Notes under the pieces: model-generated
Told to the model about the DNA's origin: nothing
The model's database searches: none
Seen by the model: only the letters and a program-made list of their open reading frames with translations
DNA from: Chryseobacterium sp. BLS98
GTDB taxonomy: Bacteria; Bacteroidota; Bacteroidia; Flavobacteriales; Weeksellaceae
Length of the DNA: 64,000 nucleotides
Direction of reading: 5' to 3'
Assembly (NCBI RefSeq): GCF_001045445.1
Contig: NZ_LFNF01000005.1
Span: forward strand, 372,001-436,000
Made by a program: the position numbers and the translations under genes
Part shown: piece after piece, positions 1 through 64,000 of the stretch
How positions within the stretch are numbered: the first letter of the stretch is position 1
How the letters are laid out: every line of letters begins with the position of its first letter

Positions 1-2022
1 CTGAACGTCCCTTTCATCATCAATCAAAAAAGATTAGGTGGAAATGCACGTTCCACAGTAGGAACAGCCACGGACATTTACGCCTCCCTCCGGTTGCTTT
101 TTTCCAGAATTGGAAAACCGTTTGTAGGCTATTCCAATATATTCTCATTTAACAATCCACAGGGAATGTGCCGTGAATGTGAAGGGTTAGGCTATGTACA
201 AACCGTAAATATAGAAACTCTTTTTGACAAAAATAAATCGCTGAATGAAGGCGCCATACAGTTTCCAACATTTCAGCCCGGTGGTTGGCGGCTCACCCGG
301 TATATTCATTCAGGTTATTTCGATAATGACAAAAAGCTTAAAGATTTTACTAAGCAAGAATGGGAACTATTGCTGAATGCAGAAGAACACAGTCCGAAAA
401 ATCCCGGTAAGGAATGGGGAAAAACAGTAAAATATAAAGGCGTTATTCCAAGAATTGAAAATTCATTTCTGAAAAAAGATTCTAAAGAGAATATAACCAG
501 AAAAGATACTTTAAAAAAAGTCATTATTACCAAAGAATGCCCTGTCTGCAAAGGGCAGCGCCTCAATTCAAAAGTACTGTCATGTAAAATAAACGGCAAA
601 AACATTGCCGACTGTACAGCCTTATCCATCGATGACCTGTTAAACTTCATCCGGGAAATACTATCTGAATCGTATGTTTCCGTTATACTGGAACTTGAAA
701 AAAAACTTCAAAACCTTCTTGATGTAGGTTTACAGTATCTGAGCCTGGACCGACAAACGGACACGCTTTCAGGAGGAGAATCCCAAAGGATAAAAATGGT
801 AAAGCAGTTAGGAAACAGCCTTGTAGACCTGTTGTATATCTTTGATGAACCCAGCATTGGCCTTCATCCTAAGGATATAGACCATATCGTAGACATCATC
901 AGAAAAATAAGGGATAAAGGAAATACCGTTCTGATTGTGGAACATGATCCGGACCTGATCAAAATAGCAGACCTGGTCATCGATATGGGACCCGGTTCAG
1001 GGAAAAACGGAGGTGAAATTATGTATCAGGGAACCTTTAAGAGTTTAAAAAATGCTAAAGGCAAAACAGGCAGCTATTTCAATAAAGAAAGGGTTTACAA
1101 TGTAAATCCGAGACCTGCCAAAGGCTTTCTTGAAATAAATAACGGTAATCTTCACAATTTAAAGAACGTCAGTATCAAAATACCCACCGGAATCATGACT
1201 GTGGTAACCGGTGTAGCAGGCTCAGGAAAAAGTACGCTGATCAATAAAGTTTTACCTTTATTTTATCCTCGAGTCACCGTAGTGGACCAGTCTGTTTTCA
1301 CAGCGAGCAGCCGTTCAAACCTTTTAACCTACCTTAACCTGTCAGATACTGTTAGAAAGCTTTTTTCAACCTCCAACGATGTCTCTGAAAAACTATTTAG
1401 CAGAAACGGGCAAGGCGCATGCCCCAATTGTAAAGGTTTAGGTATTGAAAAGATAGACCTTGCATTTATGGATGATATCGAACAGCCTTGTGAAGTCTGC
1501 CATGGATCAGGATACAAACCCGAAGTTTTAAAATATGAATATCAGGGGAAAAATATCGCTGACATTATGAATATGACCGTTTTTGAAGCCCTCCATTTTT
1601 TCCCGAAATCCGGCTTCGAACATGAATTTGGTCTGCTGATCAAATTGGGCTTGGATTACCTGACCCTCGGACAAAGGCTGGACAGTTTCTCAGGCGGTGA
1701 AAGGCAGCGCCTGAAACTAACCAGAGAATTGAATCACACCAATAAAATTATTATCCTGGATGAACCCAGTACAGGCCTCCATCCTATTGATAATGAGAAG
1801 CTCCTTTCTTTTTTCCAGGAATTAATCAATAAAGGAAATACCCTGATCGTTATTGAACATAATCTGGATATTATTGCCCAAGCGGATTGGATCATTGATA
1901 TTGGTCCCGGGGCTGGGAAACTTGGCGGGAAGATTGTATTCGAAGGAACCGTAGAAAAACTGCTGTCTGCCAGCGATTCTGCAACCTCCATTTATTTAAA
2001 GAAACACCTGAAAGGCAAATAA
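1..2022 (+). CDS. UvrA-like excision ATPase, class II (UvrA2 type), 5'-truncated
   Basis: The reading frame is open from base 1, so the start and the first Walker A lie outside the window (about 100 residues missing by comparison with UvrA). Visible in order: the STVGT-type linker, a CxxC zinc motif (CRECEGLG), CPVCKG, ABC signature LSGGESQR and Walker B IFDEPSIGLHP; then a second ATPase with Walker A GVAGSGKST, a second zinc module (CPNCKG and CEVCHG), signature FSGGERQR and ILDEPSTGLHP. The residues after RIGKPF run straight into SFNNPQG, so the UvrB-binding domain and the first zinc CxxC pair of canonical UvrA are missing. That deletion is the hallmark of UvrA2 proteins, which are linked to DNA-damage tolerance or drug self-resistance rather than core repair. 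Family assignment is secure; the specific role is inferred. Confidence 0.9.
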   Translation: MNVPFIINQKRLGGNARSTVGTATDIYASLRLLFSRIGKPFVGYSNIFSFNNPQGMCRECEGLGYVQTVNIETLFDKNKSLNEGAIQFPTFQPGGWRLTRYIHSGYFDNDKKLKDFTKQEWELLLNAEEHSPKNPGKEWGKTVKYKGVIPRIENSFLKKDSKENITRKDTLKKVIITKECPVCKGQRLNSKVLSCKINGKNIADCTALSIDDLLNFIREILSESYVSVILELEKKLQNLLDVGLQYLSLDRQTDTLSGGESQRIKMVKQLGNSLVDLLYIFDEPSIGLHPKDIDHIVDIIRKIRDKGNTVLIVEHDPDLIKIADLVIDMGPGSGKNGGEIMYQGTFKSLKNAKGKTGSYFNKERVYNVNPRPAKGFLEINNGNLHNLKNVSIKIPTGIMTVVTGVAGSGKSTLINKVLPLFYPRVTVVDQSVFTASSRSNLLTYLNLSDTVRKLFSTSNDVSEKLFSRNGQGACPNCKGLGIEKIDLAFMDDIEQPCEVCHGSGYKPEVLKYEYQGKNIADIMNMTVFEALHFFPKSGFEHEFGLLIKLGLDYLTLGQRLDSFSGGERQRLKLTRELNHTNKIIILDEPSTGLHPIDNEKLLSFFQELINKGNTLIVIEHNLDIIAQADWIIDIGPGAGKLGGKIVFEGTVEKLLSASDSATSIYLKKHLKGK

Positions 2023-2155
2023 ATTATTTTAACTAAAAACTGTCTGTTTATTATATGTTGATCACCTTATTTTAAAGGATGATGAGGCTTGTTGAAAAAG
2101 AAATATTAATTTAGCATTCCCATCAGGGCACCACAATATAACATAGAAATATCCA

Positions 2156-2737
2156 ATGCAGAATCCTAACATCAACATTCTTAAAACAGAAATTTTATCA
2201 GATAACTGGTATACTTTAAAAAAAGTTACCTACACCATTGAAAAAAAGGACGGAAATAAAGAAACCCAAAGCAGAGAGGCCTACGACAGGGGAAACGGAG
2301 CGGTTATCCTTCTTTATAATAAGATTTCCGGAACCGTAATTTTAACCCGACAGTTCAGGCTCCCAACCTTCATCAACGGAAATACTACAGGTGTGCTTAT
2401 TGAAGCCTGTGCAGGTCTTCTGGATAATGACAACCCTGAAGAATGCATCAAAAGAGAAACGGAAGAAGAAACCGGCTATAAAATCTCAAAAGTTGAAAAA
2501 GTGTTTCAGGCCTATATGTCACCCGGCTCTGTAACGGAAATCCTGCATTTTTTTACCGCTGAATATTCTCATGAAATGAAGATCACAGAAGGAGGCGGAC
2601 TTGAAGAAGAAGGCGAGAACATCGAAGTTTTAGAGCTGCCTTTTGAAGATGCTCTTGCAATGATAGACAAGGGAGAGATTATGGATGCCAAGACCATTAT
2701 GCTGCTACAGTATTTACGCATTAAAAACATTGTGTAG
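2156..2737 (+). CDS. nudK: Nudix hydrolase, GDP-mannose pyrophosphatase NudK type
   Basis: 193 residues with a full Nudix box beginning GLLDNDNP and ending EEETGY, giving the GX5EX7REUXEEXGU pattern that binds Mg and cleaves nucleoside diphosphate-X bonds. The flanking [22 protein letters not shown] and [10 protein letters not shown] stretches resemble E. coli NudK along the whole length, so a GDP-sugar pyrophosphatase is the best call; related ADP-ribose pyrophosphatases cannot be fully excluded. Cytosolic, no signal peptide. It is first in a tight run: the next gene starts on the base after its stop codon, and a membrane protein follows one base after that, so the three are probably co-transcribed. 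Confidence 0.88.
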
Positions 2738-3421
2738 ATGAGAAAATTAGTCCCAGCTTTGGTTATACTTATCCTGGCCAGCTGTAAAGAAGAGCCACAA
2801 AAAGAAACATACACACCTGTAAGTAATAAAATTAGTGAAGTTCCCAAAACTGAGATTGTAAAAGATGCGATATATTCTGAATTCAAGCCTGAAAACATTA
2901 CCGGCTTAAAAATTAAAGGATTTGATGTTGAAAAAGCTTTTTCTGTCGGGGAAAATAAGATTGTAACAGGAAGCTATCCATTTATTGATGGGAAAGCTAC
3001 TTTGCCGGATACTGAAAAAGATTGGGGAAACAGGCTTTTAATGCTCAATAACAAAAACGAAATCATTTACACATCCAAAGGATCCGGGGAAACCTATCTT
3101 TATGAACCTTATTTTTATAAGAACAATCAGAACGGCCATATTATCATTGTCTGCCAGCAAGCTTTTGAATATTTCTTTGGAGGTGAAGCCTTTTTATTGG
3201 AAAAAGGGAAAATAAAATATCTTGGAAATTTAGATATTGAACCTAATGATGAGAGAAAAAAATTAACTGATATCTTAAGAATCCAGGAATCAAACAAAGA
3301 GATCAACTTTACTTTTGATGCAGATTCATTGGTCTTAAAACCAGGAAATGAAGATATTGTGATCAGAAACAATAATGCAAAATATATCTATGATCAACAC
3401 TCCCTAACATTCCATCAATAG
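2738..3421 (+). CDS. hypothetical lipoprotein
   Basis: 227 residues starting MRKLVPALVILILASCKEE: a short positive n-region, a hydrophobic core and a lipobox (LASC, Cys at residue 16), so it should be a lipid-anchored envelope protein. After a Lys/Glu/Pro-rich tether the body is a soluble domain I do not recognise, with no Cys and no catalytic motif visible. The ATG directly abuts the nudK stop codon, and the next gene begins one base after this stop, so it is in the same transcript. Function unknown. Confidence 0.8.
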   Translation: MRKLVPALVILILASCKEEPQKETYTPVSNKISEVPKTEIVKDAIYSEFKPENITGLKIKGFDVEKAFSVGENKIVTGSYPFIDGKATLPDTEKDWGNRLLMLNNKNEIIYTSKGSGETYLYEPYFYKNNQNGHIIIVCQQAFEYFFGGEAFLLEKGKIKYLGNLDIEPNDERKKLTDILRIQESNKEINFTFDADSLVLKPGNEDIVIRNNNAKYIYDQHSLTFHQ

Positions 3422-3422
3422 A

Positions 3423-4091
3423 ATGGCCATTAAAATCTTCAGAATAGGGGCTGTTGCAGCTATTTTAATCTTCAGCATGCTGATGCTGAAAACCATATCC
3501 CAATATACCGGTTTTGATAAAAACGTTGGCTTCCTGCAGTTTAAGCAAAAAGTAGTCAGCAATCCTTACTGGATGGCATTTTTTTATATCCATATCTTTT
3601 CAGTCACGCTTTGTCTCTTAGCAGGACTTACCCAGTTCTCAAACCGTTTTTTAGCAGAAAACAGAACTCTTCACCGCCTGATAGGAAAAATATATGTTTA
3701 CAATATTTTAATCATTAATGTTCCGGCATGTTTTGTACTCGGATTATTTTCAAACGGCGGGATCATTGGAATCACGGGGTTTCTGTTGCAGGATGTTCTC
3801 TGGGCTTATTTTACAGTGGCTGCTGTTTCTTTCATTAAAAAAAGAAATATTTCCGCCCATAAAAAATATATGGCCTTAAGCTATGCAGTTACTACTACAG
3901 CCATTACCTTCAGAATTATTAAGAATCTTATTTATCAGGAAAACCTGCATGATTATGAGCTGTTTTACGGTTTAAATGTGTGGGTTTCCCTCATTATTAA
4001 TCTGTCTGTAGCATACCTGATTATCAGGAATCAAAAAGGATTAGCGCTCAAAGCTGACATTGGTAATGAAAATAAAAAAAGCAATGAATAG
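3423..4091 (+). CDS. DUF2306-type integral membrane protein
   Basis: 222 residues with about six predicted membrane helices. A His in the helix-2 region (YIHIFSVT) and the later LHRLIGKIYVY and ISAHKKYMALSYA stretches fit the DUF2306 family, whose conserved His residues suggest a heme-binding or redox membrane protein, though no function is established. It is the third gene of the nudK run. Its last 51 bases overlap head-to-head in 3' ends with a small membrane protein gene on the other strand. Confidence 0.75.
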   Translation: MAIKIFRIGAVAAILIFSMLMLKTISQYTGFDKNVGFLQFKQKVVSNPYWMAFFYIHIFSVTLCLLAGLTQFSNRFLAENRTLHRLIGKIYVYNILIINVPACFVLGLFSNGGIIGITGFLLQDVLWAYFTVAAVSFIKKRNISAHKKYMALSYAVTTTAITFRIIKNLIYQENLHDYELFYGLNVWVSLIINLSVAYLIIRNQKGLALKADIGNENKKSNE

Positions 4092-4238
4092 TAACAGGGC
4101 AAAAGAGGCAATGAAGATCAGCCCGTTCCATACTGTTTTATATTGGGATTTAGCCGTCCATCGGTTGAAAAAGCGCATGATAACGTAAGCCAAACCGCCG
4201 AATATGGCCAGAATAAAAATCATAAACAGGAATTCCAT
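4041..4238 (-). CDS. small two-helix membrane protein
   Basis: 65 residues with two hydrophobic segments (residues 2-22 and about 40-60) joined by a basic loop (FFNRWTAKSQYK). I do not recognise a family. The case for a real gene is a good -7 box, TAGTTTTG, on this strand at 4255-4262, 17 bases before the ATG, and strong membrane-protein composition. It overlaps the 3' end of the convergent DUF2306 gene by 51 bases. Confidence 0.65.
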   Translation of the reverse strand: MEFLFMIFILAIFGGLAYVIMRFFNRWTAKSQYKTVWNGLIFIASFALLLFIAFFIFITNVSFER

Positions 4239-4254
4239 AGAAATTAATTTTTAT

Positions 4255-4262
4255 CAAAACTA
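4255..4262 (-). promoter_or_regulatory. -7 promoter box of the small membrane protein
   Basis: Reads TAGTTTTG on the minus strand, matching the Bacteroidota sigma-ABfr -7 consensus TAnnTTTG, placed 17 bases before the ATG at 4238. Confidence 0.5.
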
Positions 4263-4358
4263 TTATTTTAAAATTAAAAAACAATACCCAGATTAATATT
4301 TGTAAAAAATAGACATTCCTGAAAATAGTATGGTTGAAAAACCAACGACGGCATTCGC

Positions 4359-4805
4359 TTATTGAGTTTGAAAAAAACGATTGGTCTTTATTTCAGACAG
4401 CTGAACTGATGTAGAAGGAATTCCAAACTTGATCAGCCTGTCGATAATATCTTCAAGGTGAGCACTGTCCTTGAGTACACATTCAGCAATGAGGCAATAT
4501 TCGCCTGTAATCCTTTTACAGCTGATGATCTCGGGAAACTGTTTCAGATGGTCGATAAATACTCTGAACTCGTCATTTTTAAATTTAAGATGAATAATCA
4601 CTTTCAGGCTGTATCCTAGAAGCCCATAATCAACATCTGCTGTAAAGCTTTTAATCACACCGGTATCAATAAGATTCTGTACTCTCTCTTTTGTGGCAGA
4701 CTGAGACAGCGAGATTTTGCGCCCTATTTCGGCATAGCTTAACCTGGAATTTTCAATCAGCAAACTTAAAATTTTATAATCAAATTCATCTAAAACTATT
4801 TTCAT
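4359..4805 (-). CDS. Lrp/AsnC family transcriptional regulator
   Basis: 148 residues: an N-terminal winged HTH (residues about 5-60; LDEFDYKILSLL, then GRKISLSQSATKERVQNL) and a C-terminal RAM/AsnC ligand-binding domain (about 65-140). It is divergent from the AhpD-like gene with 105 bases between the starts, so that gene and its own promoter are the likely targets, as usual for local Lrp-type regulators. A -7 box TAATTTTG lies at 4839-4846 on this strand. The effector is unknown, probably an amino acid or related metabolite. Confidence 0.9.
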   Translation of the reverse strand: MKIVLDEFDYKILSLLIENSRLSYAEIGRKISLSQSATKERVQNLIDTGVIKSFTADVDYGLLGYSLKVIIHLKFKNDEFRVFIDHLKQFPEIISCKRITGEYCLIAECVLKDSAHLEDIIDRLIKFGIPSTSVQLSEIKTNRFFQTQ

Positions 4806-4910
4806 CGCATTTTTATATTAAATCAGTGGAAATCTCCAAAATTATAAAATTTAACCGTTAAATCCATTTTAAAATACTATGAATTAAACAGAAATTTGAC
4901 ATAAAAAAAT

Positions 4911-5363
4911 ATGACAACAATTGAATTTTCCAACCATGGAAATACACCATTTGAAAAACTGATCGGGCACAACCCGGAGATACTGGCGAAATGGAACAGT
5001 CTTGAAGAGGTTTTCTTTAAAAATACAACATTAGATCCCAATCTGCTCGAACAGGTGCGAAGGTCTCTTGCTTTTGGAAACGGCTGTGAATACTGCATGG
5101 TGAAAGGCGGAAAAGCGGATTTCAGCCAGTCAGAGCTTAAAATATCTGTAGCCGTGAGTTTTGCCGAGCTTTTCTGTAAAGACCACCGTTCCATACTCAG
5201 AGATCATTTCAGTATGCTGAGGGAATTTTTTTCTGAAAAAGAAATCTCAGAGCTTTGTACGTTTGTCAGCTTTATCAGTGCTTCTCAAAAATTGGGAAAG
5301 ATATTTAACCTAACGGAGGACTATCAGCCCAATGCCGTGATAAAAATGGAACATCTGTCTTAA
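4911..5363 (+). CDS. AhpD-like / carboxymuconolactone decarboxylase family protein
   Basis: 150 residues, all-alpha. Residues 59-62 give the CEYC redox motif in GNGCEYCMVKGG, at the place where AhpD-like proteins carry CxxC. The His that normally follows the second Cys by about three residues (CxxCxxxH) is absent; glycine stands there. It may therefore be a peroxidase-like thiol protein with altered chemistry or a non-catalytic relative. It sits alone between two Lrp/AsnC genes and is divergent from the left one, suggesting control by that regulator. Confidence 0.75.
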   Translation: MTTIEFSNHGNTPFEKLIGHNPEILAKWNSLEEVFFKNTTLDPNLLEQVRRSLAFGNGCEYCMVKGGKADFSQSELKISVAVSFAELFCKDHRSILRDHFSMLREFFSEKEISELCTFVSFISASQKLGKIFNLTEDYQPNAVIKMEHLS

Positions 5364-5424
5364 AATTCAAAAAACCAACTTTTTTAATCCGAAATAGCAT
5401 CTGAAAACAGTTGCTATTTTGTAT

Positions 5425-5886
5425 TTATATACTCACCCCATGAATATTCTTAACCTCAGCCATCACGAAAGTACTGTGCGCACCCCCGATAGAATCCAGC
5501 GATCCAAGCTTATTGAACACAAAATCCTGGTAGTGCTTCATATCTCTTACCTGAACTTTAAGGAGAAAATCGAAATCTCCTGAAATATTATAGCATTCCG
5601 CCACTTCATCAATCTGTAAAACATCTTCAACAAACTGATTTCCTACCGCACGGTCATGCATTTTAAGCTTGATCTGGCAAAAAACAGTAAAGCCCCGGTT
5701 CAGCTTTTCAGCCTCCAAAACTGCTGCATAATGCTTGATGTACCCATCCTGCTCAAGCCTTTTCATCCGTTCAAAAACAGGTGACGGCGAAAGGTTGACC
5801 TCTTTCGCAAGCTCTTTTACGGTTAATTTGGCGTTTTTTTGAAGGATTCTGAGCAGCTGAAGATCCTTTTCATCAAGTCTTTCCAC
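5425..5886 (-). CDS. Lrp/AsnC family transcriptional regulator
   Basis: 153 residues: HTH at about 5-60 (LTVKELAKEVNLSPSPVFERM) and an AsnC/RAM domain at about 65-145. The SPSPVFERMKRLE recognition helix is typical of true Lrp proteins and this is the more canonical of the two Lrp genes here. The -7 box TATTTTTG lies at 5918-5925 on this strand. It is divergent from the riboswitch-metE unit across about 160 bases, but nothing ties it to methionine control. Confidence 0.9.
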   Translation of the reverse strand: MERLDEKDLQLLRILQKNAKLTVKELAKEVNLSPSPVFERMKRLEQDGYIKHYAAVLEAEKLNRGFTVFCQIKLKMHDRAVGNQFVEDVLQIDEVAECYNISGDFDFLLKVQVRDMKHYQDFVFNKLGSLDSIGGAHSTFVMAEVKNIHGVSI

Positions 5887-6050
5887 AGGATAATATTCTT
5901 TTTGGAGATTACATTTTCAAAAATACAGAATAATTAACTTAATAATAAGTATCGAGAAGAATTATTTTCTTATTTTCCAACAATAGACCAATGAATTCAC
6001 TTTAATAGCTAAATTTATCCCGGATTTGTTCTTTAACATTCTTCATCAAA

Positions 6051-6211
6051 CAGAATAGGTTTTACCTAACGTAGATTAATAGGGAATCGTGTGAGAATCA
6101 CGAGCTGTCGCGCAACTGTAAGTAATACCCAAAGGTTTTATCCGGGAATATCCACTGCCAAAGCGGGAAGGATGATAAAACCGTTACAAGCCAGGAGACC
6201 TGCCTATTCTG
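6051..6211 (+). ncRNA. cobalamin (B12) riboswitch controlling metE
   Basis: The outer helix P1 is exact: CAGAATAGG at 6051-6059 pairs with CCTATTCTG at 6203-6211. Inside are the conserved core AGGGAAnnnnGTGnGAAnnnC followed by GCTGnnGCGCAACTGTAA (6081-6121) and the 3' B12 box AGCCAGGAGACCTGCC (6189-6204). Together these define a complete AdoCbl-type aptamer. It lies 190 bases ahead of metE on the same strand. Established logic: B12 shuts off the B12-independent enzyme when MetH can work. The expression platform between 6212 and 6401 holds the short palindrome CTGAAGCTTCAG at 6233-6244 but no classical terminator that I can identify. Confidence 0.96.
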
Positions 6212-6401
6212 AATGGACAATGCTTTCGCGGTCTGAAGCTTCAGGTCATACAGATGATACTTTTTGAGCGTACTTCACGTTAATAGGAAGATTACGTCCT
6301 TTTTGTATCCGTTTCATTCCCTGAAAACCCTTCCCGGCAGCATTGCGAAGCATTCTAAAGAGCTTTTAAAATCATTATTGTTTAATTTAAAAGTGTAAAA
6401 C

Positions 6402-8711
6402 ATGCAAACGCACATTCTTGGCAGCCCGCGTATTGGCCGCCACCGAGAACTCAAAAAAGCCTGCGAGCAATATTGGTCAGGCAAAGCATCATTAAATGAA
6501 CTCCTTGAAACCGAGAAAACCATCTGCAGGCAGAACTGGAAGATGCAGCAGGAAGCAGGAATTGACCTGATCCCCTGCAACGATTTCTCTTATTACGATC
6601 AGGTTTTGGATATGACCTTAACTGTTGGAGCTATTCCGGAGCGCTACAGCGAAATCAGAACCTCACATTCTGAACTTGACCTTTATTTTGCAATGGCCAG
6701 AGGTTACCAGCATGAAGGTCTGGATGTTACCGCTATGGAAATGACAAAATGGTTCGACACTAATTACCATTATATTGTCCCCGAATTTCAAAAAAACCAG
6801 CAGTTCAGATTATTTTCAAAAAAAATCATCAGTGAATTTATCCATGCAAAACAGGCCGGAATAAATGCCAAACCTGTAATCATAGGACCTCTAACCTATC
6901 TTCTTCTGGGAAAAGAGAAAGAAGACGGCTTTGATAAACTTGACCTTATAGAAAATCTTCTTCCGGTATATATCGAAATTCTGAAAGAACTGGAAAGCCA
7001 TGGAGCTGGTTGGATTCAGCTTGATGAACCTTTCTTAGGTCTTGACCTTACGGAAAAAGCAAAAGAAATTTATCAATCCGCTTATGCCGAAATCAGGAAA
7101 CAGTTCCCGGATCTTAAATTCATTCTCGCGACTTATTTTGAAGGCTTAAAAGACAACCTTTCGCTGGCCGCATCGCTTCCTGCAGACGTTCTTCATATTG
7201 ATCTGGTACGCTGCCCTGAACAGCTGGATGAAGTTCTACATACCATTCCTCCAACATTAAGCCTGTCTTTAGGCATTGTAGACGGAAGAAACATCTGGAA
7301 AAATAATTTTGAAAAATCTTTGGCCTTCATTGAAAAAGCAGTGAATACTATTGGTTCTGAAAGAGTCTTTATTGCTCCTTCATGTTCTCTTCTCCACTCA
7401 CCCTTCGATCTTGATCTGGAAATTGACGAAAAAATGCTGTCTCCTGAAATTAAGCAATGGATGGCTTTTGCCAAACAGAAAGTACACGAGATTGTAGCCT
7501 TAAAAAAGCTGGCATCAGGAAACGCAGATTATCAGGCATTACAGCACTATGCAGAAAATAAAAAAGCTGTTGATACCCGAAAAACTTCCCCTCTCATTCA
7601 TAATCAGAAAGTAAAGGACCGTGTAGAGGTAATCACTGAGGATGATGCACGGAGAAACAATCCGTTCAGGATTAGAAAAGAAGAACAGCAGAAAATCTTA
7701 CAGCTTCCTTTATTTCCCACTACAACAATTGGTTCTTTTCCCCAGACCAAAGAGGTAAGAACCTGGAGATCAAAATTCAAAAAAGGGGACCTGACTGCGG
7801 AACAATATGACACCCTTCTAAAAAAAGAAAAGGAACGAACCATCCGCTGGCAGGAAGAAACCGGAATTGATGTACTGGTTCACGGAGAATTTGAACGCAA
7901 CGATATGGTGGAATATTTCGGGGAACAGCTTTCAGGCTTTGCCTTCACACAAAACGGATGGGTCCAGAGTTACGGAAGCCGTTGTGTAAAACCTCCGGTC
8001 ATCTATGGTGATGTTCACCGTCCGCACCCTATGACGGTTTACTGGTCACAATATGCCCAGTCTCTGACGCAAAAATGGGTAAAAGGAATGCTTACAGGCC
8101 CAGTCACGATCCTGCAATGGTCTTTTGTGCGTGATGACCAGCCTCGTTCTTTAATCTGTAAACAGATCGCACTGGCGATTCGCGATGAAGTAAACGACCT
8201 GGAAAAGGCAGGGATCAGAATTATACAGATTGATGAACCGGCCATCAGAGAAGGACTTCCCCTTAGAAGATCCGGATGGGAGGAATACCTGAAATGGGCA
8301 GTGGAAGCTTTCAGAATTTCGGCAAGCGGTGTGGAAGATGCCACACAGATTCATACGCATATGTGCTATTCCGAATTTAATGATATTATCCAGAATATAG
8401 CAGACATGGATGCCGATGTCATCACTATAGAATGCTCCAGAAGCCAGATGGAACTGCTGCAGGCTTTTGCAGATTTCAAATACCCGAATGAGATCGGGCC
8501 GGGAGTTTACGATATTCACTCTCCGAGAGTTCCTTCAAAAGAGGAAATGATTGAGCTGTTGAAGAAAGCACAAGCCGTTATTCCCGCACAGCAGCTGTGG
8601 GTAAATCCTGACTGTGGATTGAAAACCCGGCACTGGGATGAAACGGAAAAAGCACTGACTGCGATGGTAGAAGCTTCGAGGGAGGCAGCCACCGTTCATA
8701 TAAAACAGTAA
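6402..8711 (+). CDS. metE: cobalamin-independent methionine synthase
   Basis: 769 residues, the usual MetE length, catalysing methyl transfer from 5-methyltetrahydropteroyl-triglutamate to homocysteine, the last step of methionine synthesis. The N-terminal domain starts MQTHILGSPRIGRHRELK; the catalytic domain begins at FPTTTIGSFPQT (about residue 438). The zinc ligands are all present: His and Cys in IHTHMCYSEF (about 653 and 655), Glu in VITIECSRS (about 677) and Cys738 in NPDCGLKTR. It is preceded by a B12 riboswitch and followed by a strong terminator, so it is a single-gene unit. The riboswitch implies that a B12-dependent MetH exists elsewhere in the genome. Confidence 0.98.
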   Translation: MQTHILGSPRIGRHRELKKACEQYWSGKASLNELLETEKTICRQNWKMQQEAGIDLIPCNDFSYYDQVLDMTLTVGAIPERYSEIRTSHSELDLYFAMARGYQHEGLDVTAMEMTKWFDTNYHYIVPEFQKNQQFRLFSKKIISEFIHAKQAGINAKPVIIGPLTYLLLGKEKEDGFDKLDLIENLLPVYIEILKELESHGAGWIQLDEPFLGLDLTEKAKEIYQSAYAEIRKQFPDLKFILATYFEGLKDNLSLAASLPADVLHIDLVRCPEQLDEVLHTIPPTLSLSLGIVDGRNIWKNNFEKSLAFIEKAVNTIGSERVFIAPSCSLLHSPFDLDLEIDEKMLSPEIKQWMAFAKQKVHEIVALKKLASGNADYQALQHYAENKKAVDTRKTSPLIHNQKVKDRVEVITEDDARRNNPFRIRKEEQQKILQLPLFPTTTIGSFPQTKEVRTWRSKFKKGDLTAEQYDTLLKKEKERTIRWQEETGIDVLVHGEFERNDMVEYFGEQLSGFAFTQNGWVQSYGSRCVKPPVIYGDVHRPHPMTVYWSQYAQSLTQKWVKGMLTGPVTILQWSFVRDDQPRSLICKQIALAIRDEVNDLEKAGIRIIQIDEPAIREGLPLRRSGWEEYLKWAVEAFRISASGVEDATQIHTHMCYSEFNDIIQNIADMDADVITIECSRSQMELLQAFADFKYPNEIGPGVYDIHSPRVPSKEEMIELLKKAQAVIPAQQLWVNPDCGLKTRHWDETEKALTAMVEASREAATVHIKQ

Positions 8712-8732
8712 AGCTAAAAAGATAATGGTTAT

Positions 8733-8770
8733 AAAGAGGCTGTCTCACTTTTGAGACAGCCTCTTTTATT
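8733..8770 (+). terminator. intrinsic terminator of metE
   Basis: 15-bp perfect stem (8733-8747 with 8752-8766, arms AAAGAGGCTGTCTCA and its complement) with a 4-base loop, followed by T-rich sequence. It lies 21 bases past the metE stop. Confidence 0.9.
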
Positions 8771-8864
8771 TTTTTAAGTAAATATTTCTTAACTAGGCTA
8801 AGTTGATAATATTCACAAGATTTGCTATTAATCAAAAAATATTTTAGTTTAGATAAAAAAACGA

Positions 8865-9878
8865 ATGACTAAATATTTTAATCAAATTTGTGAGTTTAGG
8901 CAAAACAATCCTATAATTAAGGGAAATGCTATCAAAACTGACAATCCAATTTTGGATGATGTTAAAATTGCCCTCAATAATTTAAAAGTAGAACTCGAAA
9001 GAAGATATAATAAATTTGATGGTATTGATTTTACTATAGAAATATCTAAAGGAGCAGCTAATTTCCCCAATGTAGCTCACGTTTGTATTCTTCCTCCCGG
9101 ACAAAAAGTCTCAAACGGAATATATGTGGCAATTTGCTTCGATAAATTAGGAAGAGGAGCCGTTGTTGGCTGCGCAGAATCTAAAACCAATTCTAAAAAT
9201 TTAAATATAGAAGTTAGAAAAAAAGGAAACCATATTCCTATTCTTGATGTGGATGGAGGTAGTGAAAAAACCAAATATAATAATGTGTATGAAAATCCAA
9301 AAGATTTTTATTATAAACTAGAAAATGTTGTCGAATTAGAAAATCATATCAAAACATCGATGAGTTTATGTTTATATAACCTTAAAAAAACAAGTGGCTC
9401 CAATTATCTTCAAGTTAAAAATTATTTAAATTCTACAATAAATGAGAATGAAATAGAATATTTTAATATAAATGGTATTATAGATGATAGAAAAAAAATT
9501 GCCATTCAAATTCATGCAAGGAGAGGACAAAAACTATTTAGAAAAAAACTTATTGAAACTTATAATAAAAAATGTGTGGTGACAAATTGTGAAATTATCG
9601 AAATGTTAGAAGCTGCCCATATATATTCTTTTAAAGGTTCTGATACCGATAAAATTCCTAATGGACTTTTATTACGTTCCGATATCCATACATTATTTGA
9701 TTTAGGACTTATTAGTATTAATCCAACTAATTATTTTATTCAAGTAAGTAATAAGATAATTAATGATGAATATTATTCTAAATTACATGGACTGAGAATT
9801 AATCTACCTAAAAGAAGGGAAGATTACCCAAGTCAAGATTCTCTCAAGTATCATTTTGAAAATGTTTTTGAAAAATAG
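8865..9878 (+). CDS. HNH endonuclease with MrcB-like N-terminal region
   Basis: 337 residues. The C-terminal part (about 218-290) is an HNH_2-type nuclease: Cys237 and Cys242, AAHIYSF (His252), NGLLL (Asn266) and DIHTLFD (His275). The N-terminal part (about 55-110), with ISKGAANFPNVAHVCILP and GIYVAICFDKLGRG, resembles the DUF3578/MrcB_N domain that reads modified cytosine in some type IV restriction enzymes; this match is by eye and less certain. The gene is visibly more AT-rich than both neighbours, with Asn/Ile/Lys-rich AAT, ATA and AAA codons, and sits alone right after the metE terminator, consistent with acquisition. A solitary modification-dependent restriction enzyme is the leading guess. 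Confidence 0.8.
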   Translation: MTKYFNQICEFRQNNPIIKGNAIKTDNPILDDVKIALNNLKVELERRYNKFDGIDFTIEISKGAANFPNVAHVCILPPGQKVSNGIYVAICFDKLGRGAVVGCAESKTNSKNLNIEVRKKGNHIPILDVDGGSEKTKYNNVYENPKDFYYKLENVVELENHIKTSMSLCLYNLKKTSGSNYLQVKNYLNSTINENEIEYFNINGIIDDRKKIAIQIHARRGQKLFRKKLIETYNKKCVVTNCEIIEMLEAAHIYSFKGSDTDKIPNGLLLRSDIHTLFDLGLISINPTNYFIQVSNKIINDEYYSKLHGLRINLPKRREDYPSQDSLKYHFENVFEK

Positions 9879-9956
9879 ATTGTTATTAAATTATTATCAG
9901 TTGACTTCCAAATAAATTAATACTGAATAACTTACGATTTTCTCAATTAAAAACCT

Positions 9957-9964
9957 TAATTTTG
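9957..9964 (+). promoter_or_regulatory. -7 promoter box of the J-domain gene
   Basis: TAATTTTG, matching TAnnTTTG, 27 bases before the ATG at 9991. A clear -33 box is not evident. Confidence 0.5.
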
Positions 9965-9990
9965 CACCCCGAAATAAGGATTCTACAGTT

Positions 9991-10437
9991 ATGAAAAAAT
10001 TAGGCGAATACAGAAAGCTTCTTGAGGTTGATAAAACCGTTACTTTAAAGGAATTAAAGACCATTTACAGGAATACGATGAAAGATACGCATCCTGATAA
10101 ATTTGCCAATGACGAAGCCGGAAAGCTGGAAGCGGAGGAAAAAAGTAAGTCTATCATTGAAGCCTATCACTTTCTGGTGAGCATTAATCCGGAAACGCAG
10201 GAAAAATATAAGGAAGAATATACTGAAACGATTACAAAATCCAATATTCAGGACTTTTATCTTGAGAAAGCCGTTTTGAAAGTTCAGCACCTGAATGGAA
10301 ATATGTATGAATACCTTGGAGTTCCAAGAAATACATACATTAAAATGGTCAATTCCGATTCTCCAAGCCGTTTTGCAAGAAGACATATCTATGGAAGTTT
10401 TATCTACAGAAAAGCTGGCGAAGCTATGGCAGATTAA
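9991..10437 (+). CDS. J-domain protein fused to a KTSC domain
   Basis: 148 residues. Residues about 1-70 form a J-domain with the HPD tripeptide at 34-36 (KDTHPDKFAN), needed to stimulate DnaK ATPase. The C-terminus (about 98-145; YEYLGVPRNTYIKMVNS, then GSFIYRKAG) is a KTSC domain, named after its Lys-tRNA-synthetase relatives and of unknown function. No Gly/Phe or Cys-rich DnaJ parts are present, so it is a specialised co-chaperone, not DnaJ. It is monocistronic, bounded by its own promoter and terminator. Confidence 0.85.
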   Translation: MKKLGEYRKLLEVDKTVTLKELKTIYRNTMKDTHPDKFANDEAGKLEAEEKSKSIIEAYHFLVSINPETQEKYKEEYTETITKSNIQDFYLEKAVLKVQHLNGNMYEYLGVPRNTYIKMVNSDSPSRFARRHIYGSFIYRKAGEAMAD

Positions 10438-10456
10438 TTTTCAAAATAAAATAAGT

Positions 10457-10490
10457 AAAAGGCTTTCAGTTATCCTGAAAGTCTTTTTTT
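10457..10490 (+). terminator. intrinsic terminator of the J-domain gene
   Basis: 9-bp stem GGCTTTCAG (10461-10469) with CTGAAAGTC (10475-10483, one G-T pair) followed by seven T. Confidence 0.8.
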
Positions 10491-10518
10491 ATGGTTAAAA
10501 TAAAGCTCTCAATCAATT

Positions 10519-10552
10519 AAAAAAGCACATCAGAAAATCTGATGCACTTTAA
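10519..10552 (-). terminator. intrinsic terminator of the quinone oxidoreductase gene
   Basis: Read on the minus strand, an imperfect stem around GCATCAGA/TCTGATG with a short T loop is followed by a T tract. It lies 25 bases past the stop at 10577. Confidence 0.75.
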
Positions 10553-10576
10553 TCCGAAGCTTGAAAAATATACTTT

Positions 10577-11524
10577 TTATAAGGTTACTACTATTTTACC
10601 CACTACCCTTTTTGTTTCCATTTCCAGATGGGCATTGGCCATTTCCTCAAAAGAGAAAACCCGATGGATATGGGGAATCAAATATTTATTTTCAAGTAAG
10701 TCTGCAATGGCCTTGATGGTTTCTTTTTTGGAAGCCACCATCATGAACTCAAGATGTATATTCTGTTTAGCTGCTTTATCCTGTATATCTTCCGGAATTT
10801 CAGGCGAAGGCAATGTTACAATGATTCCTCCGGGCCGCACTGCATCAATTGATCTCAGCAATGTTTCTCCCTGGATGGTATCCAGGACAATATCGATATC
10901 TCTAACGCTATCCAGGCTGTCTTTTCGGGTATAATCAATATGTTCATCCGCACCCATTGACAGAACAAAATCCTTATTACTGAGAGAAGAAGTCCCTATT
11001 ACGTAAGCTCCGAAATATTTGGCAATTTGTACCGCAAAATGACCAACTCCTCCCGACGCCGCATGAATCAGAACCCTATCATTCTTTTTGATTTTAGCAA
11101 GATCCACCAGAGCCTGATATGCTGTTACCGCTGCCAAGGTAGCCGCAGCAGCCTGTTGAAATGTCTGATTTTCAGGAATCAGGGCCAGATGGCTTTCAGG
11201 AGCAGCCACATATTCTGAATAGGCTTTTCCATTCCCGAAAAAGTTGACCATTCCAAAAACCCTGTCTCCAATTTTAAAATCGCTTACTTCCTCTCCCGTT
11301 TCGCTCACCTCTCCTGCGATATCCCAGCCTAAAACTACCGGTCTTATATCACCGTATATCCAGTTCAGAACACTATCATATGCTCTGGCATTGACATCAA
11401 CCGGGTTGATTCCTATTGCCTTTACTTTTACTAATACTTCGTTACTTTTTATTGATGGTTTTTCAGTATCAGTCAGTTGAAGCTTATCAACACCTCCTGT
11501 TTCATTTAAAATAATTGTTTTCAT
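10577..11524 (-). CDS. zinc-independent NADP-dependent quinone oxidoreductase (MDR family)
   Basis: 315 residues of the medium-chain dehydrogenase/reductase superfamily. A GroES-like N-domain (about 1-120; GINPVDVNARAY, GWDIAGEV) precedes a Rossmann domain with HAASGGVGHFAVQIAK (about 153-168) for NAD(P)H. The structural and catalytic zinc Cys/His sets of alcohol dehydrogenases are absent, so this is the quinone oxidoreductase/zeta-crystallin type that reduces quinones or enones with NADPH. It is divergent from an HxlR regulator with 130 bases between starts; such pairs usually form a redox or electrophile-responsive switch. Confidence 0.9.
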   Translation of the reverse strand: MKTIILNETGGVDKLQLTDTEKPSIKSNEVLVKVKAIGINPVDVNARAYDSVLNWIYGDIRPVVLGWDIAGEVSETGEEVSDFKIGDRVFGMVNFFGNGKAYSEYVAAPESHLALIPENQTFQQAAAATLAAVTAYQALVDLAKIKKNDRVLIHAASGGVGHFAVQIAKYFGAYVIGTSSLSNKDFVLSMGADEHIDYTRKDSLDSVRDIDIVLDTIQGETLLRSIDAVRPGGIIVTLPSPEIPEDIQDKAAKQNIHLEFMMVASKKETIKAIADLLENKYLIPHIHRVFSFEEMANAHLEMETKRVVGKIVVTL

Positions 11525-11548
11525 TATATTTTTACTTTAAGGTCAAAA

Positions 11549-11579
11549 CAAAAGTAAATTAATGCTATATTACAGCCAA
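11549..11579 (-). promoter_or_regulatory. promoter of the quinone oxidoreductase gene
   Basis: On the minus strand: -33 TTGG (complement of 11576-11579), a spacer of about 20 bases and -7 TACTTTTG (complement of 11549-11556), 25 bases before the ATG. This fits the Bacteroidota TTTG-N17-23-TAnnTTTG pattern well. Confidence 0.6.
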
Positions 11580-11654
11580 GTATGCACTTTTTTGTACCCT
11601 ACAGACTAAAAACATACTATTACTGATTATCAATACATTAATTTTAATATAATC

Positions 11655-12002
11655 ATGAAAAAATATTTAACCAACGAACCTTCCTGCCCTGTAGACTATG
11701 CATTCAGGAGAATTGGCGGAAAGTATAAAGGAAGAATCCTATGGTATCTTCATGTAAAAGCCGTCATGCGTTACGGTGAATTACGGAAAACACTCTCCGA
11801 TATTACCCCGAAAATGCTTACTCAGACTTTACGCGAACTGGAAGACGACAGCCTTATCAGCAGAAAAGTATACCATGAAGTTCCTCCAAAAGTAGAATAT
11901 TCTTTAACAGAAGTAGGCCGGCAGCTCATCCCTTTCATTGATTATTTACGGATATGGGGAAATGAGCAGATGGAAAAACAAAAGGCTCAACAAATAGTTT
12001 AA
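11655..12002 (+). CDS. HxlR family transcriptional regulator
   Basis: 115 residues, a winged-HTH dimer of the HxlR/MarR-like class (FRRIGGKYKGRILWYL, then LRKTLSDITPKMLTQTLREL and a wing around YHEVPPKVEYSLTEVG). Cys11 in SCPVDYAFRRIGG sits where YodB/QorR-type members carry a redox-sensing cysteine. It is divergently transcribed from a quinone oxidoreductase gene, the same arrangement as qorR-qor in other bacteria, so it is probably a thiol-sensing repressor of that gene. It ends at a shared bidirectional terminator. Confidence 0.9.
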   Translation: MKKYLTNEPSCPVDYAFRRIGGKYKGRILWYLHVKAVMRYGELRKTLSDITPKMLTQTLRELEDDSLISRKVYHEVPPKVEYSLTEVGRQLIPFIDYLRIWGNEQMEKQKAQQIV

Positions 12003-12031
12003 ATCTCATTTAAGTAATTGCTCTAAAATTA

Positions 12032-12061
12032 AAAAGCGCCTCAGAAATCTGAGGCGCTTTT
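12032..12061. terminator. bidirectional intrinsic terminator between hxlR and the RND operon
   Basis: Perfect stem AAAAGCGCCTCAGA (12032-12045) with its complement (12048-12061), flanked by A on the left and T on the right, so it can act for both convergent transcripts. Confidence 0.85.
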
Positions 12062-12082
12062 AGGTTAATTAAGATTGTTATA

Positions 12083-15000
12083 TTAATCTACGTGCTTAGG
12101 AGTATATCCGTCATCACTTAGTTCTTTATGTACATAATCTGCCTTCATTTCGGCTTCGTAGTCTACTTTTTCATGTTTACCCATTCTTCTTAGAATTGAG
12201 TCGAATAATGAATACACTACCGGCACGATAATCAGGGTAAGGAATAGAGACGATGTCAAACCACCGATAACTACCCATGCAAGACCTTTGTTCATCTCAG
12301 CTCCTGCTCCGGTTGCCAATGCGATCGGTAACATACCGAAGATCATTGCAATCGTTGTCATCAAAATCGGACGAAGACGGGCGTGGTTAGCCTGAACCAA
12401 TGCATCATGCGTATTCGCTCCTGCTGCTTTTCTGGCATTGGTAAAGTCTACAATCAAAATCGCGTTTTTCGCAACAAGACCAATCAACATGATCATCCCC
12501 AACATCGTAAAGATGTTCAGTGAATTCGCTGTCAAAGCAAGGATTACCATTACCCCGATCATTGCCAGCGGAATTGAGAACAATACCACGAACGGATACA
12601 CAAAACTGTCATACAATGAAACCATTACCAGGTATACCAATACGATAGCCGCCAATAAAGCAATTCCTAAAGTACCGAAACCTTCCTGCTGGTTTTCCAT
12701 ATCCCCACTCCAGATGTAATCTACTCCTACAGGTTTGTTTTTGCTGTCCATGAACTGGTTAGCCCATTCATTAGCCACGTCACCCACAGGTCTACCCACA
12801 GCCTTAGCTCTTACTTTTACGGAAGGAGATTTATCTCTACGTTCAAGCAAACTCGGTCCTGAACCCATTTTCACTTCTGCAAACTGGCTCAGACGAACCT
12901 GCTCTCCCTGAGGGTTGGTAAACATCAGGTTTTTAACATCATCAATAGACTGTCTGTTCGCATCACCGAAACGGATGTTAATGTCATATTCATATTCTCC
13001 TGCTCTGAATTTTCCATCTGTATTCCCGTTAAATGCAGTCTGCATCGTTTGTCCTACGCTTGAAAGATTCAATCCTAAAGAAGCCATTTTATCTCTGTCG
13101 ATATTCACCTGAACCTCCGGATTACCTGTATCTGTAGATAATTCAGCATCCACTGCTCCGGGAACTTTTTTCAGTAATTCTAAAATTCTCGTAGCTTCTT
13201 TTACTGCTGTTGCGTTATCCGGAGCTGTCACTACCATTTCGATCGGGGCATTTTCAGCACCCATAATACCGATTGGAGCAGTTTTAAACTCAACTCCTGT
13301 GAATTTTTCCTCTAAAGCTCTTTTTACTTTTGCAGCTTTGATGTTGGTACTTTCAGAACGTTCAGATTTATCTGTTAAGTTGACCTGAACCTCAGATTGG
13401 TACGTTGTAGCCTGAGCTCCACCGAAACCGGTAGACTGCTGACCAACTGTTGTGATCAGATCCACAACATCTTTATCGTTTCTTAAAAACTTCTCAACAT
13501 CTAATGTCAGCTGGTTTGTTTTTTCAACGGTTGCATCTTTTGATAATTCCATCTGAACCAGGAACTGTCCACGGTCAATTGGAGGGAAGAATTCACCACC
13601 GATGAATCCGAATGCCACCAGCATAAATGAAGCGATCAAAACAATGAATGTAATCACCACTGTTGATATTCTTCTTAATGTAGATTTCAGACACCATTCA
13701 AGGATTCCTGTAATCCAGTGCGTGAATTTATCAATCAGTCCTTCAAACCAAAGGATGAATTTCTGAAACCAGTTTTTACCCGTTAAATGCTCAAGCTTAC
13801 CAAATCTTGATGATAACCAAGGAATAATGGTAAATGAGGCCAACAATGATAACATGGTCGCAATAACCACCGTGACGCAGAACTGGGCAAGGATATTGGC
13901 CACAAGACCTGAACTCATCGCAATCGGCAAGAATACCACCACAATTACCAAGGTAATCGCCGCAACGGTAAACCCGATCTCTGAAGCACCATCATAAGCA
14001 GCTCTGATCTTACTTTTACCCATCTCCATGTGACGGTAAATGTTTTCCAGTACTACAATCGCGTCATCCACAAGGATACCTACCACGAGCGACAGCCCAA
14101 GTAAACTCATCAAGTTTAAGGTATAGCCCATTAAATTCATCCCGATGAACGTTGCCACCAAGGAAGCCGGGATAGAAACCATTACGATGAATGCGTTTCT
14201 GATACTGTGAAGGAACAATAACATCACAATCGCCACCAGGATAATCGCCAGGAATAAATCGAAAATAACGTGGTTGGCAGATTCAAGGGTAAAGTCTGTG
14301 GTATCGTTGACCACTTTTACTTTTATTCCCTGAACTTTATAGGCTGCTTCTACTGTTGCAATGGTTTTCTGAACACTTTCGGATACAGCCACCGCATTGG
14401 CATCAGACTGTTTTTTAACCTGCATCAAAATCGTAGGAAACTGGTTGAATCTTGCTACTTTTTCAGCATCTTTCTGAGAGTCGAAAACCGTTGCAATATC
14501 TGATAAACGCACCTGAGCTCCATTTTTATTGGAAACTACAAGGTTGTTCATTTCCTGAGTAGATTTATATTTTCCTGATAATCTGATGGTAGATTTTGTT
14601 GTTCTAGTCTTCAAGCTACCTGTCGGGAAATCAAGGTTTGAGGAAAGGATAGCTTGCTGTACGTCTCCAATCGAAAGTCCGTAACCCTGAAGCTTTTTCT
14701 CATCAAGATTCACCTGGATTTCTCTTTCCTGTCCCCCTACAAGATCAACCTGTGCCACACCGTTTACACGGGAGAAAATAGGTTCGATCTTTTTATCCAG
14801 AAGGTCATAAAGATCTTTACTGTTCAGCTTATCAGATGAAACACTCATCGTGATAATCGGTAAATCGTCCAGAGAGAATTTATTCAGGGATGGTGCGTCC
14901 ACATCATCCGGAAGGTCTGCCAGAATTGCATTTACCTTTCTCTGGGCATCGTTCAAAGCATAGTCTACATCCGCCCCATCGTTCAGCTGAACCATAATAA

Positions 15001-15268
15001 CGGATAAGCTTTCGTATGAAGAGGATTCTACTTTTTTCACGTTCTCCAGGGAACCAACGGCATCTTCAATTTTCCGGGTAACGGAGGTTTCCACCTCTGC
15101 AGGGGAAGCTCCGGGATATACTGTGGAAATCGTTACCATGTTGGTTTCAAACTTTGGAATCAATTCGTACCCCATCATGGTGTAACTCAAGATCCCGCCC
15201 AAAGTAAGTATCGTAAATAATACGATAACCAGCGAGGGTCTTTTAATCGATATTTCTGCTAACTTCAT
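12083..15268 (-). CDS. RND efflux pump inner-membrane transporter (HAE1/AcrB family)
   Basis: 1061 residues, typical of AcrB-type pumps, starting MKLAEISIKRPSLVIVLFTIL. Twelve membrane helices are expected: one at the N-terminus, a block at about 335-480, one at about 540, and a C-terminal block at about 875-1035. The TM4 proton-relay aspartates are present in GILVDDAIVVLENIYRHM, and the periplasmic FPTGSLKTRTTKS-type docking/porter regions are intact. It exports drugs or other amphiphiles using proton motive force. It is the last gene of the tetR-tolC-mfp-rnd operon, 7 bases behind the adaptor gene. Confidence 0.95.
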   Translation of the reverse strand: MKLAEISIKRPSLVIVLFTILTLGGILSYTMMGYELIPKFETNMVTISTVYPGASPAEVETSVTRKIEDAVGSLENVKKVESSSYESLSVIMVQLNDGADVDYALNDAQRKVNAILADLPDDVDAPSLNKFSLDDLPIITMSVSSDKLNSKDLYDLLDKKIEPIFSRVNGVAQVDLVGGQEREIQVNLDEKKLQGYGLSIGDVQQAILSSNLDFPTGSLKTRTTKSTIRLSGKYKSTQEMNNLVVSNKNGAQVRLSDIATVFDSQKDAEKVARFNQFPTILMQVKKQSDANAVAVSESVQKTIATVEAAYKVQGIKVKVVNDTTDFTLESANHVIFDLFLAIILVAIVMLLFLHSIRNAFIVMVSIPASLVATFIGMNLMGYTLNLMSLLGLSLVVGILVDDAIVVLENIYRHMEMGKSKIRAAYDGASEIGFTVAAITLVIVVVFLPIAMSSGLVANILAQFCVTVVIATMLSLLASFTIIPWLSSRFGKLEHLTGKNWFQKFILWFEGLIDKFTHWITGILEWCLKSTLRRISTVVITFIVLIASFMLVAFGFIGGEFFPPIDRGQFLVQMELSKDATVEKTNQLTLDVEKFLRNDKDVVDLITTVGQQSTGFGGAQATTYQSEVQVNLTDKSERSESTNIKAAKVKRALEEKFTGVEFKTAPIGIMGAENAPIEMVVTAPDNATAVKEATRILELLKKVPGAVDAELSTDTGNPEVQVNIDRDKMASLGLNLSSVGQTMQTAFNGNTDGKFRAGEYEYDINIRFGDANRQSIDDVKNLMFTNPQGEQVRLSQFAEVKMGSGPSLLERRDKSPSVKVRAKAVGRPVGDVANEWANQFMDSKNKPVGVDYIWSGDMENQQEGFGTLGIALLAAIVLVYLVMVSLYDSFVYPFVVLFSIPLAMIGVMVILALTANSLNIFTMLGMIMLIGLVAKNAILIVDFTNARKAAGANTHDALVQANHARLRPILMTTIAMIFGMLPIALATGAGAEMNKGLAWVVIGGLTSSLFLTLIIVPVVYSLFDSILRRMGKHEKVDYEAEMKADYVHKELSDDGYTPKHVD

Positions 15269-15275
15269 ACCCTTT

Positions 15276-16337
15276 CTACTTTATAATATTCACTTTAGAC
15301 CCGTTGTCTAAGTTGATCTGTCCGCTCGTTACTACCTGCTCACCTCCATTCAGCCCGCTTAATACCTGAACTTTATCTCCGTAAACTTTTCCAACCGTTA
15401 CTTTGATCAGCTTGGCAACACCGTTCTGAACAACAAATAACTGACCTGAACTTACTCCATTTACGAATGCTTCTGCCGGAACAGTCAGCATATTTTGAGT
15501 TTCAGCTCCGTTGTTTGTTTTAAATGTAGCGGTAGCATACATCCCTGCTTTCAGGTTTCCTCTGTTCTGAACTTCAATTTCAACCGGGAAATTTAAAGAA
15601 GCATCACTTTTAGGTGCTATGAAGGTAATTCTACCTACGAAAGAATCCTCCGGTAAAACATTTACTTTAATCGGAACTTCCTGACCTAGCTGGATTTTCC
15701 CAATCTGGCTTTCGTCTACTAAAACAGATAGTTTCAGGCTGTTGATATTTACAATTTCAAACATTGAGCTTCCTACTGATACTACTGTTCCAGGCTCTAC
15801 CATTTTTTTGTTGATGGTTCCGCTGATACCTGCACGGATGCTGGTATCGTTTACCCTTACACCCTGAGCTCTTACGGCTGCCTGTGCATTTTTCAACTGC
15901 AATCTTGAGTTATCAACCTGCTGTTTTGTAACACCTCCGGTTTTAAAGGCATTTTCATAACGCTGATTATCAACAATTGCATTTTGAAGATTATTCTGAG
16001 CCTGCGTAATATCAACTTCGATAGCATCTCTTTTGATTGTTGCCAGAGTTTGACCGGCAGAAACTCTTGATCCTTCTTTTACCAGAACGTTTACGATACG
16101 TCCTGCAATTTCAGAGGACTGGTTCATTTCCTGCTTTGGAATAAAAGTTCCGTTTGCTGAATAATCGGTATCAATATTTTCTCTTGCAACCGTTACAACG
16201 TTCACGTTGATCTTATCTACCTGTTTAGCAACTTCTTTTACTTCCTGTGTCTGTTTTTCTTTATTACCTGCAATCTTGTAGGCTGCCAAACCTATCAGCA
16301 CAGCTGCTACGATGATATATATTAAAGTTTTTTTCAT
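15276..16337 (-). CDS. RND efflux periplasmic adaptor (membrane fusion protein)
   Basis: 353 residues. An N-terminal anchor (KKTLIYIIVAAVLIGLAAY) is followed by a barrel-sandwich hybrid half (GRIVNVLVKEGSRVSAGQ), an alpha-helical hairpin (about 110-155), the second lipoyl-like half (AGISGTINKKMVEPGTVVSVG), and beta-barrel/membrane-proximal domains. It bridges the inner-membrane RND pump to the TolC-like channel. It lies 7 bases before the pump gene and 9 bases after the channel gene. Confidence 0.94.
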   Translation of the reverse strand: MKKTLIYIIVAAVLIGLAAYKIAGNKEKQTQEVKEVAKQVDKINVNVVTVARENIDTDYSANGTFIPKQEMNQSSEIAGRIVNVLVKEGSRVSAGQTLATIKRDAIEVDITQAQNNLQNAIVDNQRYENAFKTGGVTKQQVDNSRLQLKNAQAAVRAQGVRVNDTSIRAGISGTINKKMVEPGTVVSVGSSMFEIVNINSLKLSVLVDESQIGKIQLGQEVPIKVNVLPEDSFVGRITFIAPKSDASLNFPVEIEVQNRGNLKAGMYATATFKTNNGAETQNMLTVPAEAFVNGVSSGQLFVVQNGVAKLIKVTVGKVYGDKVQVLSGLNGGEQVVTSGQINLDNGSKVNIIK

Positions 16338-16346
16338 TTTAGTTTA

Positions 16347-17699
16347 TTATAAGTTTTGTAGTGTGTTCAGTTCTCCTTTAGCTTTAATGAGTTTGATCTC
16401 AGCCTGCTTGTAATCCAGTAATGCATTTGAATAGTTCTGTTTTGCCTGTGTTAAAGCATTTTCAGAATCCAGTACTTCCGTAAGGGTTGCCAAACCGTAC
16501 TGGTAGTTGGCCTGAGTATTTTTCTGTACTCTTTCTGCCAGATCCACATTATCTTTCATACTTTGAATATTAATCAATGCATTTTCCATATTGGTAATGG
16601 CATTTTTATAATCCAAACTAAGGCTTAACTGGGTATTCTGAATATCCACATCTAGATCCTGGATATCAATCTCAGCCTGGTTAATCTTAGCTTTTGTAGC
16701 GCCTCCTGTGAAAATCGGGATATTGATATTTAAACCGATTGCTGAATAATCGCTCCAAAGAACGCCATTATTAAGACCATTGGTTAAAGGAAATTTCTTA
16801 CCCATTCCGGACCAGCCATAGTTTGCAGTAAGATTTACGGTAGGATAAAGGTAAGCTTCCGTGGCTTTTTTGTTGAATTGAAGAAGCTCTCTGTTTTTAT
16901 TCAGTACTTTAAGCTCTGTACGGTCTTCCAGGTTTACATTACTGGCAATAAGTTCCGGCTTCGGCTCTATTGTTTTCTCTTCAAGCTCAATATCCGTACT
17001 TATAGGAACCCCCATGTAGAATTTCAGAGCATTTTTTGAAAGCTCAACAGAATTGATTAGTTGCTGTTTATTCGAACCGATATTGGTAAGCTGTACGTTG
17101 GTACGGTCTAAGTCGATGGCTTTTGCCAAACCGTTATCCACCAAACTTTTGATTACATTTCTTACTTTTTCAGTATTGGCATAGCTCGCTTCCACAGTTT
17201 TAAGGTTTTCTTCCTGTACAAAAACCTGGTAGTAAGCTGTTGCTACATTTTCAATGATCTGTTCATTGGTTAACTGGGCATTCAGAACGTAAAATTCTCT
17301 TGTGGATTTTGCCGCTTTAAGACCTGTGAAAACTCTTTGGTCAAATATGGCCTGCTGAAGCTGAACTACAGCACTTGAGCTCCATGGCTGTCCCAGCTGG
17401 GCTCTGATCCTTTCACCTCCAAATTCTAGCAAAGATTCCTGAATAACAGGGTTATAAGTTAATCCTGCAGTAGCGCTTATCTGTGGTAGGGCGCCGGCTC
17501 TGGCCTCATCAATCTTATATTCAGCTTTTTTGATCTGCAATGCCGCTTTTTTAGCTTCTGCCTTATTCTGCAGTGCCTGCTTGATGGCTTCCTGTAAAGA
17601 AACCTGCTGCTGGGCAGAGACCGATGAAAAGCCGAAAATCATAAATGCTGCAGCTATCCCAATTTTTAGCTTTTTAGCAGTTATACGTTTTCTTTTCAT
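16347..17699 (-). CDS. TolC family outer-membrane efflux channel
   Basis: 450 residues. A signal peptide (up to VSAQ) is followed by two OEP repeats of long amphipathic helices typical of TolC (VSLQEAIKQALQNKAEAKKA near the N-terminus; LQLKNA-like and ANYQYGLATLTEVLDSENAL near the C-terminus). It forms the outer-membrane exit duct for the adjacent pump. It follows tetR by 95 bases; no convincing separate promoter is visible in that gap, so tetR and the pump genes probably share a transcript. Confidence 0.94.
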   Translation of the reverse strand: MKRKRITAKKLKIGIAAAFMIFGFSSVSAQQQVSLQEAIKQALQNKAEAKKAALQIKKAEYKIDEARAGALPQISATAGLTYNPVIQESLLEFGGERIRAQLGQPWSSSAVVQLQQAIFDQRVFTGLKAAKSTREFYVLNAQLTNEQIIENVATAYYQVFVQEENLKTVEASYANTEKVRNVIKSLVDNGLAKAIDLDRTNVQLTNIGSNKQQLINSVELSKNALKFYMGVPISTDIELEEKTIEPKPELIASNVNLEDRTELKVLNKNRELLQFNKKATEAYLYPTVNLTANYGWSGMGKKFPLTNGLNNGVLWSDYSAIGLNINIPIFTGGATKAKINQAEIDIQDLDVDIQNTQLSLSLDYKNAITNMENALINIQSMKDNVDLAERVQKNTQANYQYGLATLTEVLDSENALTQAKQNYSNALLDYKQAEIKLIKAKGELNTLQNL

Positions 17700-17794
17700 A
17701 ATTTTATACTTCGTTTATTTTTTAATGTAGTTTTTCTTTTCAAGGCTTTTACTTCTAAATGACGGATCATTTCATAAAATACCTTAACATTTTT

Positions 17795-18388
17795 TTAATT
17801 TTTGAAAAGCATATTAATAATGATGTCTTTTCTTTCAGAAATGATTTTATCATATTCCTCATCACTGATCATGAGATTCTCCATAAATAGAGGTCTCACA
17901 GCACTTGGAAAAACAAGTAATGAAACCATATTCAGAATAAACTGAACGGGAGCCATTTTTTCTATGTTTCCCAACTCCATTTCTTTTTCGATGTCTTTAT
18001 AAAGGGTTTCCAGTACGTCTTCTTCTATGTCTTTCTGATGACAATTTCCTTTATTGATCTGTGAAACGATGTAAGTTTCCAGATACGGATACTGAAGGCT
18101 GGTGGAAAGACTGCCTTCTATAAATTTGCTGATCTTTACTTTGAAAGGCAGATCCGCATTCTGGATAATTTTAGATTTTTCCTGTTCCACCCGCTGGGCC
18201 TCATCAAAAATGATCTGAATCAGATTATCTCTTGAACGGAAATAATAATTAATCAGTGTCCTGTTTACACCGGCTTCATCTGCAATCTCCTGGGTAGTAG
18301 CATCAAACTTCCCTTTCACAAAGAATAAATTCTTCGCTGTCTCTTTGATCAATTCCTGTGTTTGGTCTTTTTTTGCTTGATTTGACAT
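17795..18388 (-). CDS. TetR/AcrR family repressor of the RND efflux operon
   Basis: 197 residues. The N-terminal HTH (about 10-58) reads TTQEIADEAGVNRTLINYYF, the TetR signature; the C-terminal domain is a divergent all-alpha ligand-binding domain. It is the first gene of the efflux operon and is preceded by two copies of an 11-base palindrome flanking the promoter, so negative autoregulation with release by a pump substrate is the natural model. The ligand is unknown. Confidence 0.92.
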   Translation of the reverse strand: MSNQAKKDQTQELIKETAKNLFFVKGKFDATTQEIADEAGVNRTLINYYFRSRDNLIQIIFDEAQRVEQEKSKIIQNADLPFKVKISKFIEGSLSTSLQYPYLETYIVSQINKGNCHQKDIEEDVLETLYKDIEKEMELGNIEKMAPVQFILNMVSLLVFPSAVRPLFMENLMISDEEYDKIISERKDIIINMLFKN

Positions 18389-18389
18389 T

Positions 18390-18451
18390 ATTGTTAAACA
18401 ATTTTGTGCAAATGTAAATTAAATTTTATTTTTGACAAAATTGTTAAACAA
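18390..18451 (-). promoter_or_regulatory. tetR promoter with paired operator-like palindromes
   Basis: TTGTTAAACAA, a palindrome with a central A, occurs exactly at 18391-18401 and again at 18441-18451, 50 bases apart. The first copy is extended to ATTGTTAAACAAT (18390-18402). Between them is a minus-strand -7 box TACATTTG (complement of 18409-18416), so one copy sits at the start of the transcript and the other just upstream of the -33 region. A further partly similar AACAAAATTGTTA lies at 18460-18472. Confidence 0.7.
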
Positions 18452-18540
18452 AATAATTAAACAAAATTGTTATGATTTGCATCATGTTTTGATGATTTAA
18501 AATAGGGGTGATTAATCTGAAGAGAAAATTTCAGGTATTA

Positions 18541-18577
18541 AAAGACTTCGGCGGCCCAAGGGGCCGCCGAAGTCTTT
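18541..18577. repeat. perfect GC-rich 17-bp hairpin
   Basis: Arm AAAGACTTCGGCGGCCC (18541-18557), 3-base loop AAG, and the exact complement at 18561-18577. It is far more GC-rich than its surroundings. It lies between the cvfB terminator and the tetR promoter; on the minus strand it is followed by TTTT, so it could be an extra terminator insulating tetR from cvfB. Confidence 0.75.
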
Positions 18578-18597
18578 ATAACTATATTAAAAATAAT

Positions 18598-18626
18598 AAA
18601 AAAGGCTATCTTAACGACAGCCTATA
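18598..18626 (-). terminator. intrinsic terminator of cvfB
   Basis: On the minus strand AGGCT-GTC...GAT-AGCCT forms a short stem followed by six T. It begins just past the stop codon at 18630. Confidence 0.65.
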
Positions 18627-18629
18627 TTT

Positions 18630-19454
18630 TTATAATAATTTTATTTTATCTTCTGAAATATCAACGATTTTGTCTTTATAAAGTCCGCCGAGTGCTTTTT
18701 TGAAATTCTTTTTGCTCATCTGAAGCTCGTCTTTGATTTCTTCAGGAGAAGATTTGTCCGAAAGATAAAGCAGACCATAGTTCTCTTCCAGCTTATTCAG
18801 AATTTTCTGCTTGAATTCATCTATATTTTCAAACCCTTCCGGTTGCAGAGAAACATCAATTTTGCCATCTTCACGGATCGCCTTGATATATCCGCTTTCT
18901 TCAGATAAAGGATACAGTTTCTTGAATACATCCGATGCATATACAAGCCCGATATATCTTTTATTGATCACCACATTCCAGCCCAGCTCACTTTCATTCA
19001 TCATAAGTAAGTCTACTTTATCCCCTTTTTGAAAAGGAAGATCCTGATATTGGGGATTTCTTTTGAATTTTGTGGTTCCTGTAATCAAATCCAGATCTTC
19101 ATCTACATAAAGATAAACCAGGTATCTTTTCCCTTCAATAATTTTGGATTTCTGCTGTTTGTAAGGGATAAAAAGATCTTTAATAATTCCCCAGTCCATA
19201 AAGGCTCCGCTTGGAAGACTCTGTACACAGCTCATGACAGCATACTCGCCTACTTCAGCCAATGGAATTTCAGTGGTTGCTTTTAATTTGCCGTCATCCT
19301 GATAGACAAAAACTTCAACATCGTCATCAATTTCTTTTTCATCACTGGTGAAAACCTTAGGCAGGAAAGCTTTTTCACCTGATTCATCCGTCAAGATCCA
19401 TCCTGAATTGTTTTTATCTGAAATTTTTAAAGTCTGGGTTTTTCCGAGTTGCAT
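18630..19454 (-). CDS. cvfB: CvfB-like S1 RNA-binding domain protein
   Basis: About 274 residues with tandem S1/OB-fold-like modules and a C-terminal winged-helix segment (about 205-270; EELK-type KDELQMSKKNFKKALGGLY), the architecture of CvfB/YitL RNA-binding regulators. MDWGIIKDLFIPYKQQ and GLVYASDVFKKLYP are typical. I chose the start MQLGKTQTLK at 19454 over an in-frame ATG 21 bases upstream because a -7 box (TACCTTTG, complement of 19473-19480) overlaps that upstream ATG. It probably acts on RNA in the cytosol; targets are unknown. Confidence 0.85.
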   Translation of the reverse strand: MQLGKTQTLKISDKNNSGWILTDESGEKAFLPKVFTSDEKEIDDDVEVFVYQDDGKLKATTEIPLAEVGEYAVMSCVQSLPSGAFMDWGIIKDLFIPYKQQKSKIIEGKRYLVYLYVDEDLDLITGTTKFKRNPQYQDLPFQKGDKVDLLMMNESELGWNVVINKRYIGLVYASDVFKKLYPLSEESGYIKAIREDGKIDVSLQPEGFENIDEFKQKILNKLEENYGLLYLSDKSSPEEIKDELQMSKKNFKKALGGLYKDKIVDISEDKIKLL

Positions 19455-19472
19455 TGAATATAAAATTAGCCA

Positions 19473-19480
19473 CAAAGGTA
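19473..19480 (-). promoter_or_regulatory. -7 promoter box of cvfB (decides the start codon)
   Basis: TACCTTTG on the minus strand matches TAnnTTTG. Transcription would begin near 19468, inside the longer reading frame, so translation must start at the ATG at 19454. Confidence 0.6.
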
Positions 19481-19532
19481 CGGAAAATTGAAGATTTTAA
19501 ACTATACATCCTGCTTTCCTCTTTATCTTCCG

Positions 19533-20375
19533 CTATTGTACGACATTAAAATGTGTCTGAATGTCTTTTAATTTCTCGTCTATCTTACCCAACAGCTCAT
19601 CAGAGAGATGATGAAGGTTAAAATAATTTTTCAGTGTAGAAGCCAGCTGATCCGGCCCTGAAATCTCTGAACTTTCTTTTCTGCCGTCATTCCGGCGGAC
19701 ATTCAATGTATTATTAAAAAGAGCATATCTGGCTTCTTCATCCACCCTTGTAATCATCAGAAATTTAATGAATACGGAGCCCGGACCGGTAGCAATATAC
19801 CAGTTTGCCATTTCCAGATCTGAGAATTCTGCCTCTTCCAGTGTAAATTTATAGATTGGCAGCCATTCATCCTTTAAAACTTCAAGTCTGTAAAAACCAT
19901 CTGTGTTGATGAGCCTGAATAGCCCGTTTGGTGTTTCCTGCTCAATATCTATTTTCAATACAATCGGGGAAGTAAGGGTCATGGAACCGAAGCCGACATC
20001 AACAAGGTATTTAACATTATCAATATCCGTGGTAAGGAGCATATGGGAACGCGCAGTTCCGGTTCCGTCTTTACTGCCCCATACGACTCTCGCCAGATGT
20101 ATTTTTATACTGAAACCGAGACTTTCCAAAACATTTTTGAACAATAGATTCTGTTCATAGCAATACCCTCCTCTCTGAAGCTTTACCAATTTGTTGAATA
20201 TATCTTCGGCCTGCAATGAAGGTACCTTTCCTGTAAACGAATCCATATTTTCAAATGTGATATTTTCAGGATGCAGGCGGTGAAGTTTTTTCAGAAGTTC
20301 TAATTTCCCGATATTGTCTTCCAGGCTTCCTGATCCGATTCTTTCTAAATAAAGATCCAATTCCTGATTTTCCAT
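19533..20375 (-). CDS. arylamine N-acetyltransferase family protein
   Basis: 280 residues, the standard NAT length. The Cys-His-Asp triad is complete: Cys72 in RGGYCYEQN, His111 in ARSHMLL and Asp126 in YLVDVGFG. Such enzymes move acetyl from acetyl-CoA to aromatic amines or hydrazines; natural substrates in flavobacteria are not known. It is followed by cvfB on the same strand, 78 bases away, but cvfB has its own promoter. Confidence 0.92.
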   Translation of the reverse strand: MENQELDLYLERIGSGSLEDNIGKLELLKKLHRLHPENITFENMDSFTGKVPSLQAEDIFNKLVKLQRGGYCYEQNLLFKNVLESLGFSIKIHLARVVWGSKDGTGTARSHMLLTTDIDNVKYLVDVGFGSMTLTSPIVLKIDIEQETPNGLFRLINTDGFYRLEVLKDEWLPIYKFTLEEAEFSDLEMANWYIATGPGSVFIKFLMITRVDEEARYALFNNTLNVRRNDGRKESSEISGPDQLASTLKNYFNLHHLSDELLGKIDEKLKDIQTHFNVVQ

Positions 20376-20476
20376 AATTTAAAATTTATTCTTATTCAAA
20401 TATCGGGATTGTTGGTATTTAAAAATAGGTCAAAAGAGAGAATTATATGGACAAATCAATCATTTTTTCTATACCA

Positions 20477-20505
20477 CAAAAAAAAGAGAAGCTTGTGCCT
20501 CTCTT
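20477..20505 (-). terminator. intrinsic terminator of the envelope operon
   Basis: On the minus strand AGAGAGGC and GCTTCTCT pair (one G-T) around ACAA, followed by eight or more T. It lies 5 bases past the cytochrome c peroxidase stop. Confidence 0.8.
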
Positions 20506-20509
20506 GTAT

Positions 20510-21640
20510 TTATTTCGGGAGCTGTGGAGCTCTCATTTTGTATTGATAACTGTGCAGTGTTTTCAGGAAGTTTTCCAAATCCGTGAGTTCAGTATCGGTA
20601 AGATTCAGTTTTTCCAGCATACCGGATTTTTTCGGGGCCAGCGGGCTGTCTCTGTTTCTTTTTTCGTTCGGCATTCCTGCGTTGTACATATTCAGGACTC
20701 CCCTGATGTTCGGAAACAGGCCGTTATGCATATAAGGAGCCGTCTGCGATACCTCTCTTAAAGTAGGTGTTTTAAATTTCCCTACATCTTCATTCTTTTT
20801 ACTGATATTATAAAGCCCGAGATCTTCATATTCCCTTCCGAAATAGGTAAGACCTACATTATGAAATTTCTGATCTGAAAAATAAGGTGTATTGTGGCAA
20901 TTGATACAGTTCGCTTTTGTTCTGAACAGATGAAGTCCGTTAATCTCCGAATCCGTCAGTATATCCTTCTCACCTCCTACAAATTTGTCAAACTTTGATT
21001 TTGGACTGACAATCGTTCTTTCAAAAGTAGCAATGGCTTTAACGATATTTTCTTCTGTAATTTTATCATCACCAAAAGCTTTCTGAAAATACTCTTTATA
21101 ACCTTTGATCTTGGCAATTCTTTTCACAGCAAGCCTTGAATGAAGATTCATTTCCACCGGATTTTCTATAGGTGCTTTTGCCTGTTCTTCCAGGGTTGCA
21201 GCCCTTCCGTCCCAGAAATATTCTTTGGCGTAAATAATATTCAGGATTGTGGGTGTATTTCTTGTTCCCTGCTGCCTGTCGTGGCCATAAGCTACCCTTC
21301 TTCCATCTGCCCAGGCCAGTTCAGGATCATGGCAGTTGGCACAGGAAATCTGTCCTGATGCGGAAAGCCTCGGATCAAAGAAAAGTACTTTTCCCAACTC
21401 TTCCTTATCTTTGGAATAGGGATTGTCTTTGGGAAACTCAGGTTTGGACATAGGACCTATATCTTTAAACCCTTCTTGGGCTTCATCAAATAAATGAGGT
21501 TTCGGCCAAAGGTCGTAATTTCCGCTTCCATACAGGTCTCTCAATTCCTGATTGGTATACCCTTTCCGGATATTTCCAAAATCAGAAAAGGAATAAATGG
21601 CAAACAATACTGCCGAAAGCGGCAAAAAATATTTCTTCAT
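20510..21640 (-). CDS. di-heme cytochrome c peroxidase / MauG family protein
   Basis: 376 residues with an N-terminal signal segment (KKYFLPLSAVLFAIYSFSDF), so periplasmic. Two c-type heme sites are present, CANCHDP and CINCHNT, with the family block GTRNTPTILNIIYAKEYFWD and WDGRA between them and PYMHNGLF near the C-terminus. Classical members reduce H2O2 with cytochrome electrons; MauG relatives oxidise proteins or metal complexes. It is the last gene of a four-gene operon, 3 bases behind the barrel protein gene, and that setting suggests chemistry linked to the imported or exported ligand. Confidence 0.92.
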   Translation of the reverse strand: MKKYFLPLSAVLFAIYSFSDFGNIRKGYTNQELRDLYGSGNYDLWPKPHLFDEAQEGFKDIGPMSKPEFPKDNPYSKDKEELGKVLFFDPRLSASGQISCANCHDPELAWADGRRVAYGHDRQQGTRNTPTILNIIYAKEYFWDGRAATLEEQAKAPIENPVEMNLHSRLAVKRIAKIKGYKEYFQKAFGDDKITEENIVKAIATFERTIVSPKSKFDKFVGGEKDILTDSEINGLHLFRTKANCINCHNTPYFSDQKFHNVGLTYFGREYEDLGLYNISKKNEDVGKFKTPTLREVSQTAPYMHNGLFPNIRGVLNMYNAGMPNEKRNRDSPLAPKKSGMLEKLNLTDTELTDLENFLKTLHSYQYKMRAPQLPK

Positions 21641-21643
21641 CTT

Positions 21644-23215
21644 CTAATAAAACAGGGATATGCCCGCATTAAAATACAGATTCGGGTTTCCGTTGTATTC
21701 TGTATTCTGTTCCAGTCTTTTGTTCAGCGCGAACAGTGTTGCAAAATTAGTAAATATTTTCAGGTCTGTTTTAGAAGTTACCTTCTGATAAAACTGAAGT
21801 CCGAACTGAGGTCCCATTTTTGAAGTACTGTCGAATTCATGATCGTTCCGGATCACATTATCATACAGCAAAGTATTGGACGAGGCCGTCTGGTAATCAA
21901 GGCTTGTACTTAAAGAAAAATAAGACATTGCTCCTACTTCCAGATTTACTTTCTGCTTGTCTGTAAAGTAAATATCTTTATTGAATTTCAGATTAATGCT
22001 CAGGCTTTTCACATATTTATACGTTGAGCCAAGGAGATCAATTGCGGAAAAGTCGCTGTAAACTGCTTCCAGTGTAGTTCCCAGCTTTATTTTTTCCCCT
22101 TCTCTCAAAAGAAAATGGTTGGCCGTTGCTACTCTGTCCAGTGTCATCCTGTAGTTTTGCCCGAACTCTGCATTATTGTAATTGTCACCTGTAATACTTT
22201 GGAAATTCACGTTGGACATGAAATCCATTTTGTCTCCTTTGTACCAGTAATTGGCATCCGTACGGTAATTGACCAAACGGTATTTCATTTTTTCCAGGCT
22301 TTCGTCAAAGTAGGTGGATCCTACTGCTGAATTTCTTTTTTCACCATCGTTTCCGAAAAGGTCCTGCATTTTTTTGCTGTAAGAAAAATTGATGTTGAAG
22401 AAATTTCTCCCGTTCTCAAATGCATATCCTCCTCCAAAGTTTTTATCAATAGTTCTGTAACTGTAATCCGTATACGACGGGAAATAAATCAGCCTGCCGT
22501 ATCCGTTGGAAAATCTTACGTAATACTCGTTATTTGCCGGTGCATTAACAGATTCATTCACTGCCATCAGATCATAGGTTTCTGATCTCCTTCCCAAACC
22601 TCCGAAAACTGAAAGCTGATGTTTTCCCAAGCGGTACCCGGCAAATAACTTCCCTGAATAATCTGCCGTATTGATATCCGGTCTCGGATCGGATTTTCTG
22701 TATGAACTCTGGTTTTTATAATCAATCACAGCTCCAAGTTCAAGGCCTTTCCAGGCATTATAGGACATTCCTCCCTGTACATGGTAGTTTTGTGTTTCCC
22801 AATTGGCTTTTTTAGGTACAAAAAGATAATTCGGGTTCAGTACGGGCTGATCCTCGGTTCTTCCGTTCGTGAGATTGAAACCAAGATTTTTTTCTGTGAT
22901 AAACTGATAGTCAAAACTTCCTAAAAGTCTTAATTTTTCAGAGATATTAAAGATGCCCTGTGTTTTAAAACCATATTCGTAAGAGCTTTCCGCTGTTTGT
23001 ACTCTCTTCATATTGAGATCCTTTACCATAGCGCTCAGTTCAGTTTCTGTAAAATCTGAAAACTTCTGCTTCGAAAACTGGATGGGGTTTTCCCATATTC
23101 TGCCTAACTGGTTGTAATAGACCTGGTTTCTTGGGATAAAAATGCTGTCATGCAGCTGCGCCGAAGCACAACCGAATGACAGTATAGGAATTATATATAA
23201 AGTCTTAAATTTCAT
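21644..23215 (-). CDS. outer-membrane beta-barrel protein, DUF6850-like
   Basis: 523 residues with a signal peptide (MKFKTLYIIPILSFGCASAQ) and alternating aromatic/polar strands through to a C-terminal aromatic residue (GISLFY), as expected for a transported barrel. From memory the family matches DUF6850, which accompanies DUF4876 proteins in Bacteroidota; that label is less certain than the barrel call. Its gene is 9 bases after the DUF4876 gene and 3 bases before the peroxidase gene. Substrate unknown. Confidence 0.78.
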   Translation of the reverse strand: MKFKTLYIIPILSFGCASAQLHDSIFIPRNQVYYNQLGRIWENPIQFSKQKFSDFTETELSAMVKDLNMKRVQTAESSYEYGFKTQGIFNISEKLRLLGSFDYQFITEKNLGFNLTNGRTEDQPVLNPNYLFVPKKANWETQNYHVQGGMSYNAWKGLELGAVIDYKNQSSYRKSDPRPDINTADYSGKLFAGYRLGKHQLSVFGGLGRRSETYDLMAVNESVNAPANNEYYVRFSNGYGRLIYFPSYTDYSYRTIDKNFGGGYAFENGRNFFNINFSYSKKMQDLFGNDGEKRNSAVGSTYFDESLEKMKYRLVNYRTDANYWYKGDKMDFMSNVNFQSITGDNYNNAEFGQNYRMTLDRVATANHFLLREGEKIKLGTTLEAVYSDFSAIDLLGSTYKYVKSLSINLKFNKDIYFTDKQKVNLEVGAMSYFSLSTSLDYQTASSNTLLYDNVIRNDHEFDSTSKMGPQFGLQFYQKVTSKTDLKIFTNFATLFALNKRLEQNTEYNGNPNLYFNAGISLFY

Positions 23216-23224
23216 TTCCTTTTA

Positions 23225-24592
23225 TTACTGGAAACCTCTTGGGTTTGCCGTTTGTTTTACAAAATCGTTTGCTGAGTTGTTGGTATCTTCCAGAACTTTT
23301 CTTTTGCCTCCGTTATTAGGAAGATCTACCAATGCTTTTGTCTTTCTGATCACAGCCTGGGAATTAAAGGCAGCATCACAGGCGATGGATGCAGCATCAA
23401 TGGAAGCACTTAGCATTTTTGGTCTCTGAGAATTGGGATTATTGTGCTGAAGATCTACCCCGTCAATAATGGCGCTGTTTGGAATTTGCTTAAAGTATCT
23501 GGTATTGGAGTTAACGGTTGTTACCGACGGATCGGAATAATTAGGAAGTGCATTCAGATCATCAATTCTGAAGATCACAAAGCTGTCTCTTCCTAAGTTG
23601 TCCATAATAAAATCGTTATTCGGGCTCCAGTATCCTGTTCTTCCCCAGTAAGCAATCTGCATATCCGGTACTGCGGGATTCTGAATATCAAATTTATAAA
23701 CGGGCTGACCGATAGAAAGATTATAATCTCCTAAATACACTTCAAAATTAGCGGTACTCAAATCTACCGTCAGTGAAGGGTTTTGAATGGTAATCGGGTT
23801 TCCTGTGTTATCTACTAAAGGTGCTTTGTGATTCACTCCGTTTTGGGCAATCACAATGCTTTCTCCTGGCAAAATCGGATATTGTGTTCCGTTTCCTGGA
23901 ACTTTTAAAATATAATCAGCATAAGCATAGTCTGTATTGGCTGTATTTCCCATCGTCATACCGATAGATTTGCTCCAGTCGAACTGTCCGTTAGCCTGAG
24001 AATAACTATTGTTGGTTGCCGTATTTACTTTTCCATAAAGTTGTCCAATGTAAAGCCCATCTGCATAGATGATCTGATCAGAGTTGTTATAAATTTCAAT
24101 AAACTGGTCTCTGAAACTTGCTCCCTGCAAAGCATGTGATCCGGCATAATAAATCTGCTTAATCAAAAGATCACCTACTCTGGCTCCTTTCACCTCTACG
24201 AAAGTGGATTGTATATTGGCGCTGACAATGGCATTTTCCTGAACCCCGTTAAAGCTCATTTCCCCGGAAGCCGCCTGGTATCCGAATGTTGTAAGAAATT
24301 CGTCTGCAAGCATTTTTTTAGATACGGTAATTTTGTAAGTCCCTGGAATAACATTCTGAAAATTGGCATATCCATTCGCATCAGTATCCAGTGTATAAGT
24401 GTCCCCTGAATTATTATTGGTCATTACCACCGTTGCTTTTTTAGTCTGCTTATCTCCGTAAACTGCTTTATCATATGATACCTTTACCTGGTAAGCAACC
24501 GGCTGCAAAGAGGTACCGCCGTTTCCAAAATCGTCATCACGACAGGAAACAAGCATCAGTATTATTGTTAAAAAACTCAATAACTGTTTCAT
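23225..24592 (-). CDS. DUF4876-type lipoprotein
   Basis: 455 residues with a lipobox (MKQLLSFLTIILMLVSC, Cys17) followed by an acidic RDDDF tether, so probably surface or outer-membrane anchored. A beta-rich Cna-B/carboxypeptidase-like region (about 30-110; DANGYANFQNVIPGTYKI) is followed by a lamin-tail-like segment (about 145-200; DQFIEIYNNSDQIIYADG) ending in RKVLEDTNNSANDF. These features fit DUF4876. It is paired with the TonB receptor gene 24 bases upstream, the way SusD-like lipoproteins pair with SusC, but it is not SusD. Confidence 0.85.
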   Translation of the reverse strand: MKQLLSFLTIILMLVSCRDDDFGNGGTSLQPVAYQVKVSYDKAVYGDKQTKKATVVMTNNNSGDTYTLDTDANGYANFQNVIPGTYKITVSKKMLADEFLTTFGYQAASGEMSFNGVQENAIVSANIQSTFVEVKGARVGDLLIKQIYYAGSHALQGASFRDQFIEIYNNSDQIIYADGLYIGQLYGKVNTATNNSYSQANGQFDWSKSIGMTMGNTANTDYAYADYILKVPGNGTQYPILPGESIVIAQNGVNHKAPLVDNTGNPITIQNPSLTVDLSTANFEVYLGDYNLSIGQPVYKFDIQNPAVPDMQIAYWGRTGYWSPNNDFIMDNLGRDSFVIFRIDDLNALPNYSDPSVTTVNSNTRYFKQIPNSAIIDGVDLQHNNPNSQRPKMLSASIDAASIACDAAFNSQAVIRKTKALVDLPNNGGKRKVLEDTNNSANDFVKQTANPRGFQ

Positions 24593-24616
24593 AGTGTTTA
24601 TTTTTTATAGTAAGTA

Positions 24617-27355
24617 TTAAAATTGATATTCTATTTTGGCTCCGAAAGAAAGTTTCAGAAGATCGGTTTTCAGTGTTTCAATAGTTGCCCCGTTCTCGGT
24701 TTTTGTCTGGATCTGCTTTAAATCAAGGAAATTATTGGCATAAAAAGAAAATTTAAATCCGTTTTGGAAGTCTTTGGAAATTTTAAGGTTGAAATTATGA
24801 AAGACCTTTCCCAACTTTGAATTTTCCTCATCCACATCATTATCCTTAATGCTGGTAAACTGTGTAGGATCATTGATCTGCTCAGGAGTCAGCATTACTT
24901 TTTCCATATTGGTATTGATGTATGCATATAGAACTTTCGGGTTATAGATCAGCTTATCATCGATGAAGAAATGCTGGGTACGCAAGGAAATAACGAGTCC
25001 CGCTTTCGGGAGATGGTAATTCACTGCAGCACTTACCGTCATTTGTTTGTACTGTGATTCCACAGATCTGTATAAGCCGTATATTGCTCCGTCAGCAAGA
25101 GTTTTGGAGTCTTTATAACGGTCTACACTGGAATTGTTCTTTGTTTCCACATAACTTCCGTTAATATCCAGACTGATATTTTTTATCGGAAGCTTGTTAA
25201 GATTCATCATTAATTCCAGTCCTTTATCTTCTGATTTAAGGCTGTTGACAATCCTGTTCTGCAGATAGTAGAAATTATTATACCCGATTACATCATAGGT
25301 CGGCGTATTGGTTCCGTCATAATTGATCTGAAGCTTTGCCTGCTGTCTTTTTGATGCATAATATTCGTTGGTAAAGCCATCATATAGTTTATTGTAGTAA
25401 GCTGTAAGCCCTACGTTACCATAGGCAAATTTATAATCGACTCCTATTTCAGAACGGATACTTTTTGATGGTTTCAGATCTTTATTGTCAGCAAAATCTA
25501 CAAAAGTCTGTACTACACCAAGGTTATAATATCCTGGAAGCCTTACATCGGCGAGAACCTGGTCATAGTATCTTGGTCCTGTATAGATCATATTGATGGA
25601 TGGGGCTTTGGATGCAATTCCAAAACCTCCCCTGAATTTGAAATTCTTATAGATAAGGTATGAATTGATTCTCGGCTGCAGCACAGAAGCTCCGAACTGA
25701 TTATCAAATCTCACCCCGACATTTAAATTGAAAATATAATTCCCGAATCTTTTGAATACATTGTCTTCTGCATAAACAGAGTATTGATATTCAGCCCTTA
25801 CATTCTGCCCGAAATTATAGGGTCTGAAAGCCTGACCGCCACCCGCAAAAGGAGTAATAAGCGTTTCCGGAGTTCCCAGTCTTCCTGCGCCTTTATTGTC
25901 GCTGCTTCTTAATGAGGTTCCCACTAAGAAATTATGGATCCATTCACGTTCTGTTTTAAGATTCTTTTTAAGCTCGGCAGAAAGAAACATGGAAATAGGC
26001 TTTCCTTCCACTTCCTGTACCTGTCTGTAATTAATCGGGGTATACGAGCCTGTGTAAACGCCATCTGCAGTACTTGTTCCTACAATCTTACCTCCGGTAT
26101 TCACAAGTTTGGAATCATAGGTATTCTGGTAAGCCTGGCTGTAGTTTGCATTGATGCTTAAATTATCTACGAATGCATCTTTGAATCTCCAGTTAAAACG
26201 GTTCGATATTTTGAAGGATATGTTTTTATTTTTAATGATCTGCTTGGAAGCATCTTCTTCCTCGAAATTGGCATTGTCGAAATTATCACCATAATCCAGG
26301 GAAACGGAATTGCTGATGTTCTTGTTTTTGTTGTAAACCGTCCACATCAAGCTGGTAGTTACCCTTTGATAGTGGTTGAACTTCGTTCTGGGATCTGAAT
26401 TTGAACTTAAATAATTGACATTAACATTTAAGAATCCTAACTTATCATTAATCTTAAGCCCTTTATTAAGGTTAAACTCCTGTGTTCCTTCTCTTAAAGC
26501 AATATAAGCCCTGTATGGGGTCTTCCCGCTTTTCTGCTGGATATTAACCAGACCGGAAGTAAGGTCTCCGTATTTAGCAGACGGAATTCCCTGAACCACC
26601 TCCACACTTTCAATATTTTCTACAGGAATCTCTCTGAGGTCGACTCCGAAATTAGCGTTGGAAAAATAACCGTTATAACCGTTTCCCTTTCCGAATCCCA
26701 GCATATTGGGATTGAACAGTGAACCTTCATTACTTAAAACCGGTGATATGGTAGAATAATTTCCAGTATATCCCTGCATATTCTCATTATTGGAGATAGG
26801 AATCCCGTCTACAACAATCGCAGTACCGAAGGACTTATTCCCGAAGCCATCTGCACCTGTTCTTGTTAAAGATTCAAGATTTGTTGAACGGAAAACAATC
26901 GGTTTAAATTCATTAAGGGAAAGGTTTCTCTGTTTCTGCCCTGGAATCTGCTCCAGAACCTCGTTCAGTGAAAATGCCTGGATATTTTTAAGAGCCTCTT
27001 CCTTAATCTCAATCTCAGAATAATTTTTCTTTTTGGCAGCCAGTGCAATTTCCTTAATACGGATTGACGCAGCCTGCATTTCTACAGTGATTCCCTCAGC
27101 AGGTACAACGGTATATGTTTTTCTTTTTTCAAGAAGTCCGGATCTTGAAAATACCAGCGTCTCATTAGTTTGATAATTAATCTTAAATAGTCCCGAATTG
27201 TCAGTTACCGTCCAGATTCCGGTATTATCCACACCGACCTTAACTCCCGAAACAGGCTTCTTACTATCCGCTGCCACTACAATTCCGGTAATAGTCTGAC
27301 CACTTACGGAAAGAATAACGAACTGAAAAGCAAGCAGTAATACTTTTTTCTTCAA
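24617..27355 (-). CDS. TonB-dependent outer-membrane receptor
   Basis: About 912 residues. Signal peptide (ends VSGQ), a CarboxypepD-reg-like domain (about 22-95; GIVVAADSKKPVSGVKVG), a plug domain (about 125-275; GTAIVVDGIPISNN, VESVEVVQGIPSAKYGDLTSG) and a C-terminal barrel ending in YQF. No TonB-energised STN signalling domain is seen. No ATG is available at the front; I chose TTG at 27355, giving MKKKVLLLAF. A TTG three codons upstream lies only 8 bases from the -7 box (TAGTTTTG, complement of 27372-27379), so the shorter form is favoured. First gene of the envelope operon. Confidence 0.92.
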   Translation of the reverse strand: MKKKVLLLAFQFVILSVSGQTITGIVVAADSKKPVSGVKVGVDNTGIWTVTDNSGLFKINYQTNETLVFSRSGLLEKRKTYTVVPAEGITVEMQAASIRIKEIALAAKKKNYSEIEIKEEALKNIQAFSLNEVLEQIPGQKQRNLSLNEFKPIVFRSTNLESLTRTGADGFGNKSFGTAIVVDGIPISNNENMQGYTGNYSTISPVLSNEGSLFNPNMLGFGKGNGYNGYFSNANFGVDLREIPVENIESVEVVQGIPSAKYGDLTSGLVNIQQKSGKTPYRAYIALREGTQEFNLNKGLKINDKLGFLNVNVNYLSSNSDPRTKFNHYQRVTTSLMWTVYNKNKNISNSVSLDYGDNFDNANFEEEDASKQIIKNKNISFKISNRFNWRFKDAFVDNLSINANYSQAYQNTYDSKLVNTGGKIVGTSTADGVYTGSYTPINYRQVQEVEGKPISMFLSAELKKNLKTEREWIHNFLVGTSLRSSDNKGAGRLGTPETLITPFAGGGQAFRPYNFGQNVRAEYQYSVYAEDNVFKRFGNYIFNLNVGVRFDNQFGASVLQPRINSYLIYKNFKFRGGFGIASKAPSINMIYTGPRYYDQVLADVRLPGYYNLGVVQTFVDFADNKDLKPSKSIRSEIGVDYKFAYGNVGLTAYYNKLYDGFTNEYYASKRQQAKLQINYDGTNTPTYDVIGYNNFYYLQNRIVNSLKSEDKGLELMMNLNKLPIKNISLDINGSYVETKNNSSVDRYKDSKTLADGAIYGLYRSVESQYKQMTVSAAVNYHLPKAGLVISLRTQHFFIDDKLIYNPKVLYAYINTNMEKVMLTPEQINDPTQFTSIKDNDVDEENSKLGKVFHNFNLKISKDFQNGFKFSFYANNFLDLKQIQTKTENGATIETLKTDLLKLSFGAKIEYQF

Positions 27356-27364
27356 CTTTAACAA

Positions 27365-27674
27365 TTTTCGGCAAAACTATTTATAATTTTTCTAAATAAA
27401 AATAAAAACCATCTAATTTTTCATGATTTTTTTCTTCACAAATTGTGGAATTATTTAATCTGGCCTATATTTTAATTAAAAATCAATAAAAGCCCTGAAA
27501 TAATAGAGTAATAAAAAATTATGATTTATGAATCTTATACACTAAAAGAGATTTATGTATAAAAATGAAGAAATAATAAACCTTTTAGAATAGAAAATAA
27601 ACAATAATGTAAAAGGCTAAAAAATTATCATTTAAAAGTTACAGACTGGAATATTATATGTAAAATAACAGGAA
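27365..27674. other. AT-rich intergenic region upstream of the TonB receptor operon
   Basis: About 310 bases between the receptor start and the lpd terminator. It holds the -7 box TAGTTTTG for the receptor (complement of 27372-27379). I see no reading frame, no Fur-box-like 19-mer and no stable hairpin in the rest, which is mostly A/T runs. Confidence 0.6.
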
Positions 27675-27706
27675 CAAAAAAAGAGAAGCAAAATGCTTCT
27701 CTTTTA
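27675..27706 (-). terminator. intrinsic terminator of lpd
   Basis: Stem AAAAGAGAAGCA (27679-27690) with its complement (27694-27705), 3-base loop; on the minus strand it is followed by a T tract. Confidence 0.85.
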
Positions 27707-27738
27707 ATATTTGAATTTTAAATCTTTCAATAAAAAAA

Positions 27739-29142
27739 TTACATATGGATCGGTCTTTTCGCCGTAGCATCCAATGCCGCTTCTTTAATAGCTTCTGCAT
27801 AGGTTGGGTGAGCGTGAGAACTTCTTGCGATATCTTCAGCACTTGCACGGAATTCCATTGCAATTACCCCTTCAGCAATAAGGTCGGCAGCTCTTGCTCC
27901 AATAATGTGCATTCCTAGAACCTCATCTGTTTTTTCGTCAGCAATGATTTTAACAAGCCCGTCGATATCACCACTTGCACGGCTTCTTCCTAACGCTCTC
28001 ATCGGGAAAGATCCTACTTTGTAAGTTATTCCTTCCTCTTTTAACTGCTCCTCAGTTTTACCAACTCCGGCAACTTCAGGCCATGTGTACACTACACCAG
28101 GAATAAGGTTGTAGTTGATGTGAGGCTTCTGTCCTGCCAGTATTTCAGCAACCAGAACTCCTTCTTCTTCAGCTTTGTGAGCAAGCATTGCCCCTTTGAT
28201 AACATCACCGATTGCATAGATGTTGGCAACGTTAGTCTGTAAATGATCGTTGGTTTTAACTCTTCCTCTTTCGTCAAGTTCCACCCCTGCTTTTTCAAGG
28301 GCAAGACCGTCTGTATAAGGTCTTCTACCTACAGAAACCAAACAGTAATCTCCTTCTACAACTACTTCTTCTCCTTTTTTATCTTTAGCGGTAACCTTTA
28401 CGGTATCTCCGTTTCTTTCTACAGCAGAAACCGCAGTAGAAAGCATAAATTTCATTCCCTGCTTCTTAAGAACTTTAGTCAATTCCTTGCTTAAAGCTCC
28501 ATCCATTCCCGGAATGATTTTATCCATAAATTCAACAACAGTTACCTGAGCGCCTAGTCTTAAGTATACAGAACCTAATTCAAGACCGATAACGCCTCCA
28601 CCGATTACTACCAGGTGCTTAGGAATTTCCTTAAGGTTTAATGCTTCTGTAGAAGTAATCACTCTTTCTTTATCAAGAGAAATGAAAGGAAGTGAAGACG
28701 GCTTGGAACCTGTTGCGATAATGGTATATTTGGATTCGATAGTTTCTGAAGAACCATCATTTTTAGTTACTTTGATCTGAGTGGCAGATTCGAAGCTTCC
28801 CAATCCTTCAAAAACAGTGATTTTGTTTTTGCTCATCAGGTAGTTGATTCCATCTGTATTCTGTTTTACCACTTCATTCTTACGCTCGATCATTCTTGCG
28901 ATATCAGCCTGTGGCTCATTGATAATGATTCCGTGGCCTGCGAAATTATGCTTCGCGTTCTCGAAATGTTCAGAGCTGTCTAAAAGCGCTTTTGACGGAA
29001 TACATCCAACGTTAAGACAAGTTCCGCCTAAAGTTGGATATTTTTCAATAATTGCTGTTTTGAAACCTAATTGTGCCGCACGGATAGCAGCTACATAACC
29101 TCCAGGACCGGAACCTATTACGGTAACATCGAATTGACTCAT
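27739..29142 (-). CDS. lpdA: dihydrolipoyl dehydrogenase (E3)
   Basis: 467 residues, full length. FAD-binding GSGPGGYVAAIRAAQLG at the N-terminus, the redox disulfide in GGTCLNVGCIPSKALL, a central NAD-binding GGGVIGLELGSVYLRLGA and the C-terminal active-site His in SHAHPTYAEAI. It reoxidises lipoyl groups in the 2-oxoacid dehydrogenase complexes and glycine cleavage, and is cytosolic. Monocistronic here: -7 box TAAATTTG (complement of 29186-29193) and its own terminator. E1/E2 partners are not in the window. Confidence 0.97.
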   Translation of the reverse strand: MSQFDVTVIGSGPGGYVAAIRAAQLGFKTAIIEKYPTLGGTCLNVGCIPSKALLDSSEHFENAKHNFAGHGIIINEPQADIARMIERKNEVVKQNTDGINYLMSKNKITVFEGLGSFESATQIKVTKNDGSSETIESKYTIIATGSKPSSLPFISLDKERVITSTEALNLKEIPKHLVVIGGGVIGLELGSVYLRLGAQVTVVEFMDKIIPGMDGALSKELTKVLKKQGMKFMLSTAVSAVERNGDTVKVTAKDKKGEEVVVEGDYCLVSVGRRPYTDGLALEKAGVELDERGRVKTNDHLQTNVANIYAIGDVIKGAMLAHKAEEEGVLVAEILAGQKPHINYNLIPGVVYTWPEVAGVGKTEEQLKEEGITYKVGSFPMRALGRSRASGDIDGLVKIIADEKTDEVLGMHIIGARAADLIAEGVIAMEFRASAEDIARSSHAHPTYAEAIKEAALDATAKRPIHM

Positions 29143-29271
29143 GTTATTTTATGAATTTGTTTATTATTATCTTTCTTAATTCTCACAAATTTACATATAA
29201 ATTACCAAGCACCAAAGTGAGTTTTATCAATTTTGAGATTGATAATTCAGATGATTTGATTTGAGGAATAT

Positions 29272-29670
29272 CTATTTTAATAATTTTATATTTTCTTCAT
29301 CCCCTTCTTTCAGATAGATGGCCGTGAAAACAAGCGGCTTTTTTGCTGATGCGTTATCAAAGTGAAGAATTTTTACATTTTTTGGTTCATAGAAAGCTTC
29401 TCCTTCATGAAGAATCACTTTCTGCTGACCTTCTATCTGGAAAACAGCTTCTCCGGATTTTATAATTCCCACCACGGGACAGGGATGAAGATGCGCAGGA
29501 ACCTGCACTCCTGCAGGTATCGTTATCTCCTGAATTTCTGTAGAATTAATTTTTTGGTCAATAGCAGTTTTTAATAATTCCCTTCTGGAAATGGTTTTCT
29601 GCTGAGCCATCATTACAACAGAATTCAGTATCAAAACAATGATTATAAATGGCTTTATTAAATTTCCCAT
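29272..29670 (-). CDS. secreted or membrane-anchored cupin-domain protein
   Basis: 132 residues: an N-terminal signal or anchor (about 1-22, ends MMAQ) and a single cupin fold with motif 1 HLHPCPVVGIIKSGEAVFQIEG and motif 2 GEAFYEPKNVKILHFDN. Two metal-ligand His are present in motif 1. Small cupins like this often follow redox or sulfur genes, but no partner is obvious; the flanking genes are lpd and a Cys-rich protein. Function not assignable. Confidence 0.8.
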   Translation of the reverse strand: MGNLIKPFIIIVLILNSVVMMAQQKTISRRELLKTAIDQKINSTEIQEITIPAGVQVPAHLHPCPVVGIIKSGEAVFQIEGQQKVILHEGEAFYEPKNVKILHFDNASAKKPLVFTAIYLKEGDEENIKLLK

Positions 29671-29708
29671 TTTTATATTATCTTAAATTATATTCCAGGT
29701 CTTTATGG

Positions 29709-30053
29709 TCACACATTCAATTTTCCCTGTCCAATAGTTCCTGTACTATCAAAAAAGGAGCCTCCATAAACATACCATTCAAGGCTTTCCAGATATTCTA
29801 CTGCATTTTCGGGGGTGATCTGCGAACGGTCTTTTTTTGAAACAATTCCTTTGTACCACTTTCCCGATTTGGAATGATGCTCATATTCAACAAAGTAATG
29901 AATCCATATTCTCTGACACAGCTTACACTGCTGAATCGTTACTTCTCCATATCTTCCGTTCGTATGATCTATTCCTAATTCCGAGCTTCTGTATTCTGTA
30001 TAATTGAAATCAGGCTTTTCACAAGCGCATCCTATTTTGGGAATTTTCTTCAT
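29709..30053 (-). CDS. Cys-containing hypothetical protein (probable zinc ribbon)
   Basis: 114 residues. CAC near the N-terminus (KIGCACEKP) and CKLCQRIWIHYFVEYEHH about 35 residues later could form a four-Cys zinc site. The rest is aromatic- and charge-rich with no known catalytic pattern. A -7 box TAGATTTG (complement of 30079-30086) sits 26 bases before the ATG, so the gene has its own promoter. I do not recognise the family. Confidence 0.65.
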   Translation of the reverse strand: MKKIPKIGCACEKPDFNYTEYRSSELGIDHTNGRYGEVTIQQCKLCQRIWIHYFVEYEHHSKSGKWYKGIVSKKDRSQITPENAVEYLESLEWYVYGGSFFDSTGTIGQGKLNV

Positions 30054-30113
30054 TGACTGTTATTGATTTTACCTGGTTCAAATCTAAGAAAATAAAACTC
30101 CTTAAGACAAATC

Positions 30114-31193
30114 TTACTTCATTAAATCCAGCAAAACCTTCTCATATTTATCCAGGATAATATCTTTTGAAAACCTTGATCTGATAGAATTTTTTATCCC
30201 GTCACGGTTATAATTTCCCTGTAAGACTTTCATTATTTTCTGAGAGAAATGATCATAATTTTCAATATCAGAAACCTCACCGTTTACCTGATGCTGAATA
30301 ATTTCATTGATGCCACCCGGACAATTATTTGCCAGAGAATAGGTTCCGCAGGCACCTGCTTCCAGAAGAACATTCGGAAAGCCCTCATACCTTGAAGAAA
30401 GGATAAAAAGATCTGCATACTTTAAAAATTGGTACGGATTATCCTGCCTGCCATGGAAAATGACATTTTTCAATCCCAGAAAATCCTTCATCTGATGCAA
30501 TACTTCTTTGTCTTTGCCATCACCTAAAATATGAAGCATAATGTTTTCGTTTTTAAGCCTTGAAAATACTTTCAGCAGGTTATCAAAACCTTTTCTGGCA
30601 GAAAGATTTCCTATCGCCACCACATTTTTATAGTTGTATTTATAACTTTCCGGCTTTAAGGAAACGGCCAGTTTTTCATTGATAAAATCAAAATCAACGG
30701 GATTGTTTATTTTGACGATTTTTTTCTTTTTTATATTGAAATTATCCACCAGATCGTGCATCATATCATCACTCTGTGCAATGATTTTCTGATAGTTATT
30801 GTAAAAATTGTAGAAGAATTTAATTTCTTTACGGGTTACATGCTGTGTTACCACATTGGTTTCACGGGCGATGAATTTCGTTCTCGGAAATAATTTGATA
30901 AAAAGGGCCAGATAAGCATTCACCTCACCAAAACCTGAAAACACAATATCCGGTTTTCTGCGGTAGATTTCGCCTAAAATAGGTTTTAAGGAATGCCTGA
31001 TCCGTTCTGTATTGATGTCTATGATTTCAACATCTTTTTTAAGAAAATTAAGATATCCGCCCTGTTTGCGAAGCAGCAGGATTTTTGGTTCGAACCGGTC
31101 TCTGGAAAGATGATTGGCTATGGTGGTAACAATTCTTTCTGCACCACCGGTTTCCAAATCCGGCAGAATAAATATGACAGATATTTTTTTCAT
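30114..31193 (-). CDS. glycosyltransferase family 4 protein
   Basis: 359 residues with the GT-B two-domain fold: N-terminal LPDLETGGAERIVTTIANHL and C-terminal GNLSARKGFDNLLKVFSRL, HILGDGKDK and the nucleotide-sugar-binding SRYEGFPNVLLEAGACG. Most similar in pattern to enzymes that extend capsule, O-antigen or exopolysaccharide chains. It stands alone without other polysaccharide genes, so donor and acceptor cannot be inferred. Confidence 0.9.
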   Translation of the reverse strand: MKKISVIFILPDLETGGAERIVTTIANHLSRDRFEPKILLLRKQGGYLNFLKKDVEIIDINTERIRHSLKPILGEIYRRKPDIVFSGFGEVNAYLALFIKLFPRTKFIARETNVVTQHVTRKEIKFFYNFYNNYQKIIAQSDDMMHDLVDNFNIKKKKIVKINNPVDFDFINEKLAVSLKPESYKYNYKNVVAIGNLSARKGFDNLLKVFSRLKNENIMLHILGDGKDKEVLHQMKDFLGLKNVIFHGRQDNPYQFLKYADLFILSSRYEGFPNVLLEAGACGTYSLANNCPGGINEIIQHQVNGEVSDIENYDHFSQKIMKVLQGNYNRDGIKNSIRSRFSKDIILDKYEKVLLDLMK

Positions 31194-31332
31194 CAGTTAA
31201 AGTTAGTAAAAAGTTTTATTAAGTTTCAAATATTGCCAACCCGAACATTTTCATGAAACGACAAGGCTAAAAACATAAGCTTTGAGGGATGATCAGCTCT
31301 AAGTTTCAATAAATATTTCACAAATTTACAAT

Positions 31333-31362
31333 AAAAAAGCTCTTCCGGGGAAGAGCTTTTTC
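31333..31362 (-). terminator. intrinsic terminator of recQ
   Basis: Stem AAAAGCTCTTCC (31335-31346) with its complement (31349-31360); a T tract follows on the minus strand, 20 bases past the recQ stop. Confidence 0.85.
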
Positions 31363-31382
31363 TATTAAATAGATTATATATC

Positions 31383-33587
31383 TTAGTTGGCTACATCGCT
31401 GATAAATTTTATCCTCAACATTCGCACTTCCTCATCAGAAAGTTCGTCTCCGAATTCGTCAAGGAGCACTTTCATGCTATCGCTTTCAGATTCGGTCATG
31501 AATTCCATGAAGCCATCTACAATATCTTCATCAAAATTGTCTTCGATGTAATAATCGATATTGAGTTTTGTTCCCTGATAGACGATACTTTCCATTTCTT
31601 TCAGAAGTTCGTTCATGGAAAGGTTCTTGGCTCTTGCAATATCTTCAAGATCAATCTTTTTATCGGTACTCTGGATAATAAAAACCTTATGGCTGGATTT
31701 GTTGGCCACTTGTTTGAGCACCATATCCTGCATACGCTCAATGTTGTTGTCTTCTACATAGGTTTTGATAAAATCCGCGAATTCTTTCCCGTATTTTTTA
31801 GCTTTTCCTTCTCCTACCCCGTAAATTTTGGCGATCTCTTCCAGTGAAACAGGATACTGAACTGTCATATCCTCCAAACTGGGATCCATAAATACCGTAT
31901 AAGGCGGAATTCCGTGTTTTTTGGCTACTTTTTTCCTCAGATCTTTTAACTGTCCGAAAAGATTCTGGTCTAAACCTGTACTGGCCTGCATCTGTCCCTG
32001 TTCACTCTCCGCTTTGGCCTGGGTAAGATCAAACTCCCTGTCTTCAGCAATTAAAAACGGCTCTGAAGATTTGCCTCCGAGGAAATTTTTAGCTTTTTCA
32101 GACATTTTTAAAACGCCATAGGTCTCAATATCCTTCTGCAGAAACCCCTGGACTGTAGCCTGTCTTAAAATGGTTTTCCAGTAATTATCTTTTTCGTCTT
32201 TTCCGAAACCGAAATGAGAAGTCTGCTCTAGTTTATATGATTTCGTAACTGCATTTTCTTTACCGGCGATTACCGAGATAAGATCTTTTGATTTGAATTT
32301 TTCTCCTGTATCTTTAATGAGTTCCAAAACTTTTTTAAGGTCTGCGGTTGCATCTTTTAGCTTGGGAGGATTGGAAGAATTGTCGCACATATTGGCTCCA
32401 TCTCCTTTCACCGGGTCAAAATTTTCACCGAAATAATAAAGAATGTACTGTCTTCTGCTCATTGAAGTTTCGGCATAGCCTACTACTTCATTTAAAAGCT
32501 GCAGGCCAATTTCCCTTTCAGAAACAGGTTTCTGGGCAAGGAATTTTTCGAGTTTTTCGATATCTTTAGGATCGTAAAATGCCAGGCAGTGGCCTTCTCC
32601 TCCATCTCTTCCTGCTCTTCCTGTTTCCTGGTAATAGCTTTCCAAAGATTTTGGAAAATCATAATGGATCACAAAACGTACATCCGGTTTGTCAATTCCC
32701 ATTCCAAATGCAATGGTAGCTACAATCACATCAACCTCCTCCATAAGGAATTTATCCTGATTGGCCACCCTTATTTTCTGGTCCAGACCTGCATGATACG
32801 GAAGGGCATTAATGCCGTTTACCTGTAAAAGCTGGGCAAATTCTTCCACTTTTCTTCTGCTTAAACAGTAAACAATTCCCGATTTTCCTTTATGCTGGTT
32901 GATAAATCTTACGATTTCCTTATCTACATTGACTTTTGGACGTACTTCATAATACAGATTCGGGCGGTTAAAACTTTCTTTGAAAACCAACGCATCACTC
33001 ATTCCTAAAGTTTTCTGGATATCATCCTGAACCTTAGGGGTTGCAGTAGCTGTCAGAGCAATTACCGGAACTTCGGCAATTTTATCAATAATGGATTTAA
33101 GGTTTCTGTATTCCGGCCTGAAATCATGTCCCCATTCTGAAATACAGTGGGCCTCGTCAATGGCTACGAAAGAAATCTTAACTTCTTTAAGGAAATCCAG
33201 ATAATCATCTTTGATCAATGATTCCGGTGCTACATACAGAAGCTTGGTTTTCCCGCCTTTGATATCGTCAAAAACCTGCTTTGTCTGTGTCTTATTTAAT
33301 GATGAATTTAAAACGTGCGCTACCCCGTCATCAGACGAAAGGCCGTTCACCGCATCTACCTGATTCTTCATTAACGCGATTAAGGGCGAAACTACTATTG
33401 CCGTACCTTCTGAAATAAGTGCCGGAAGCTGATAACATAATGATTTACCACCTCCTGTAGGCATTAAGACAAATATATCCTTCCCACCGAGTAGGTTTTC
33501 TATAATTTGTTCCTGCTGGCCTTTAAATGTAGAAAACCCGAAATACTTTTTCAACTCGCCTGATAAATTGGCTTTTTTTGCGTTCAT
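31383..33587 (-). CDS. recQ: RecQ family ATP-dependent DNA helicase
   Basis: 734 residues. Helicase motifs in order: [17 protein letters not shown], Walker [19 protein letters not shown] box [40 protein letters not shown] and [10 protein letters not shown]; then an RQC winged-helix region and a C-terminal HRDC-like domain (about 525-605). An additional acidic C-terminal tail of about 100 residues is usual for Bacteroidota RecQ. The zinc-binding cysteines of E. coli RecQ appear mostly lost (only MCDN is seen). It unwinds recombination intermediates. -7 box TAACTTTG (complement of 33620-33627). Confidence 0.95.
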
Positions 33588-33745
33588 CTAATTTTCTATT
33601 GCTAAATTTGCATCCAACCCAAAGTTATAAAAATTCTGCTTAAAATAAAAGCGAACGAATTTATAAAAAATAAAACTTATATTAAATATTCTTTTTTAAA
33701 TATAACGTTTTTTAATGGATTTTTTGTATGCTCTAAAATTATAAA

Positions 33746-34705
33746 ATGGAAAGAACCGACCTTATTTCAATTGCCCAAAGCACTTTGGAAATAGAAATTT
33801 CAGAACTTGAAAAATTAAAGAACAGGATCAATGAAGATTTTGCCCGGGCAGTGGAGATTATCCATTCGGCAAAAGGAAAATTAATAGTTGTGGGAATCGG
33901 TAAATCTGCACACGTTGGCAATAAAATTGTTGCCACATTAAATTCTACAGGTACTCCGTCACAGTTTCTGCATGCTTCTGAAGCCATTCACGGAGATCTT
34001 GGCGTAATCCAGAAGCAGGATGTGGTTCTCTGCATCTCGAATTCCGGGAACTCACCGGAAATCGCTAACCTCGTTCCCTATTTAAAAGATTATTCTTCCG
34101 CCCTGATCGGGATGACAGGGAATAAAAACAGTAAGCTTGCTGAATTCTCTGAAATTATCATGGATACTCATGTAGATGTGGAAGCATGCCCGAACAAGCT
34201 GGCTCCGACAAGTTCCACCACCATCCAGATGGCCCTTGGAGATGCTATGGCTGTGGCCTTAATGGAACTTAATAATTTCAGAGAGAATGATTTTGCCAAA
34301 TTTCATCCGGGAGGAAGCCTTGGAAAGAATCTTGTTTCAAAAGTAGACCAGTTTTTATCTCCTCAGAAACCCCAGGTTGAAGAAAATGCACTGGTAAGAG
34401 ACGTTATTATTTCAATCAGTGCATCCAGTCATGGAATCACGGTGGTGACCAATGGTGAAAAAATTATTGGAGTAATCACTGATGGAGATTTGAGAAGAAT
34501 GCTGATGAAAGGAGATGATATCAGCAAAATCCTGGCAAAAGACATTATGTCTGCCAACCCTAAAACGATCGAAAGGGATACTTTGGCAAAAGAGGCTATG
34601 AAAATTTTGAAGGAAAATAATATTGGCCAGCTGATCGTCACTGAAAACGGAAGCTATTTCGGAATTATTGATCTGCATACCCTACTTGATGAAGGGATCA
34701 ATTAA
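33746..34705 (+). CDS. kdsD: KpsF/GutQ family arabinose-5-phosphate isomerase
   Basis: 319 residues: a SIS sugar-isomerase domain (about 30-170; VGIGKSAHVGNKIVATLNSTGTPS, ISNSGNSPEI) followed by two CBS domains (about 205-262 and 270-319). It interconverts ribulose-5-P and arabinose-5-P, the first step of Kdo synthesis for lipopolysaccharide. Divergent from recQ and followed by a terminator before tatC. Full length and intact. Confidence 0.95.
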   Translation: MERTDLISIAQSTLEIEISELEKLKNRINEDFARAVEIIHSAKGKLIVVGIGKSAHVGNKIVATLNSTGTPSQFLHASEAIHGDLGVIQKQDVVLCISNSGNSPEIANLVPYLKDYSSALIGMTGNKNSKLAEFSEIIMDTHVDVEACPNKLAPTSSTTIQMALGDAMAVALMELNNFRENDFAKFHPGGSLGKNLVSKVDQFLSPQKPQVEENALVRDVIISISASSHGITVVTNGEKIIGVITDGDLRRMLMKGDDISKILAKDIMSANPKTIERDTLAKEAMKILKENNIGQLIVTENGSYFGIIDLHTLLDEGIN

Positions 34706-34745
34706 TTTGATGTGAATAAACTACTTTTATTATAAAATAAATTAG

Positions 34746-34779
34746 CAGACAGTATTTTTAAAGTACTGTCTGTTTTTTT
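34746..34779 (+). terminator. intrinsic terminator of kdsD
   Basis: Stem CAGACAGTA (34746-34754) with TACTGTCTG (34764-34772), then seven T. Confidence 0.85.
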
Positions 34780-34918
34780 CTGAAAATCAAATAGGAATAT
34801 TTACTTTATACTTAAATAAAATCACGTTCAATAATTCTAAATACTGATTATTATTTCATAATTTCGCAGACTTAAACGGCTTCCCTCTGACGGGTTTGCT
34901 ATTTTAGAGAGACTTAGT

Positions 34919-35746
34919 ATGGACGAAAAAAAAGAAATGTCCTTTCTTGGGCATATTGGAGAATTAAGAGGTCACCTCGTACGCTCGATTATTGCTATTA
35001 TAGTTGTTGCAATCGCTGTGGGATTCAATATCAACTGGATCATGGACCATATCTTTTTTGGGCCTACCAGAAATGATTTTCCGACTTTCAGGGTGGTTAA
35101 CCATTTTTCGAGAATGCTTTTAGGAGAAGACAGTATTCACCTTCCGAAAGATTTTCCGGTTCGTGTACAGCGGCTTTATCAGCAGTTCAACGTCATGATG
35201 GCTGTTTCTGTTTTCGGAGGTCTGGTGGGTGCTTTTCCTTATATTGTGTGGGAGTTGTGGAGGTTTATAGGTCCGGCTCTTCATCCCAAGGAAAGAAAGA
35301 ATTCTATCTTTATCATCAATGCGGTGTGGATCCTGTTTATGACAGGAGTTTTATGCGGTTATTTCCTGATCCTTCCGTTTGCCGTGAATTTCGGGGTTAT
35401 TTTTAAGATCTCTGATATTATTATTCCACTTTATGACCTAAGCGATTATACCACTCTGTTCTTACAGGTTATTTTAGGGATGGGAGTCATATTTCTTTTT
35501 CCCATTCTTATCTATTTCCTTACCAGCATAGGGATTTTAACGCCTATGTTTATGAAAACTTACCGTCGTCATGCTATTGTTCTGATCATGGTTGTGGCTG
35601 CGATCATTACCCCTGCCGATGTTTTAAGTATGCTTATGGCTGCCTTTCCACTGTTGATCCTTTATGAATTCAGTATCATCATGTGTAATATTACTTACAA
35701 AAAGGTTCAGAAAAATGCTGGAAACCTTCCGGTAATACAGAAGTAA
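34919..35746 (+). CDS. tatC: twin-arginine translocase subunit TatC
   Basis: 275 residues with six membrane helices. FLGHIGELRGHLVRSIIAI at the N-terminus carries the conserved glutamate that recognises the twin-arginine signal; FPYIVWELWRFIGPALHPKER is the family block. TatC exports folded, often cofactor-containing, proteins. The TatA partner is not in the window. A near-consensus -7 box, TAATTTCG, lies at 34858-34865, leaving a leader of about 50 bases. Confidence 0.96.
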   Translation: MDEKKEMSFLGHIGELRGHLVRSIIAIIVVAIAVGFNINWIMDHIFFGPTRNDFPTFRVVNHFSRMLLGEDSIHLPKDFPVRVQRLYQQFNVMMAVSVFGGLVGAFPYIVWELWRFIGPALHPKERKNSIFIINAVWILFMTGVLCGYFLILPFAVNFGVIFKISDIIIPLYDLSDYTTLFLQVILGMGVIFLFPILIYFLTSIGILTPMFMKTYRRHAIVLIMVVAAIITPADVLSMLMAAFPLLILYEFSIIMCNITYKKVQKNAGNLPVIQK

Positions 35747-35794
35747 TATAAATTCAAACATTTTCGAAATTCAAACTTATTGTTTAGATATCAC

Positions 35795-35820
35795 AGCCCG
35801 GCTAAAGCCGGGCTTTTTTA
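35795..35820 (+). terminator. intrinsic terminator of tatC
   Basis: 8-bp stem AGCCCGGC / GCCGGGCT around TAAA, followed by TTTTTT. Confidence 0.88.
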
Positions 35821-35921
35821 TGTCCTCTTTTCATTTTATTGATAAAGTCTACTTTTTTTTAATTGTATCCCTCATTGTGGCATTAATTTTTTATTTTTGA
35901 TAGAATTTAATTTAGTTTTAA

Positions 35922-37553
35922 ATGAAAAAGCTGACCTATACACTTTTATTTGCTTCGGGACTTGTTTTCGGGCAGTTCTTTGAAAAAGATAAAGTTTTTA
36001 CCAAGGAAGATACGCTGAAAGGATCTGATACCCGATTCCGGAATTTTTGGGACGTTAAAAAATATGACCTTTCCGTAGAGCCGGACTTTGCCCAGAAAAG
36101 CATTAAAGGATATAATAAGATCAGCTTTGAGATTACCAAAGATGTAACTGATCCTATATTCCAGATCGATTTGCAGAAACCTATGAAGGCTGATAAAGTG
36201 GAGACTGATTTTCCGGTTGCCAATTATAAGCAGGATGGTGATTTCATTTTAGTCACTGCCAAAAAGAAATTTAAAAAAGGAGAAAAATACACCATTGATG
36301 TCACCTATTCCGGTAATCCCCTGATTGCCAAAAGAGCACCGTGGGACGGAGGCTGGGTATTCGCCAAAGACGAAAAAGGGAATCCGTGGATGAGTGTGGC
36401 CGATGAAGGAATCGGTGCATCCATATGGCTTCCGACCAAGGATATATGGAGCGATGAACCGGACAATGGGATCATTATGAAAATCATCACCCCAAATGAC
36501 CTTGTAGGAGTAGGAAACGGAAGACTGATCGATAAGAAAACAGAAGGTGGAAAAACAGCGTATACATGGGAAGTGAAAAACCCTATCAATGCTTACTCCA
36601 TCATCCCGAATATTGGTAAATATGTGAATTTTAAAGATACATTTACCGGAGAGAAAGGAAAACTGGATCTGGATTACTGGGTACTGGACTACAATCTGGA
36701 AAAAGCAAAAAAACAGTTCCAGCAGGTAAAACCTATGCTTTCAGCATTTGAATACTGGTTCGGGCCGTATCCTTTTTATGAAGACTCATACAAGCTGGTT
36801 GATTCTCCTTATCTGGGGATGGAACACCAAAGCAATGTAGCGTATGGAAATAACTACCAGAACGGTTATCTGGGTAAAGATCTTTCGGGAACAGGTGTAG
36901 GTCTTAACTGGGATTACATCATTATTCATGAAAGCGGCCATGAATGGTTTGCCAATAATGTAACTGCAAAAGACCAGGCGGACATGTGGATCCATGAGAG
37001 TTTCACGATGTATTCCGAGGTTCTTTTTGTTGAAAAATATATGGATAAAAAATCGGCGGACATCTATGCCAGAGGCGTGCGGCAAATGATCGATAATGAT
37101 GTTCCCATCATTGGAAAATACGGGGTAAGAAATGAAGGAAGCGGCGATATGTACCCAAAAGGAGCCAATATGCTTCACACGATACGCCAGGTAATCAATA
37201 ATGATGAAAAATTCAGGCAGATCCTGAGAGGTCTAGGCAAAGATTTTTACCATCAGACCGTAACCACGCAGCAGGTTGAGGATTATATGTCATCGAAATC
37301 AGGAATTGATCTTTCAAGCATCTTCAATCAATATTTAAGAACAATAAAAATTCCTAATCTGGAGTATTCGCAAAACGGGGATTCTTTGAAATTCCGGTAT
37401 ACAGATGTGGTGAAAGGATTTAAACTTCCTCTCATCATCAATGGAGACCAGACCATCAATCCTACCGAAAACTGGCAGACCGTGAAACTTAAAAAGAATG
37501 TCCCGGTAGAATTTAACAAGAACTATTACATCAATTATAATCAGGTGCAATAA
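35922..37553 (+). CDS. M1 family metallopeptidase, secreted
   Basis: 543 residues with a signal peptide ending in FGQ. Zinc site HESGHEWFANN (His336, Glu337, His340) with the third ligand Glu359 in WIHESF, 19 residues after the second His-bearing segment as in M1 peptidases. The exopeptidase motif GAMEN is replaced by GMEHQ (299-303), so aminopeptidase specificity may differ. The length is short for M1 and the C-terminal HEAT-like domain is lacking. -7 box TATTTTTG at 35892-35899. A second metallopeptidase gene (M61) follows. Confidence 0.92.
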   Translation: MKKLTYTLLFASGLVFGQFFEKDKVFTKEDTLKGSDTRFRNFWDVKKYDLSVEPDFAQKSIKGYNKISFEITKDVTDPIFQIDLQKPMKADKVETDFPVANYKQDGDFILVTAKKKFKKGEKYTIDVTYSGNPLIAKRAPWDGGWVFAKDEKGNPWMSVADEGIGASIWLPTKDIWSDEPDNGIIMKIITPNDLVGVGNGRLIDKKTEGGKTAYTWEVKNPINAYSIIPNIGKYVNFKDTFTGEKGKLDLDYWVLDYNLEKAKKQFQQVKPMLSAFEYWFGPYPFYEDSYKLVDSPYLGMEHQSNVAYGNNYQNGYLGKDLSGTGVGLNWDYIIIHESGHEWFANNVTAKDQADMWIHESFTMYSEVLFVEKYMDKKSADIYARGVRQMIDNDVPIIGKYGVRNEGSGDMYPKGANMLHTIRQVINNDEKFRQILRGLGKDFYHQTVTTQQVEDYMSSKSGIDLSSIFNQYLRTIKIPNLEYSQNGDSLKFRYTDVVKGFKLPLIINGDQTINPTENWQTVKLKKNVPVEFNKNYYINYNQVQ

Positions 37554-37591
37554 TACAGAAATGGCGAAAATGCAAAAGAGCAAGTTCGCGG

Positions 37592-37627
37592 AAAGGCAAA
37601 ATCGTTATGCGGGTTTGCCTTTTTTAT
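37592..37627 (+). terminator. probable terminator of the M1 peptidase gene
   Basis: Stem AAAGGCAAA (37592-37600) with TTTGCCTTT (37614-37622), then T-rich sequence. Confidence 0.7.
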
Positions 37628-37635
37628 TTTTACTA

Positions 37636-37740
37636 AATTATTAAGGAGAATTAAGGAGTGGGAATAGTTGAGGTTCCTGATTTATTGAGGGTATTGGATG
37701 ATTTTTAATGCGCTTAAGAACTTAATTCCTCTTAATGGGG
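37636..37740. repeat. imperfect inverted repeat in the M1-M61 intergenic region
   Basis: TTAAGGAGAATTAAG at 37641-37655 is complementary, with two mismatches, to CTTAATTCCTCTTAA at 37721-37735. The same TTAAGGAG and CTTAAT words occur in the palindromic element at 44941-45067, so both may belong to one short intergenic repeat family. Confidence 0.45.
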
Positions 37741-37825
37741 TCAAAAATTTTAAGAAAAGTTTAATATTGTATTTCGTAACAAAATGGTCAAAAAAACTAC
37801 TATTAACTATAAAAATTTAAACTTA

Positions 37826-39682
37826 ATGAGAAAAACAGCAGTGAGTCTGGGTCTTTTCGCCGCTTTCCTGGCCAATGCCCAATCTATAAAAACCACGATT
37901 GATCTTGTGAATGTAAAAGATGACAAGGTAGCCGTTACAATGGAATTTCCGAAAATGAAATCCGGAGATGTCAAATTTCATTTTCCTAAAACCGTTCCGG
38001 GTACCTATTCTGTAGATGATTACGGTCGATTTGTGGAAGGGATCAAATTTTATGATAACAAAGGAAGGGAATTAACCTATACAAAAGTTAATGACAATAC
38101 CTATTCATTGAAAAATGCCCAGGCATTAAGCAAAATAACCTACCTGGTTAATGACAGCTTTGATGATGAAATGGTAAATGAGAAACATAAAGCTGTATTT
38201 TCCCCGTCCGGGACTGATATTGAGGAAGGAAAAATCTACATGATCAATACCCACGGCTTCATCGGGTATATTGACAATATGCAGGATGTGCCTTACCAGC
38301 TAATCGTTCAGAAGCCTGCAGGATTTTATGGAACAACGGCTCTGGTAGACCAGGATAAATCCGATGATACCGATACGTTTACACTGGCCAATTATGCGAA
38401 AGTAACCGATTCTCCGCTGATGTACACCAAACCGGATTATATTACCTTCAATGCAGGAGGAATGGATCTTGTATTGGGCGTTTATTCCCCTACCGGAAAG
38501 TACAAGGCAGCAGACTTTAAAGATAATCTTGAAAAAATGGTACTGGCTCAGAAGAAGTTCCTGGGCGACATGAATACCAATAAAAAATACGCGATCATGC
38601 TGTACCTTTCAGGGGGTGACGGACCGCAGATCAAAGGTTTCGGAGCATTGGAACACCATGAATCTACAAGTGTGGTGCTTCCTGAAATGATGCCTAAAGA
38701 TGCGATCGACAAAACCATTACAGATGTTGTTTCCCATGAATTCTTCCATACCGTGAATCCTTTGAAAACACATTCTGAAGAGATCCATTATTTTGATTAT
38801 GCAGATCCTAAAATGTCCCAACACCTGTGGATGTACGAAGGAGGAACAGAATATTTTGCCAATCTTTTCCAGATTCAGGAAGGCCTGATCAATAAAGACG
38901 AGTTCCTTCACAGAATCAATGAGAAGATCACCAATTCCAAGAATTACGATGATACCATGCCGTTCACGGTGATGAGTAAAAATGTTCTGAAGGATGAATA
39001 TAAAGATCAGTACAGAAACGTATATGAAAAAGGAGCATTGCTGGCGATGTGCCTGGATATTGAACTGAGAAAACTGTCTAACGGGGAAATGGGCTACCGT
39101 GACATGATCAGAAAGCTGTCCCAGAGATTTGGTGAGAACAAACCTTTCAAGGATGATAAGCTGATCGATGAACTGGTAACGGTAACCGGCTATCCGCAGG
39201 TAAAGGATTTCTATAATAAATATATTGCAGGAAACCAACCGACTCCTTACATTGAATACCTGAACATGGTAGGTGTAGAAGCAAAAAAGCAGGATACCCC
39301 TCCTCTTTTCTGGTTTATCAAAGATCCGAACCAGACAGGTTATAATGAAAAGAATAAAACATTTGTATTTGATGAAAGCTCCGCATTGTCTCCTTTCGCA
39401 AAAAGTGTAGGATTTAAAATCACTGACGAAATTCTCGCTCTGGATGGCAAAACCGTCAATATTCAGAATGTGCAGGATTTTATCGGTTATGCAAAATCGA
39501 TCAAGGAAGGACAAAATGTTACAGTGACCATCCTTAGAAAAAATGGTGATAAGGCTGATAAAATGAACCTTACAGGGAAAGCTATTCTGGATAAAATGAC
39601 CGTAGAAACCTTAAATTATAAGGCAAATCCAACTCCGGAAGAACAGAAATTGCAAAACCAGTGGTTAACCGGGAAAAAATAA
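37826..39682 (+). CDS. M61 family metallopeptidase with PDZ domain, secreted
   Basis: 618 residues from the preferred ATG at 37826 (MRKTAVSLGLFAAFLANAQS, a clean signal peptide); an in-frame ATG 42 bases upstream would only add a polar tail before it. An N-terminal beta domain is followed by the gluzincin site HEFFHTVNP (304-308) with the third ligand Glu338 in YEGGTEYFANLF, and a C-terminal PDZ domain (about 525-590; SVGFKITDEILALDG). M61 enzymes cut after Gly or Ala. It follows the M1 gene but has its own upstream region. Confidence 0.93.
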   Translation: MRKTAVSLGLFAAFLANAQSIKTTIDLVNVKDDKVAVTMEFPKMKSGDVKFHFPKTVPGTYSVDDYGRFVEGIKFYDNKGRELTYTKVNDNTYSLKNAQALSKITYLVNDSFDDEMVNEKHKAVFSPSGTDIEEGKIYMINTHGFIGYIDNMQDVPYQLIVQKPAGFYGTTALVDQDKSDDTDTFTLANYAKVTDSPLMYTKPDYITFNAGGMDLVLGVYSPTGKYKAADFKDNLEKMVLAQKKFLGDMNTNKKYAIMLYLSGGDGPQIKGFGALEHHESTSVVLPEMMPKDAIDKTITDVVSHEFFHTVNPLKTHSEEIHYFDYADPKMSQHLWMYEGGTEYFANLFQIQEGLINKDEFLHRINEKITNSKNYDDTMPFTVMSKNVLKDEYKDQYRNVYEKGALLAMCLDIELRKLSNGEMGYRDMIRKLSQRFGENKPFKDDKLIDELVTVTGYPQVKDFYNKYIAGNQPTPYIEYLNMVGVEAKKQDTPPLFWFIKDPNQTGYNEKNKTFVFDESSALSPFAKSVGFKITDEILALDGKTVNIQNVQDFIGYAKSIKEGQNVTVTILRKNGDKADKMNLTGKAILDKMTVETLNYKANPTPEEQKLQNQWLTGKK

Positions 39683-39706
39683 TGATTTAAAAATGAACAG
39701 TTAATA

Positions 39707-39737
39707 GAAAAGCGGGAAATAAATTTCCCGCTTTTTT
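39707..39737. terminator. bidirectional terminator between the M61 peptidase and the metallo-beta-lactamase
   Basis: Stem AAAGCGGGAAAT (39709-39720) with ATTTCCCGCTTT (39723-39734), flanked by A on the left and T on the right; serves both convergent genes. Confidence 0.85.
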
Positions 39738-39752
39738 GTATTCCGTATTTTA

Positions 39753-40481
39753 CTATTGTTTTTGTTGATCCAAAAGCTCCAGTGTATGTTTTACATGGTC
39801 ATTGCCTTTCCACTCATCATGACCCGGGATTACCTTTGCAGTGGAAGGGTATTTAGCCTGCAGTTTTTTCATGGTTGCCGGCCATTGCTCTACATTAGCC
39901 TCTCCAGTATATCCAAGATCAACTGCTGCACTGCTTTTTACTAAGCAGCCACCGTCCAGGACGTTATATTTTGGAAACCAAACCACCACGTTATCTGCCG
40001 TGTGCCCTTCACCTAAGAAATCTACAGTGAACTCTTCACCGCCTATTTTATAGGTCTTTCCCACTTTTGTTAATTTAGTGGAAGTTGCTTTTCCTTCTTT
40101 CTTCAGAAATTCATTGGTTTTGGCCGTAGCATAGGTCGGGATTCCTTTTTTATTGTAAAAACTAAGGTCTCCGGCCCTGTCAGCATGTGAATGCGTTGCA
40201 AATACAGCGATTACCGGTAAGTTATGACGTTTCTTTATGGTATCCATAAGGCTTTGATACTGGGTTTTCTGCCATGGAACATCAAACAGGACCACCCCTT
40301 TTTTAGTAATCAGGTAAAGCGCATTGGTTGAATATTCTTTGCCTTCAAAAACTCCGAAGGTCTTATACAGATAAAGTTGCTTGCCAAAAGGCTGCTCGAT
40401 TACAAAGTCACGAACCTGTGCATTAAAAAAATTAATTAAGAACAGAGACAACACAGTCAAAACCCTAACATTTTTCCTCAT
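39753..40481 (-). CDS. subclass B1 metallo-beta-lactamase, IND/CGB-like
   Basis: 242 residues with a signal peptide ending FFNAQ, so periplasmic. All zinc ligands are present: His97, His99 and Asp101 in HSHADRAGD, His160 in GEGHTADN, Cys179 in GGCLVKS and His221 in PGHDEWKG. This is the intact B1 set that hydrolyses carbapenems and most other beta-lactams. Blocks such as KKGVVLFDVPW and VEQWPATMKKL match the chromosomal IND/CGB enzymes of Chryseobacterium. It is monocistronic; an operator-like palindrome lies upstream. The exact subtype cannot be named without alignment. Confidence 0.95.
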   Translation of the reverse strand: MRKNVRVLTVLSLFLINFFNAQVRDFVIEQPFGKQLYLYKTFGVFEGKEYSTNALYLITKKGVVLFDVPWQKTQYQSLMDTIKKRHNLPVIAVFATHSHADRAGDLSFYNKKGIPTYATAKTNEFLKKEGKATSTKLTKVGKTYKIGGEEFTVDFLGEGHTADNVVVWFPKYNVLDGGCLVKSSAAVDLGYTGEANVEQWPATMKKLQAKYPSTAKVIPGHDEWKGNDHVKHTLELLDQQKQ

Positions 40482-40530
40482 AATTTTTTATAGTATTTAA
40501 ATTGATTTACCGAAATATAAATTCTGGAAC

Positions 40531-40554
40531 GGAACAATTGATATGAATTGTACC
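40531..40554 (-). promoter_or_regulatory. operator-like palindrome upstream of the metallo-beta-lactamase
   Basis: Arms GGAACAATT (40531-40539) and AATTGTACC (40546-40554) are complementary except at one position, separated by GATATG. It is 50 bases upstream of the ATG and just upstream of a near-consensus -7 box (TATATTTC, complement of 40512-40519), overlapping the -33 zone. Confidence 0.5.
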
Positions 40555-40706
40555 CGGAAGAAGTGTAAATTTATTTATTATTTCGTTTAAACCGATCCAC
40601 ATCAGAAGGATTTAACTTATTTTAATACTATGTCAGCTAAGCAATTTTTGTATTTTATCAGAGAAATATTTATGACAATGAAATCATCAAAATAACCAAT
40701 TTATGT

Positions 40707-41858
40707 TTATGCTTTTTTAATGGTGATTCTGAATGTACTTCCCTTTCCTACTTCAGTCTGGGAAACTTTAATATCTCCGTTATGGTATTCATGAATAACC
40801 CTTCTCGCCAGTGAAAGTCCAAGTCCCCAGCCTCTTTTCTTAGTTGAATATCCGGGTTTAAAGGCATTTCTGGCCTGCTGCTTGGTCATTCCGCTTCCGG
40901 AATCTTTTACCTCGATGAGGATATTTTTATTCCTTTCAAAAACAGACATGTCCAATGTACCTTCCCCTTTCATGGCATCTACGGCATTTTTCACAAGATT
41001 TTCAATCACCCAGCTCATCAGGATCTTATTGTGAGGAACCAGAATGGTATATGTCGGAAGGTGCAGACTGAAGTTGATCTTTTTTGAAATTCTTGTTTTG
41101 AGATAATTATAATTCTCTACAATCGTTTCATTGAAATTCATGTCATTCAGTTCAGGGACAGACCCGATTTTAGAAAAACGCTCGGAGATGGTCCTCAGTC
41201 TTTCAATATCTTTTTCCATTTCGTGTACCCCTTCGGACTCCGGATTATCCAGCTTCATGATCTCCATCCAGCCTATCATCGAGGATAAAGGTGTTCCGAT
41301 CTGGTGAGCAGTTTCTTTAGCGAGTCCGGCCCAGAGATAGCCTTCATCCGTTTTTTTAATGGTCCTTAAAAACCAGAATGAAAACAGGAAATAGCAAAGA
41401 ATAAAAAAGCCCAGTATAAAAGGGGAATACCTTAAATCGTTCAGTAACCGTGAGTTGTCATAATAAACAAACTGGTTATTTCCTTCGGGAATTTTAATTT
41501 CGATCGGAGGATAGCTTTTTGCCATTTTTTTAGCCAGAAGGGTGATCTGTACGGGATCATTTTCTATTTCCTGAGGAATATTTTTATGAACCATAGGCCT
41601 ATCATCCTTGTCCAGTACAATCATTGGAATCGTATTGTTGGAACTGTATATTTTAAGGATCAGTTCCTGAACTTCAAGGCTTGGGGTCACTTCCTGCTGA
41701 AATTTCAGGGCACTTACCAGGATATCTACCCGCTTGATTTCTTCTTTTCGGAGGAAATTGATAAGAATCGTTGAAGCAACCACAATAGTGACGACTACCA
41801 CAGTCATCAGCAAAAATATGATCCAGTTATTCAGCCTGGTAAGTATGGATTTCCTCAA
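40707..41858 (-). CDS. sensor histidine kinase without adjacent response regulator
   Basis: 383 residues: TM helix at about 10-35, a periplasmic domain of about 100 residues, TM at about 145-165, then the H-box ETAHQIGTPLSSMIGWMEIM, an N-box (VIENLVKNAVDAM), and G-boxes DSGSGMT and GWGLGLSLARRV. The HQIGTP phospho-acceptor form is common in Bacteroidota. The stop of dacB is 7 bases upstream of its start, so the two form one transcript, hinting at envelope or peptidoglycan sensing. No response regulator is encoded nearby. Confidence 0.92.
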   Translation of the reverse strand: MRKSILTRLNNWIIFLLMTVVVVTIVVASTILINFLRKEEIKRVDILVSALKFQQEVTPSLEVQELILKIYSSNNTIPMIVLDKDDRPMVHKNIPQEIENDPVQITLLAKKMAKSYPPIEIKIPEGNNQFVYYDNSRLLNDLRYSPFILGFFILCYFLFSFWFLRTIKKTDEGYLWAGLAKETAHQIGTPLSSMIGWMEIMKLDNPESEGVHEMEKDIERLRTISERFSKIGSVPELNDMNFNETIVENYNYLKTRISKKINFSLHLPTYTILVPHNKILMSWVIENLVKNAVDAMKGEGTLDMSVFERNKNILIEVKDSGSGMTKQQARNAFKPGYSTKKRGWGLGLSLARRVIHEYHNGDIKVSQTEVGKGSTFRITIKKA

Positions 41859-41865
41859 AGTTCTT

Positions 41866-43236
41866 TTATTTTAAAACATTCAGAATTTTCTGCAGTTCAG
41901 CTCCTCCGCTACCCTGATAATTATTAATAATGATTGAAAATACATATTTTTTGCCATCTTTTGCGGTATGATATCCTGCAAAAGATTTGGTATCCCTCAT
42001 TGTTCCGCTTTTCATCTTCATTCCGTTATCCTGAGTCGGAAAGCCATCATAATACGCATCAAACCACGGCTGTTTTTTCGCATACAGTAAAGCCTGGACT
42101 TCAGCTTTGGCGGCTACATAATTCTGTGGCGAAAGTCCGCTTCCATCAGCAAAATTAATCATATTCGGGTTGATTCCTTTGGATTTCCAGAATTCTTTCA
42201 GATAAGCAACCCCGCTTTTGAAGCTGGAATTTCCTTTCTTTTCTTTTCCCAGAGTTTTAATTAAGGTTTCCCCATACATATTGACACTTTTCCTTAAAAA
42301 CCAATATATAATTTTATCCAAAGTTGGGGACTGGTAAGTAAGAATAATATTCTTTGCAGCTCCGGGAACCTGCTTTCCTTCCATTTCAAGCTGTGACACT
42401 GTCATTACATTCCCTGAAACTTCAACGCCCGATTCTTTAAGCCATTGCTTCACCTCTGTGCCCAGCTGTAATGGCGGGTTAGGAACAGACCCGGAAACGG
42501 TAACTGTTTTTCCTGCCGGCAATGTACCGTTGATTAACGCTACATCGGAATACGGTGCAGTGAAAATAAGGCTCTGATCCGAACTTCCTCCTGCTTTCAG
42601 GTCATTCAGCCATTTTACATTTTCTAAAGGATACGAAAATCCTTTAAACTCTGTGCCGGCAATATTGATATCGAATTGGTTTTCCCTCCAGTTGATCCCC
42701 CAGACTCCTGCTCCATAATAATTACCTAGATCATCCCAGGGCCATCCGCCGGGAATTGTCTGATGGTCAAAATAAGAATCATCAATGACCAGATTGCCGG
42801 AAATTTTTGTAATCCCTGACTTTTTCAGAGCTTCAATCAATTTATTTTTAAAGTTTTCAGGCTTATAGGCATCGTACCGCCAGCTTCCCAATGTGGGGTC
42901 ACCATTTGAACTGATGACAAAATCCCCGTTCAGAATTCCTGCAGATAAGGTTCCTGAATATCCTGCCGTTGTTTTATACGTATAATTTTTACCTAAAGTT
43001 TCAAGAGCTGCACCGGCAGTGAAAATTTTCTGTGTGGAAGCTGTTGACAGCCCTTTATTACCCTCATATTCATATATAAACGTTCCGTTATCATCAGTAA
43101 CGTAAAATGATAAGCCGGATGAAACCGCTCCTGAAGAATCCATAAGGTCTTTAGTCGCTTTATCCAGCTTCTGAGCAATATTCTGGGCAGATATTACCTG
43201 AACCGACAGTATAAGAACTGCAAGTGTTTTTTTCAT
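41866..43236 (-). CDS. dacB: D-alanyl-D-alanine carboxypeptidase/endopeptidase, PBP4 type (S13)
   Basis: 456 residues with a signal peptide ending VISAQ. The penicillin-binding triad of motifs is present: SxxK as STQK (67-70), SxN as SVN in FLRKSVNMYGETL, and KTG as KSG in GMKMKSGTMRDT; the S13 block DGSGLSPQNYV is also there. It trims or cuts peptidoglycan cross-links in the periplasm. Co-transcribed with a sensor kinase that starts 7 bases after its stop. Confidence 0.94.
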   Translation of the reverse strand: MKKTLAVLILSVQVISAQNIAQKLDKATKDLMDSSGAVSSGLSFYVTDDNGTFIYEYEGNKGLSTASTQKIFTAGAALETLGKNYTYKTTAGYSGTLSAGILNGDFVISSNGDPTLGSWRYDAYKPENFKNKLIEALKKSGITKISGNLVIDDSYFDHQTIPGGWPWDDLGNYYGAGVWGINWRENQFDINIAGTEFKGFSYPLENVKWLNDLKAGGSSDQSLIFTAPYSDVALINGTLPAGKTVTVSGSVPNPPLQLGTEVKQWLKESGVEVSGNVMTVSQLEMEGKQVPGAAKNIILTYQSPTLDKIIYWFLRKSVNMYGETLIKTLGKEKKGNSSFKSGVAYLKEFWKSKGINPNMINFADGSGLSPQNYVAAKAEVQALLYAKKQPWFDAYYDGFPTQDNGMKMKSGTMRDTKSFAGYHTAKDGKKYVFSIIINNYQGSGGAELQKILNVLK

Positions 43237-43270
43237 GACAAGGTTGTTATAATCTAAATTTAAATTCCAA

Positions 43271-43295
43271 TGCTTCGACTTCGCTCAGCATGACA
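43271..43295. repeat. copy of a dispersed intergenic repeat
   Basis: TGCTTCGACTTCGCTCAGCATGACA: its ends TGCT/AGCA can pair, and it is GC-rich in an AT-rich gap. From memory near-identical words recur in intergenic DNA of many Bacteroidota genomes; only this copy is in the window. The rest of the gap 43237-43420 holds nothing else I can name. Confidence 0.45.
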
Positions 43296-43420
43296 TTCCA
43301 ATACTATTTAATTAATCAGTTGTTATTCTGGATATTGAGTGAAAGTTTTCCAATGGCTTTACAAAAAATGATACCAATTTCTGATCAAATATAATAAAAA
43401 TAAGAGCTTACTTTTGGCGT

Positions 43421-44113
43421 TTAAAGGAGAGTCCCCGCCTCTATTTCGTAAGGTTCTTTACCTTTTTCAAAGATTCTTGTGAGCTCGGTTCCTTCTACTG
43501 TGATCCTGTCTCCTGTTCTTCTGATCCAGTTTCCTTCACGAAGGCCGATGACTTTCAGATCATTTTGGGTCAGGAATTCTTTGATTCTCATTTCTCTTGT
43601 TTCCCCGTTATGCTTCAGTTCAGGATTCGGGTCAAGGTAATGCGGATTAAGGTTGAAAGGAACAAGTCCCATACAGTCAAAACTTGGCGGATAAACAATA
43701 GGCATATCGTTCGTGGTTTTCATGTTCTGTCCTCCGATATTGCTTCCGGCACTGCAGCCGAGATAGGCTTTTCCGGACTCGACGTTTTCCTTCAGAACAT
43801 CCATCAGGCCTTCTTCATGCAAAGTTTTTACCAGTAAGAATGTGTTTCCTCCTCCTGTAAAATATCCTTGGGCGCTGTTCAGAGCTTCTGTTTTATTTTC
43901 AAACTCATGAAGACCTTTTACTTTAATATGAATAGTTTCAAAGAAAGAGCGTGCCTTCGCCGTGTATTCATCATGCGACATTCCGCCAGGTCTGGCAAAA
44001 GGAACGAAAATAATTTCGTCAATTCCCTGATAAAGCTTTATTATTTCTTTTCTCAGGTATTCCAGATATTCTCCTCCGAAAACAGTAGACGTTGATGCTA
44101 ATATGATATTCAT
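43421..44113 (-). CDS. pepE: peptidase E (S51, alpha-aspartyl dipeptidase)
   Basis: 230 residues, the family length. The nucleophile elbow GCSAGSN carries Ser121 and the family blocks YFTGGGNTFLL and NPHYLDPNP are present, the latter with the His of the triad. It hydrolyses Asp-X dipeptides in the cytosol. Monocistronic: -7 box TATCTTTG (complement of 44149-44156) 36 bases before the ATG. Confidence 0.93.
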   Translation of the reverse strand: MNIILASTSTVFGGEYLEYLRKEIIKLYQGIDEIIFVPFARPGGMSHDEYTAKARSFFETIHIKVKGLHEFENKTEALNSAQGYFTGGGNTFLLVKTLHEEGLMDVLKENVESGKAYLGCSAGSNIGGQNMKTTNDMPIVYPPSFDCMGLVPFNLNPHYLDPNPELKHNGETREMRIKEFLTQNDLKVIGLREGNWIRRTGDRITVEGTELTRIFEKGKEPYEIEAGTLL

Positions 44114-44148
44114 ACCGTAAATTTTGTTGATTATTAAAAATTGATTTA

Positions 44149-44156
44149 CAAAGATA
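44149..44156 (-). promoter_or_regulatory. -7 promoter box of pepE
   Basis: TATCTTTG on the minus strand, an exact TAnnTTTG match 36 bases before the start. Confidence 0.55.
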
Positions 44157-44303
44157 GAATCAATCGCTAACGAATCAAAAATTAAGCTAAAAAAAATAGT
44201 ATAGCCGTTAATATCTTCTAAAAAAACTTAAAGCTTCTAAAATTTTAGCTTTTATGGAATTATTATTGGATTTCAAACTATAGAATTTTAAAATGTTAAG
44301 ATT

Positions 44304-44879
44304 ATGAAAATGGCTAAAATTAATATCAAAAACCTATTTTTAGGATTACTATTTGCAGGAACGGCAAGTTTGGTGAATGCGCAAACAACCAAAGTTGATA
44401 CTGCTACCAACACTACTACAACTAATACTACTACAACCGCTACTGTTCAGGCAGGAAGCAATTCAACCATTGAAGGTCTGAAAAAACAGATTGAAGCCAA
44501 TCCAAAAGATACGGATGCACTGGCAAAACTTGCCGGAGCCTATCAGGACGCATCAGATTGGACCAATGCAGTTGATACATGGAAAAAAATATCTGTTTTA
44601 TTGCCGGACTGGGCTCCGTCTTACTACAGCCAGGCTTATGCCTATCAGTCCGCTAAAGATGATGCCAATGCAAAACTTGCCTATGAGAAGTATATTGCGA
44701 CTGTAAAGCCTGAAGAAGTAGAACAAAATAAGAAAAATCTGGCATATGCCTATTTTTATCTTGCCTTTGCAGAACAAAAAAGTGACCCTGCTAAAGCTAA
44801 AGAACATATTGCTAAATCTATAGAATATGATCCTACCAATCAGGATGCTTTAAAGCTTAGCAAAACTTTGAATTCATAG
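44304..44879 (+). CDS. secreted tetratricopeptide-repeat protein
   Basis: 191 residues. Signal peptide (ends LVNAQ), then a Thr/Asn-rich linker (about 28-50; ATNTTTTNTTTTATV) encoded by runs of ACT and ACA, then about three TPR units (about 55-190; DTDALAKLAGAYQDASDW, PSYYSQAYAYQSAKDD, DPAKAKEHIAKSIEYDP). Likely a periplasmic or outer-membrane-associated protein-interaction scaffold. No partner gene is evident. Confidence 0.85.
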   Translation: MKMAKINIKNLFLGLLFAGTASLVNAQTTKVDTATNTTTTNTTTTATVQAGSNSTIEGLKKQIEANPKDTDALAKLAGAYQDASDWTNAVDTWKKISVLLPDWAPSYYSQAYAYQSAKDDANAKLAYEKYIATVKPEEVEQNKKNLAYAYFYLAFAEQKSDPAKAKEHIAKSIEYDPTNQDALKLSKTLNS

Positions 44880-44888
44880 TTAAAAACA

Positions 44889-44917
44889 AAATCCGGAAAA
44901 AATTTCCGGATTTTTTA
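44889..44917 (+). terminator. intrinsic terminator of the TPR gene
   Basis: Stem AAATCCGGAAA with TTTCCGGATTT and a T6 tract, 10 bases past the stop. Confidence 0.85.
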
Positions 44918-44940
44918 TGTGCTTAAATATTTTTAAATGC

Positions 44941-45067
44941 TGTTTTTAACCATTAAGATTTACTAAGTGATTAAGATTATTAAGGAGAAATAACATTATT
45001 CTAATCATCAGAATAATTCAACTTAATTATTCTTAATTTTTTAATTTTCCTTAATGGTTTGAAAACA
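44941..45067. repeat. palindromic intergenic element with terminal inverted repeats
   Basis: 127 bases bounded by TGTTTTTAACCATTAAG (44941-44957) and CTTAATGGTTTGAAAACA (45050-45067), which are complementary apart from one mismatch and one gap. The interior has further paired words and a central 7-bp palindrome TTATTCT/AGAATAA (44997-45003 with 45010-45016). It encodes no protein. The shape resembles a miniature inverted-repeat element; no flanking target duplication was established. Confidence 0.5.
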
Positions 45068-45081
45068 GTTCTTTAAGTTAA

Positions 45082-45570
45082 CTATTCGATTCTTTTACCA
45101 AAGAAATCGGTTTCACCATGCAGATGCCGGATGATCTTTCCGATATTCCTTTCGATACTGGCATCCGTTTTCAGGTTATTGATATATCGGATCAGTTCAT
45201 GTCTTCTGGACTGAGTAAGGTTTTCAAAATTACGGACCGCTACAGGACTTTCCTTAATAGCTGCATCCAGCTTTGGATGTATGGAGATACTTCTGTCCGA
45301 ATCATCATATTCTATTGAAATCTCCAGAGTTTCACCAATTCGTTTAGGGGAATTTTTCAACATTAAAAGATTGACATAGAGTCTCCACTCCCCCAAATAT
45401 TTCATCAGGTTCTGCTTAAATTCTTTTCCGTTGACGGTTCCTTTTACGGGAACAGGGCTTTTGTCCTTTCCCGCTTCCCTGAAAATGTCAGTTAAGATAT
45501 CTTCAGGAACGAAAACAAAAGGATTGATCCCGATAATTTCCAGTGCGGCTGTAAAACTCTTGCTTTTCAT
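45082..45570 (-). CDS. YdeI/OmpD-associated family protein (DUF1905 plus C-terminal OmdA domain)
   Basis: 162 residues. The N-terminal beta-barrel-like DUF1905 part (about 1-90; KGTVNGKEFKQNLMKYLGEWRLYVN) is followed by a helical OmdA-type tail (about 115-155; SRRHELIRYINNLKTDASIERNIGKIIRHL). Relatives were tied to bacteriocin or antimicrobial-peptide resistance, but the biochemical role is unknown. I chose ATG at 45570; a TTG three codons upstream overlaps the -7 box TACATTTG (complement of 45577-45584). The ATG then lies about where transcription starts, so the message may be leaderless. Confidence 0.82.
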   Translation of the reverse strand: MKSKSFTAALEIIGINPFVFVPEDILTDIFREAGKDKSPVPVKGTVNGKEFKQNLMKYLGEWRLYVNLLMLKNSPKRIGETLEISIEYDDSDRSISIHPKLDAAIKESPVAVRNFENLTQSRRHELIRYINNLKTDASIERNIGKIIRHLHGETDFFGKRIE

Positions 45571-45576
45571 GTTTAA

Positions 45577-45584
45577 CAAATGTA
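45577..45584 (-). promoter_or_regulatory. -7 promoter box of the YdeI-like gene, almost touching its ATG
   Basis: TACATTTG on the minus strand, ending 7 bases before the ATG at 45570, which predicts a leaderless or nearly leaderless mRNA. Confidence 0.5.
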
Positions 45585-45670
45585 GTGTTTTATGGGAAAT
45601 GTTGAGTTTGAGTGTCTGAAAGTTTGAGAAAGTATACTATAAATTATCCTTTACAATTTTTTCCTCCATC

Positions 45671-45705
45671 TTCTAACTTCTAACTTCTAACTTCTAACTT
45701 CTAAC
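45671..45705. repeat. heptamer tandem repeat (TTCTAAC)5
   Basis: Five perfect copies of TTCTAAC in the divergent region between the YdeI-like gene and tal, ending 35 bases upstream of the tal -7 box. Copy number could vary by slippage and alter promoter geometry. Confidence 0.9.
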
Positions 45706-45739
45706 AAAATTAAAATTTTCCACTCACAAAGGGAATCAT

Positions 45740-45747
45740 TATCTTTG
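45740..45747 (+). promoter_or_regulatory. -7 promoter box of tal
   Basis: TATCTTTG, an exact TAnnTTTG match 23 bases before the ATG. Confidence 0.6.
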
Positions 45748-45770
45748 CAGGAATAAATCTATCGAACGAA

Positions 45771-46424
45771 ATGAAATTTTTTATTGACACAGCCAATTTA
45801 GAGCAAATCAAAGAAGCAAGAGACCTTGGAATTCTGGATGGAGTAACCACCAATCCTTCCTTAATGGCAAAAGAAGGAATTCAGGGGAATGAGGCGATCA
45901 AAAACCATTATAAAACGATCTGTGAACTTGTAGACGGAGATATTTCTGCTGAAGTACTTTCCACAACTTATGAGGAAATGATCAAAGAAGGGGATGAACT
46001 GGCAGCAATCCACCCGAATATCGTAGTAAAGATCCCAATGATCAAAGACGGTATTAAAGCATTAAAATATTTTTCCGATAAAGGGATCAAAACGAACTGT
46101 ACCCTTATTTTCTCTCCAGGACAGGCTCTTTTAGCAGCTAAAGCAGGCGCTACTTATGTTTCCCCTTTCCTTGGAAGACTGGATGATATTTCTACAGACG
46201 GATTGGGTCTTATCCAGGAGATCAGATTAATTTTCGATAACTATATGTATGAAACTGAGATTCTGGCAGCATCTATCCGTCATTCTATGCACATCATCGA
46301 TTGTGCCAAGATCGGGGCAGATGTTATTACGTCTCCGCTTCCTCCGATCTTGAGCTTACTGAAGCACCCGCTAACAGACAGCGGTTTGGCTCAGTTTATT
46401 GCAGATTCCCAGAAATTAGCTTAA
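45771..46424 (+). CDS. tal: transaldolase, short (TalC/FSA-like) subfamily
   Basis: 217 residues, a compact TIM barrel. The Schiff-base lysine is Lys87 in [23 protein letters not shown] and VTTNPSLM are family blocks. Fructose-6-phosphate aldolases of this fold carry Gln and Tyr at two active-site positions; here they are Glu61 (SAEVLS) and Phe132 ([10 protein letters not shown]), the pair found in true short transaldolases such as that of Thermoplasma. The protein is therefore called transaldolase of the pentose phosphate pathway rather than FSA. Monocistronic with promoter and terminator. Confidence 0.93.
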
Positions 46425-46448
46425 TAATCGACTACAACTGAACATATA

Positions 46449-46478
46449 AATCCCGGAACTTCTGTTCCGGGATTTTCT
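46449..46478 (+). terminator. intrinsic terminator of tal
   Basis: Perfect 11-bp stem AATCCCGGAAC / GTTCCGGGATT around TTCT, followed by T-rich sequence. Confidence 0.88.
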
Positions 46479-46501
46479 TTATTAAAAAAATCTGATCTGA
46501 A

Positions 46502-47065
46502 TTATTTTTCATCTATATTTTTAATCACCCTGCACGGATTTCCTACAGCCACAACATGGTCCGGAATATTTTTGGTGACCACACTTCCGGCACCAATTAC
46601 CGCATTATTTCCAATGGTGACACCGGGCAGAACCACTACATTCCCTCCCAGCCATACATTATCACCAACCGTAATCGGATGGGCATATTCGAGGCCTTCA
46701 TTTCGCTGCTCTGCATTCAACGGATGTCCTGCGGTATAAAAACTGCAGTTGGGACCGATAAAAACATTATCTCCGAACTTCACTTTTGCGCAGTCTAAAA
46801 TAGTCAGGTTATGATTGGCATAGAAATTCTCACCGGTTTCAATATTATATCCGTAATCGCACCAGAAAGAAGGCTCTATGCAGATATTCTCTTTTGTACT
46901 TCCAAGAATTCTTTTGATCAATAGAGCTCTGTTTTGAGTATCAGAATTTTTTAAGGCATTATATTCCAGACACAGATCTTTGCATGCGATCCGTTCGCTG
47001 ATCAGCTGTTCGTCATAATTTGCGTTGTATAAAAGTCCGGCCTCGCATTTTTCCTTTTCTGTCAT
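46502..47065 (-). CDS. maa: maltose/galactoside O-acetyltransferase-like hexapeptide enzyme
   Basis: 187 residues. An N-terminal Mac domain (about 1-55; MTEKEKCEAGLLYNANYDEQ) is followed by left-handed beta-helix hexapeptide repeats (about 75-180) with FYTAGHPLNAEQRN, which holds the catalytic His, and IGAGSVVTKNIPDHVVAVGNPCR at the end. It acetylates a sugar hydroxyl from acetyl-CoA; maltose or glucose is the usual assayed acceptor, the natural one is unknown. A heptamer repeat lies just upstream. Confidence 0.9.
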   Translation of the reverse strand: MTEKEKCEAGLLYNANYDEQLISERIACKDLCLEYNALKNSDTQNRALLIKRILGSTKENICIEPSFWCDYGYNIETGENFYANHNLTILDCAKVKFGDNVFIGPNCSFYTAGHPLNAEQRNEGLEYAHPITVGDNVWLGGNVVVLPGVTIGNNAVIGAGSVVTKNIPDHVVAVGNPCRVIKNIDEK

Positions 47066-47072
47066 GGTTGGG

Positions 47073-47100
47073 GTTTAAAGTTTAAGGTTTAAGGTTTAAA
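47073..47100. repeat. heptamer tandem repeat (GTTTAAR)4 ahead of maa
   Basis: Four units GTTTAAA, GTTTAAG, GTTTAAG, GTTTAAA, beginning 8 bases upstream of the maa start codon (gene on the minus strand), so probably within its leader or core promoter. Confidence 0.85.
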
Positions 47101-47121
47101 ATTACGATAATCCGCAAAAAT

Positions 47122-47147
47122 AAAGGATGGTCATTAATAACCATCCT
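47122..47147 (-). terminator. intrinsic terminator of the GLPGLI gene
   Basis: Stem AGGATGGT / ACCATCCT with loop; on the minus strand a T-rich run follows. 25 bases past the stop at 47172. Confidence 0.75.
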
Positions 47148-47171
47148 GCTGTATCTTAAAAATCATAGAAT

Positions 47172-48077
47172 TTACTTCGTCAAATCCGGTTCGATCGGGT
47201 TGTTATTTTTTTGAAGTGATTCTTTGGTTCTTTTTTCCATTTCTTTAAATACCTGATTGGGGTCTGACAGTTCTTTCCCGTCCTGGGTTTTCATCTTAAA
47301 TACCATTTTTGTATTGGAATCTCCACCATTTTTCATCATCATTTCTCTCATATTTTTGGTAGGATCGTTCACATAAGCTTTCCAAACTTTTTTGTACTGG
47401 TCTTTGGTAATTTCCAGTTCTTTGGTTCCCATTCCCAGTATTCTTACATTATCCGGAAGCTGGGCTTCATTTTCCTCTGCTGGATTCGGTATTGTTTTAT
47501 TTCCTACCAAGGTCATAACATGCGATCCGGTAGCATCCTCTATCTTTACGATCAGTCCCGGAAGGCCATAAAATTTATAAGGTCCGTCCTGAAAAGGGAT
47601 ATCTGATGAAAACCAGGCTGTCCATTCTCTTCCGCCATAGCTTGTCACAGCTTTCTGGGTATTGTATTCGCCTATTTTCTGTTTATCCGGAAGGATTTTC
47701 CATTCCGGTTTTTTATCTTCCGCAATTTTGTATTTATCTGTGCTGATATTGGTAAAAAGGTAAGTTTTGAATTCAGGATAGCTTTTGGTCACTTTGTACG
47801 AAACCTGTCCCGGTCTTTCTCTTCGGTTGATGCTGATGTTTCCGCTCCCTGAATTTATTTGCTTCTGCAAATCTGCCCTTGAAGTGGAATCTGCAATGAA
47901 TTTATCATGACTGTAATAGGAGGAACCGGCTTTATTAATGTCCAGGAGCATCATTTCCTTTTTCACATCTTCCTTATTGTTCGAATCGGGAATAAACTTA
48001 TATTCATAAAAGAATCTGTTGGTCTGGGCTCCGGCAAGCATTCCCAGAAGTAAAAAAAATAAAATTTTTGTTTTCAT
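47172..48077 (-). CDS. GLPGLI family secreted protein
   Basis: 301 residues with a signal peptide ending LAGAQ. The family signature is seen intact: WTAWFSSDIPFQDGPYKF followed by YGLPGLIVKI (about residue 190), preceded by the WKILPDKQKIGEYNTQKA block. GLPGLI proteins are exported Bacteroidota proteins of unknown function. The gene lies 61 bases downstream of the M56 peptidase gene, separated from it by a hairpin that could partly terminate transcription. Confidence 0.9.
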   Translation of the reverse strand: MKTKILFFLLLGMLAGAQTNRFFYEYKFIPDSNNKEDVKKEMMLLDINKAGSSYYSHDKFIADSTSRADLQKQINSGSGNISINRRERPGQVSYKVTKSYPEFKTYLFTNISTDKYKIAEDKKPEWKILPDKQKIGEYNTQKAVTSYGGREWTAWFSSDIPFQDGPYKFYGLPGLIVKIEDATGSHVMTLVGNKTIPNPAEENEAQLPDNVRILGMGTKELEITKDQYKKVWKAYVNDPTKNMREMMMKNGGDSNTKMVFKMKTQDGKELSDPNQVFKEMEKRTKESLQKNNNPIEPDLTK

Positions 48078-48094
48078 AATTTGAATTTATTAAT

Positions 48095-48131
48095 AAAAAA
48101 AGCTTTGCCAATATACAATTAACAAAGCTTT
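48095..48131 (-). terminator. hairpin at the end of the M56 gene
   Basis: AAAGCTTTG (48099-48107) pairs with CAAAGCTTT (48123-48131); seven T follow on the minus strand. The loop is 15 bases, so termination may be partial. Confidence 0.65.
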
Positions 48132-48138
48132 GTGGTAC

Positions 48139-50031
48139 TTATTTCTTTGTCTGAACTCTTATTTCTCCTCTTTTTACACCGTATGTATTTTCTTTATTAA
48201 CCGTGAAACTGGCAATTTTATCAGGCTTTATTGCTTCAAATTCAGTTTTGCTGACTTCTTTTCCGTCAACGAAAACTTTTATATCATCCCAGTCATTATT
48301 TATTTTAAACTTCTTCACACCGTTCACGGCAATATTTCCTGCAGCATCCTTCTTAATATAATCTGCCTGAAGCTCCATGGTTCTGCTTATTGGAAATGGT
48401 TTATCAGAACCTGAGCTTTTAAAGAAGTATACATTTCCCCTGGCGCCTTCCGAAATTCTTTTTAATGCTTCCTGTCTTGCTTCTTCGCCTATTTTTCTTG
48501 CTTTTTCTCCATCAATTCTTGCCTTTTCACCCTCAATTCTTGCTCTTTCTCCGGCTATTCTTCCTATTTCACCAGCTTTCATACCTTCGATACGGGCTTT
48601 CTCTCCTTCTATCCTGGCTTTTGCTGCCACTTTCATAGCTTTGCCTGCTTCTGCCATCACCTTACGTACTTCTTCTTTTTCTTTAGGGCTCAGGTCATTA
48701 TAATTAACCGTATTGTTATTTTTAAAATAAACTACCCTCGGTTCTTTTGGTGGTGTAGGTGGAACCGGCAGTTTGCTTATTTTTGAAGCCTTTCTTGCCG
48801 CCCTTTTTGCCTCTTTTTCTATTTTACGAAGCTCTTTTTTATCAAGAGGATCCATATTTTCAAGTTCCTTCATCTGATTCTTCCATTCAGCAGAATTGAA
48901 ATATTTATCCACTTCAACATCGGCAGACATCTCTCCTATTTCTGATGCCAGGTTGCTTATTTCTTCAATTTTCTTATCGAAGGCATCGCTTTCAGGTTCC
49001 AGACCTTCCAGTTCCTTCTCCTTTTCTTTTAACTTTTTTTCAATTTCAGCCAGTTTTGTATGGTCAGCCGGTGATACGGTTTTCAATCCTGTAGTTTTTT
49101 CAGGTCTTATCGTATCTTTCTTGATTTCTGAAACTACATTTTTTATAGAAAGGTTGGTTTCTTTGATTTCTTTGTTCTTGGCATTTACCATATAGGCAAA
49201 AGCTACTGAAAATAAAACCGGTAAGGCAAAAATTCTTCGCGCATATCCGAATTTGGTTTTTGGTTTTTGTAACATTTTAAGTCGTTTTTTTAGATTTGAA
49301 TTTAGAAACGGACTGGCAGCAGGCAACTGTGTTCCGGAAAAGTGGCTTGCTAAAAGCATCTGCGCAAATGCTTTGGTATCCGATTGTTTTACGGCTTTTT
49401 TATCAGCCAGGTATTCATGGATCAGACTGATCTCTTTTTTGATGATATGAAAAAACGGATTGAACCAGAACACAGAGGTAATAATTTCAATAAAGATCTT
49501 ATCGAAAGAGTGTTTCTGCTCAATATGAACCATTTCATGTTTTAAAATCTGCTCTCCTACATCGGAATTCAGCATAATGGTGTTTTTCCAGAAGAGGTTT
49601 TTAAAGTATGAAAACGGAGCTTCGGTCAGGTCTGTACGGTAAAAATTGATGCCGTCAAAACTTTCTTTCTGAAACTGTTTTTTAAGTTTCCGGATCTTAA
49701 GAATCCCGAAAATCAACTTCCCTAAAAAATAGAGAGAAACCAGTCCCAGAGCTGAAAAAATAATTCTAAAATAAATGTGGCCATTGTCTAGGTTTTTTTC
49801 TGTGTTAAAATTCTGTATTTTGTCAAGAAGCATATACATATCACTGTTCACTTCTATGGTAAAATCGTCTACCCTGATCAGGGGCAGCAGCAATGACACT
49901 ATCATGGCAAACAGAAGGTAAAATCTGTTGTAATGATGGAATGTCTTGTCTTTTAAAGACAACTGATAGTATAAGAACATTACACCGGAGCACACAATTA
50001 CTTTTCCCAAGTATAAAAATACAGTTTCCAT
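48139..50031 (-). CDS. M56 (BlaR1-like) membrane metallopeptidase with repeat-rich coiled region
   Basis: 630 residues. Three or four membrane helices (about 5-25, 35-53, 88-110, 265-285) surround the gluzincin site HEMVH (165-169) with Glu/His-rich follow-up. In place of the penicillin-binding domain of staphylococcal BlaR1 there is a long charged helical region, including imperfect heptads of the ARIEGEK type (about 485-545), and a C-terminal segment resembling a TonB-receptor plug (VFVDGKEVSKTEFEA, IRVQTKK). By analogy it cleaves BlaI after sensing an envelope signal. Its gene begins 6 bases after blaI stops. Confidence 0.9.
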   Translation of the reverse strand: METVFLYLGKVIVCSGVMFLYYQLSLKDKTFHHYNRFYLLFAMIVSLLLPLIRVDDFTIEVNSDMYMLLDKIQNFNTEKNLDNGHIYFRIIFSALGLVSLYFLGKLIFGILKIRKLKKQFQKESFDGINFYRTDLTEAPFSYFKNLFWKNTIMLNSDVGEQILKHEMVHIEQKHSFDKIFIEIITSVFWFNPFFHIIKKEISLIHEYLADKKAVKQSDTKAFAQMLLASHFSGTQLPAASPFLNSNLKKRLKMLQKPKTKFGYARRIFALPVLFSVAFAYMVNAKNKEIKETNLSIKNVVSEIKKDTIRPEKTTGLKTVSPADHTKLAEIEKKLKEKEKELEGLEPESDAFDKKIEEISNLASEIGEMSADVEVDKYFNSAEWKNQMKELENMDPLDKKELRKIEKEAKRAARKASKISKLPVPPTPPKEPRVVYFKNNNTVNYNDLSPKEKEEVRKVMAEAGKAMKVAAKARIEGEKARIEGMKAGEIGRIAGERARIEGEKARIDGEKARKIGEEARQEALKRISEGARGNVYFFKSSGSDKPFPISRTMELQADYIKKDAAGNIAVNGVKKFKINNDWDDIKVFVDGKEVSKTEFEAIKPDKIASFTVNKENTYGVKRGEIRVQTKK

Positions 50032-50037
50032 GATCAG

Positions 50038-50403
50038 TTAGTTTTTCTTTTTGAGTTCGTTTAATAGCATTTCCAGGTCTTCTACCGTCATTTCATTCTT
50101 TTCTACAAGGAAAGAAACCGCACTTTTGTAAGAACCTTTAAAATAATTTTTAACAAGGCTTTTCATGGTTTTCCCGGAATACTGTTCTTTGGTAACCAAC
50201 GGGAAATATTCATGCTGCCTGCCGTATACATGATAATCTACAAATTCTTTGTCTTTCAGGACTTTTAAAATCGTAGAAACCGTATTGGTATGCGGCTTCG
50301 GTTCCGGAAAGAGGTCCAGAATATCTTTCAGGAAACCTTTTTCGAGTTTCCATAAATACTGCATCACCTGTTCTTCTGCTTTTGTTAAATTCTGAATTTT
50401 CAT
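50038..50403 (-). CDS. BlaI/MecI/CopY family repressor
   Basis: 121 residues: winged HTH (about 5-75; LTKAEEQVMQYLWKLEKGF, HTNTVSTILKVLKDKEFV) and a C-terminal dimerisation helix pair (about 85-120). It should repress its own operon until cleaved by the M56 peptidase encoded 6 bases downstream. Two palindromes and a promoter are visible just upstream of its ATG. The metallo-beta-lactamase gene is 10 kb away and is not clearly in this regulon. Confidence 0.93.
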   Translation of the reverse strand: MKIQNLTKAEEQVMQYLWKLEKGFLKDILDLFPEPKPHTNTVSTILKVLKDKEFVDYHVYGRQHEYFPLVTKEQYSGKTMKSLVKNYFKGSYKSAVSFLVEKNEMTVEDLEMLLNELKKKN

Positions 50404-50427
50404 ATCCTGCTTATTTTTATCATAAAT

Positions 50428-50472
50428 GTGATATCTAATTCATATCACTAATAAATTAGTTATACAAATGTA
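50428..50472 (-). promoter_or_regulatory. blaI promoter and probable BlaI operators
   Basis: -7 box TACATTTG (complement of 50465-50472). Directly at the predicted start of transcription is the perfect palindrome ACTAATAAATTAGT arms ACTAAT/ATTAGT (50447-50460). Just downstream is a second inverted repeat, GTGATAT-N7-ATATCAC (50428-50448). Their position suits repression of the operon by BlaI. Confidence 0.65.
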
Positions 50473-50729
50473 GAAATAAAATGGATTGAAACAACTATTT
50501 TTTTAGTGATAAAGAACGAAACAATATAAGTTATTGAAAATCAGGCAAATAAATTTTATTAAAATATGTTAAATTTTTAATATACCTCATTTATTGCCTG
50601 TTTAATATGCAGGAAAACTTCATAAATGGCTATAAATTCTTAAAACTTGTTAAATTTTATTAAATAAAATTAAAATGAATTTGTTTAAAGTGAGAAAATA
50701 TATTTATTTTAGTGCTTTAAAAATTTCTC
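50473..50729. other. AT-rich intergenic region upstream of the hypothetical secreted protein
   Basis: About 257 bases that, with the blaI control region, form the divergent gap between blaI and the 50730 gene. Very A/T-rich; TTAAATTTT-type words recur, but I see no reading frame, stable hairpin or clear -7 box. Confidence 0.5.
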
Positions 50730-51314
50730 ATGAAAAGATATAACTTATTGATTGTACTATTGCTGCTTATTTTTAACGTTACTACAGCTCAAAAAAAGAA
50801 GAATTCCCCGGCTGCAGATCTCAGTGTCTTAAAGGAAACCAAAACGAAGATTGAAAACACAGTTCCATTGGTCATCAAGCATCTTCAGACTATTGCTGAT
50901 AAGGAGGGGGACAATAATATCCTTAACAACGGAAAAACAGCTTTAGGAAAAGAATATGGTATCCTGGAATCTGAATGGTTCCTGTACAGAAATAATATGA
51001 AGAACTGTATTCTGAACAATTCTTCCAAAAAAGCTAAAAAATGTATGGAATATCATACACAATACTTAAGAAATACATTCATCAACTATAACAATTATAT
51101 CTCAAACCTTACCAGAAAGAACGGATACCTTGGTGTGGAAGGTGATACGAAATTTGATTTCAAGCCGGCAGATATCGCTACAAAACTAAGCGAAGCTTAT
51201 TTCAACGCCAGTGATGCTGCAGGAAGAATGAAGGGAGACCAGAAAAAAGAATTTTTAGGACAGACCATGTCTGATGATAACAAACTTGCTCCTTACAGTC
51301 AGTTAGCTCAATAA
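50730..51314 (+). CDS. hypothetical secreted protein
   Basis: 194 residues with a signal peptide (MKRYNLLIVLLLLIFNVTTAQ). The mature part is helical and basic, with two Cys (in NCILN and KCMEYH) that may form a disulfide. No domain is recognised. It has its own terminator and no operon partner. Function unknown. Confidence 0.8.
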   Translation: MKRYNLLIVLLLLIFNVTTAQKKKNSPAADLSVLKETKTKIENTVPLVIKHLQTIADKEGDNNILNNGKTALGKEYGILESEWFLYRNNMKNCILNNSSKKAKKCMEYHTQYLRNTFINYNNYISNLTRKNGYLGVEGDTKFDFKPADIATKLSEAYFNASDAAGRMKGDQKKEFLGQTMSDDNKLAPYSQLAQ

Positions 51315-51334
51315 AATCAGCCTAAACGATAATG

Positions 51335-51362
51335 ATCCTGCTTCTTTAAGCAGGATTTTTTA
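51335..51362 (+). terminator. intrinsic terminator of the hypothetical secreted protein gene
   Basis: 9-bp stem ATCCTGCTT / AAGCAGGAT followed by TTTTTT. Confidence 0.85.
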
Positions 51363-51378
51363 TTTTACAGCTTCAAAT

Positions 51379-51410
51379 AAAAAAAGAGAACCGCAGATGC
51401 CGTTCTCTCT
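51379..51410 (-). terminator. orphan minus-strand terminator
   Basis: On the minus strand AGAGAAC and GTTCTCT pair around GGCATCTGCG and are followed by seven T. No convincing minus-strand gene ends here, so it suggests an unannotated minus-strand transcript from 51411-51815, or bidirectional backup of the neighbouring terminator. Confidence 0.6.
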
Positions 51411-51452
51411 ATAGTTAGAATATATACAAACATTAATCATTATTATATCCTA

Positions 51453-51563
51453 ATGAAAAATTTAAGTCCTGAGAAAAAGATCTCCGCCGGAAGGCTGTTA
51501 TGTATTAATCATAAAAACATTCGGGAAAAAGTAGAAAATGAGGCGGAGATCTTAAAAACATAA
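51453..51563 (+). CDS. possible 36-residue peptide with a bacteriocin-like leader
   Basis: MKNLSPEKKISAGRLLC at the N-terminus resembles the MKNLxxLxxxxxKxIxGG leaders of small bacteriocin-like peptides common in Chryseobacterium, with SAG where GG is expected. The remainder is charged and contains one Cys. There is no good -7 box or other support, and the ORF lies inside an inverted repeat, so it may be chance. Confidence 0.25.
   Translation: MKNLSPEKKISAGRLLCINHKNIREKVENEAEILKT
51477..51553. other. 12-bp perfect inverted repeat enclosing 53 bases (possible structured RNA)
   Basis: AAGATCTCCGCC (51477-51488) and GGCGGAGATCTT (51542-51553) are exact complements. The minus-strand reading is followed by TTTTT. 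The gap 51315-51819 otherwise contains a small AACCGG/CCGGTT repeat near 51577-51590 and no confident gene. Confidence 0.5.
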
Positions 51564-51783
51564 ATAGGCTCTGAAACCGGTCTCCCGGTTAATTAAGAGC
51601 TGTACAAAAATATGATTTTGGAGCTGTCCCGCTAAAAAAAGGATGTAGAATTAAATAACATGCTTTGTAGAAGTAATACTACTTTTGAGACAATAGAGGA
51701 CACAGCATTGAATACTTTTAAATAATAAATTTCATTTATACAGATTATAAAATACAGCACGTTTCGGATTTTATAACCGCAGC

Positions 51784-51791
51784 TAACTTTG
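51784..51791 (+). promoter_or_regulatory. -7 promoter box of the 2OG oxygenase operon
   Basis: TAACTTTG, an exact TAnnTTTG match, 28 bases before the ATG at 51820. Confidence 0.6.
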
Positions 51792-51819
51792 GATCTTTGC
51801 ATCACTCTATACAATAGTT

Positions 51820-52533
51820 ATGAATGATATTATCCGAAGAATTGAAAACATAGATTGGGCAACCGTCACTGATAACCTACATCAAACTGGCTATGCCATT
51901 GTTCCTGAACTGTTATCAGATGATGAATGTGAAGCATTGAAATCAGAATACCATGCATCAGATTTATACCGGAAAACAGTAGTAATGGCCCGCCATCGTT
52001 TTGGATTGGGCGAATATAAATATTTCAATTATCCCCTTCCCGCTCTGATCCAGACTATAAGAACACGGATGTACCCGCATCTCGTTCCTGTTGCCAATGC
52101 TTGGTTTAAGGCACTGAACATCAACATAGATTTTCCACCGGAACATTCGGCATTGCTTCAGCAGTGTCACAGCAAAGGGCAGCATAAAGCAACCGTATTA
52201 ATTTTAAAATACGGAAAAGGAGGCTTCAATACCTTACACCAGGACCTCTACGGAGATATTTACTTTCCCATCCAGATTGTTTTAATGCTGAACGAGCCAG
52301 GAAAAGACTTTACAGGTGGGGAACTTGTACTTACACAGCAGATTCCAAGAGCACAGTCCAAAGCAATAGTTTTAAATCCGGAGAAAGGAGACGCCCTGAT
52401 TTTCACAACGCATTTCAAACCTGAAAAGGGAGTTAAAGGCTATTACAGGGTAAATATGAAACATGGCGTCAGTGAGGTAAAAGAAGGCAACCGCTATACA
52501 TTGGGAATTATTTTTCATGATGCTGTCAGTTGA
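51820..52533 (+). CDS. 2-oxoglutarate/Fe(II)-dependent oxygenase (COG3826-like)
   Basis: 237 residues with a double-stranded beta-helix core: iron ligands His140 and Asp142 in TLHQDLYG and His215 in NMKHGVSEV, with Arg225 (RYTLGIIFHD) to bind 2-oxoglutarate. The N-terminus (NLHQTGYAIVPELLSDDEC) is that of prolyl-hydroxylase-like enzymes. An Ada-type zinc protein gene begins 3 bases after its stop, suggesting a role in handling alkylated nucleic acid or protein, but it is not an AlkB by its motif spacing. Substrate unknown. Confidence 0.87.
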   Translation: MNDIIRRIENIDWATVTDNLHQTGYAIVPELLSDDECEALKSEYHASDLYRKTVVMARHRFGLGEYKYFNYPLPALIQTIRTRMYPHLVPVANAWFKALNINIDFPPEHSALLQQCHSKGQHKATVLILKYGKGGFNTLHQDLYGDIYFPIQIVLMLNEPGKDFTGGELVLTQQIPRAQSKAIVLNPEKGDALIFTTHFKPEKGVKGYYRVNMKHGVSEVKEGNRYTLGIIFHDAVS

Positions 52534-52536
52534 TCT

Positions 52537-52779
52537 ATGAAACGGCATACTGAAATTTCAGCCACCGTCTTAAGGAGTAAAATCAGAAGTAGGGAAATTA
52601 ATTTCGGCGGAAATTCAAAATTAAAAATCTATGGTTTGCTCAGCTGCTCCTCCGGTAAAAGAATGAAAACAGAAAACAGGATCTTTTTTAAATCCGAAAA
52701 GGAAGCTCTGGAAAATAATTACCGTCCCTGTGGGCATTGCATGAGAGAAAAATATAAACAATGGAAAAATAAATTATAA
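52537..52779 (+). CDS. Ada-like metal-binding domain protein
   Basis: 80 residues. The segment from IYGLLSCSSGKRM to NYRPCGHCMREKY follows the N-terminal zinc module of Ada (GIFCxPSCxSR ... FRPCxRC). Cys37, Cys65 and Cys68 are kept; the Ada methyl-acceptor Cys position is not matched by a cysteine, so the suicidal methyltransferase step of Ada is unlikely. It could be a DNA-binding zinc module only. Starts 3 bases after the 2OG oxygenase stop, hence one transcript. Confidence 0.78.
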   Translation: MKRHTEISATVLRSKIRSREINFGGNSKLKIYGLLSCSSGKRMKTENRIFFKSEKEALENNYRPCGHCMREKYKQWKNKL

Positions 52780-52892
52780 CCTGCAAATGTTAAAGATGTA
52801 TTGCAATTCTAAATACAAAGGCATTAAGATAGGAATACTAAATCTTTAATAAACTGTATTTTAACATAATAAAAAATTCTAAAATTTACGAG

Positions 52893-52908
52893 TTCCCATA
52901 ATTGGGAA
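52893..52908 (+). promoter_or_regulatory. palindrome over the promoter of the second GLPGLI gene
   Basis: TTCCCATAATTGGGAA is a perfect palindrome (arms TTCCCA/TGGGAA, 4-base centre). TTG inside it is 18 bases before TAATATTG (52923-52930), a near-consensus -7 box, so a bound factor would cover the -33 element. Confidence 0.5.
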
Positions 52909-52947
52909 TAAAAAACATTTTGTAATATTGAGATACATAAATTAAGT

Positions 52948-53718
52948 ATGAAAAAGAAATTAGTCTGTGCTTTTATAATTCTTTTTAGTGTCATTTTATC
53001 TGCCCAAGAAAAAGCTGTGATGGAAATTAATTATGAAACTAAAATGATTCCTGATAGTTTAAACAGGGATAAAGTTAATATCTTTTCCACTACTTTACTT
53101 TTTAATAATACTCAATCAATCTATTGTAGTAAGGAAGCTAAATTGTATTATAAAGGAACCCCAACAGAAACAATTACTACATCTGCAGGTCCGATTGCTA
53201 AATACCCTAAAACCACTGAGAGTATCTACAAGAATGGAGATATTATTACCGCTTCATTACCAGTTGGGAAATATGCCTTTACCTTTGAAGAGCCGAAATT
53301 GAAATGGGAAATACTAGACGAGAGAAAGGATATAAAAGGCTATAAATGCCAATTAGCTAAAACTCAAACTGATACCGGTCAAACTTTTTTTGCTTGGTTT
53401 ACAAACGATATATCCATTCCTGAAGGACCTTTCAGATTCAAAGGTTTATCAGGTATAGTATTGGAAGTATATAATAAAAGCAAAACCATTGAAATATATG
53501 CTACAGATATTAAGAAATCTGAGGAGTTAATTGAGCCTTTAAAATATTACAACGAAGTGAAAGCTAAAACTAAAGCACAGTTTTTAGAAGCAAGAAAAAA
53601 CTTTCATGAAAACCCATCTATGTACAATGGAAATATAAAAATTTTAGATGCCAATGGAAATGACAGAACCAAATTCATGATTGATCGTATAAAAAGTATC
53701 AATACATTTTTAGATTAA
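52948..53718 (+). CDS. GLPGLI family secreted protein (variant motif)
   Basis: 256 residues with a signal peptide ending ILSAQ. The family pattern is seen as LKWEILDERKDIKGYKCQLAK, FFAWFTNDISIPEGPFRF and FKGLSGIVLEV, so GLPGLI reads GLSGIV here. More AT-rich than the housekeeping genes. A small secreted protein gene follows 22 bases later and is probably co-transcribed. Function of the family is unknown. Confidence 0.85.
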   Translation: MKKKLVCAFIILFSVILSAQEKAVMEINYETKMIPDSLNRDKVNIFSTTLLFNNTQSIYCSKEAKLYYKGTPTETITTSAGPIAKYPKTTESIYKNGDIITASLPVGKYAFTFEEPKLKWEILDERKDIKGYKCQLAKTQTDTGQTFFAWFTNDISIPEGPFRFKGLSGIVLEVYNKSKTIEIYATDIKKSEELIEPLKYYNEVKAKTKAQFLEARKNFHENPSMYNGNIKILDANGNDRTKFMIDRIKSINTFLD

Positions 53719-53740
53719 CATTTTTAACCAACATAAAATT

Positions 53741-54040
53741 ATGAAAAAATTATTATTTATCGGGTCAATGGCTCTTTCATCGTTAACTTTTGCTAACACT
53801 AAAGAAAAAGTTAAAGAAAACGGACATGAAATTAAAAAAGAACAGGCTTCAGATGTTAAAGAACTTACCTTGGAGCAAAAAGAAGCTTTAGCTTTGTATT
53901 TTAGATGGTGGTCTGTTGCTTTTACAAATGCATGTGGAAGTACCAGTACAATTTATTTTCAATCTGATAATCCTGACATGAGTCCAGCGTTTAATGATGA
54001 ACTAGCTTATGCTGTTAATTCTAACTATGGTAATTGTTAA
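53741..54040 (+). CDS. small secreted hypothetical protein with C-terminal Cys
   Basis: 99 residues: signal peptide (MKKLLFIGSMALSSLTFA), a charged Lys/Glu stretch (about 20-50), then an aromatic and Asn/Ser-rich tail (YFRWWSVAFTNACGSTS) ending in NYGNC. Two Cys only, near residue 75 and at the C-terminus, could form a disulfide or thioether. It follows a GLPGLI gene. No family recognised. Confidence 0.7.
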   Translation: MKKLLFIGSMALSSLTFANTKEKVKENGHEIKKEQASDVKELTLEQKEALALYFRWWSVAFTNACGSTSTIYFQSDNPDMSPAFNDELAYAVNSNYGNC

Positions 54041-54175
54041 AAGAATTTAAGTATAAATATCCTCCTGCTTGGAAGCTATTTACATTTCATCTATTATTTT
54101 ATCTGCATGTATAAAATACTAATTCGAGCGCTTGAAATCACAATAGGATTATTTTGTTTATCTTGAAAAGAAAAA

Positions 54176-54213
54176 TTAAAAAACCCTGTATAACTTTCTG
54201 TTATACAGGGTTT
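54176..54213 (-). terminator. terminator of the tRNA-fMet cluster
   Basis: Perfect stem AAACCCTGTATAAC (54181-54194) with GTTATACAGGGTTT (54200-54213); on the minus strand a T-rich run follows. It lies just past the last tRNA. Confidence 0.88.
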
Positions 54214-54220
54214 AATTTAG

Positions 54221-54293
<73 letters not shown>

Positions 54294-54330
54294 GTGTATC
54301 AGCTACCTACTGCTCCATCCCGCGGTGTAT
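54294..54330 (-). pseudogene. tRNA-fMet 5' fragment (partial tandem duplication)
   Basis: 54301-54330 repeats 54270-54299 base for base (31-base period). It contains only the first 24 bases of the tRNA plus 6 bases of upstream flank, so it cannot fold as a tRNA. Confidence 0.85.
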
Positions 54331-54363
54331 TTTTAGAGTGCTTACCGAAAGCACTTAACTTAG

Positions 54364-54436
<73 letters not shown>

Positions 54437-54474
54437 GTGTATTTTTAGAGTGCTTACCGAAAGCACTTAATTAG

Positions 54475-54547
<73 letters not shown>

Positions 54548-54559
54548 ATATTGTGAGTG

Positions 54560-54567
54560 CAAAGATA
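54560..54567 (-). promoter_or_regulatory. -7 promoter box of the tRNA-fMet cluster
   Basis: TATCTTTG on the minus strand, an exact TAnnTTTG match, ending 13 bases before the first base of tRNA copy 3. Confidence 0.6.
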
Positions 54568-54637
54568 CGGCATTTTTTTGAAAATCCTAATTTTTCTTTT
54601 AAATAAAGGACTTTTATGAAAACTATTTTATTATTTG

Positions 54638-54645
54638 TATCTTTG
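54638..54645 (+). promoter_or_regulatory. -7 promoter box of the tsaC-like gene, almost touching its ATG
   Basis: TATCTTTG ends 5 bases before the ATG at 54650, so the message is probably leaderless. It also rules out a longer TTG-initiated form starting at 54635. Confidence 0.55.
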
Positions 54646-54649
54646 TTTT

Positions 54650-55261
54650 ATGGCAAAAATACTGAAAATTTACCCTGACAATCCTCAGGAAAATCTTGTG
54701 AATGAGGTCATTAAAACCTTACAAAACGGCGGACTTATTATCTATCCTTCAGATACGGTTTATGCCCTTGGATGTAACATTTTTGACATAAAAGCCATGG
54801 AAAAGCTGGCTCAGCTCAAAAAAGTAAAGCTCGAAAAGTCTCAGTTTTCTATTATCTGTAACGATTTAAGCCATCTTTCTGATTTTACAAGACCCATTGA
54901 TACCTCCGTATTCAGGTTTCTGAAAAGCCATCTTCCGGGTCCTTTTACTTTTATCCTGGATGCCAATAAAAGCCTTCCGCTGGCCTATAAAAATCATAAG
55001 ACCATCGGTATCCGTGTTCCTGACCATCCGATTCCGCAGCTTATTGTAGAAAAACTTGGCCATCCTATTGCATCAACCTCTATCAAAGATGATGACGAAA
55101 TCATTGAATATTCAACCGACCCTGAACTGATTGCTGAAAAATATGACCACCTGGTGGATATTGTCATCGATTCCGGATATGGGGATAATGTGGCTTCCAC
55201 TATTGTGGACCTCACTTCCGGAGAACCGGAAATTATCCGTCAGGGAAAAGGAATTATTTAA
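54650..55261 (+). CDS. Sua5/YciO/YrdC family protein, probable L-threonylcarbamoyladenylate synthase
   Basis: 203 residues from ATG at 54650. YrdC-fold blocks: GGLIIYPSDTVYALGCNIFD, LPGPFTFILDANKSLP, KTIGIRVPDHP and TIVDLTSGEPEIIRQGKG. These proteins join threonine, bicarbonate and ATP to make TC-AMP for t6A in tRNA. The sequence is somewhat closer by eye to YciO than to E. coli TsaC, so activity is probable rather than certain. It heads a run of five same-strand genes (CPBP, yaaA, prmC, DUF4180). Confidence 0.87.
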   Translation: MAKILKIYPDNPQENLVNEVIKTLQNGGLIIYPSDTVYALGCNIFDIKAMEKLAQLKKVKLEKSQFSIICNDLSHLSDFTRPIDTSVFRFLKSHLPGPFTFILDANKSLPLAYKNHKTIGIRVPDHPIPQLIVEKLGHPIASTSIKDDDEIIEYSTDPELIAEKYDHLVDIVIDSGYGDNVASTIVDLTSGEPEIIRQGKGII

Positions 55262-55296
55262 TTGAAGATTAACAGCTGAGAGTGATCGTTGGAGAT

Positions 55297-55998
55297 ATGG
55301 GTTTGAACGGAAAATATGCGACAGGAATTCTTTTAACTTTTGTGCTTCTGGCTGCGGCAATGCTTTATTCTTTTCCCGTCATTTATTTTGTTACAGGAGT
55401 AAAAGCATTTACAGCAATTAATTTTTTTTACACAAGGATTGCCCTGTGGATAGTTCTTCTTTTAATTTTCCTGTACAATTTTTTCATAGAAAAGAATACT
55501 TTTCTGCTATGGAAAGAGAAAAAATATCCGGGATTATTCTACATTAAAGCCATAATAACTTTATATCTGATCTGTTCTTTCGGCAGTGCTTTCCTGAATT
55601 TTATGATCCAGATTTTTACCCATGAGAATTTAAGTAGAAAGATCGTTCAGATAGCCTCGCTTTTCAGGAATAATTTTCCATTGATTATCTCCATCTGCCT
55701 TACAGCAGGAGTTGTGGAAGAGCTTCTCATGCGGGGATATATACAGCCGAGAATTGAAAAAATATACGGTAACCAATACCTTGGCATTTTTGTTTCTGCC
55801 ATGTTATTTGGGATTCTGCACATCACTTACGGGACGATAGGACAAGTTCTAATACCTTTCTTTATCGGAACTGTTTTTGCTGTTTTTTATAAAAAATATT
55901 CAAACATTAAAATCCTTATCATCTGCCATTGTATGTATGATTTTGTATCGATGATGATCATGAATTTTATTGACATTAAACATTTATCCGCCTTCTAA
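55297..55998 (+). CDS. CPBP family intramembrane metalloprotease
   Basis: About 233 residues from ATG at 55297; a GTG 15 bases upstream is an alternative. Several membrane helices and the CPBP/Abi motifs: EELLMRGYIQPR (paired glutamates and arginine), FGILHITYG and HCMYDF with the His residues. Bacterial members process peptides or protect against bacteriocins; many are uncharacterised. It starts 36 bases after the tsaC-like gene. Confidence 0.88.
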   Translation: MGLNGKYATGILLTFVLLAAAMLYSFPVIYFVTGVKAFTAINFFYTRIALWIVLLLIFLYNFFIEKNTFLLWKEKKYPGLFYIKAIITLYLICSFGSAFLNFMIQIFTHENLSRKIVQIASLFRNNFPLIISICLTAGVVEELLMRGYIQPRIEKIYGNQYLGIFVSAMLFGILHITYGTIGQVLIPFFIGTVFAVFYKKYSNIKILIICHCMYDFVSMMIMNFIDIKHLSAF

Positions 55999-56003
55999 AC
56001 ATT

Positions 56004-56762
56004 ATGAAAATTATAACTTCTCCAGCGAAACTGATGAACGTTGAGAATTCAACAGACCTTTTAAGAACCACCACTCCGAAATTCATCGAAGAAGCTGCTC
56101 TGATACAGTCTTATTTAAAACAAAAATCCCCGAAATATCTTTCCGAGCTCATGGAAATATCATCCAAGCTTGCTGACGAAAACTGGGAAAGAAACCAGAA
56201 ATGGAAAGCCAAACCCACAGCCAAAGAATCAGCTCCTGCCCTATTTGCCTTTACAGGAGAGGTTTACAGAGGATTGGATGCCAAAACCTTAGATAAAGAT
56301 GCCATTGATTATTTACAGAAAAATTACAGGATGCTTTCCGGGCTGTACGGCCTTCTGAAACCGTCCGACAAGGTCATGCTTTACAGGCTTGAAATGGGAC
56401 GCCATTTTGAATTCGATCAATACAAAAACCTGTACGAATTCTGGAGGAAAAAAATTACGGACCAGCTTAATTCCGAGATGAAAAAGGGAGAAATTCTCCT
56501 TCACCTGGCCAGCAACGAATACGGAAAGGTGATAGACAGAAAAAAACTGAACCATAAGGTGATTGATTTTGATTTTTATGAGCAAAAAGACGGAAAACTG
56601 AAAACCATCGTTGTCTACACCAAGCATGCAAGAGGTCTTGTGGTAAGATTCTGTGCAGAAACCAATGCCAAAACTTTAGATGATGTAAAGGCATTCAACT
56701 ATGAAGGCTACCTGATTGATGAGGAAAAATCTACAGACACAAAACTGGTTTTTACAAGATAA
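56004..56762 (+). CDS. yaaA: YaaA family peroxide-stress protein
   Basis: 252 residues, full length. N-terminal MKIITSPAKLMN and later ALFAFTGEVYRGLDAKTL, LSGLYGLLKPSDKVMLYRLEMG and NLASNEY-type (HLASNEYGKVI) blocks are those of YaaA (DUF328), which lowers free iron and protects DNA under peroxide stress in E. coli. The prmC ATG follows its stop codon directly. Confidence 0.95.
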   Translation: MKIITSPAKLMNVENSTDLLRTTTPKFIEEAALIQSYLKQKSPKYLSELMEISSKLADENWERNQKWKAKPTAKESAPALFAFTGEVYRGLDAKTLDKDAIDYLQKNYRMLSGLYGLLKPSDKVMLYRLEMGRHFEFDQYKNLYEFWRKKITDQLNSEMKKGEILLHLASNEYGKVIDRKKLNHKVIDFDFYEQKDGKLKTIVVYTKHARGLVVRFCAETNAKTLDDVKAFNYEGYLIDEEKSTDTKLVFTR

Positions 56763-57614
56763 ATGACAGTATCAGCATTCAAAAAATATTTTAAATCAGA
56801 ACTTTCCACATTGTATAATGAATCGGAAAGTACTTTTTTATGTTCCGTTTTTATACAGAAAATTGTTGGTCTTAATTCATTCCACCAGAGAAAATTATCC
56901 GATCAGCCGCTTCTCATGGATGATGAACAAAAACTTCTTGAAGCTGTTTCAGAATTAAAAACCGGCAAGCCTTATCAACAAATCCTTGGAGAAACAGAAT
57001 TTTATGGCATGTTGTTCTTCGTGGATGAACATGTACTGATTCCCCGTCCTGAAACGGAGGAATTGCTTGAAATTGCGATCCGAACCATCCGGCATTCTGG
57101 ATTTCATCATCAAAATTTAAAAATTCTGGATATCGGAACCGGAAGCGGTGTAATTCCCCTGGTCTTAAAAAAGCATTTCCCCGAAGCAGAAATTTCATCC
57201 ATTGATTTTTCTGAAAAAGCTTTGGAAACAGCAAAAAGAAATGCCGAATATCATCAGCTGGAAATCAATTTCATTCATGCAGATTATCTGAATTCAGAAT
57301 TAACTGAGACATACGATGTTATTATTTCCAATCCTCCTTACATAGGAATTGAAGAGGAAACTGAAATTGCAGACTCTGTCAAGGGATTTGAGCCTAAAAT
57401 GGCCCTCTTCTCCCCTGTTCAGGATGCACTGATCTTTTACCGCAAAATTGCTGTAGATTCAAAGCAACACCTGAAAGATAATGGTCTTCTTTTTTTAGAG
57501 ATCAATCAAAAACTAGGTCCGGAAACATTGGAATTATACACTGACTCTTTTTCTGAGGCTCAACTTATTAAGGATTTATCCGAAAATGACCGTTTTATTT
57601 TTGGACGGAAATAA
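56763..57614 (+). CDS. prmC: peptide chain release factor N5-glutamine methyltransferase
   Basis: 283 residues. Helical N-domain, then a Rossmann methyltransferase domain with the SAM motif LDIGTGSGVIPLVL and the catalytic NPPYIG that holds the release-factor glutamine; PRPETEELLEIAI is the typical linker. It methylates the GGQ glutamine of RF1/RF2. It begins on the base after the yaaA stop. Confidence 0.96.
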   Translation: MTVSAFKKYFKSELSTLYNESESTFLCSVFIQKIVGLNSFHQRKLSDQPLLMDDEQKLLEAVSELKTGKPYQQILGETEFYGMLFFVDEHVLIPRPETEELLEIAIRTIRHSGFHHQNLKILDIGTGSGVIPLVLKKHFPEAEISSIDFSEKALETAKRNAEYHQLEINFIHADYLNSELTETYDVIISNPPYIGIEEETEIADSVKGFEPKMALFSPVQDALIFYRKIAVDSKQHLKDNGLLFLEINQKLGPETLELYTDSFSEAQLIKDLSENDRFIFGRK

Positions 57615-57624
57615 CAACCAAATT

Positions 57625-57984
57625 ATGGAAATCATCTCACATGTTGTCAACGATATAAAAATTGCAGAAATTATTTCTGATAAAACAGTTATCCAGTCTG
57701 TTCAGGATGGGCTGGATCTCCTCGGAGATATCTATTATCAGGGTTTCGATAAATTAATCGTCTATGAGAAAAATATCACTCCTGAATTCTTTGATCTGAA
57801 AACAAAAATAGCCGGGGATATTCTGCAGAAGTTCTCTAATTACCGGGTAAGCCTTGCCATTGTGGGAGATTTTGGAAAATACGAAAGCAAAAGCATCAGG
57901 GATTTTATTTTTGAAAGCAATAAGGCTAAGCATATCAACTTCACTGGAACATTGGAAGATGCTTTGAATAAACTGGGAAACTGA
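57625..57984 (+). CDS. DUF4180 family protein
   Basis: 119 residues from MEIISHVVND. An in-frame ATG at 57586 overlapping the prmC end would add 13 residues; the shorter form matches the usual length of this family. An alpha/beta protein (SVQDGLDLLGDIYYQGFDK, GDILQKFSNYRVSLAIVGDF) with the SpoIIAA/STAS-like feel of DUF4180. Function unknown; last gene of the tsaC-prmC run. Confidence 0.82.
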   Translation: MEIISHVVNDIKIAEIISDKTVIQSVQDGLDLLGDIYYQGFDKLIVYEKNITPEFFDLKTKIAGDILQKFSNYRVSLAIVGDFGKYESKSIRDFIFESNKAKHINFTGTLEDALNKLGN

Positions 57985-58197
57985 TACTATCAGAAATATA
58001 CATTTTTTATCAGCCACGAATTACGTAGATTTACACAAATATATTCACAAATAAAAATCTGGGTAATCTGCATAATCTGTGGGAGAAATAAACCCAGCTT
58101 TTTTAACGCAAAGTTTTACTATCTTACCATTTATTTAAAGAAAGCAAAGGTCGGATCAACAAAGTTGATCTGATGAAGCTTTTGGATAAACTATGCG
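57985..58197. repeat. intergenic stretch with flavobacterial repeat-like words
   Basis: About 210 bases between convergent genes. It holds GCCACGAATTACGTAGATTT and CTGGGTAATCTGCATAATCT, then GCAAAGTTTT and GCAAAGGTCGG, which read like fragments of short dispersed repeats seen in intergenic DNA of flavobacteria (from memory). No gene and no clear terminator seen. Confidence 0.35.
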
Positions 58198-59169
58198 TTA
58201 TATATTATTCTTTTTTTCAAAAAATCTGATGGCATCCTCTATTGCTTTATCAACAGACTGATATGTAATTCTTAAATCCTCTACAGATTTCCTGTTTGAG
58301 TAAAAATTATCAATCCTCAGTGCTTTCATATTAGCAGAGCTTAAACTGATCTTTATTTTAAGCTTCCGCAAGCCATCACCGAACACTCCCAACATGGCCA
58401 GAACTAAATCAGGAATCGGGATCATAACAGGATTTTGCCTGGATATGGTATTTACTTTTTTGAAAAATTCTTTATAGGTAAGGTTTTCATTGGCTAACAG
58501 GTATTTCTCGCCTCTTTTCCCCTTCTCAACAGCTTTTATAATTCCTTCAGCAGCATCTTCCGCATGAACGAAATTTTTCCCGCCCTTAGGATAAAAAACT
58601 ACCTTCTTTTTCCAGACCCAGAAAATAATTTTCCCCGAACTCGGTTTACGGTCGTAGGCTCCAATCATGAAAGTAGGATTTAAGATCACAACATTGGTTT
58701 CCCTGTTCTGCTGAAGGAGATAGTTTTCTGCTTCCAGCTTACTTTTCGCATAGTAAGAACTGGTAAAGGGATAAAGCTGTGGAGCCTGCTCATTTCCCCG
58801 GTCTGCAGAATTTCCGAATCCCAAAGTATTGGCAGTGCTCACAAACAGGAATTTTTTCACTCCTGCGGCCGTGGCTTTTGCAAAAAGATGAGCCGTAGCA
58901 TCATAATTCGTTTTTTTATAATCCTCATAACTCAGCAGGTTCTGGCCGGTTTCTGCAGCGATATGGATAACAGCATCCACATTCTGCACATGTTCTGAAA
59001 TATCCGAGAACAGATCACCTTCTATGCATCTGAGATTTTTGCTTTCCTCGCCCATCCAGCTGCTTTTCTTACGCACCAGAGCAATAACAGAATAATCATA
59101 TTGTAATAATTTAATAATGGTATTAGTTCCCAGAAGACCTGTGGCTCCAGTCACGAAAACTTTTTTCAT
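58198..59169 (-). CDS. NAD(P)-dependent epimerase/dehydratase family protein (extended SDR)
   Basis: 323 residues. Cofactor motif VTGATGLLGTNTIIKLL at the N-terminus, the Ser of VSTANTLG, and the active-site pair in YAKSK. The pattern is that of dihydroflavonol reductase/cholesterol-dehydrogenase-like enzymes that reduce aldehydes or ketones. Its ATG overlaps the stop of the upstream SDR gene by 4 bases (ATGA), so translation is coupled. Substrate unknown. Confidence 0.9.
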   Translation of the reverse strand: MKKVFVTGATGLLGTNTIIKLLQYDYSVIALVRKKSSWMGEESKNLRCIEGDLFSDISEHVQNVDAVIHIAAETGQNLLSYEDYKKTNYDATAHLFAKATAAGVKKFLFVSTANTLGFGNSADRGNEQAPQLYPFTSSYYAKSKLEAENYLLQQNRETNVVILNPTFMIGAYDRKPSSGKIIFWVWKKKVVFYPKGGKNFVHAEDAAEGIIKAVEKGKRGEKYLLANENLTYKEFFKKVNTISRQNPVMIPIPDLVLAMLGVFGDGLRKLKIKISLSSANMKALRIDNFYSNRKSVEDLRITYQSVDKAIEDAIRFFEKKNNI

Positions 59170-59951
59170 GCTTCAATTTCTTTTTTTATGGCACTGGTCA
59201 TCAGAGGCAGCTTGATCCATATCGGCAGGATTTTCATCACCAGCCAGCTTATAGGATTCACCATAATAACGGAATCTCTTCTGAAAAGTTGTCTGATACA
59301 ATAAGCGGCTACTTTGTTCGGATCCAGGAGGGTCAGCTTTCCTAAAGCACCCTGCTTTTCAATTCTTTTGCAGACGTCCTTGTTGGTTTTCATGGCACCG
59401 GGATTCACAACGCTTACAAAAACGTTTGTATCCTTAAGCTCTTCATAGAGACCTCTTGAAAATGAATGAATAAAGGTTTTGGAAGCCGGATATACTGTTT
59501 TGAAACCTATGGGTGAAAAAGCAGCCATACTTGACACATTCAGAATATAAGCTTCGGGCTGCCTTAAAAGATTGGGTAAGAGCTGATGGGTGATCAGGGA
59601 TGTCGCTGTGACATTAACCTGCAGAATGGTGTTGATATAAGAGGACGAAGCATCTACAAACTTCTTGGTACCTCCAAGGCCTGCATTATTGATCAGGATA
59701 TGGATTTCAAAGGATTTATTCAGCCATTCTGTTAGTTTCAATACATTTTCATTCACCGAAAGATCTGTTTCATAATAAGGTGCCCTGATCTGGTAAATTT
59801 TTTCAAGCTGTCGGGACAGTTCTTCAAGCTGCTGTCCGGGGAGACTTACTAAAATAACATTGATATTCTTGCTTGCCAGATTTTCAGCAAATGCCTTTCC
59901 AAGCCCCTGGCTTGCTCCGGTAACTACAGCATATGATTCTTTGGTATCCAT
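59166..59951 (-). CDS. short-chain dehydrogenase/reductase (classical SDR)
   Basis: 261 residues. TGASQGLGKAFAENL binds NAD(P); NNAGLGG, the catalytic Ser in NVSSMAAFSP and YxxxK in YPASKTF are present. The C-terminus is hydrophobic (WLVMKILPIWIKLPLM), suggesting membrane association, as in short-chain ketone or lipid reductases. -7 box TAGCTTTG (complement of 59969-59976). Translationally coupled to the second reductase. Confidence 0.9.
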   Translation of the reverse strand: MDTKESYAVVTGASQGLGKAFAENLASKNINVILVSLPGQQLEELSRQLEKIYQIRAPYYETDLSVNENVLKLTEWLNKSFEIHILINNAGLGGTKKFVDASSSYINTILQVNVTATSLITHQLLPNLLRQPEAYILNVSSMAAFSPIGFKTVYPASKTFIHSFSRGLYEELKDTNVFVSVVNPGAMKTNKDVCKRIEKQGALGKLTLLDPNKVAAYCIRQLFRRDSVIMVNPISWLVMKILPIWIKLPLMTSAIKKEIEA

Positions 59952-60094
59952 AACACAATTTTATGGGACAAAGCTATTCTGAAAAAGGGTGTTGAATGTT
60001 CAGGATTATCCGAGTGAACTTATTTCCTCATCAAAAAAGCATGATGCACAAAAAGCTGAAAAACAATCATTTAAACAAACAAACACGTTAAAAC

Positions 60095-61204
60095 TTATAA
60101 ATCCGAACTATTTTTATATTCAGAAGGAGTCTGGCCGGTCAGTTTTTTAAAGGTGGTATTGAAAGAAGTTTTGGAATTGAATCCGGATTCGTAGGCAATT
60201 CCTAAAATTGACAATTTACTTTGAGAATCTTTAAGAAGTCTTTTGGCATATCCGATCCTGTATTCATTGACGTACTGGAAAAAGTTCTTTTTAAAACCGG
60301 TATTGATCACATACGAAAGATGATGGGTGGAAACAGACAACAGTTCGGAAAGCCTGATGAGGTTGAGTTCGCTGTCCAGATATGGTTTCTGCCTGTCCAT
60401 GATTTCTTCCAGCTGGGTTTTAATTCTTATTAATTCTTCATCGGAGATCAGTTTTTTCTTTATTTCTTCTGTTTCCTGATCCTCATCAATGGAAATCAGC
60501 TCTTCACGCTGTTTTTCTTCCAAAGGATAAATTTCTTTCTGCTTCAAAGAATAATAGCCTACGGAATAAATAACCAGCAGAAAAGCTCCGTTAATGAAAA
60601 AATTCAACGCTTTTGAATCGTAGGATAAATTATAAACTACGTAGATAATATTGATAATAAAAATGATTATCGTAATGTACTCCAGCCAGTTGAGATTGAT
60701 CCCTTCCGTATTGGCTGAAAACTGCTGAATCCTTTTCTTGTGTTTCTGAATGGTAAAATATGATAGACCGGTATAGAATATAGCCTGGAAAAGTATCAGC
60801 CCGATAAAAACATAATTAAAGATCGTCTGATCTTCAAATCCTCCAAAACGCTGCAATAAGATATTGATCCAAAAGATAAGCGGAAGAATAAAATATTTCA
60901 GATCTGAAACTCTAAATTTAAATGAAGGATTGGTGTAAAATAACACACTAAAATAGAACATAACCGGAGTCAGAAACTGAATGATCTGAACTGAAACTAT
61001 AGACTGAACATCAACCGGAGCCCCTTTTACAAGTGTAAGAATCTCATCCAGCCAGAAACTTGACCACAAAAACAGAAATATTCCGAACCAGAAATTGGCT
61101 TTTCTGTTAACCTTTAACGGATTGGACAGTTTCAATAAAGAAAGCAGAACCAATGAACCATAGATTAATACAACGATGAAACGGTTTAATTCTGATGTGT
61201 TCAT
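60095..61204 (-). CDS. AraC-type regulator with N-terminal membrane domain
   Basis: 369 residues. About seven membrane helices fill residues 5-215; a charged linker follows, then two HTH motifs of an AraC/XylS domain (about 255-365; LLSVSTHHLSYVINTGFKKNFFQYVNEYRIGYAKRLL, GIAYESGFNSKTSFNTTFKKLTGQTPSEY, quoted in parts). A membrane-embedded sensor fused to a DNA-binding output is implied. Its start is 30 bases behind the rhomboid stop, so it is probably in the topoisomerase-rhomboid transcript. Confidence 0.85.
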   Translation of the reverse strand: MNTSELNRFIVVLIYGSLVLLSLLKLSNPLKVNRKANFWFGIFLFLWSSFWLDEILTLVKGAPVDVQSIVSVQIIQFLTPVMFYFSVLFYTNPSFKFRVSDLKYFILPLIFWINILLQRFGGFEDQTIFNYVFIGLILFQAIFYTGLSYFTIQKHKKRIQQFSANTEGINLNWLEYITIIIFIINIIYVVYNLSYDSKALNFFINGAFLLVIYSVGYYSLKQKEIYPLEEKQREELISIDEDQETEEIKKKLISDEELIRIKTQLEEIMDRQKPYLDSELNLIRLSELLSVSTHHLSYVINTGFKKNFFQYVNEYRIGYAKRLLKDSQSKLSILGIAYESGFNSKTSFNTTFKKLTGQTPSEYKNSSDL

Positions 61205-61234
61205 TGGTTCTGATATTTTAGTAAAGATAAATTT

Positions 61235-61888
61235 TTATCCTATTCTTTTCCTGACAAAAATTTCATAGCCCAGATAAATCAGCGGAAGTGACATGATTCC
61301 CAGGTACAGAGCATTATGCATTGCCGTATCCGGAGCTACAGCTATTGCATACACCAACCCGAAAAAAGCGCCTCCAAGGTGTGCAGCATGCCCGATATTA
61401 TCATGCTGTCTCGGATTCATCATCATATAGACCGAATATCCGAAATACAGAAGTCCGAAAAGGTATCCCTTAACCGGAATAGGAATAAAGAAAATATAAA
61501 TTCCAATATCCGGGATCATCGCTATGGAAGCAAACAATATTCCTGAAACACCTCCACTCGCTCCTACTGCAGAATACCATGGCTGTTTCTGATAAATATA
61601 AAGGGATAGAAAATTTCCCAGCAATATAGAACCTAAATAGATGATGGCAAAACCTATGTTTCCAAAAGTCTGGATGACGATAGGGCCAAAGAAATACAGG
61701 GTCATCATATTAAAAACCAGGTGCATGATGTCGGCATGCAGGAATCCTGATGAAAGCAGGCGGATGTATTCTTTTCTGTGCAGGATCGCTCCTACACTGA
61801 ACTTATATTTTTCAGTAATACCGGGATTGTTAAAAGCAACAAAACTGATAATAGCTGTAATGATAATAAATAAGATGAGAATATTCAT
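61235..61888 (-). CDS. rhomboid family intramembrane serine protease
   Basis: 217 residues with six membrane helices. The catalytic dyad is Ser111 in GASGGVSG and His170 in GHAAHLGG; HADIMHLVFNM carries the conserved His-Asn of TM2. It cleaves within membrane segments of unknown substrates. Its start is 11 bases after the stop of the topoisomerase gene. Confidence 0.93.
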   Translation of the reverse strand: MNILILFIIITAIISFVAFNNPGITEKYKFSVGAILHRKEYIRLLSSGFLHADIMHLVFNMMTLYFFGPIVIQTFGNIGFAIIYLGSILLGNFLSLYIYQKQPWYSAVGASGGVSGILFASIAMIPDIGIYIFFIPIPVKGYLFGLLYFGYSVYMMMNPRQHDNIGHAAHLGGAFFGLVYAIAVAPDTAMHNALYLGIMSLPLIYLGYEIFVRKRIG

Positions 61889-61899
61889 AAGTTTAATTC

Positions 61900-63999
61900 T
61901 TAATTTTCGGGTTCTCCTGTTTCAAACAAGTCTCCAATTACGGTCCGGTCGTCATCTACAATACCGTCTCCTGTTTCGGGTTCTTCATATACTTCCGGCT
62001 CCTCTTCCACAGGTTCAGGAATGGTAATATTGATTGTTTTCACTTTAAATTTCGTGAACTGGTTTCCAATTGCCTTGATTCCTTTTACTGCAATGAATTC
62101 ATCTATCTGTACGGTTTCAGGCTCGCGTTCTTTACCTTTATCTTTAGCAAAGATGATCTCGGCCGTAGCTCCGTCAGCTACAATCACATTTTCAATAAAT
62201 GATTTCGGGTGTTCCGAAGGCATAAAAGTCTGTATATTCACGGTATTTTCCAGCAGGAATCTTTTGATAAAATACATGTCTTTTTCCCCGTCATAATAAA
62301 TACAGGTTATCGGCTGTTGCGGCTTCCATTTTTCCAGGACGAGGTATTCATCATCGAAGCGGTTGCCCAGATCGAAAGAGACCAGCTTCACTTCGCCGTT
62401 TGTATTGATCGTCAGGATCCTGTCATCCCCTTTAAAGCTTCCCAGAAGGGTTCCTCTGCCATCAGCATTGAGTCTTCTTACCGTATCATCAAACCAGATT
62501 TTTCTAGGGGCAAGCGTAGAAACGCCCTCCTCTTTCATATCTACTTTTTTCACAGAATATTTGGTAACCAGATTTCCTTTGGAATCTCTTCCTTTGATAG
62601 CCAGGTCAGAAAAGTCAATTTCCATTTTATTTTTCCTGATCCTCGGATTCGGTTTTAAAAGAACGGTTACCGTTTCTGCTTCTCCATTAGGATTGGCCGA
62701 GAAATACAGGGTTTCCGAACCTTTTTTATCAGAAGCCAGCGGATAATCCGTGTTTCGGGTTACTGCCGTTACGGAAAAACGTTTCATGTAGTAAGGTCCG
62801 TCCCTTCCTTCACGGTAAATCATGTTGTAGACGGTTCTTTTGTCATTTTTCTTCCATATGGCCACGTGCAGGATATCTTTCCCTACGAATGTCTTGGCCT
62901 CTACCTTCACCACCTTCATCGTTCCGTCTTTCCGGAATATAATGATATCGTCGATATCGGAACAGTCGAACAGATACTGGTCTTTCTTCAGTGAAGTTCC
63001 AATGAATCCTTCCTCAAAATTGGCGTAGAATTTTTCATTGGCCACCGCTACTTTCGTAGCATCAATCGTGTCAAAGATTCTCAGCTCAGTTTTTCTCTGC
63101 CTGTCTTTTCCGTATTTCTTCTGGATATTCAGATAATAATCAATAGCATAGGCGATCAGGTTGGCAAGATGATGCTTTACCTGCTCTATTTTGCCTTCAA
63201 GGGCAGCAATATTTTCTTTAAATTTATCTAAATCGAATCTTGATATCCTTTTGATCCTGATCTCGGTCAGTTTTAAAATATCTTCCTCCGTCACTGCTCT
63301 TAAAAGATGCTTGGTATGAGGTTTTAATCCGGCATCAATGGTTTTAATTACCTCTTCCCAGGTTTTTACTTCTTCAATGTCATGATAGATCCTGTTTTCT
63401 ATAAATATTCTTTCCAGTGAAGAGAAATGCCAGCTTTCCTGAAGCTCATGAAGTTCAATTTCCAGCTCTTTTTTAAGCAATGAAACTGTATGATCCGTAT
63501 TCATTTTCAGAATATCGGAAACATTCATGAACATCGGTTTATCACCAACAATCACACATGCATTGGGTGAAATGGTTACCTGGCAGTCTGTAAATGCATA
63601 CAGCGCATCGATGGTTTTGTCCGGCGACACATCGTTATGAAGATGGACAAGGATTTCTACGGTATCCGAAGTGTTATCCTCAATCTTTTTGATCTTGATC
63701 TTTCCTTTTTCATTAGCCTTCAGGATAGAATCGATCAGGTCGCTTGTCGTTTTTGAGAAAGGTAGCTCAGAAATCACCAGCGTATGTTTATCAGTCTGGG
63801 TTATTCTGGCCCTGGCTCTTACTTTCCCTCCTCGATGCCCATCATTGTATTCGGAGACATCAAGGTAACCTGCCGTCATAAAATCCGGGAAGAGTTCAAA
63901 TTTCTTTCCTTTTAAATATGCAACAGACGCATTGATCAGTTCATTGAAATTATGGGGAAGAATTTTTGTAGAAAGCCCTACACCAATTCCTTCCACTCC
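61900..63999 (-). CDS. type II topoisomerase A subunit (GyrA/ParC family), 5'-truncated
   Basis: About 700 residues are in the window; the frame stays open to the edge and the N-terminal winged helix with the catalytic Tyr is outside. The visible part begins GVEGIGVGLSTKILPHNF (the tower/coiled-coil boundary), continues through the coiled coil (about 165-290) and the beta-pinwheel C-terminal domain, and ends in an acidic tail (about 660-698). The AEGIGVGLS-type block and the divergent pinwheel without a GyrA box fit ParC (topoisomerase IV) of Bacteroidota better than GyrA. Confidence 0.9.
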   Translation of the reverse strand, partial: GVEGIGVGLSTKILPHNFNELINASVAYLKGKKFELFPDFMTAGYLDVSEYNDGHRGGKVRARARITQTDKHTLVISELPFSKTTSDLIDSILKANEKGKIKIKKIEDNTSDTVEILVHLHNDVSPDKTIDALYAFTDCQVTISPNACVIVGDKPMFMNVSDILKMNTDHTVSLLKKELEIELHELQESWHFSSLERIFIENRIYHDIEEVKTWEEVIKTIDAGLKPHTKHLLRAVTEEDILKLTEIRIKRISRFDLDKFKENIAALEGKIEQVKHHLANLIAYAIDYYLNIQKKYGKDRQRKTELRIFDTIDATKVAVANEKFYANFEEGFIGTSLKKDQYLFDCSDIDDIIIFRKDGTMKVVKVEAKTFVGKDILHVAIWKKNDKRTVYNMIYREGRDGPYYMKRFSVTAVTRNTDYPLASDKKGSETLYFSANPNGEAETVTVLLKPNPRIRKNKMEIDFSDLAIKGRDSKGNLVTKYSVKKVDMKEEGVSTLAPRKIWFDDTVRRLNADGRGTLLGSFKGDDRILTINTNGEVKLVSFDLGNRFDDEYLVLEKWKPQQPITCIYYDGEKDMYFIKRFLLENTVNIQTFMPSEHPKSFIENVIVADGATAEIIFAKDKGKEREPETVQIDEFIAVKGIKAIGNQFTKFKVKTINITIPEPVEEEPEVYEEPETGDGIVDDDRTVIGDLFETGEPEN

Positions 64000-64000
64000 C

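Follow-up and report, generated by a model that had tools for sequence, protein, structure and literature searches.

Why should an iron-starved cell make an oxidising enzyme with two haems, and encode it beside an iron receptor? Two haems in an enzyme made under iron starvation look costly, and this was counted against the main reading given below. The question is raised by a minus-strand operon in a stretch of 64,000 nucleotides (the window) of Chryseobacterium sp. BLS98; all features located below lie on that strand. The window ORFs give four genes, separated from one another by 24, 9 and 3 bases: a TonB-dependent receptor (TBDT; 24617 to 27355; Pfam barrel and plug) with a carboxypeptidase-regulatory-like N-terminal domain, a DUF4876 lipoprotein of 455 residues (23225 to 24592; Pfam, 5.3e-30), a DUF6850 protein of 523 residues (21644 to 23215; Pfam, 8e-62), and a MauG/MbnH-like di-heme enzyme of 376 residues (20510 to 21640; Pfam CCP_MauG, 6.5e-60). 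The longest receptor ORF spans 24617 to 27364 and has candidate TTG starts at 27364 and 27355; only the latter is kept in all eight aligned rows (window included), the former being absent in L071, so that 27355 is probably the start.

A Bacteroidota -7 promoter box, TAGTTTTG, lies at 27372 to 27379, at the same position throughout the eight-row alignment. Behind the operon, a hairpin followed by T resembles an intrinsic terminator (20484 to 20505), and another terminator-like hairpin separates the operon from the upstream gene (27679 to 27705); the scanned stretch held 12 terminator-like sites, compared to 5.4 in shuffles. ORFs, Pfam matches and hairpin agree with the single operon proposed in a preliminary description of this DNA, and this anatomy supports the prediction of one transcription unit. 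Overlapping the -7 box is a candidate iron operator of 23 bp, TTATTTAGAAAAATTATAAATAG (27377 to 27399), found in 8/8 window-type rows (window included). It resembles what we take to be a 7-1-7 Fur box. The genome has three FUR-family matches, one of them at 77 bits; a literature search for a Fur box in Flavobacteria found nothing.

The first two products had been described as a receptor with a DUF4876 lipoprotein in place of SusD, and this holds: no SusD family match was obtained at E 0.01 in the Pfam scan of the operon. The lamin-tail content also announced for the lipoprotein is there as a match, but a weak one (Pfam, 0.0013, under the family cut-off). The lipoprotein is related to the 'Putative lipoprotein' of PDB 4q1z (E 1.7e-29, and 5.5e-38 with a profile). 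Its lipobox Cys17 opens the motif CRDDDF (24527 to 24544), which is similar to the Bacteroidota lipoprotein export signals given in excerpts of PMC5080379 (C-X-K-(D/E)2, SDDDD and SDDFE) and identical to none of these. Structure models were poor for both the DUF4876 and the DUF6850 protein (mean pLDDT 53.0 and 50.4, respectively). The latter had been announced as a second beta barrel: its model is rich in long strands, and the fold matches listed are mostly outer-membrane barrels, but with a model of such low confidence and query-normalised TM-scores of at most 0.44, it is a possible outer-membrane barrel. Pfam assigns no function to DUF4876 or DUF6850, and a literature search on DUF6850 found nothing.

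Conservation of this arrangement was followed in 67 loci, a biased draw made of a congener sample, a phylum sample and seven named contigs (whose rank placement is our own assignment), in which some loci share a genome; L072, a duplicate of L050, had been removed from the initial 68. Because gene calling used the longest ORF, intergenic distances in the other loci are approximate, and genes may have been missed where stretches stop at contig ends, as several do (for example, L070, L085, L087, L089 and L094). The receptor, DUF4876 and DUF6850 genes form a strictly contiguous trio in 59 of the 67 loci. A di-heme gene is near the trio in 32 (26/26 loci from the window's order, 6/41 elsewhere, and 2/28 when only other classes are counted), lies directly behind DUF6850 in 29, and is not found nearby in 35. 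The rare adjacency that would have spoken against the preliminary description is thus not what was found, whereas the co-occurrence across Bacteroidota for which it proposed a search applies to the trio and extends to the di-heme gene in fewer than half of the loci. What is conserved is the set of the first three genes, to which the di-heme gene was added in a lineage-linked manner. In the phylum sample, DUF4876 was detected in 37 of 395 genomes, and nine of these 37 had a di-heme gene in a fetched stretch (at least one stretch per genome, some DUF4876 matches being left unfetched).

The enzyme also occurs elsewhere. Homologues 64 to 70% identical are present in three congeners in which DUF4876 was not found, which speaks against strict coupling; the idea of an enzyme restricted to the trio was rejected, given these homologues. 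In four loci, a related di-heme enzyme is encoded beside a SusC/SusD pair, and other related genes stand alone, without the operator. On a quick tree, a single clade of trio-linked enzymes was only marginally rejected (AU p = 0.0426), and the gene context changed at least three times. The idea that PepSY generally stands in for the di-heme gene was discarded, a PepSY-like protein being present in only 2 of the 68 initial loci.

What kind of enzyme is it? A hydrophobic N-terminal segment (putative signal peptide) and a conserved C-tail, KMRxPxLP, surround two haem-binding motifs, CANCH (residues 100 to 104; 21329 to 21343) and CINCH (residues 245 to 249; 20894 to 20908), whose Cys and His residues are all invariant in 32/32 trio-linked enzymes. 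Cytochrome c peroxidase (CcP) structures are its best structure matches. Tyr319 (20684 to 20686), however, aligns with a Met of the bacterial CcP 1iqc that is presumably a haem ligand, and Tyr occupies this position in 32/32 trio-linked, 12/12 other and 4/4 own-genome paralogous enzymes. The GHKWQQG of 1iqc, the Trp of which we assume to bridge the haems, reads GHDRQQG here. The best NCBIfam match is MbnH (TIGR04039; 252.2 bits, below the cut-off of 362.85), followed by MauG (TIGR03791; 242.5 bits, below the equivalog cut-off of 443.85). Elsewhere in this genome (L121), an MbnP gene adjoins a di-heme gene and a receptor is encoded close by; the product of that di-heme gene, whose top structure match 6e1c has Tyr at the ligand position, reaches only 238.2 bits with TIGR04039. 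The MbnH cut-off therefore does not separate the two enzymes, both of which fall below it. By its two c-type haem motifs and the Tyr at the ligand position, the operon enzyme can be classified as a MauG-like di-heme protein. A classical CcpA peroxidase was rejected on account of this Tyr, and a strict MbnP/MbnH pair for want of MbnP within the operon. The assignment to a CcpA/MauG peroxidase made beforehand is right as to family and haem motifs, but 'peroxidase' is to be understood as a family label.

The candidate operator probably links the operon to iron. A first pattern, built solely from operon upstream regions (congener groups A and B, with L077), was found at nine sites of this genome at one mismatch or less, eight of them outside the operon. 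Three of the eight (L125, L126 and L129) are found upstream of a receptor plug domain, at a distance of 164 to 193 bp, an association with a binomial P of about 1e-6 if sites are allowed anywhere in the genome, and of about 6e-4 if they are confined to an assumed 12% of it. Distances were measured to the plug domain because the longest ORFs can overrun the site, as they do at L125, L131 and L139, where it falls among their first bases. Two outside sites precede T9SS-type proteins, and another is by a PLP decarboxylase, a probable siderophore synthesis gene (L131). Operator-like sites were also present before a citrate synthase (L124), an AMP-binding enzyme (L134) and a cNMP-binding protein (L148), for which we know of no iron link, and at L127, by no clear gene. 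A refined pattern gave 47 matches in this genome, compared to 16 for a reversed control; its sites precede two further receptors, FeoA, a siderophore-interacting protein and PepSY_TM. An AhpC-family gene has an operator-like site (two mismatches) 91 bp upstream.

A matrix was then derived from 11 hand-picked sites, the operon excluded, success being defined as beating all of 60 shuffles. Before di-heme-linked trios it succeeded in 28 of 31 scoreable cases, and before trios without a di-heme gene in 2 of 33. It fits loci unused in pattern making (L053, L054, L074, L092, L093 and L096); in two of them, L053 and L054, the di-heme and receptor genes point away from each other, and the box is inside the intergenic region that they share (89 and 75 bp, respectively). 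Success was 3/4 for SusC/SusD-linked di-heme operons and 0/8 for di-heme genes without a receptor. Three di-heme-linked operons had no recognisable operator (L080, L095 and L099); L070, for want of a receptor, and L085 and L090, two loci without a di-heme gene whose upstream sequence was short, were left unscored. Through the operator shared at its promoter, the operon would belong to the iron (Fur-type) regulon of this genome, an assignment that is partly circular, as the training set was collected by similarity to the operon's site and hand-picked for iron or T9SS neighbours. On these sequence grounds it is probably switched on under iron scarcity. The metal chelate suggested earlier as cargo gains support and likely narrows to iron, because the operator recurs before TonB receptors, FeoA and siderophore-type genes.

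Published relatives point the same way. In the excerpted text of PMC10434189, iron depletion induced Porphyromonas gingivalis PG1019-1022 20.8- to 214.5-fold and Bacteroides thetaiotaomicron BT_3631-3633 112- to 128-fold, while induction was only 3.5- to 7.4-fold for BT1933-39, which includes BT_1938-1939; DUF4876 operons are thus among the strongly iron-depletion-induced loci of gut and oral Bacteroidota. In PG1019-1022, BT_3631-3633 and BT_1938-1939 the TBDT adjoins a DUF4876 protein, as in the window, but the same excerpts list no di-heme enzyme there, and the neighbours of BT_3631-3633 are PepSY, ABC and DUF4857 genes (PMC10434189). No published description of the four-gene combination had been known beforehand; DUF4876-receptor operons are in print as iron-starvation loci (PMC10434189). 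With its contiguous TBDT and DUF4876 genes, the window operon is built like these DUF4876-TonB iron-starvation operons. 'Thiol oxidoreductases' such as that of BT2473-2482 are, we assume, di-haem proteins. This iron-induced locus resembles the window operon in having an oxidoreductase, with a porin, but its partners, among them the thiol oxidoreductase and a peptidase M75, differ (PMC10434189, in part).

Gene content, conservation, the shared operator and the Tyr-for-Met position lead us to favour, with some reserve, an iron-repressed outer-membrane acquisition operon that includes a chelate-oxidising di-heme enzyme, a preference weighted to its iron part. In iron-replete cells, a Fur-type repressor would occupy the operator that overlaps the -7 box; iron shortage would allow transcription. 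The lipoprotein, probably exposed at the surface, would bind an iron-containing ligand, the receptor would import it using TonB energy, and the DUF6850 protein would assist at the outer membrane. Iron acquisition itself we regard as highly probable. In many relatives, which we presume to be aerobic, the periplasmic MauG-like enzyme would be co-expressed, most likely reach a high-valent state via H2O2, and oxidise the imported chelate, releasing iron. That it acts on the cargo, rather than on a partner protein or by removing H2O2 itself, is a tentative proposal that we hold with more doubt than belief; a literature search found no description of a peroxide-driven step in iron uptake. The enzyme may process either the receptor's import or a protein partner.

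MauG acts on pre-methylamine dehydrogenase and MbnH on MbnP. The operon enzyme could likewise be a maturase, oxidising residues of the lipoprotein, the DUF6850 protein or the receptor into a metal- or ligand-binding site. The invariant Tyr, shared with 6e1c, and the ranking of MbnH and MauG as best NCBIfam matches, both below cut-off, are in keeping with this, as are DUF6850 Tyr144 (conservation 1.00 in di-heme-linked loci vs 0.24 in others) and receptor Tyr815 (1.00 vs 0.43), although phylogeny confounds both contrasts. Among di-heme-linked loci, conservation exceeds 85% for no Trp in the window's DUF4876, DUF6850 and receptor proteins, and a conserved partner-protein Trp was rejected as the substrate. 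Moreover, enzymes beside SusC/SusD pairs would require other substrates. We consider a maturase unlikely.

The same low rank is given to a plain periplasmic scavenger that would remove H2O2 against Fenton chemistry during iron or haem import. The CCP_MauG fold, with its CcP matches, the rarity of the gene beside trios of other classes and the site before the AhpC-family gene would fit, but the Met of CcP is Tyr in every operonic enzyme, and MauG-type enzymes are poor peroxidases. Copper is a very improbable cargo: a variant of the MbnP/MbnH system with DUF4876 in place of MbnP would account for an MbnH-like enzyme next to a receptor, and an MbnP gene paired with a di-heme gene near a receptor exists at L121, but among nine proteins from the operon and its surroundings Pfam found no MbnP (PF20243), copies of the operator precede receptor, FeoA and siderophore-type genes, and homologous operons are iron-responsive (PMC10434189, in part). 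Slightly more improbable still is SusCD-like uptake of a glycan or other nutrient beside an unrelated redox enzyme, for which one can cite the receptor-lipoprotein architecture, a weak RagA/SusC match (NCBIfam, 34.5 bits, cut-off 368.25) and a Flavobacterium johnsoniae MauG-like protein listed with PhoX (Fjoh_2477) as induced by phosphate depletion (excerpts of PMC8115612), but which is opposed by the operator common to iron genes, the published iron response of homologous operons (PMC10434189, in part) and a Pfam scan in which none of the four products matched a carbohydrate enzyme.

Returning to the iron-acquisition reading, two orphan families gain a testable function from the operator common to iron genes and from the redox enzyme that many relatives encode alongside. 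More speculatively, and with less confidence than in the operon itself, Tyr-ligand MauG-like enzymes might form a portable iron-acquisition module of Bacteroidota, placed on unrelated DUF4876 and SusC/SusD pairs under one iron operator, where H2O2 would serve to free chelate iron or to build the metal site of a partner.

Compared with known systems, the operon recalls SusC/SusD in its receptor and lipoprotein, and in the related enzymes found beside four such pairs, but its lipoprotein is DUF4876. It shares fold and two CXXCH motifs with CcpA (1iqc), from which it departs by Tyr for Met and GHDRQQG for GHKWQQG. With MauG, whose own ligand we take to be Tyr, it has in common the fold family and this Tyr, but its score is far under the MauG cut-off and none of the four products matched a methylamine dehydrogenase family in Pfam. 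It is like MbnP/MbnH in the Tyr at the ligand position and in that its di-heme gene accompanies genes for outer-membrane uptake; it differs in having no MbnP and in an operator common to iron genes, rather than an association with copper.

The window is part of contig C5 in a 4.41 Mb genome. Among named contigs, the nearest ones found belong to Chryseobacterium: the DUF4876 proteins of strains OV279 and OSA05B share 91-92% identity with that of the window. The preliminary description had reported a four-gene minus-strand operon, and this was borne out by open reading frames, gaps, -7 box, hairpin and protein families. The operon (20510-27364, minus strand) has intergenic gaps of 24, 9 and 3 bases according to the ORF calls; a -7 box, TAGTTTTG, was located in the sequence in front of it (27379-27372, minus strand) and a hairpin scan found a terminator-like hairpin behind it (20505-20484, minus strand). 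By Pfam, the first gene encodes a TonB-dependent receptor, the second a DUF4876 lipoprotein, the third a DUF6850 protein and the last a CCP_MauG di-heme enzyme. TTG 27355 is probably the start codon of the receptor, since the alternative TTG 27364 is absent in the related locus L071.

Conservation was assessed on 67 loci, namely 60 stretches fetched around DUF4876 matches, seven named contigs and the window, minus one duplicate. The stretches came from a congener sample and a phylum sample, in which 15 of 39 and 37 of 395 genomes, respectively, were DUF4876-positive. Receptor, DUF4876 and DUF6850 genes (the 'trio') were strictly contiguous in 59 of the 67 loci: 23/24 in the genus, 2/2 in another family of the order, 12/13 in other orders of the class and 22/28 in other classes. 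For presence of the di-heme gene, the corresponding figures were 24/24, 2/2, 4/13 and 2/28. This gene immediately follows DUF6850 in 29 of 67 loci; two loci, L053 of Sphingobacterium deserti and L054 of Parapedobacter composti, have it transcribed divergently from the receptor gene. We conclude from the contiguity of the trio and the patchy presence of the di-heme gene that the trio forms the core, to which the enzyme has been added in some lineages. In a quick, midpoint-rooted receptor tree, the di-heme-bearing loci fell in one half, which also includes di-heme-free loci.

Between two congener groups, the operon's upstream regions did not align overall but had one 23-bp element in common, in opposite orientations. 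In the window this element (27399-27377, minus strand) overlaps the -7 box, so that a repressor bound to it would block transcription. A pattern covering both versions of the element gave 23 sites genome-wide with up to two mismatches, compared to 13 for a reversed-pattern control. With at most one mismatch there were nine sites, one being the operon's own. Three of the other eight lie 193, 192 and 164 bp upstream of a receptor plug domain (L125, L126 and L129). The genome has 47 plug-domain matches, 46 of them above cut-off, and the binomial chance of finding three of eight sites within 250 bp upstream of a receptor is about 1e-6 if sites may fall anywhere, or 6e-4 if they are confined to an assumed 12% of the genome. 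Of the remaining five, one is flanked by a TauD-like gene and a gene for a PLP decarboxylase, read as siderophore synthesis (L131); two are upstream of T9SS-type proteins (L130 and L128, the latter some 1 kb away from the L129 receptor), one is upstream of citrate synthase (L124), and one is at a place with no clear gene (L127).

A refined pattern with up to three mismatches yielded 47 sites, a few overlapping ones being counted twice, compared to 16 in the control; 17 of the 47 have no locus, and among these context was looked at for the operon's own site and that of L143. Refined-pattern sites lie 234 and 224 bp upstream of the plug of two further receptors (L139 and L147), and by genes for FeoA (L135), a siderophore-interacting protein (L143), a PepSY_TM protein (L156) and an AhpC-family peroxiredoxin (L150). 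Others accompany genes for which we know of no iron link, among them those for an AMP-binding enzyme (L134) and a cNMP-binding protein (L148). A candidate iron regulon with a common 23-bp operator comprises TonB receptors, the siderophore-type decarboxylase, FeoA, the siderophore-interacting protein, PepSY_TM and T9SS-type proteins. Three matches to the FUR family, one of 77 bits, were found in the genome; the element may be a Fur box.

The element was then sought in relatives, using a weight matrix built from 11 hand-picked non-operon sites and 60 shuffles per upstream region, which preserved dinucleotides (the plain-shuffle fall-back was never used in the repeat run). The score exceeded all 60 shuffles for 28 of 31 scoreable di-heme-linked trios versus 2 of 33 other trios, with a matrix that was trained on the window's genome alone and may well miss other element forms in distant classes. 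The test is partly circular; loci L053, L054, L074, L092, L093 and L096 had no share in pattern-making. In L053 the element (7047-7069) is inside the 89-bp region that separates the di-heme gene from the divergent receptor gene, and in L054 (7167-7189) inside the corresponding 75-bp region; the link between di-heme gene and element therefore survives a changed gene order. The matrix scan recognised no element upstream of the di-heme-linked operons L080, L095 and L099.

Di-heme homologues also occur outside DUF4876 loci. In three congeners without a DUF4876 match (G002, G016 and G020), the closest one is 64-70% identical. These copies (L194, L195 and L196) are near a DUF3291-type gene, Pfam having been run on the first two, and none of their nearest genes encodes a receptor; upstream of their di-heme or DUF3291 genes no operator scored above all shuffles, the best (L194) being reached by 2 of 60. 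At four other loci (L197, L198, L200 and L202), a homologue of about 52-58% identity accompanies a SusC/SusD pair, separated from it in L202 by an opposite-strand gene; L197 and L198 encode an additional protein (523 and 492 residues) without Pfam match. The operator was present at three of the four receptors (L197, L200 and L202), and the L202 di-heme gene has its own besides. At five other, solo di-heme genes (L199, L201, L203, L204 and L205) no operator exceeded all shuffles in the repeat run, where the best site (L201) was reached by 4 of 60, compared to 1 of 60 in the first run. In a quick enzyme tree, DUF4876-linked enzymes were spread over at least two groups, with SusC/SusD-linked enzymes interspersed; a single DUF4876-linked clade was only marginally rejected (P = 0.0426). 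Given this intermixing and the operator at receptor-linked copies, the enzyme seems to be a module that receptor-lipoprotein pairs have recruited, the operator accompanying the receptor-linked copies.

The enzyme has two CXXCH motifs. In the alignment, Tyr319 occupies the position of a Met in the CcP structure 1iqc; Tyr was found there in 32/32 trio-linked enzymes, 12/12 other fetched enzymes and 4/4 paralogues of the window's genome. The 32 trio-linked enzymes also share, without exception, Met323, Pro372 and Pro375. The best NCBIfam matches were the MbnH family (252.2 bits, cut-off 362.85) and MauG (242.5, cut-off 443.85). Away from the operon, on contig C1 (L121:3989-9383), an MbnP gene and a di-heme gene are neighbours, and genes for a TonB receptor and a phenol-degradation-family protein are close by. 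That MbnP-adjacent enzyme has MbnH as its best NCBIfam model and itself scores just 238.2, likewise under the cut-off, which is therefore not decisive for membership. Its top structure match, 6e1c, which we take to be an MbnH, also has Tyr at the Tyr319 position. As to the possible role of the operon's enzyme, oxidation of the cargo is slightly favoured over maturation of a partner and defence against peroxide. No Trp of the window's proteins was more than 85% conserved among di-heme-linked loci.

In the DUF4876 protein, RDDDF directly follows the lipobox Cys17. It resembles the signals C-X-K-(D/E)2, SDDDD and SDDFE, which, according to the accessible text of PMC5080379, have been demonstrated to direct lipoproteins to the surface. 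Four residues are functional candidates: Asn169, Asp377 and Arg416, conserved in all 67 DUF4876 rows, and His255, conserved in 65. Among solved structures, 4q1z is a relative of DUF4876; the models predicted for DUF4876 and DUF6850 were of too low quality to be used.

The accessible part of PMC10434189 reports that iron depletion raised PG1019-PG1022 20.8- to 214.5-fold, BT_3631, BT_3632 and BT_3633 128-, 125- and 112-fold, and BT1933-39 3.5- to 7.4-fold. A P. gingivalis DUF4876 gene is among the changed genes in the accessible parts of PMC10470040 and PMC10101095; those of an Elizabethkingia iron paper (PMC7221216) and a Flavobacterium columnare paper (PMC6610971) contained nothing attributable to the operon. 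A literature search by family name found DUF4876 in three papers and no mention of DUF6850. Searches on DUF4876, DUF6850 and MauG/TonB/iron/SusD/cytochrome c peroxidase themes led to a Leptospira review and to PMC8115612, whose accessible text deals with phosphate; none of them turned up an account of these four genes together. Because of the comparison and the operator, the predicted assignment to iron is a good one. The operon is probably an iron-acquisition operon of a known, little-described kind, here as a variant with a MauG-like enzyme.

Near di-heme-free trios, 11 loci (L082-L088, L090, L091, L094 and L098) encode a protein that resembles a lipoprotein, is roughly 300 residues long and carries a YGYLFGYPxHAVxFFVEA-like motif; the single member scanned (L098) had no Pfam match. 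The window's operon is set apart from the MbnP/MbnH system by the absence of MbnP. DUF4857-family genes, so assigned by clustering with one scanned member and mostly found with ABC-transporter genes, lie near the di-heme-free trios of L075, L076, L079, L101, L106, L109 and L113, and BT3625-3633 likewise has a DUF4857 neighbourhood.
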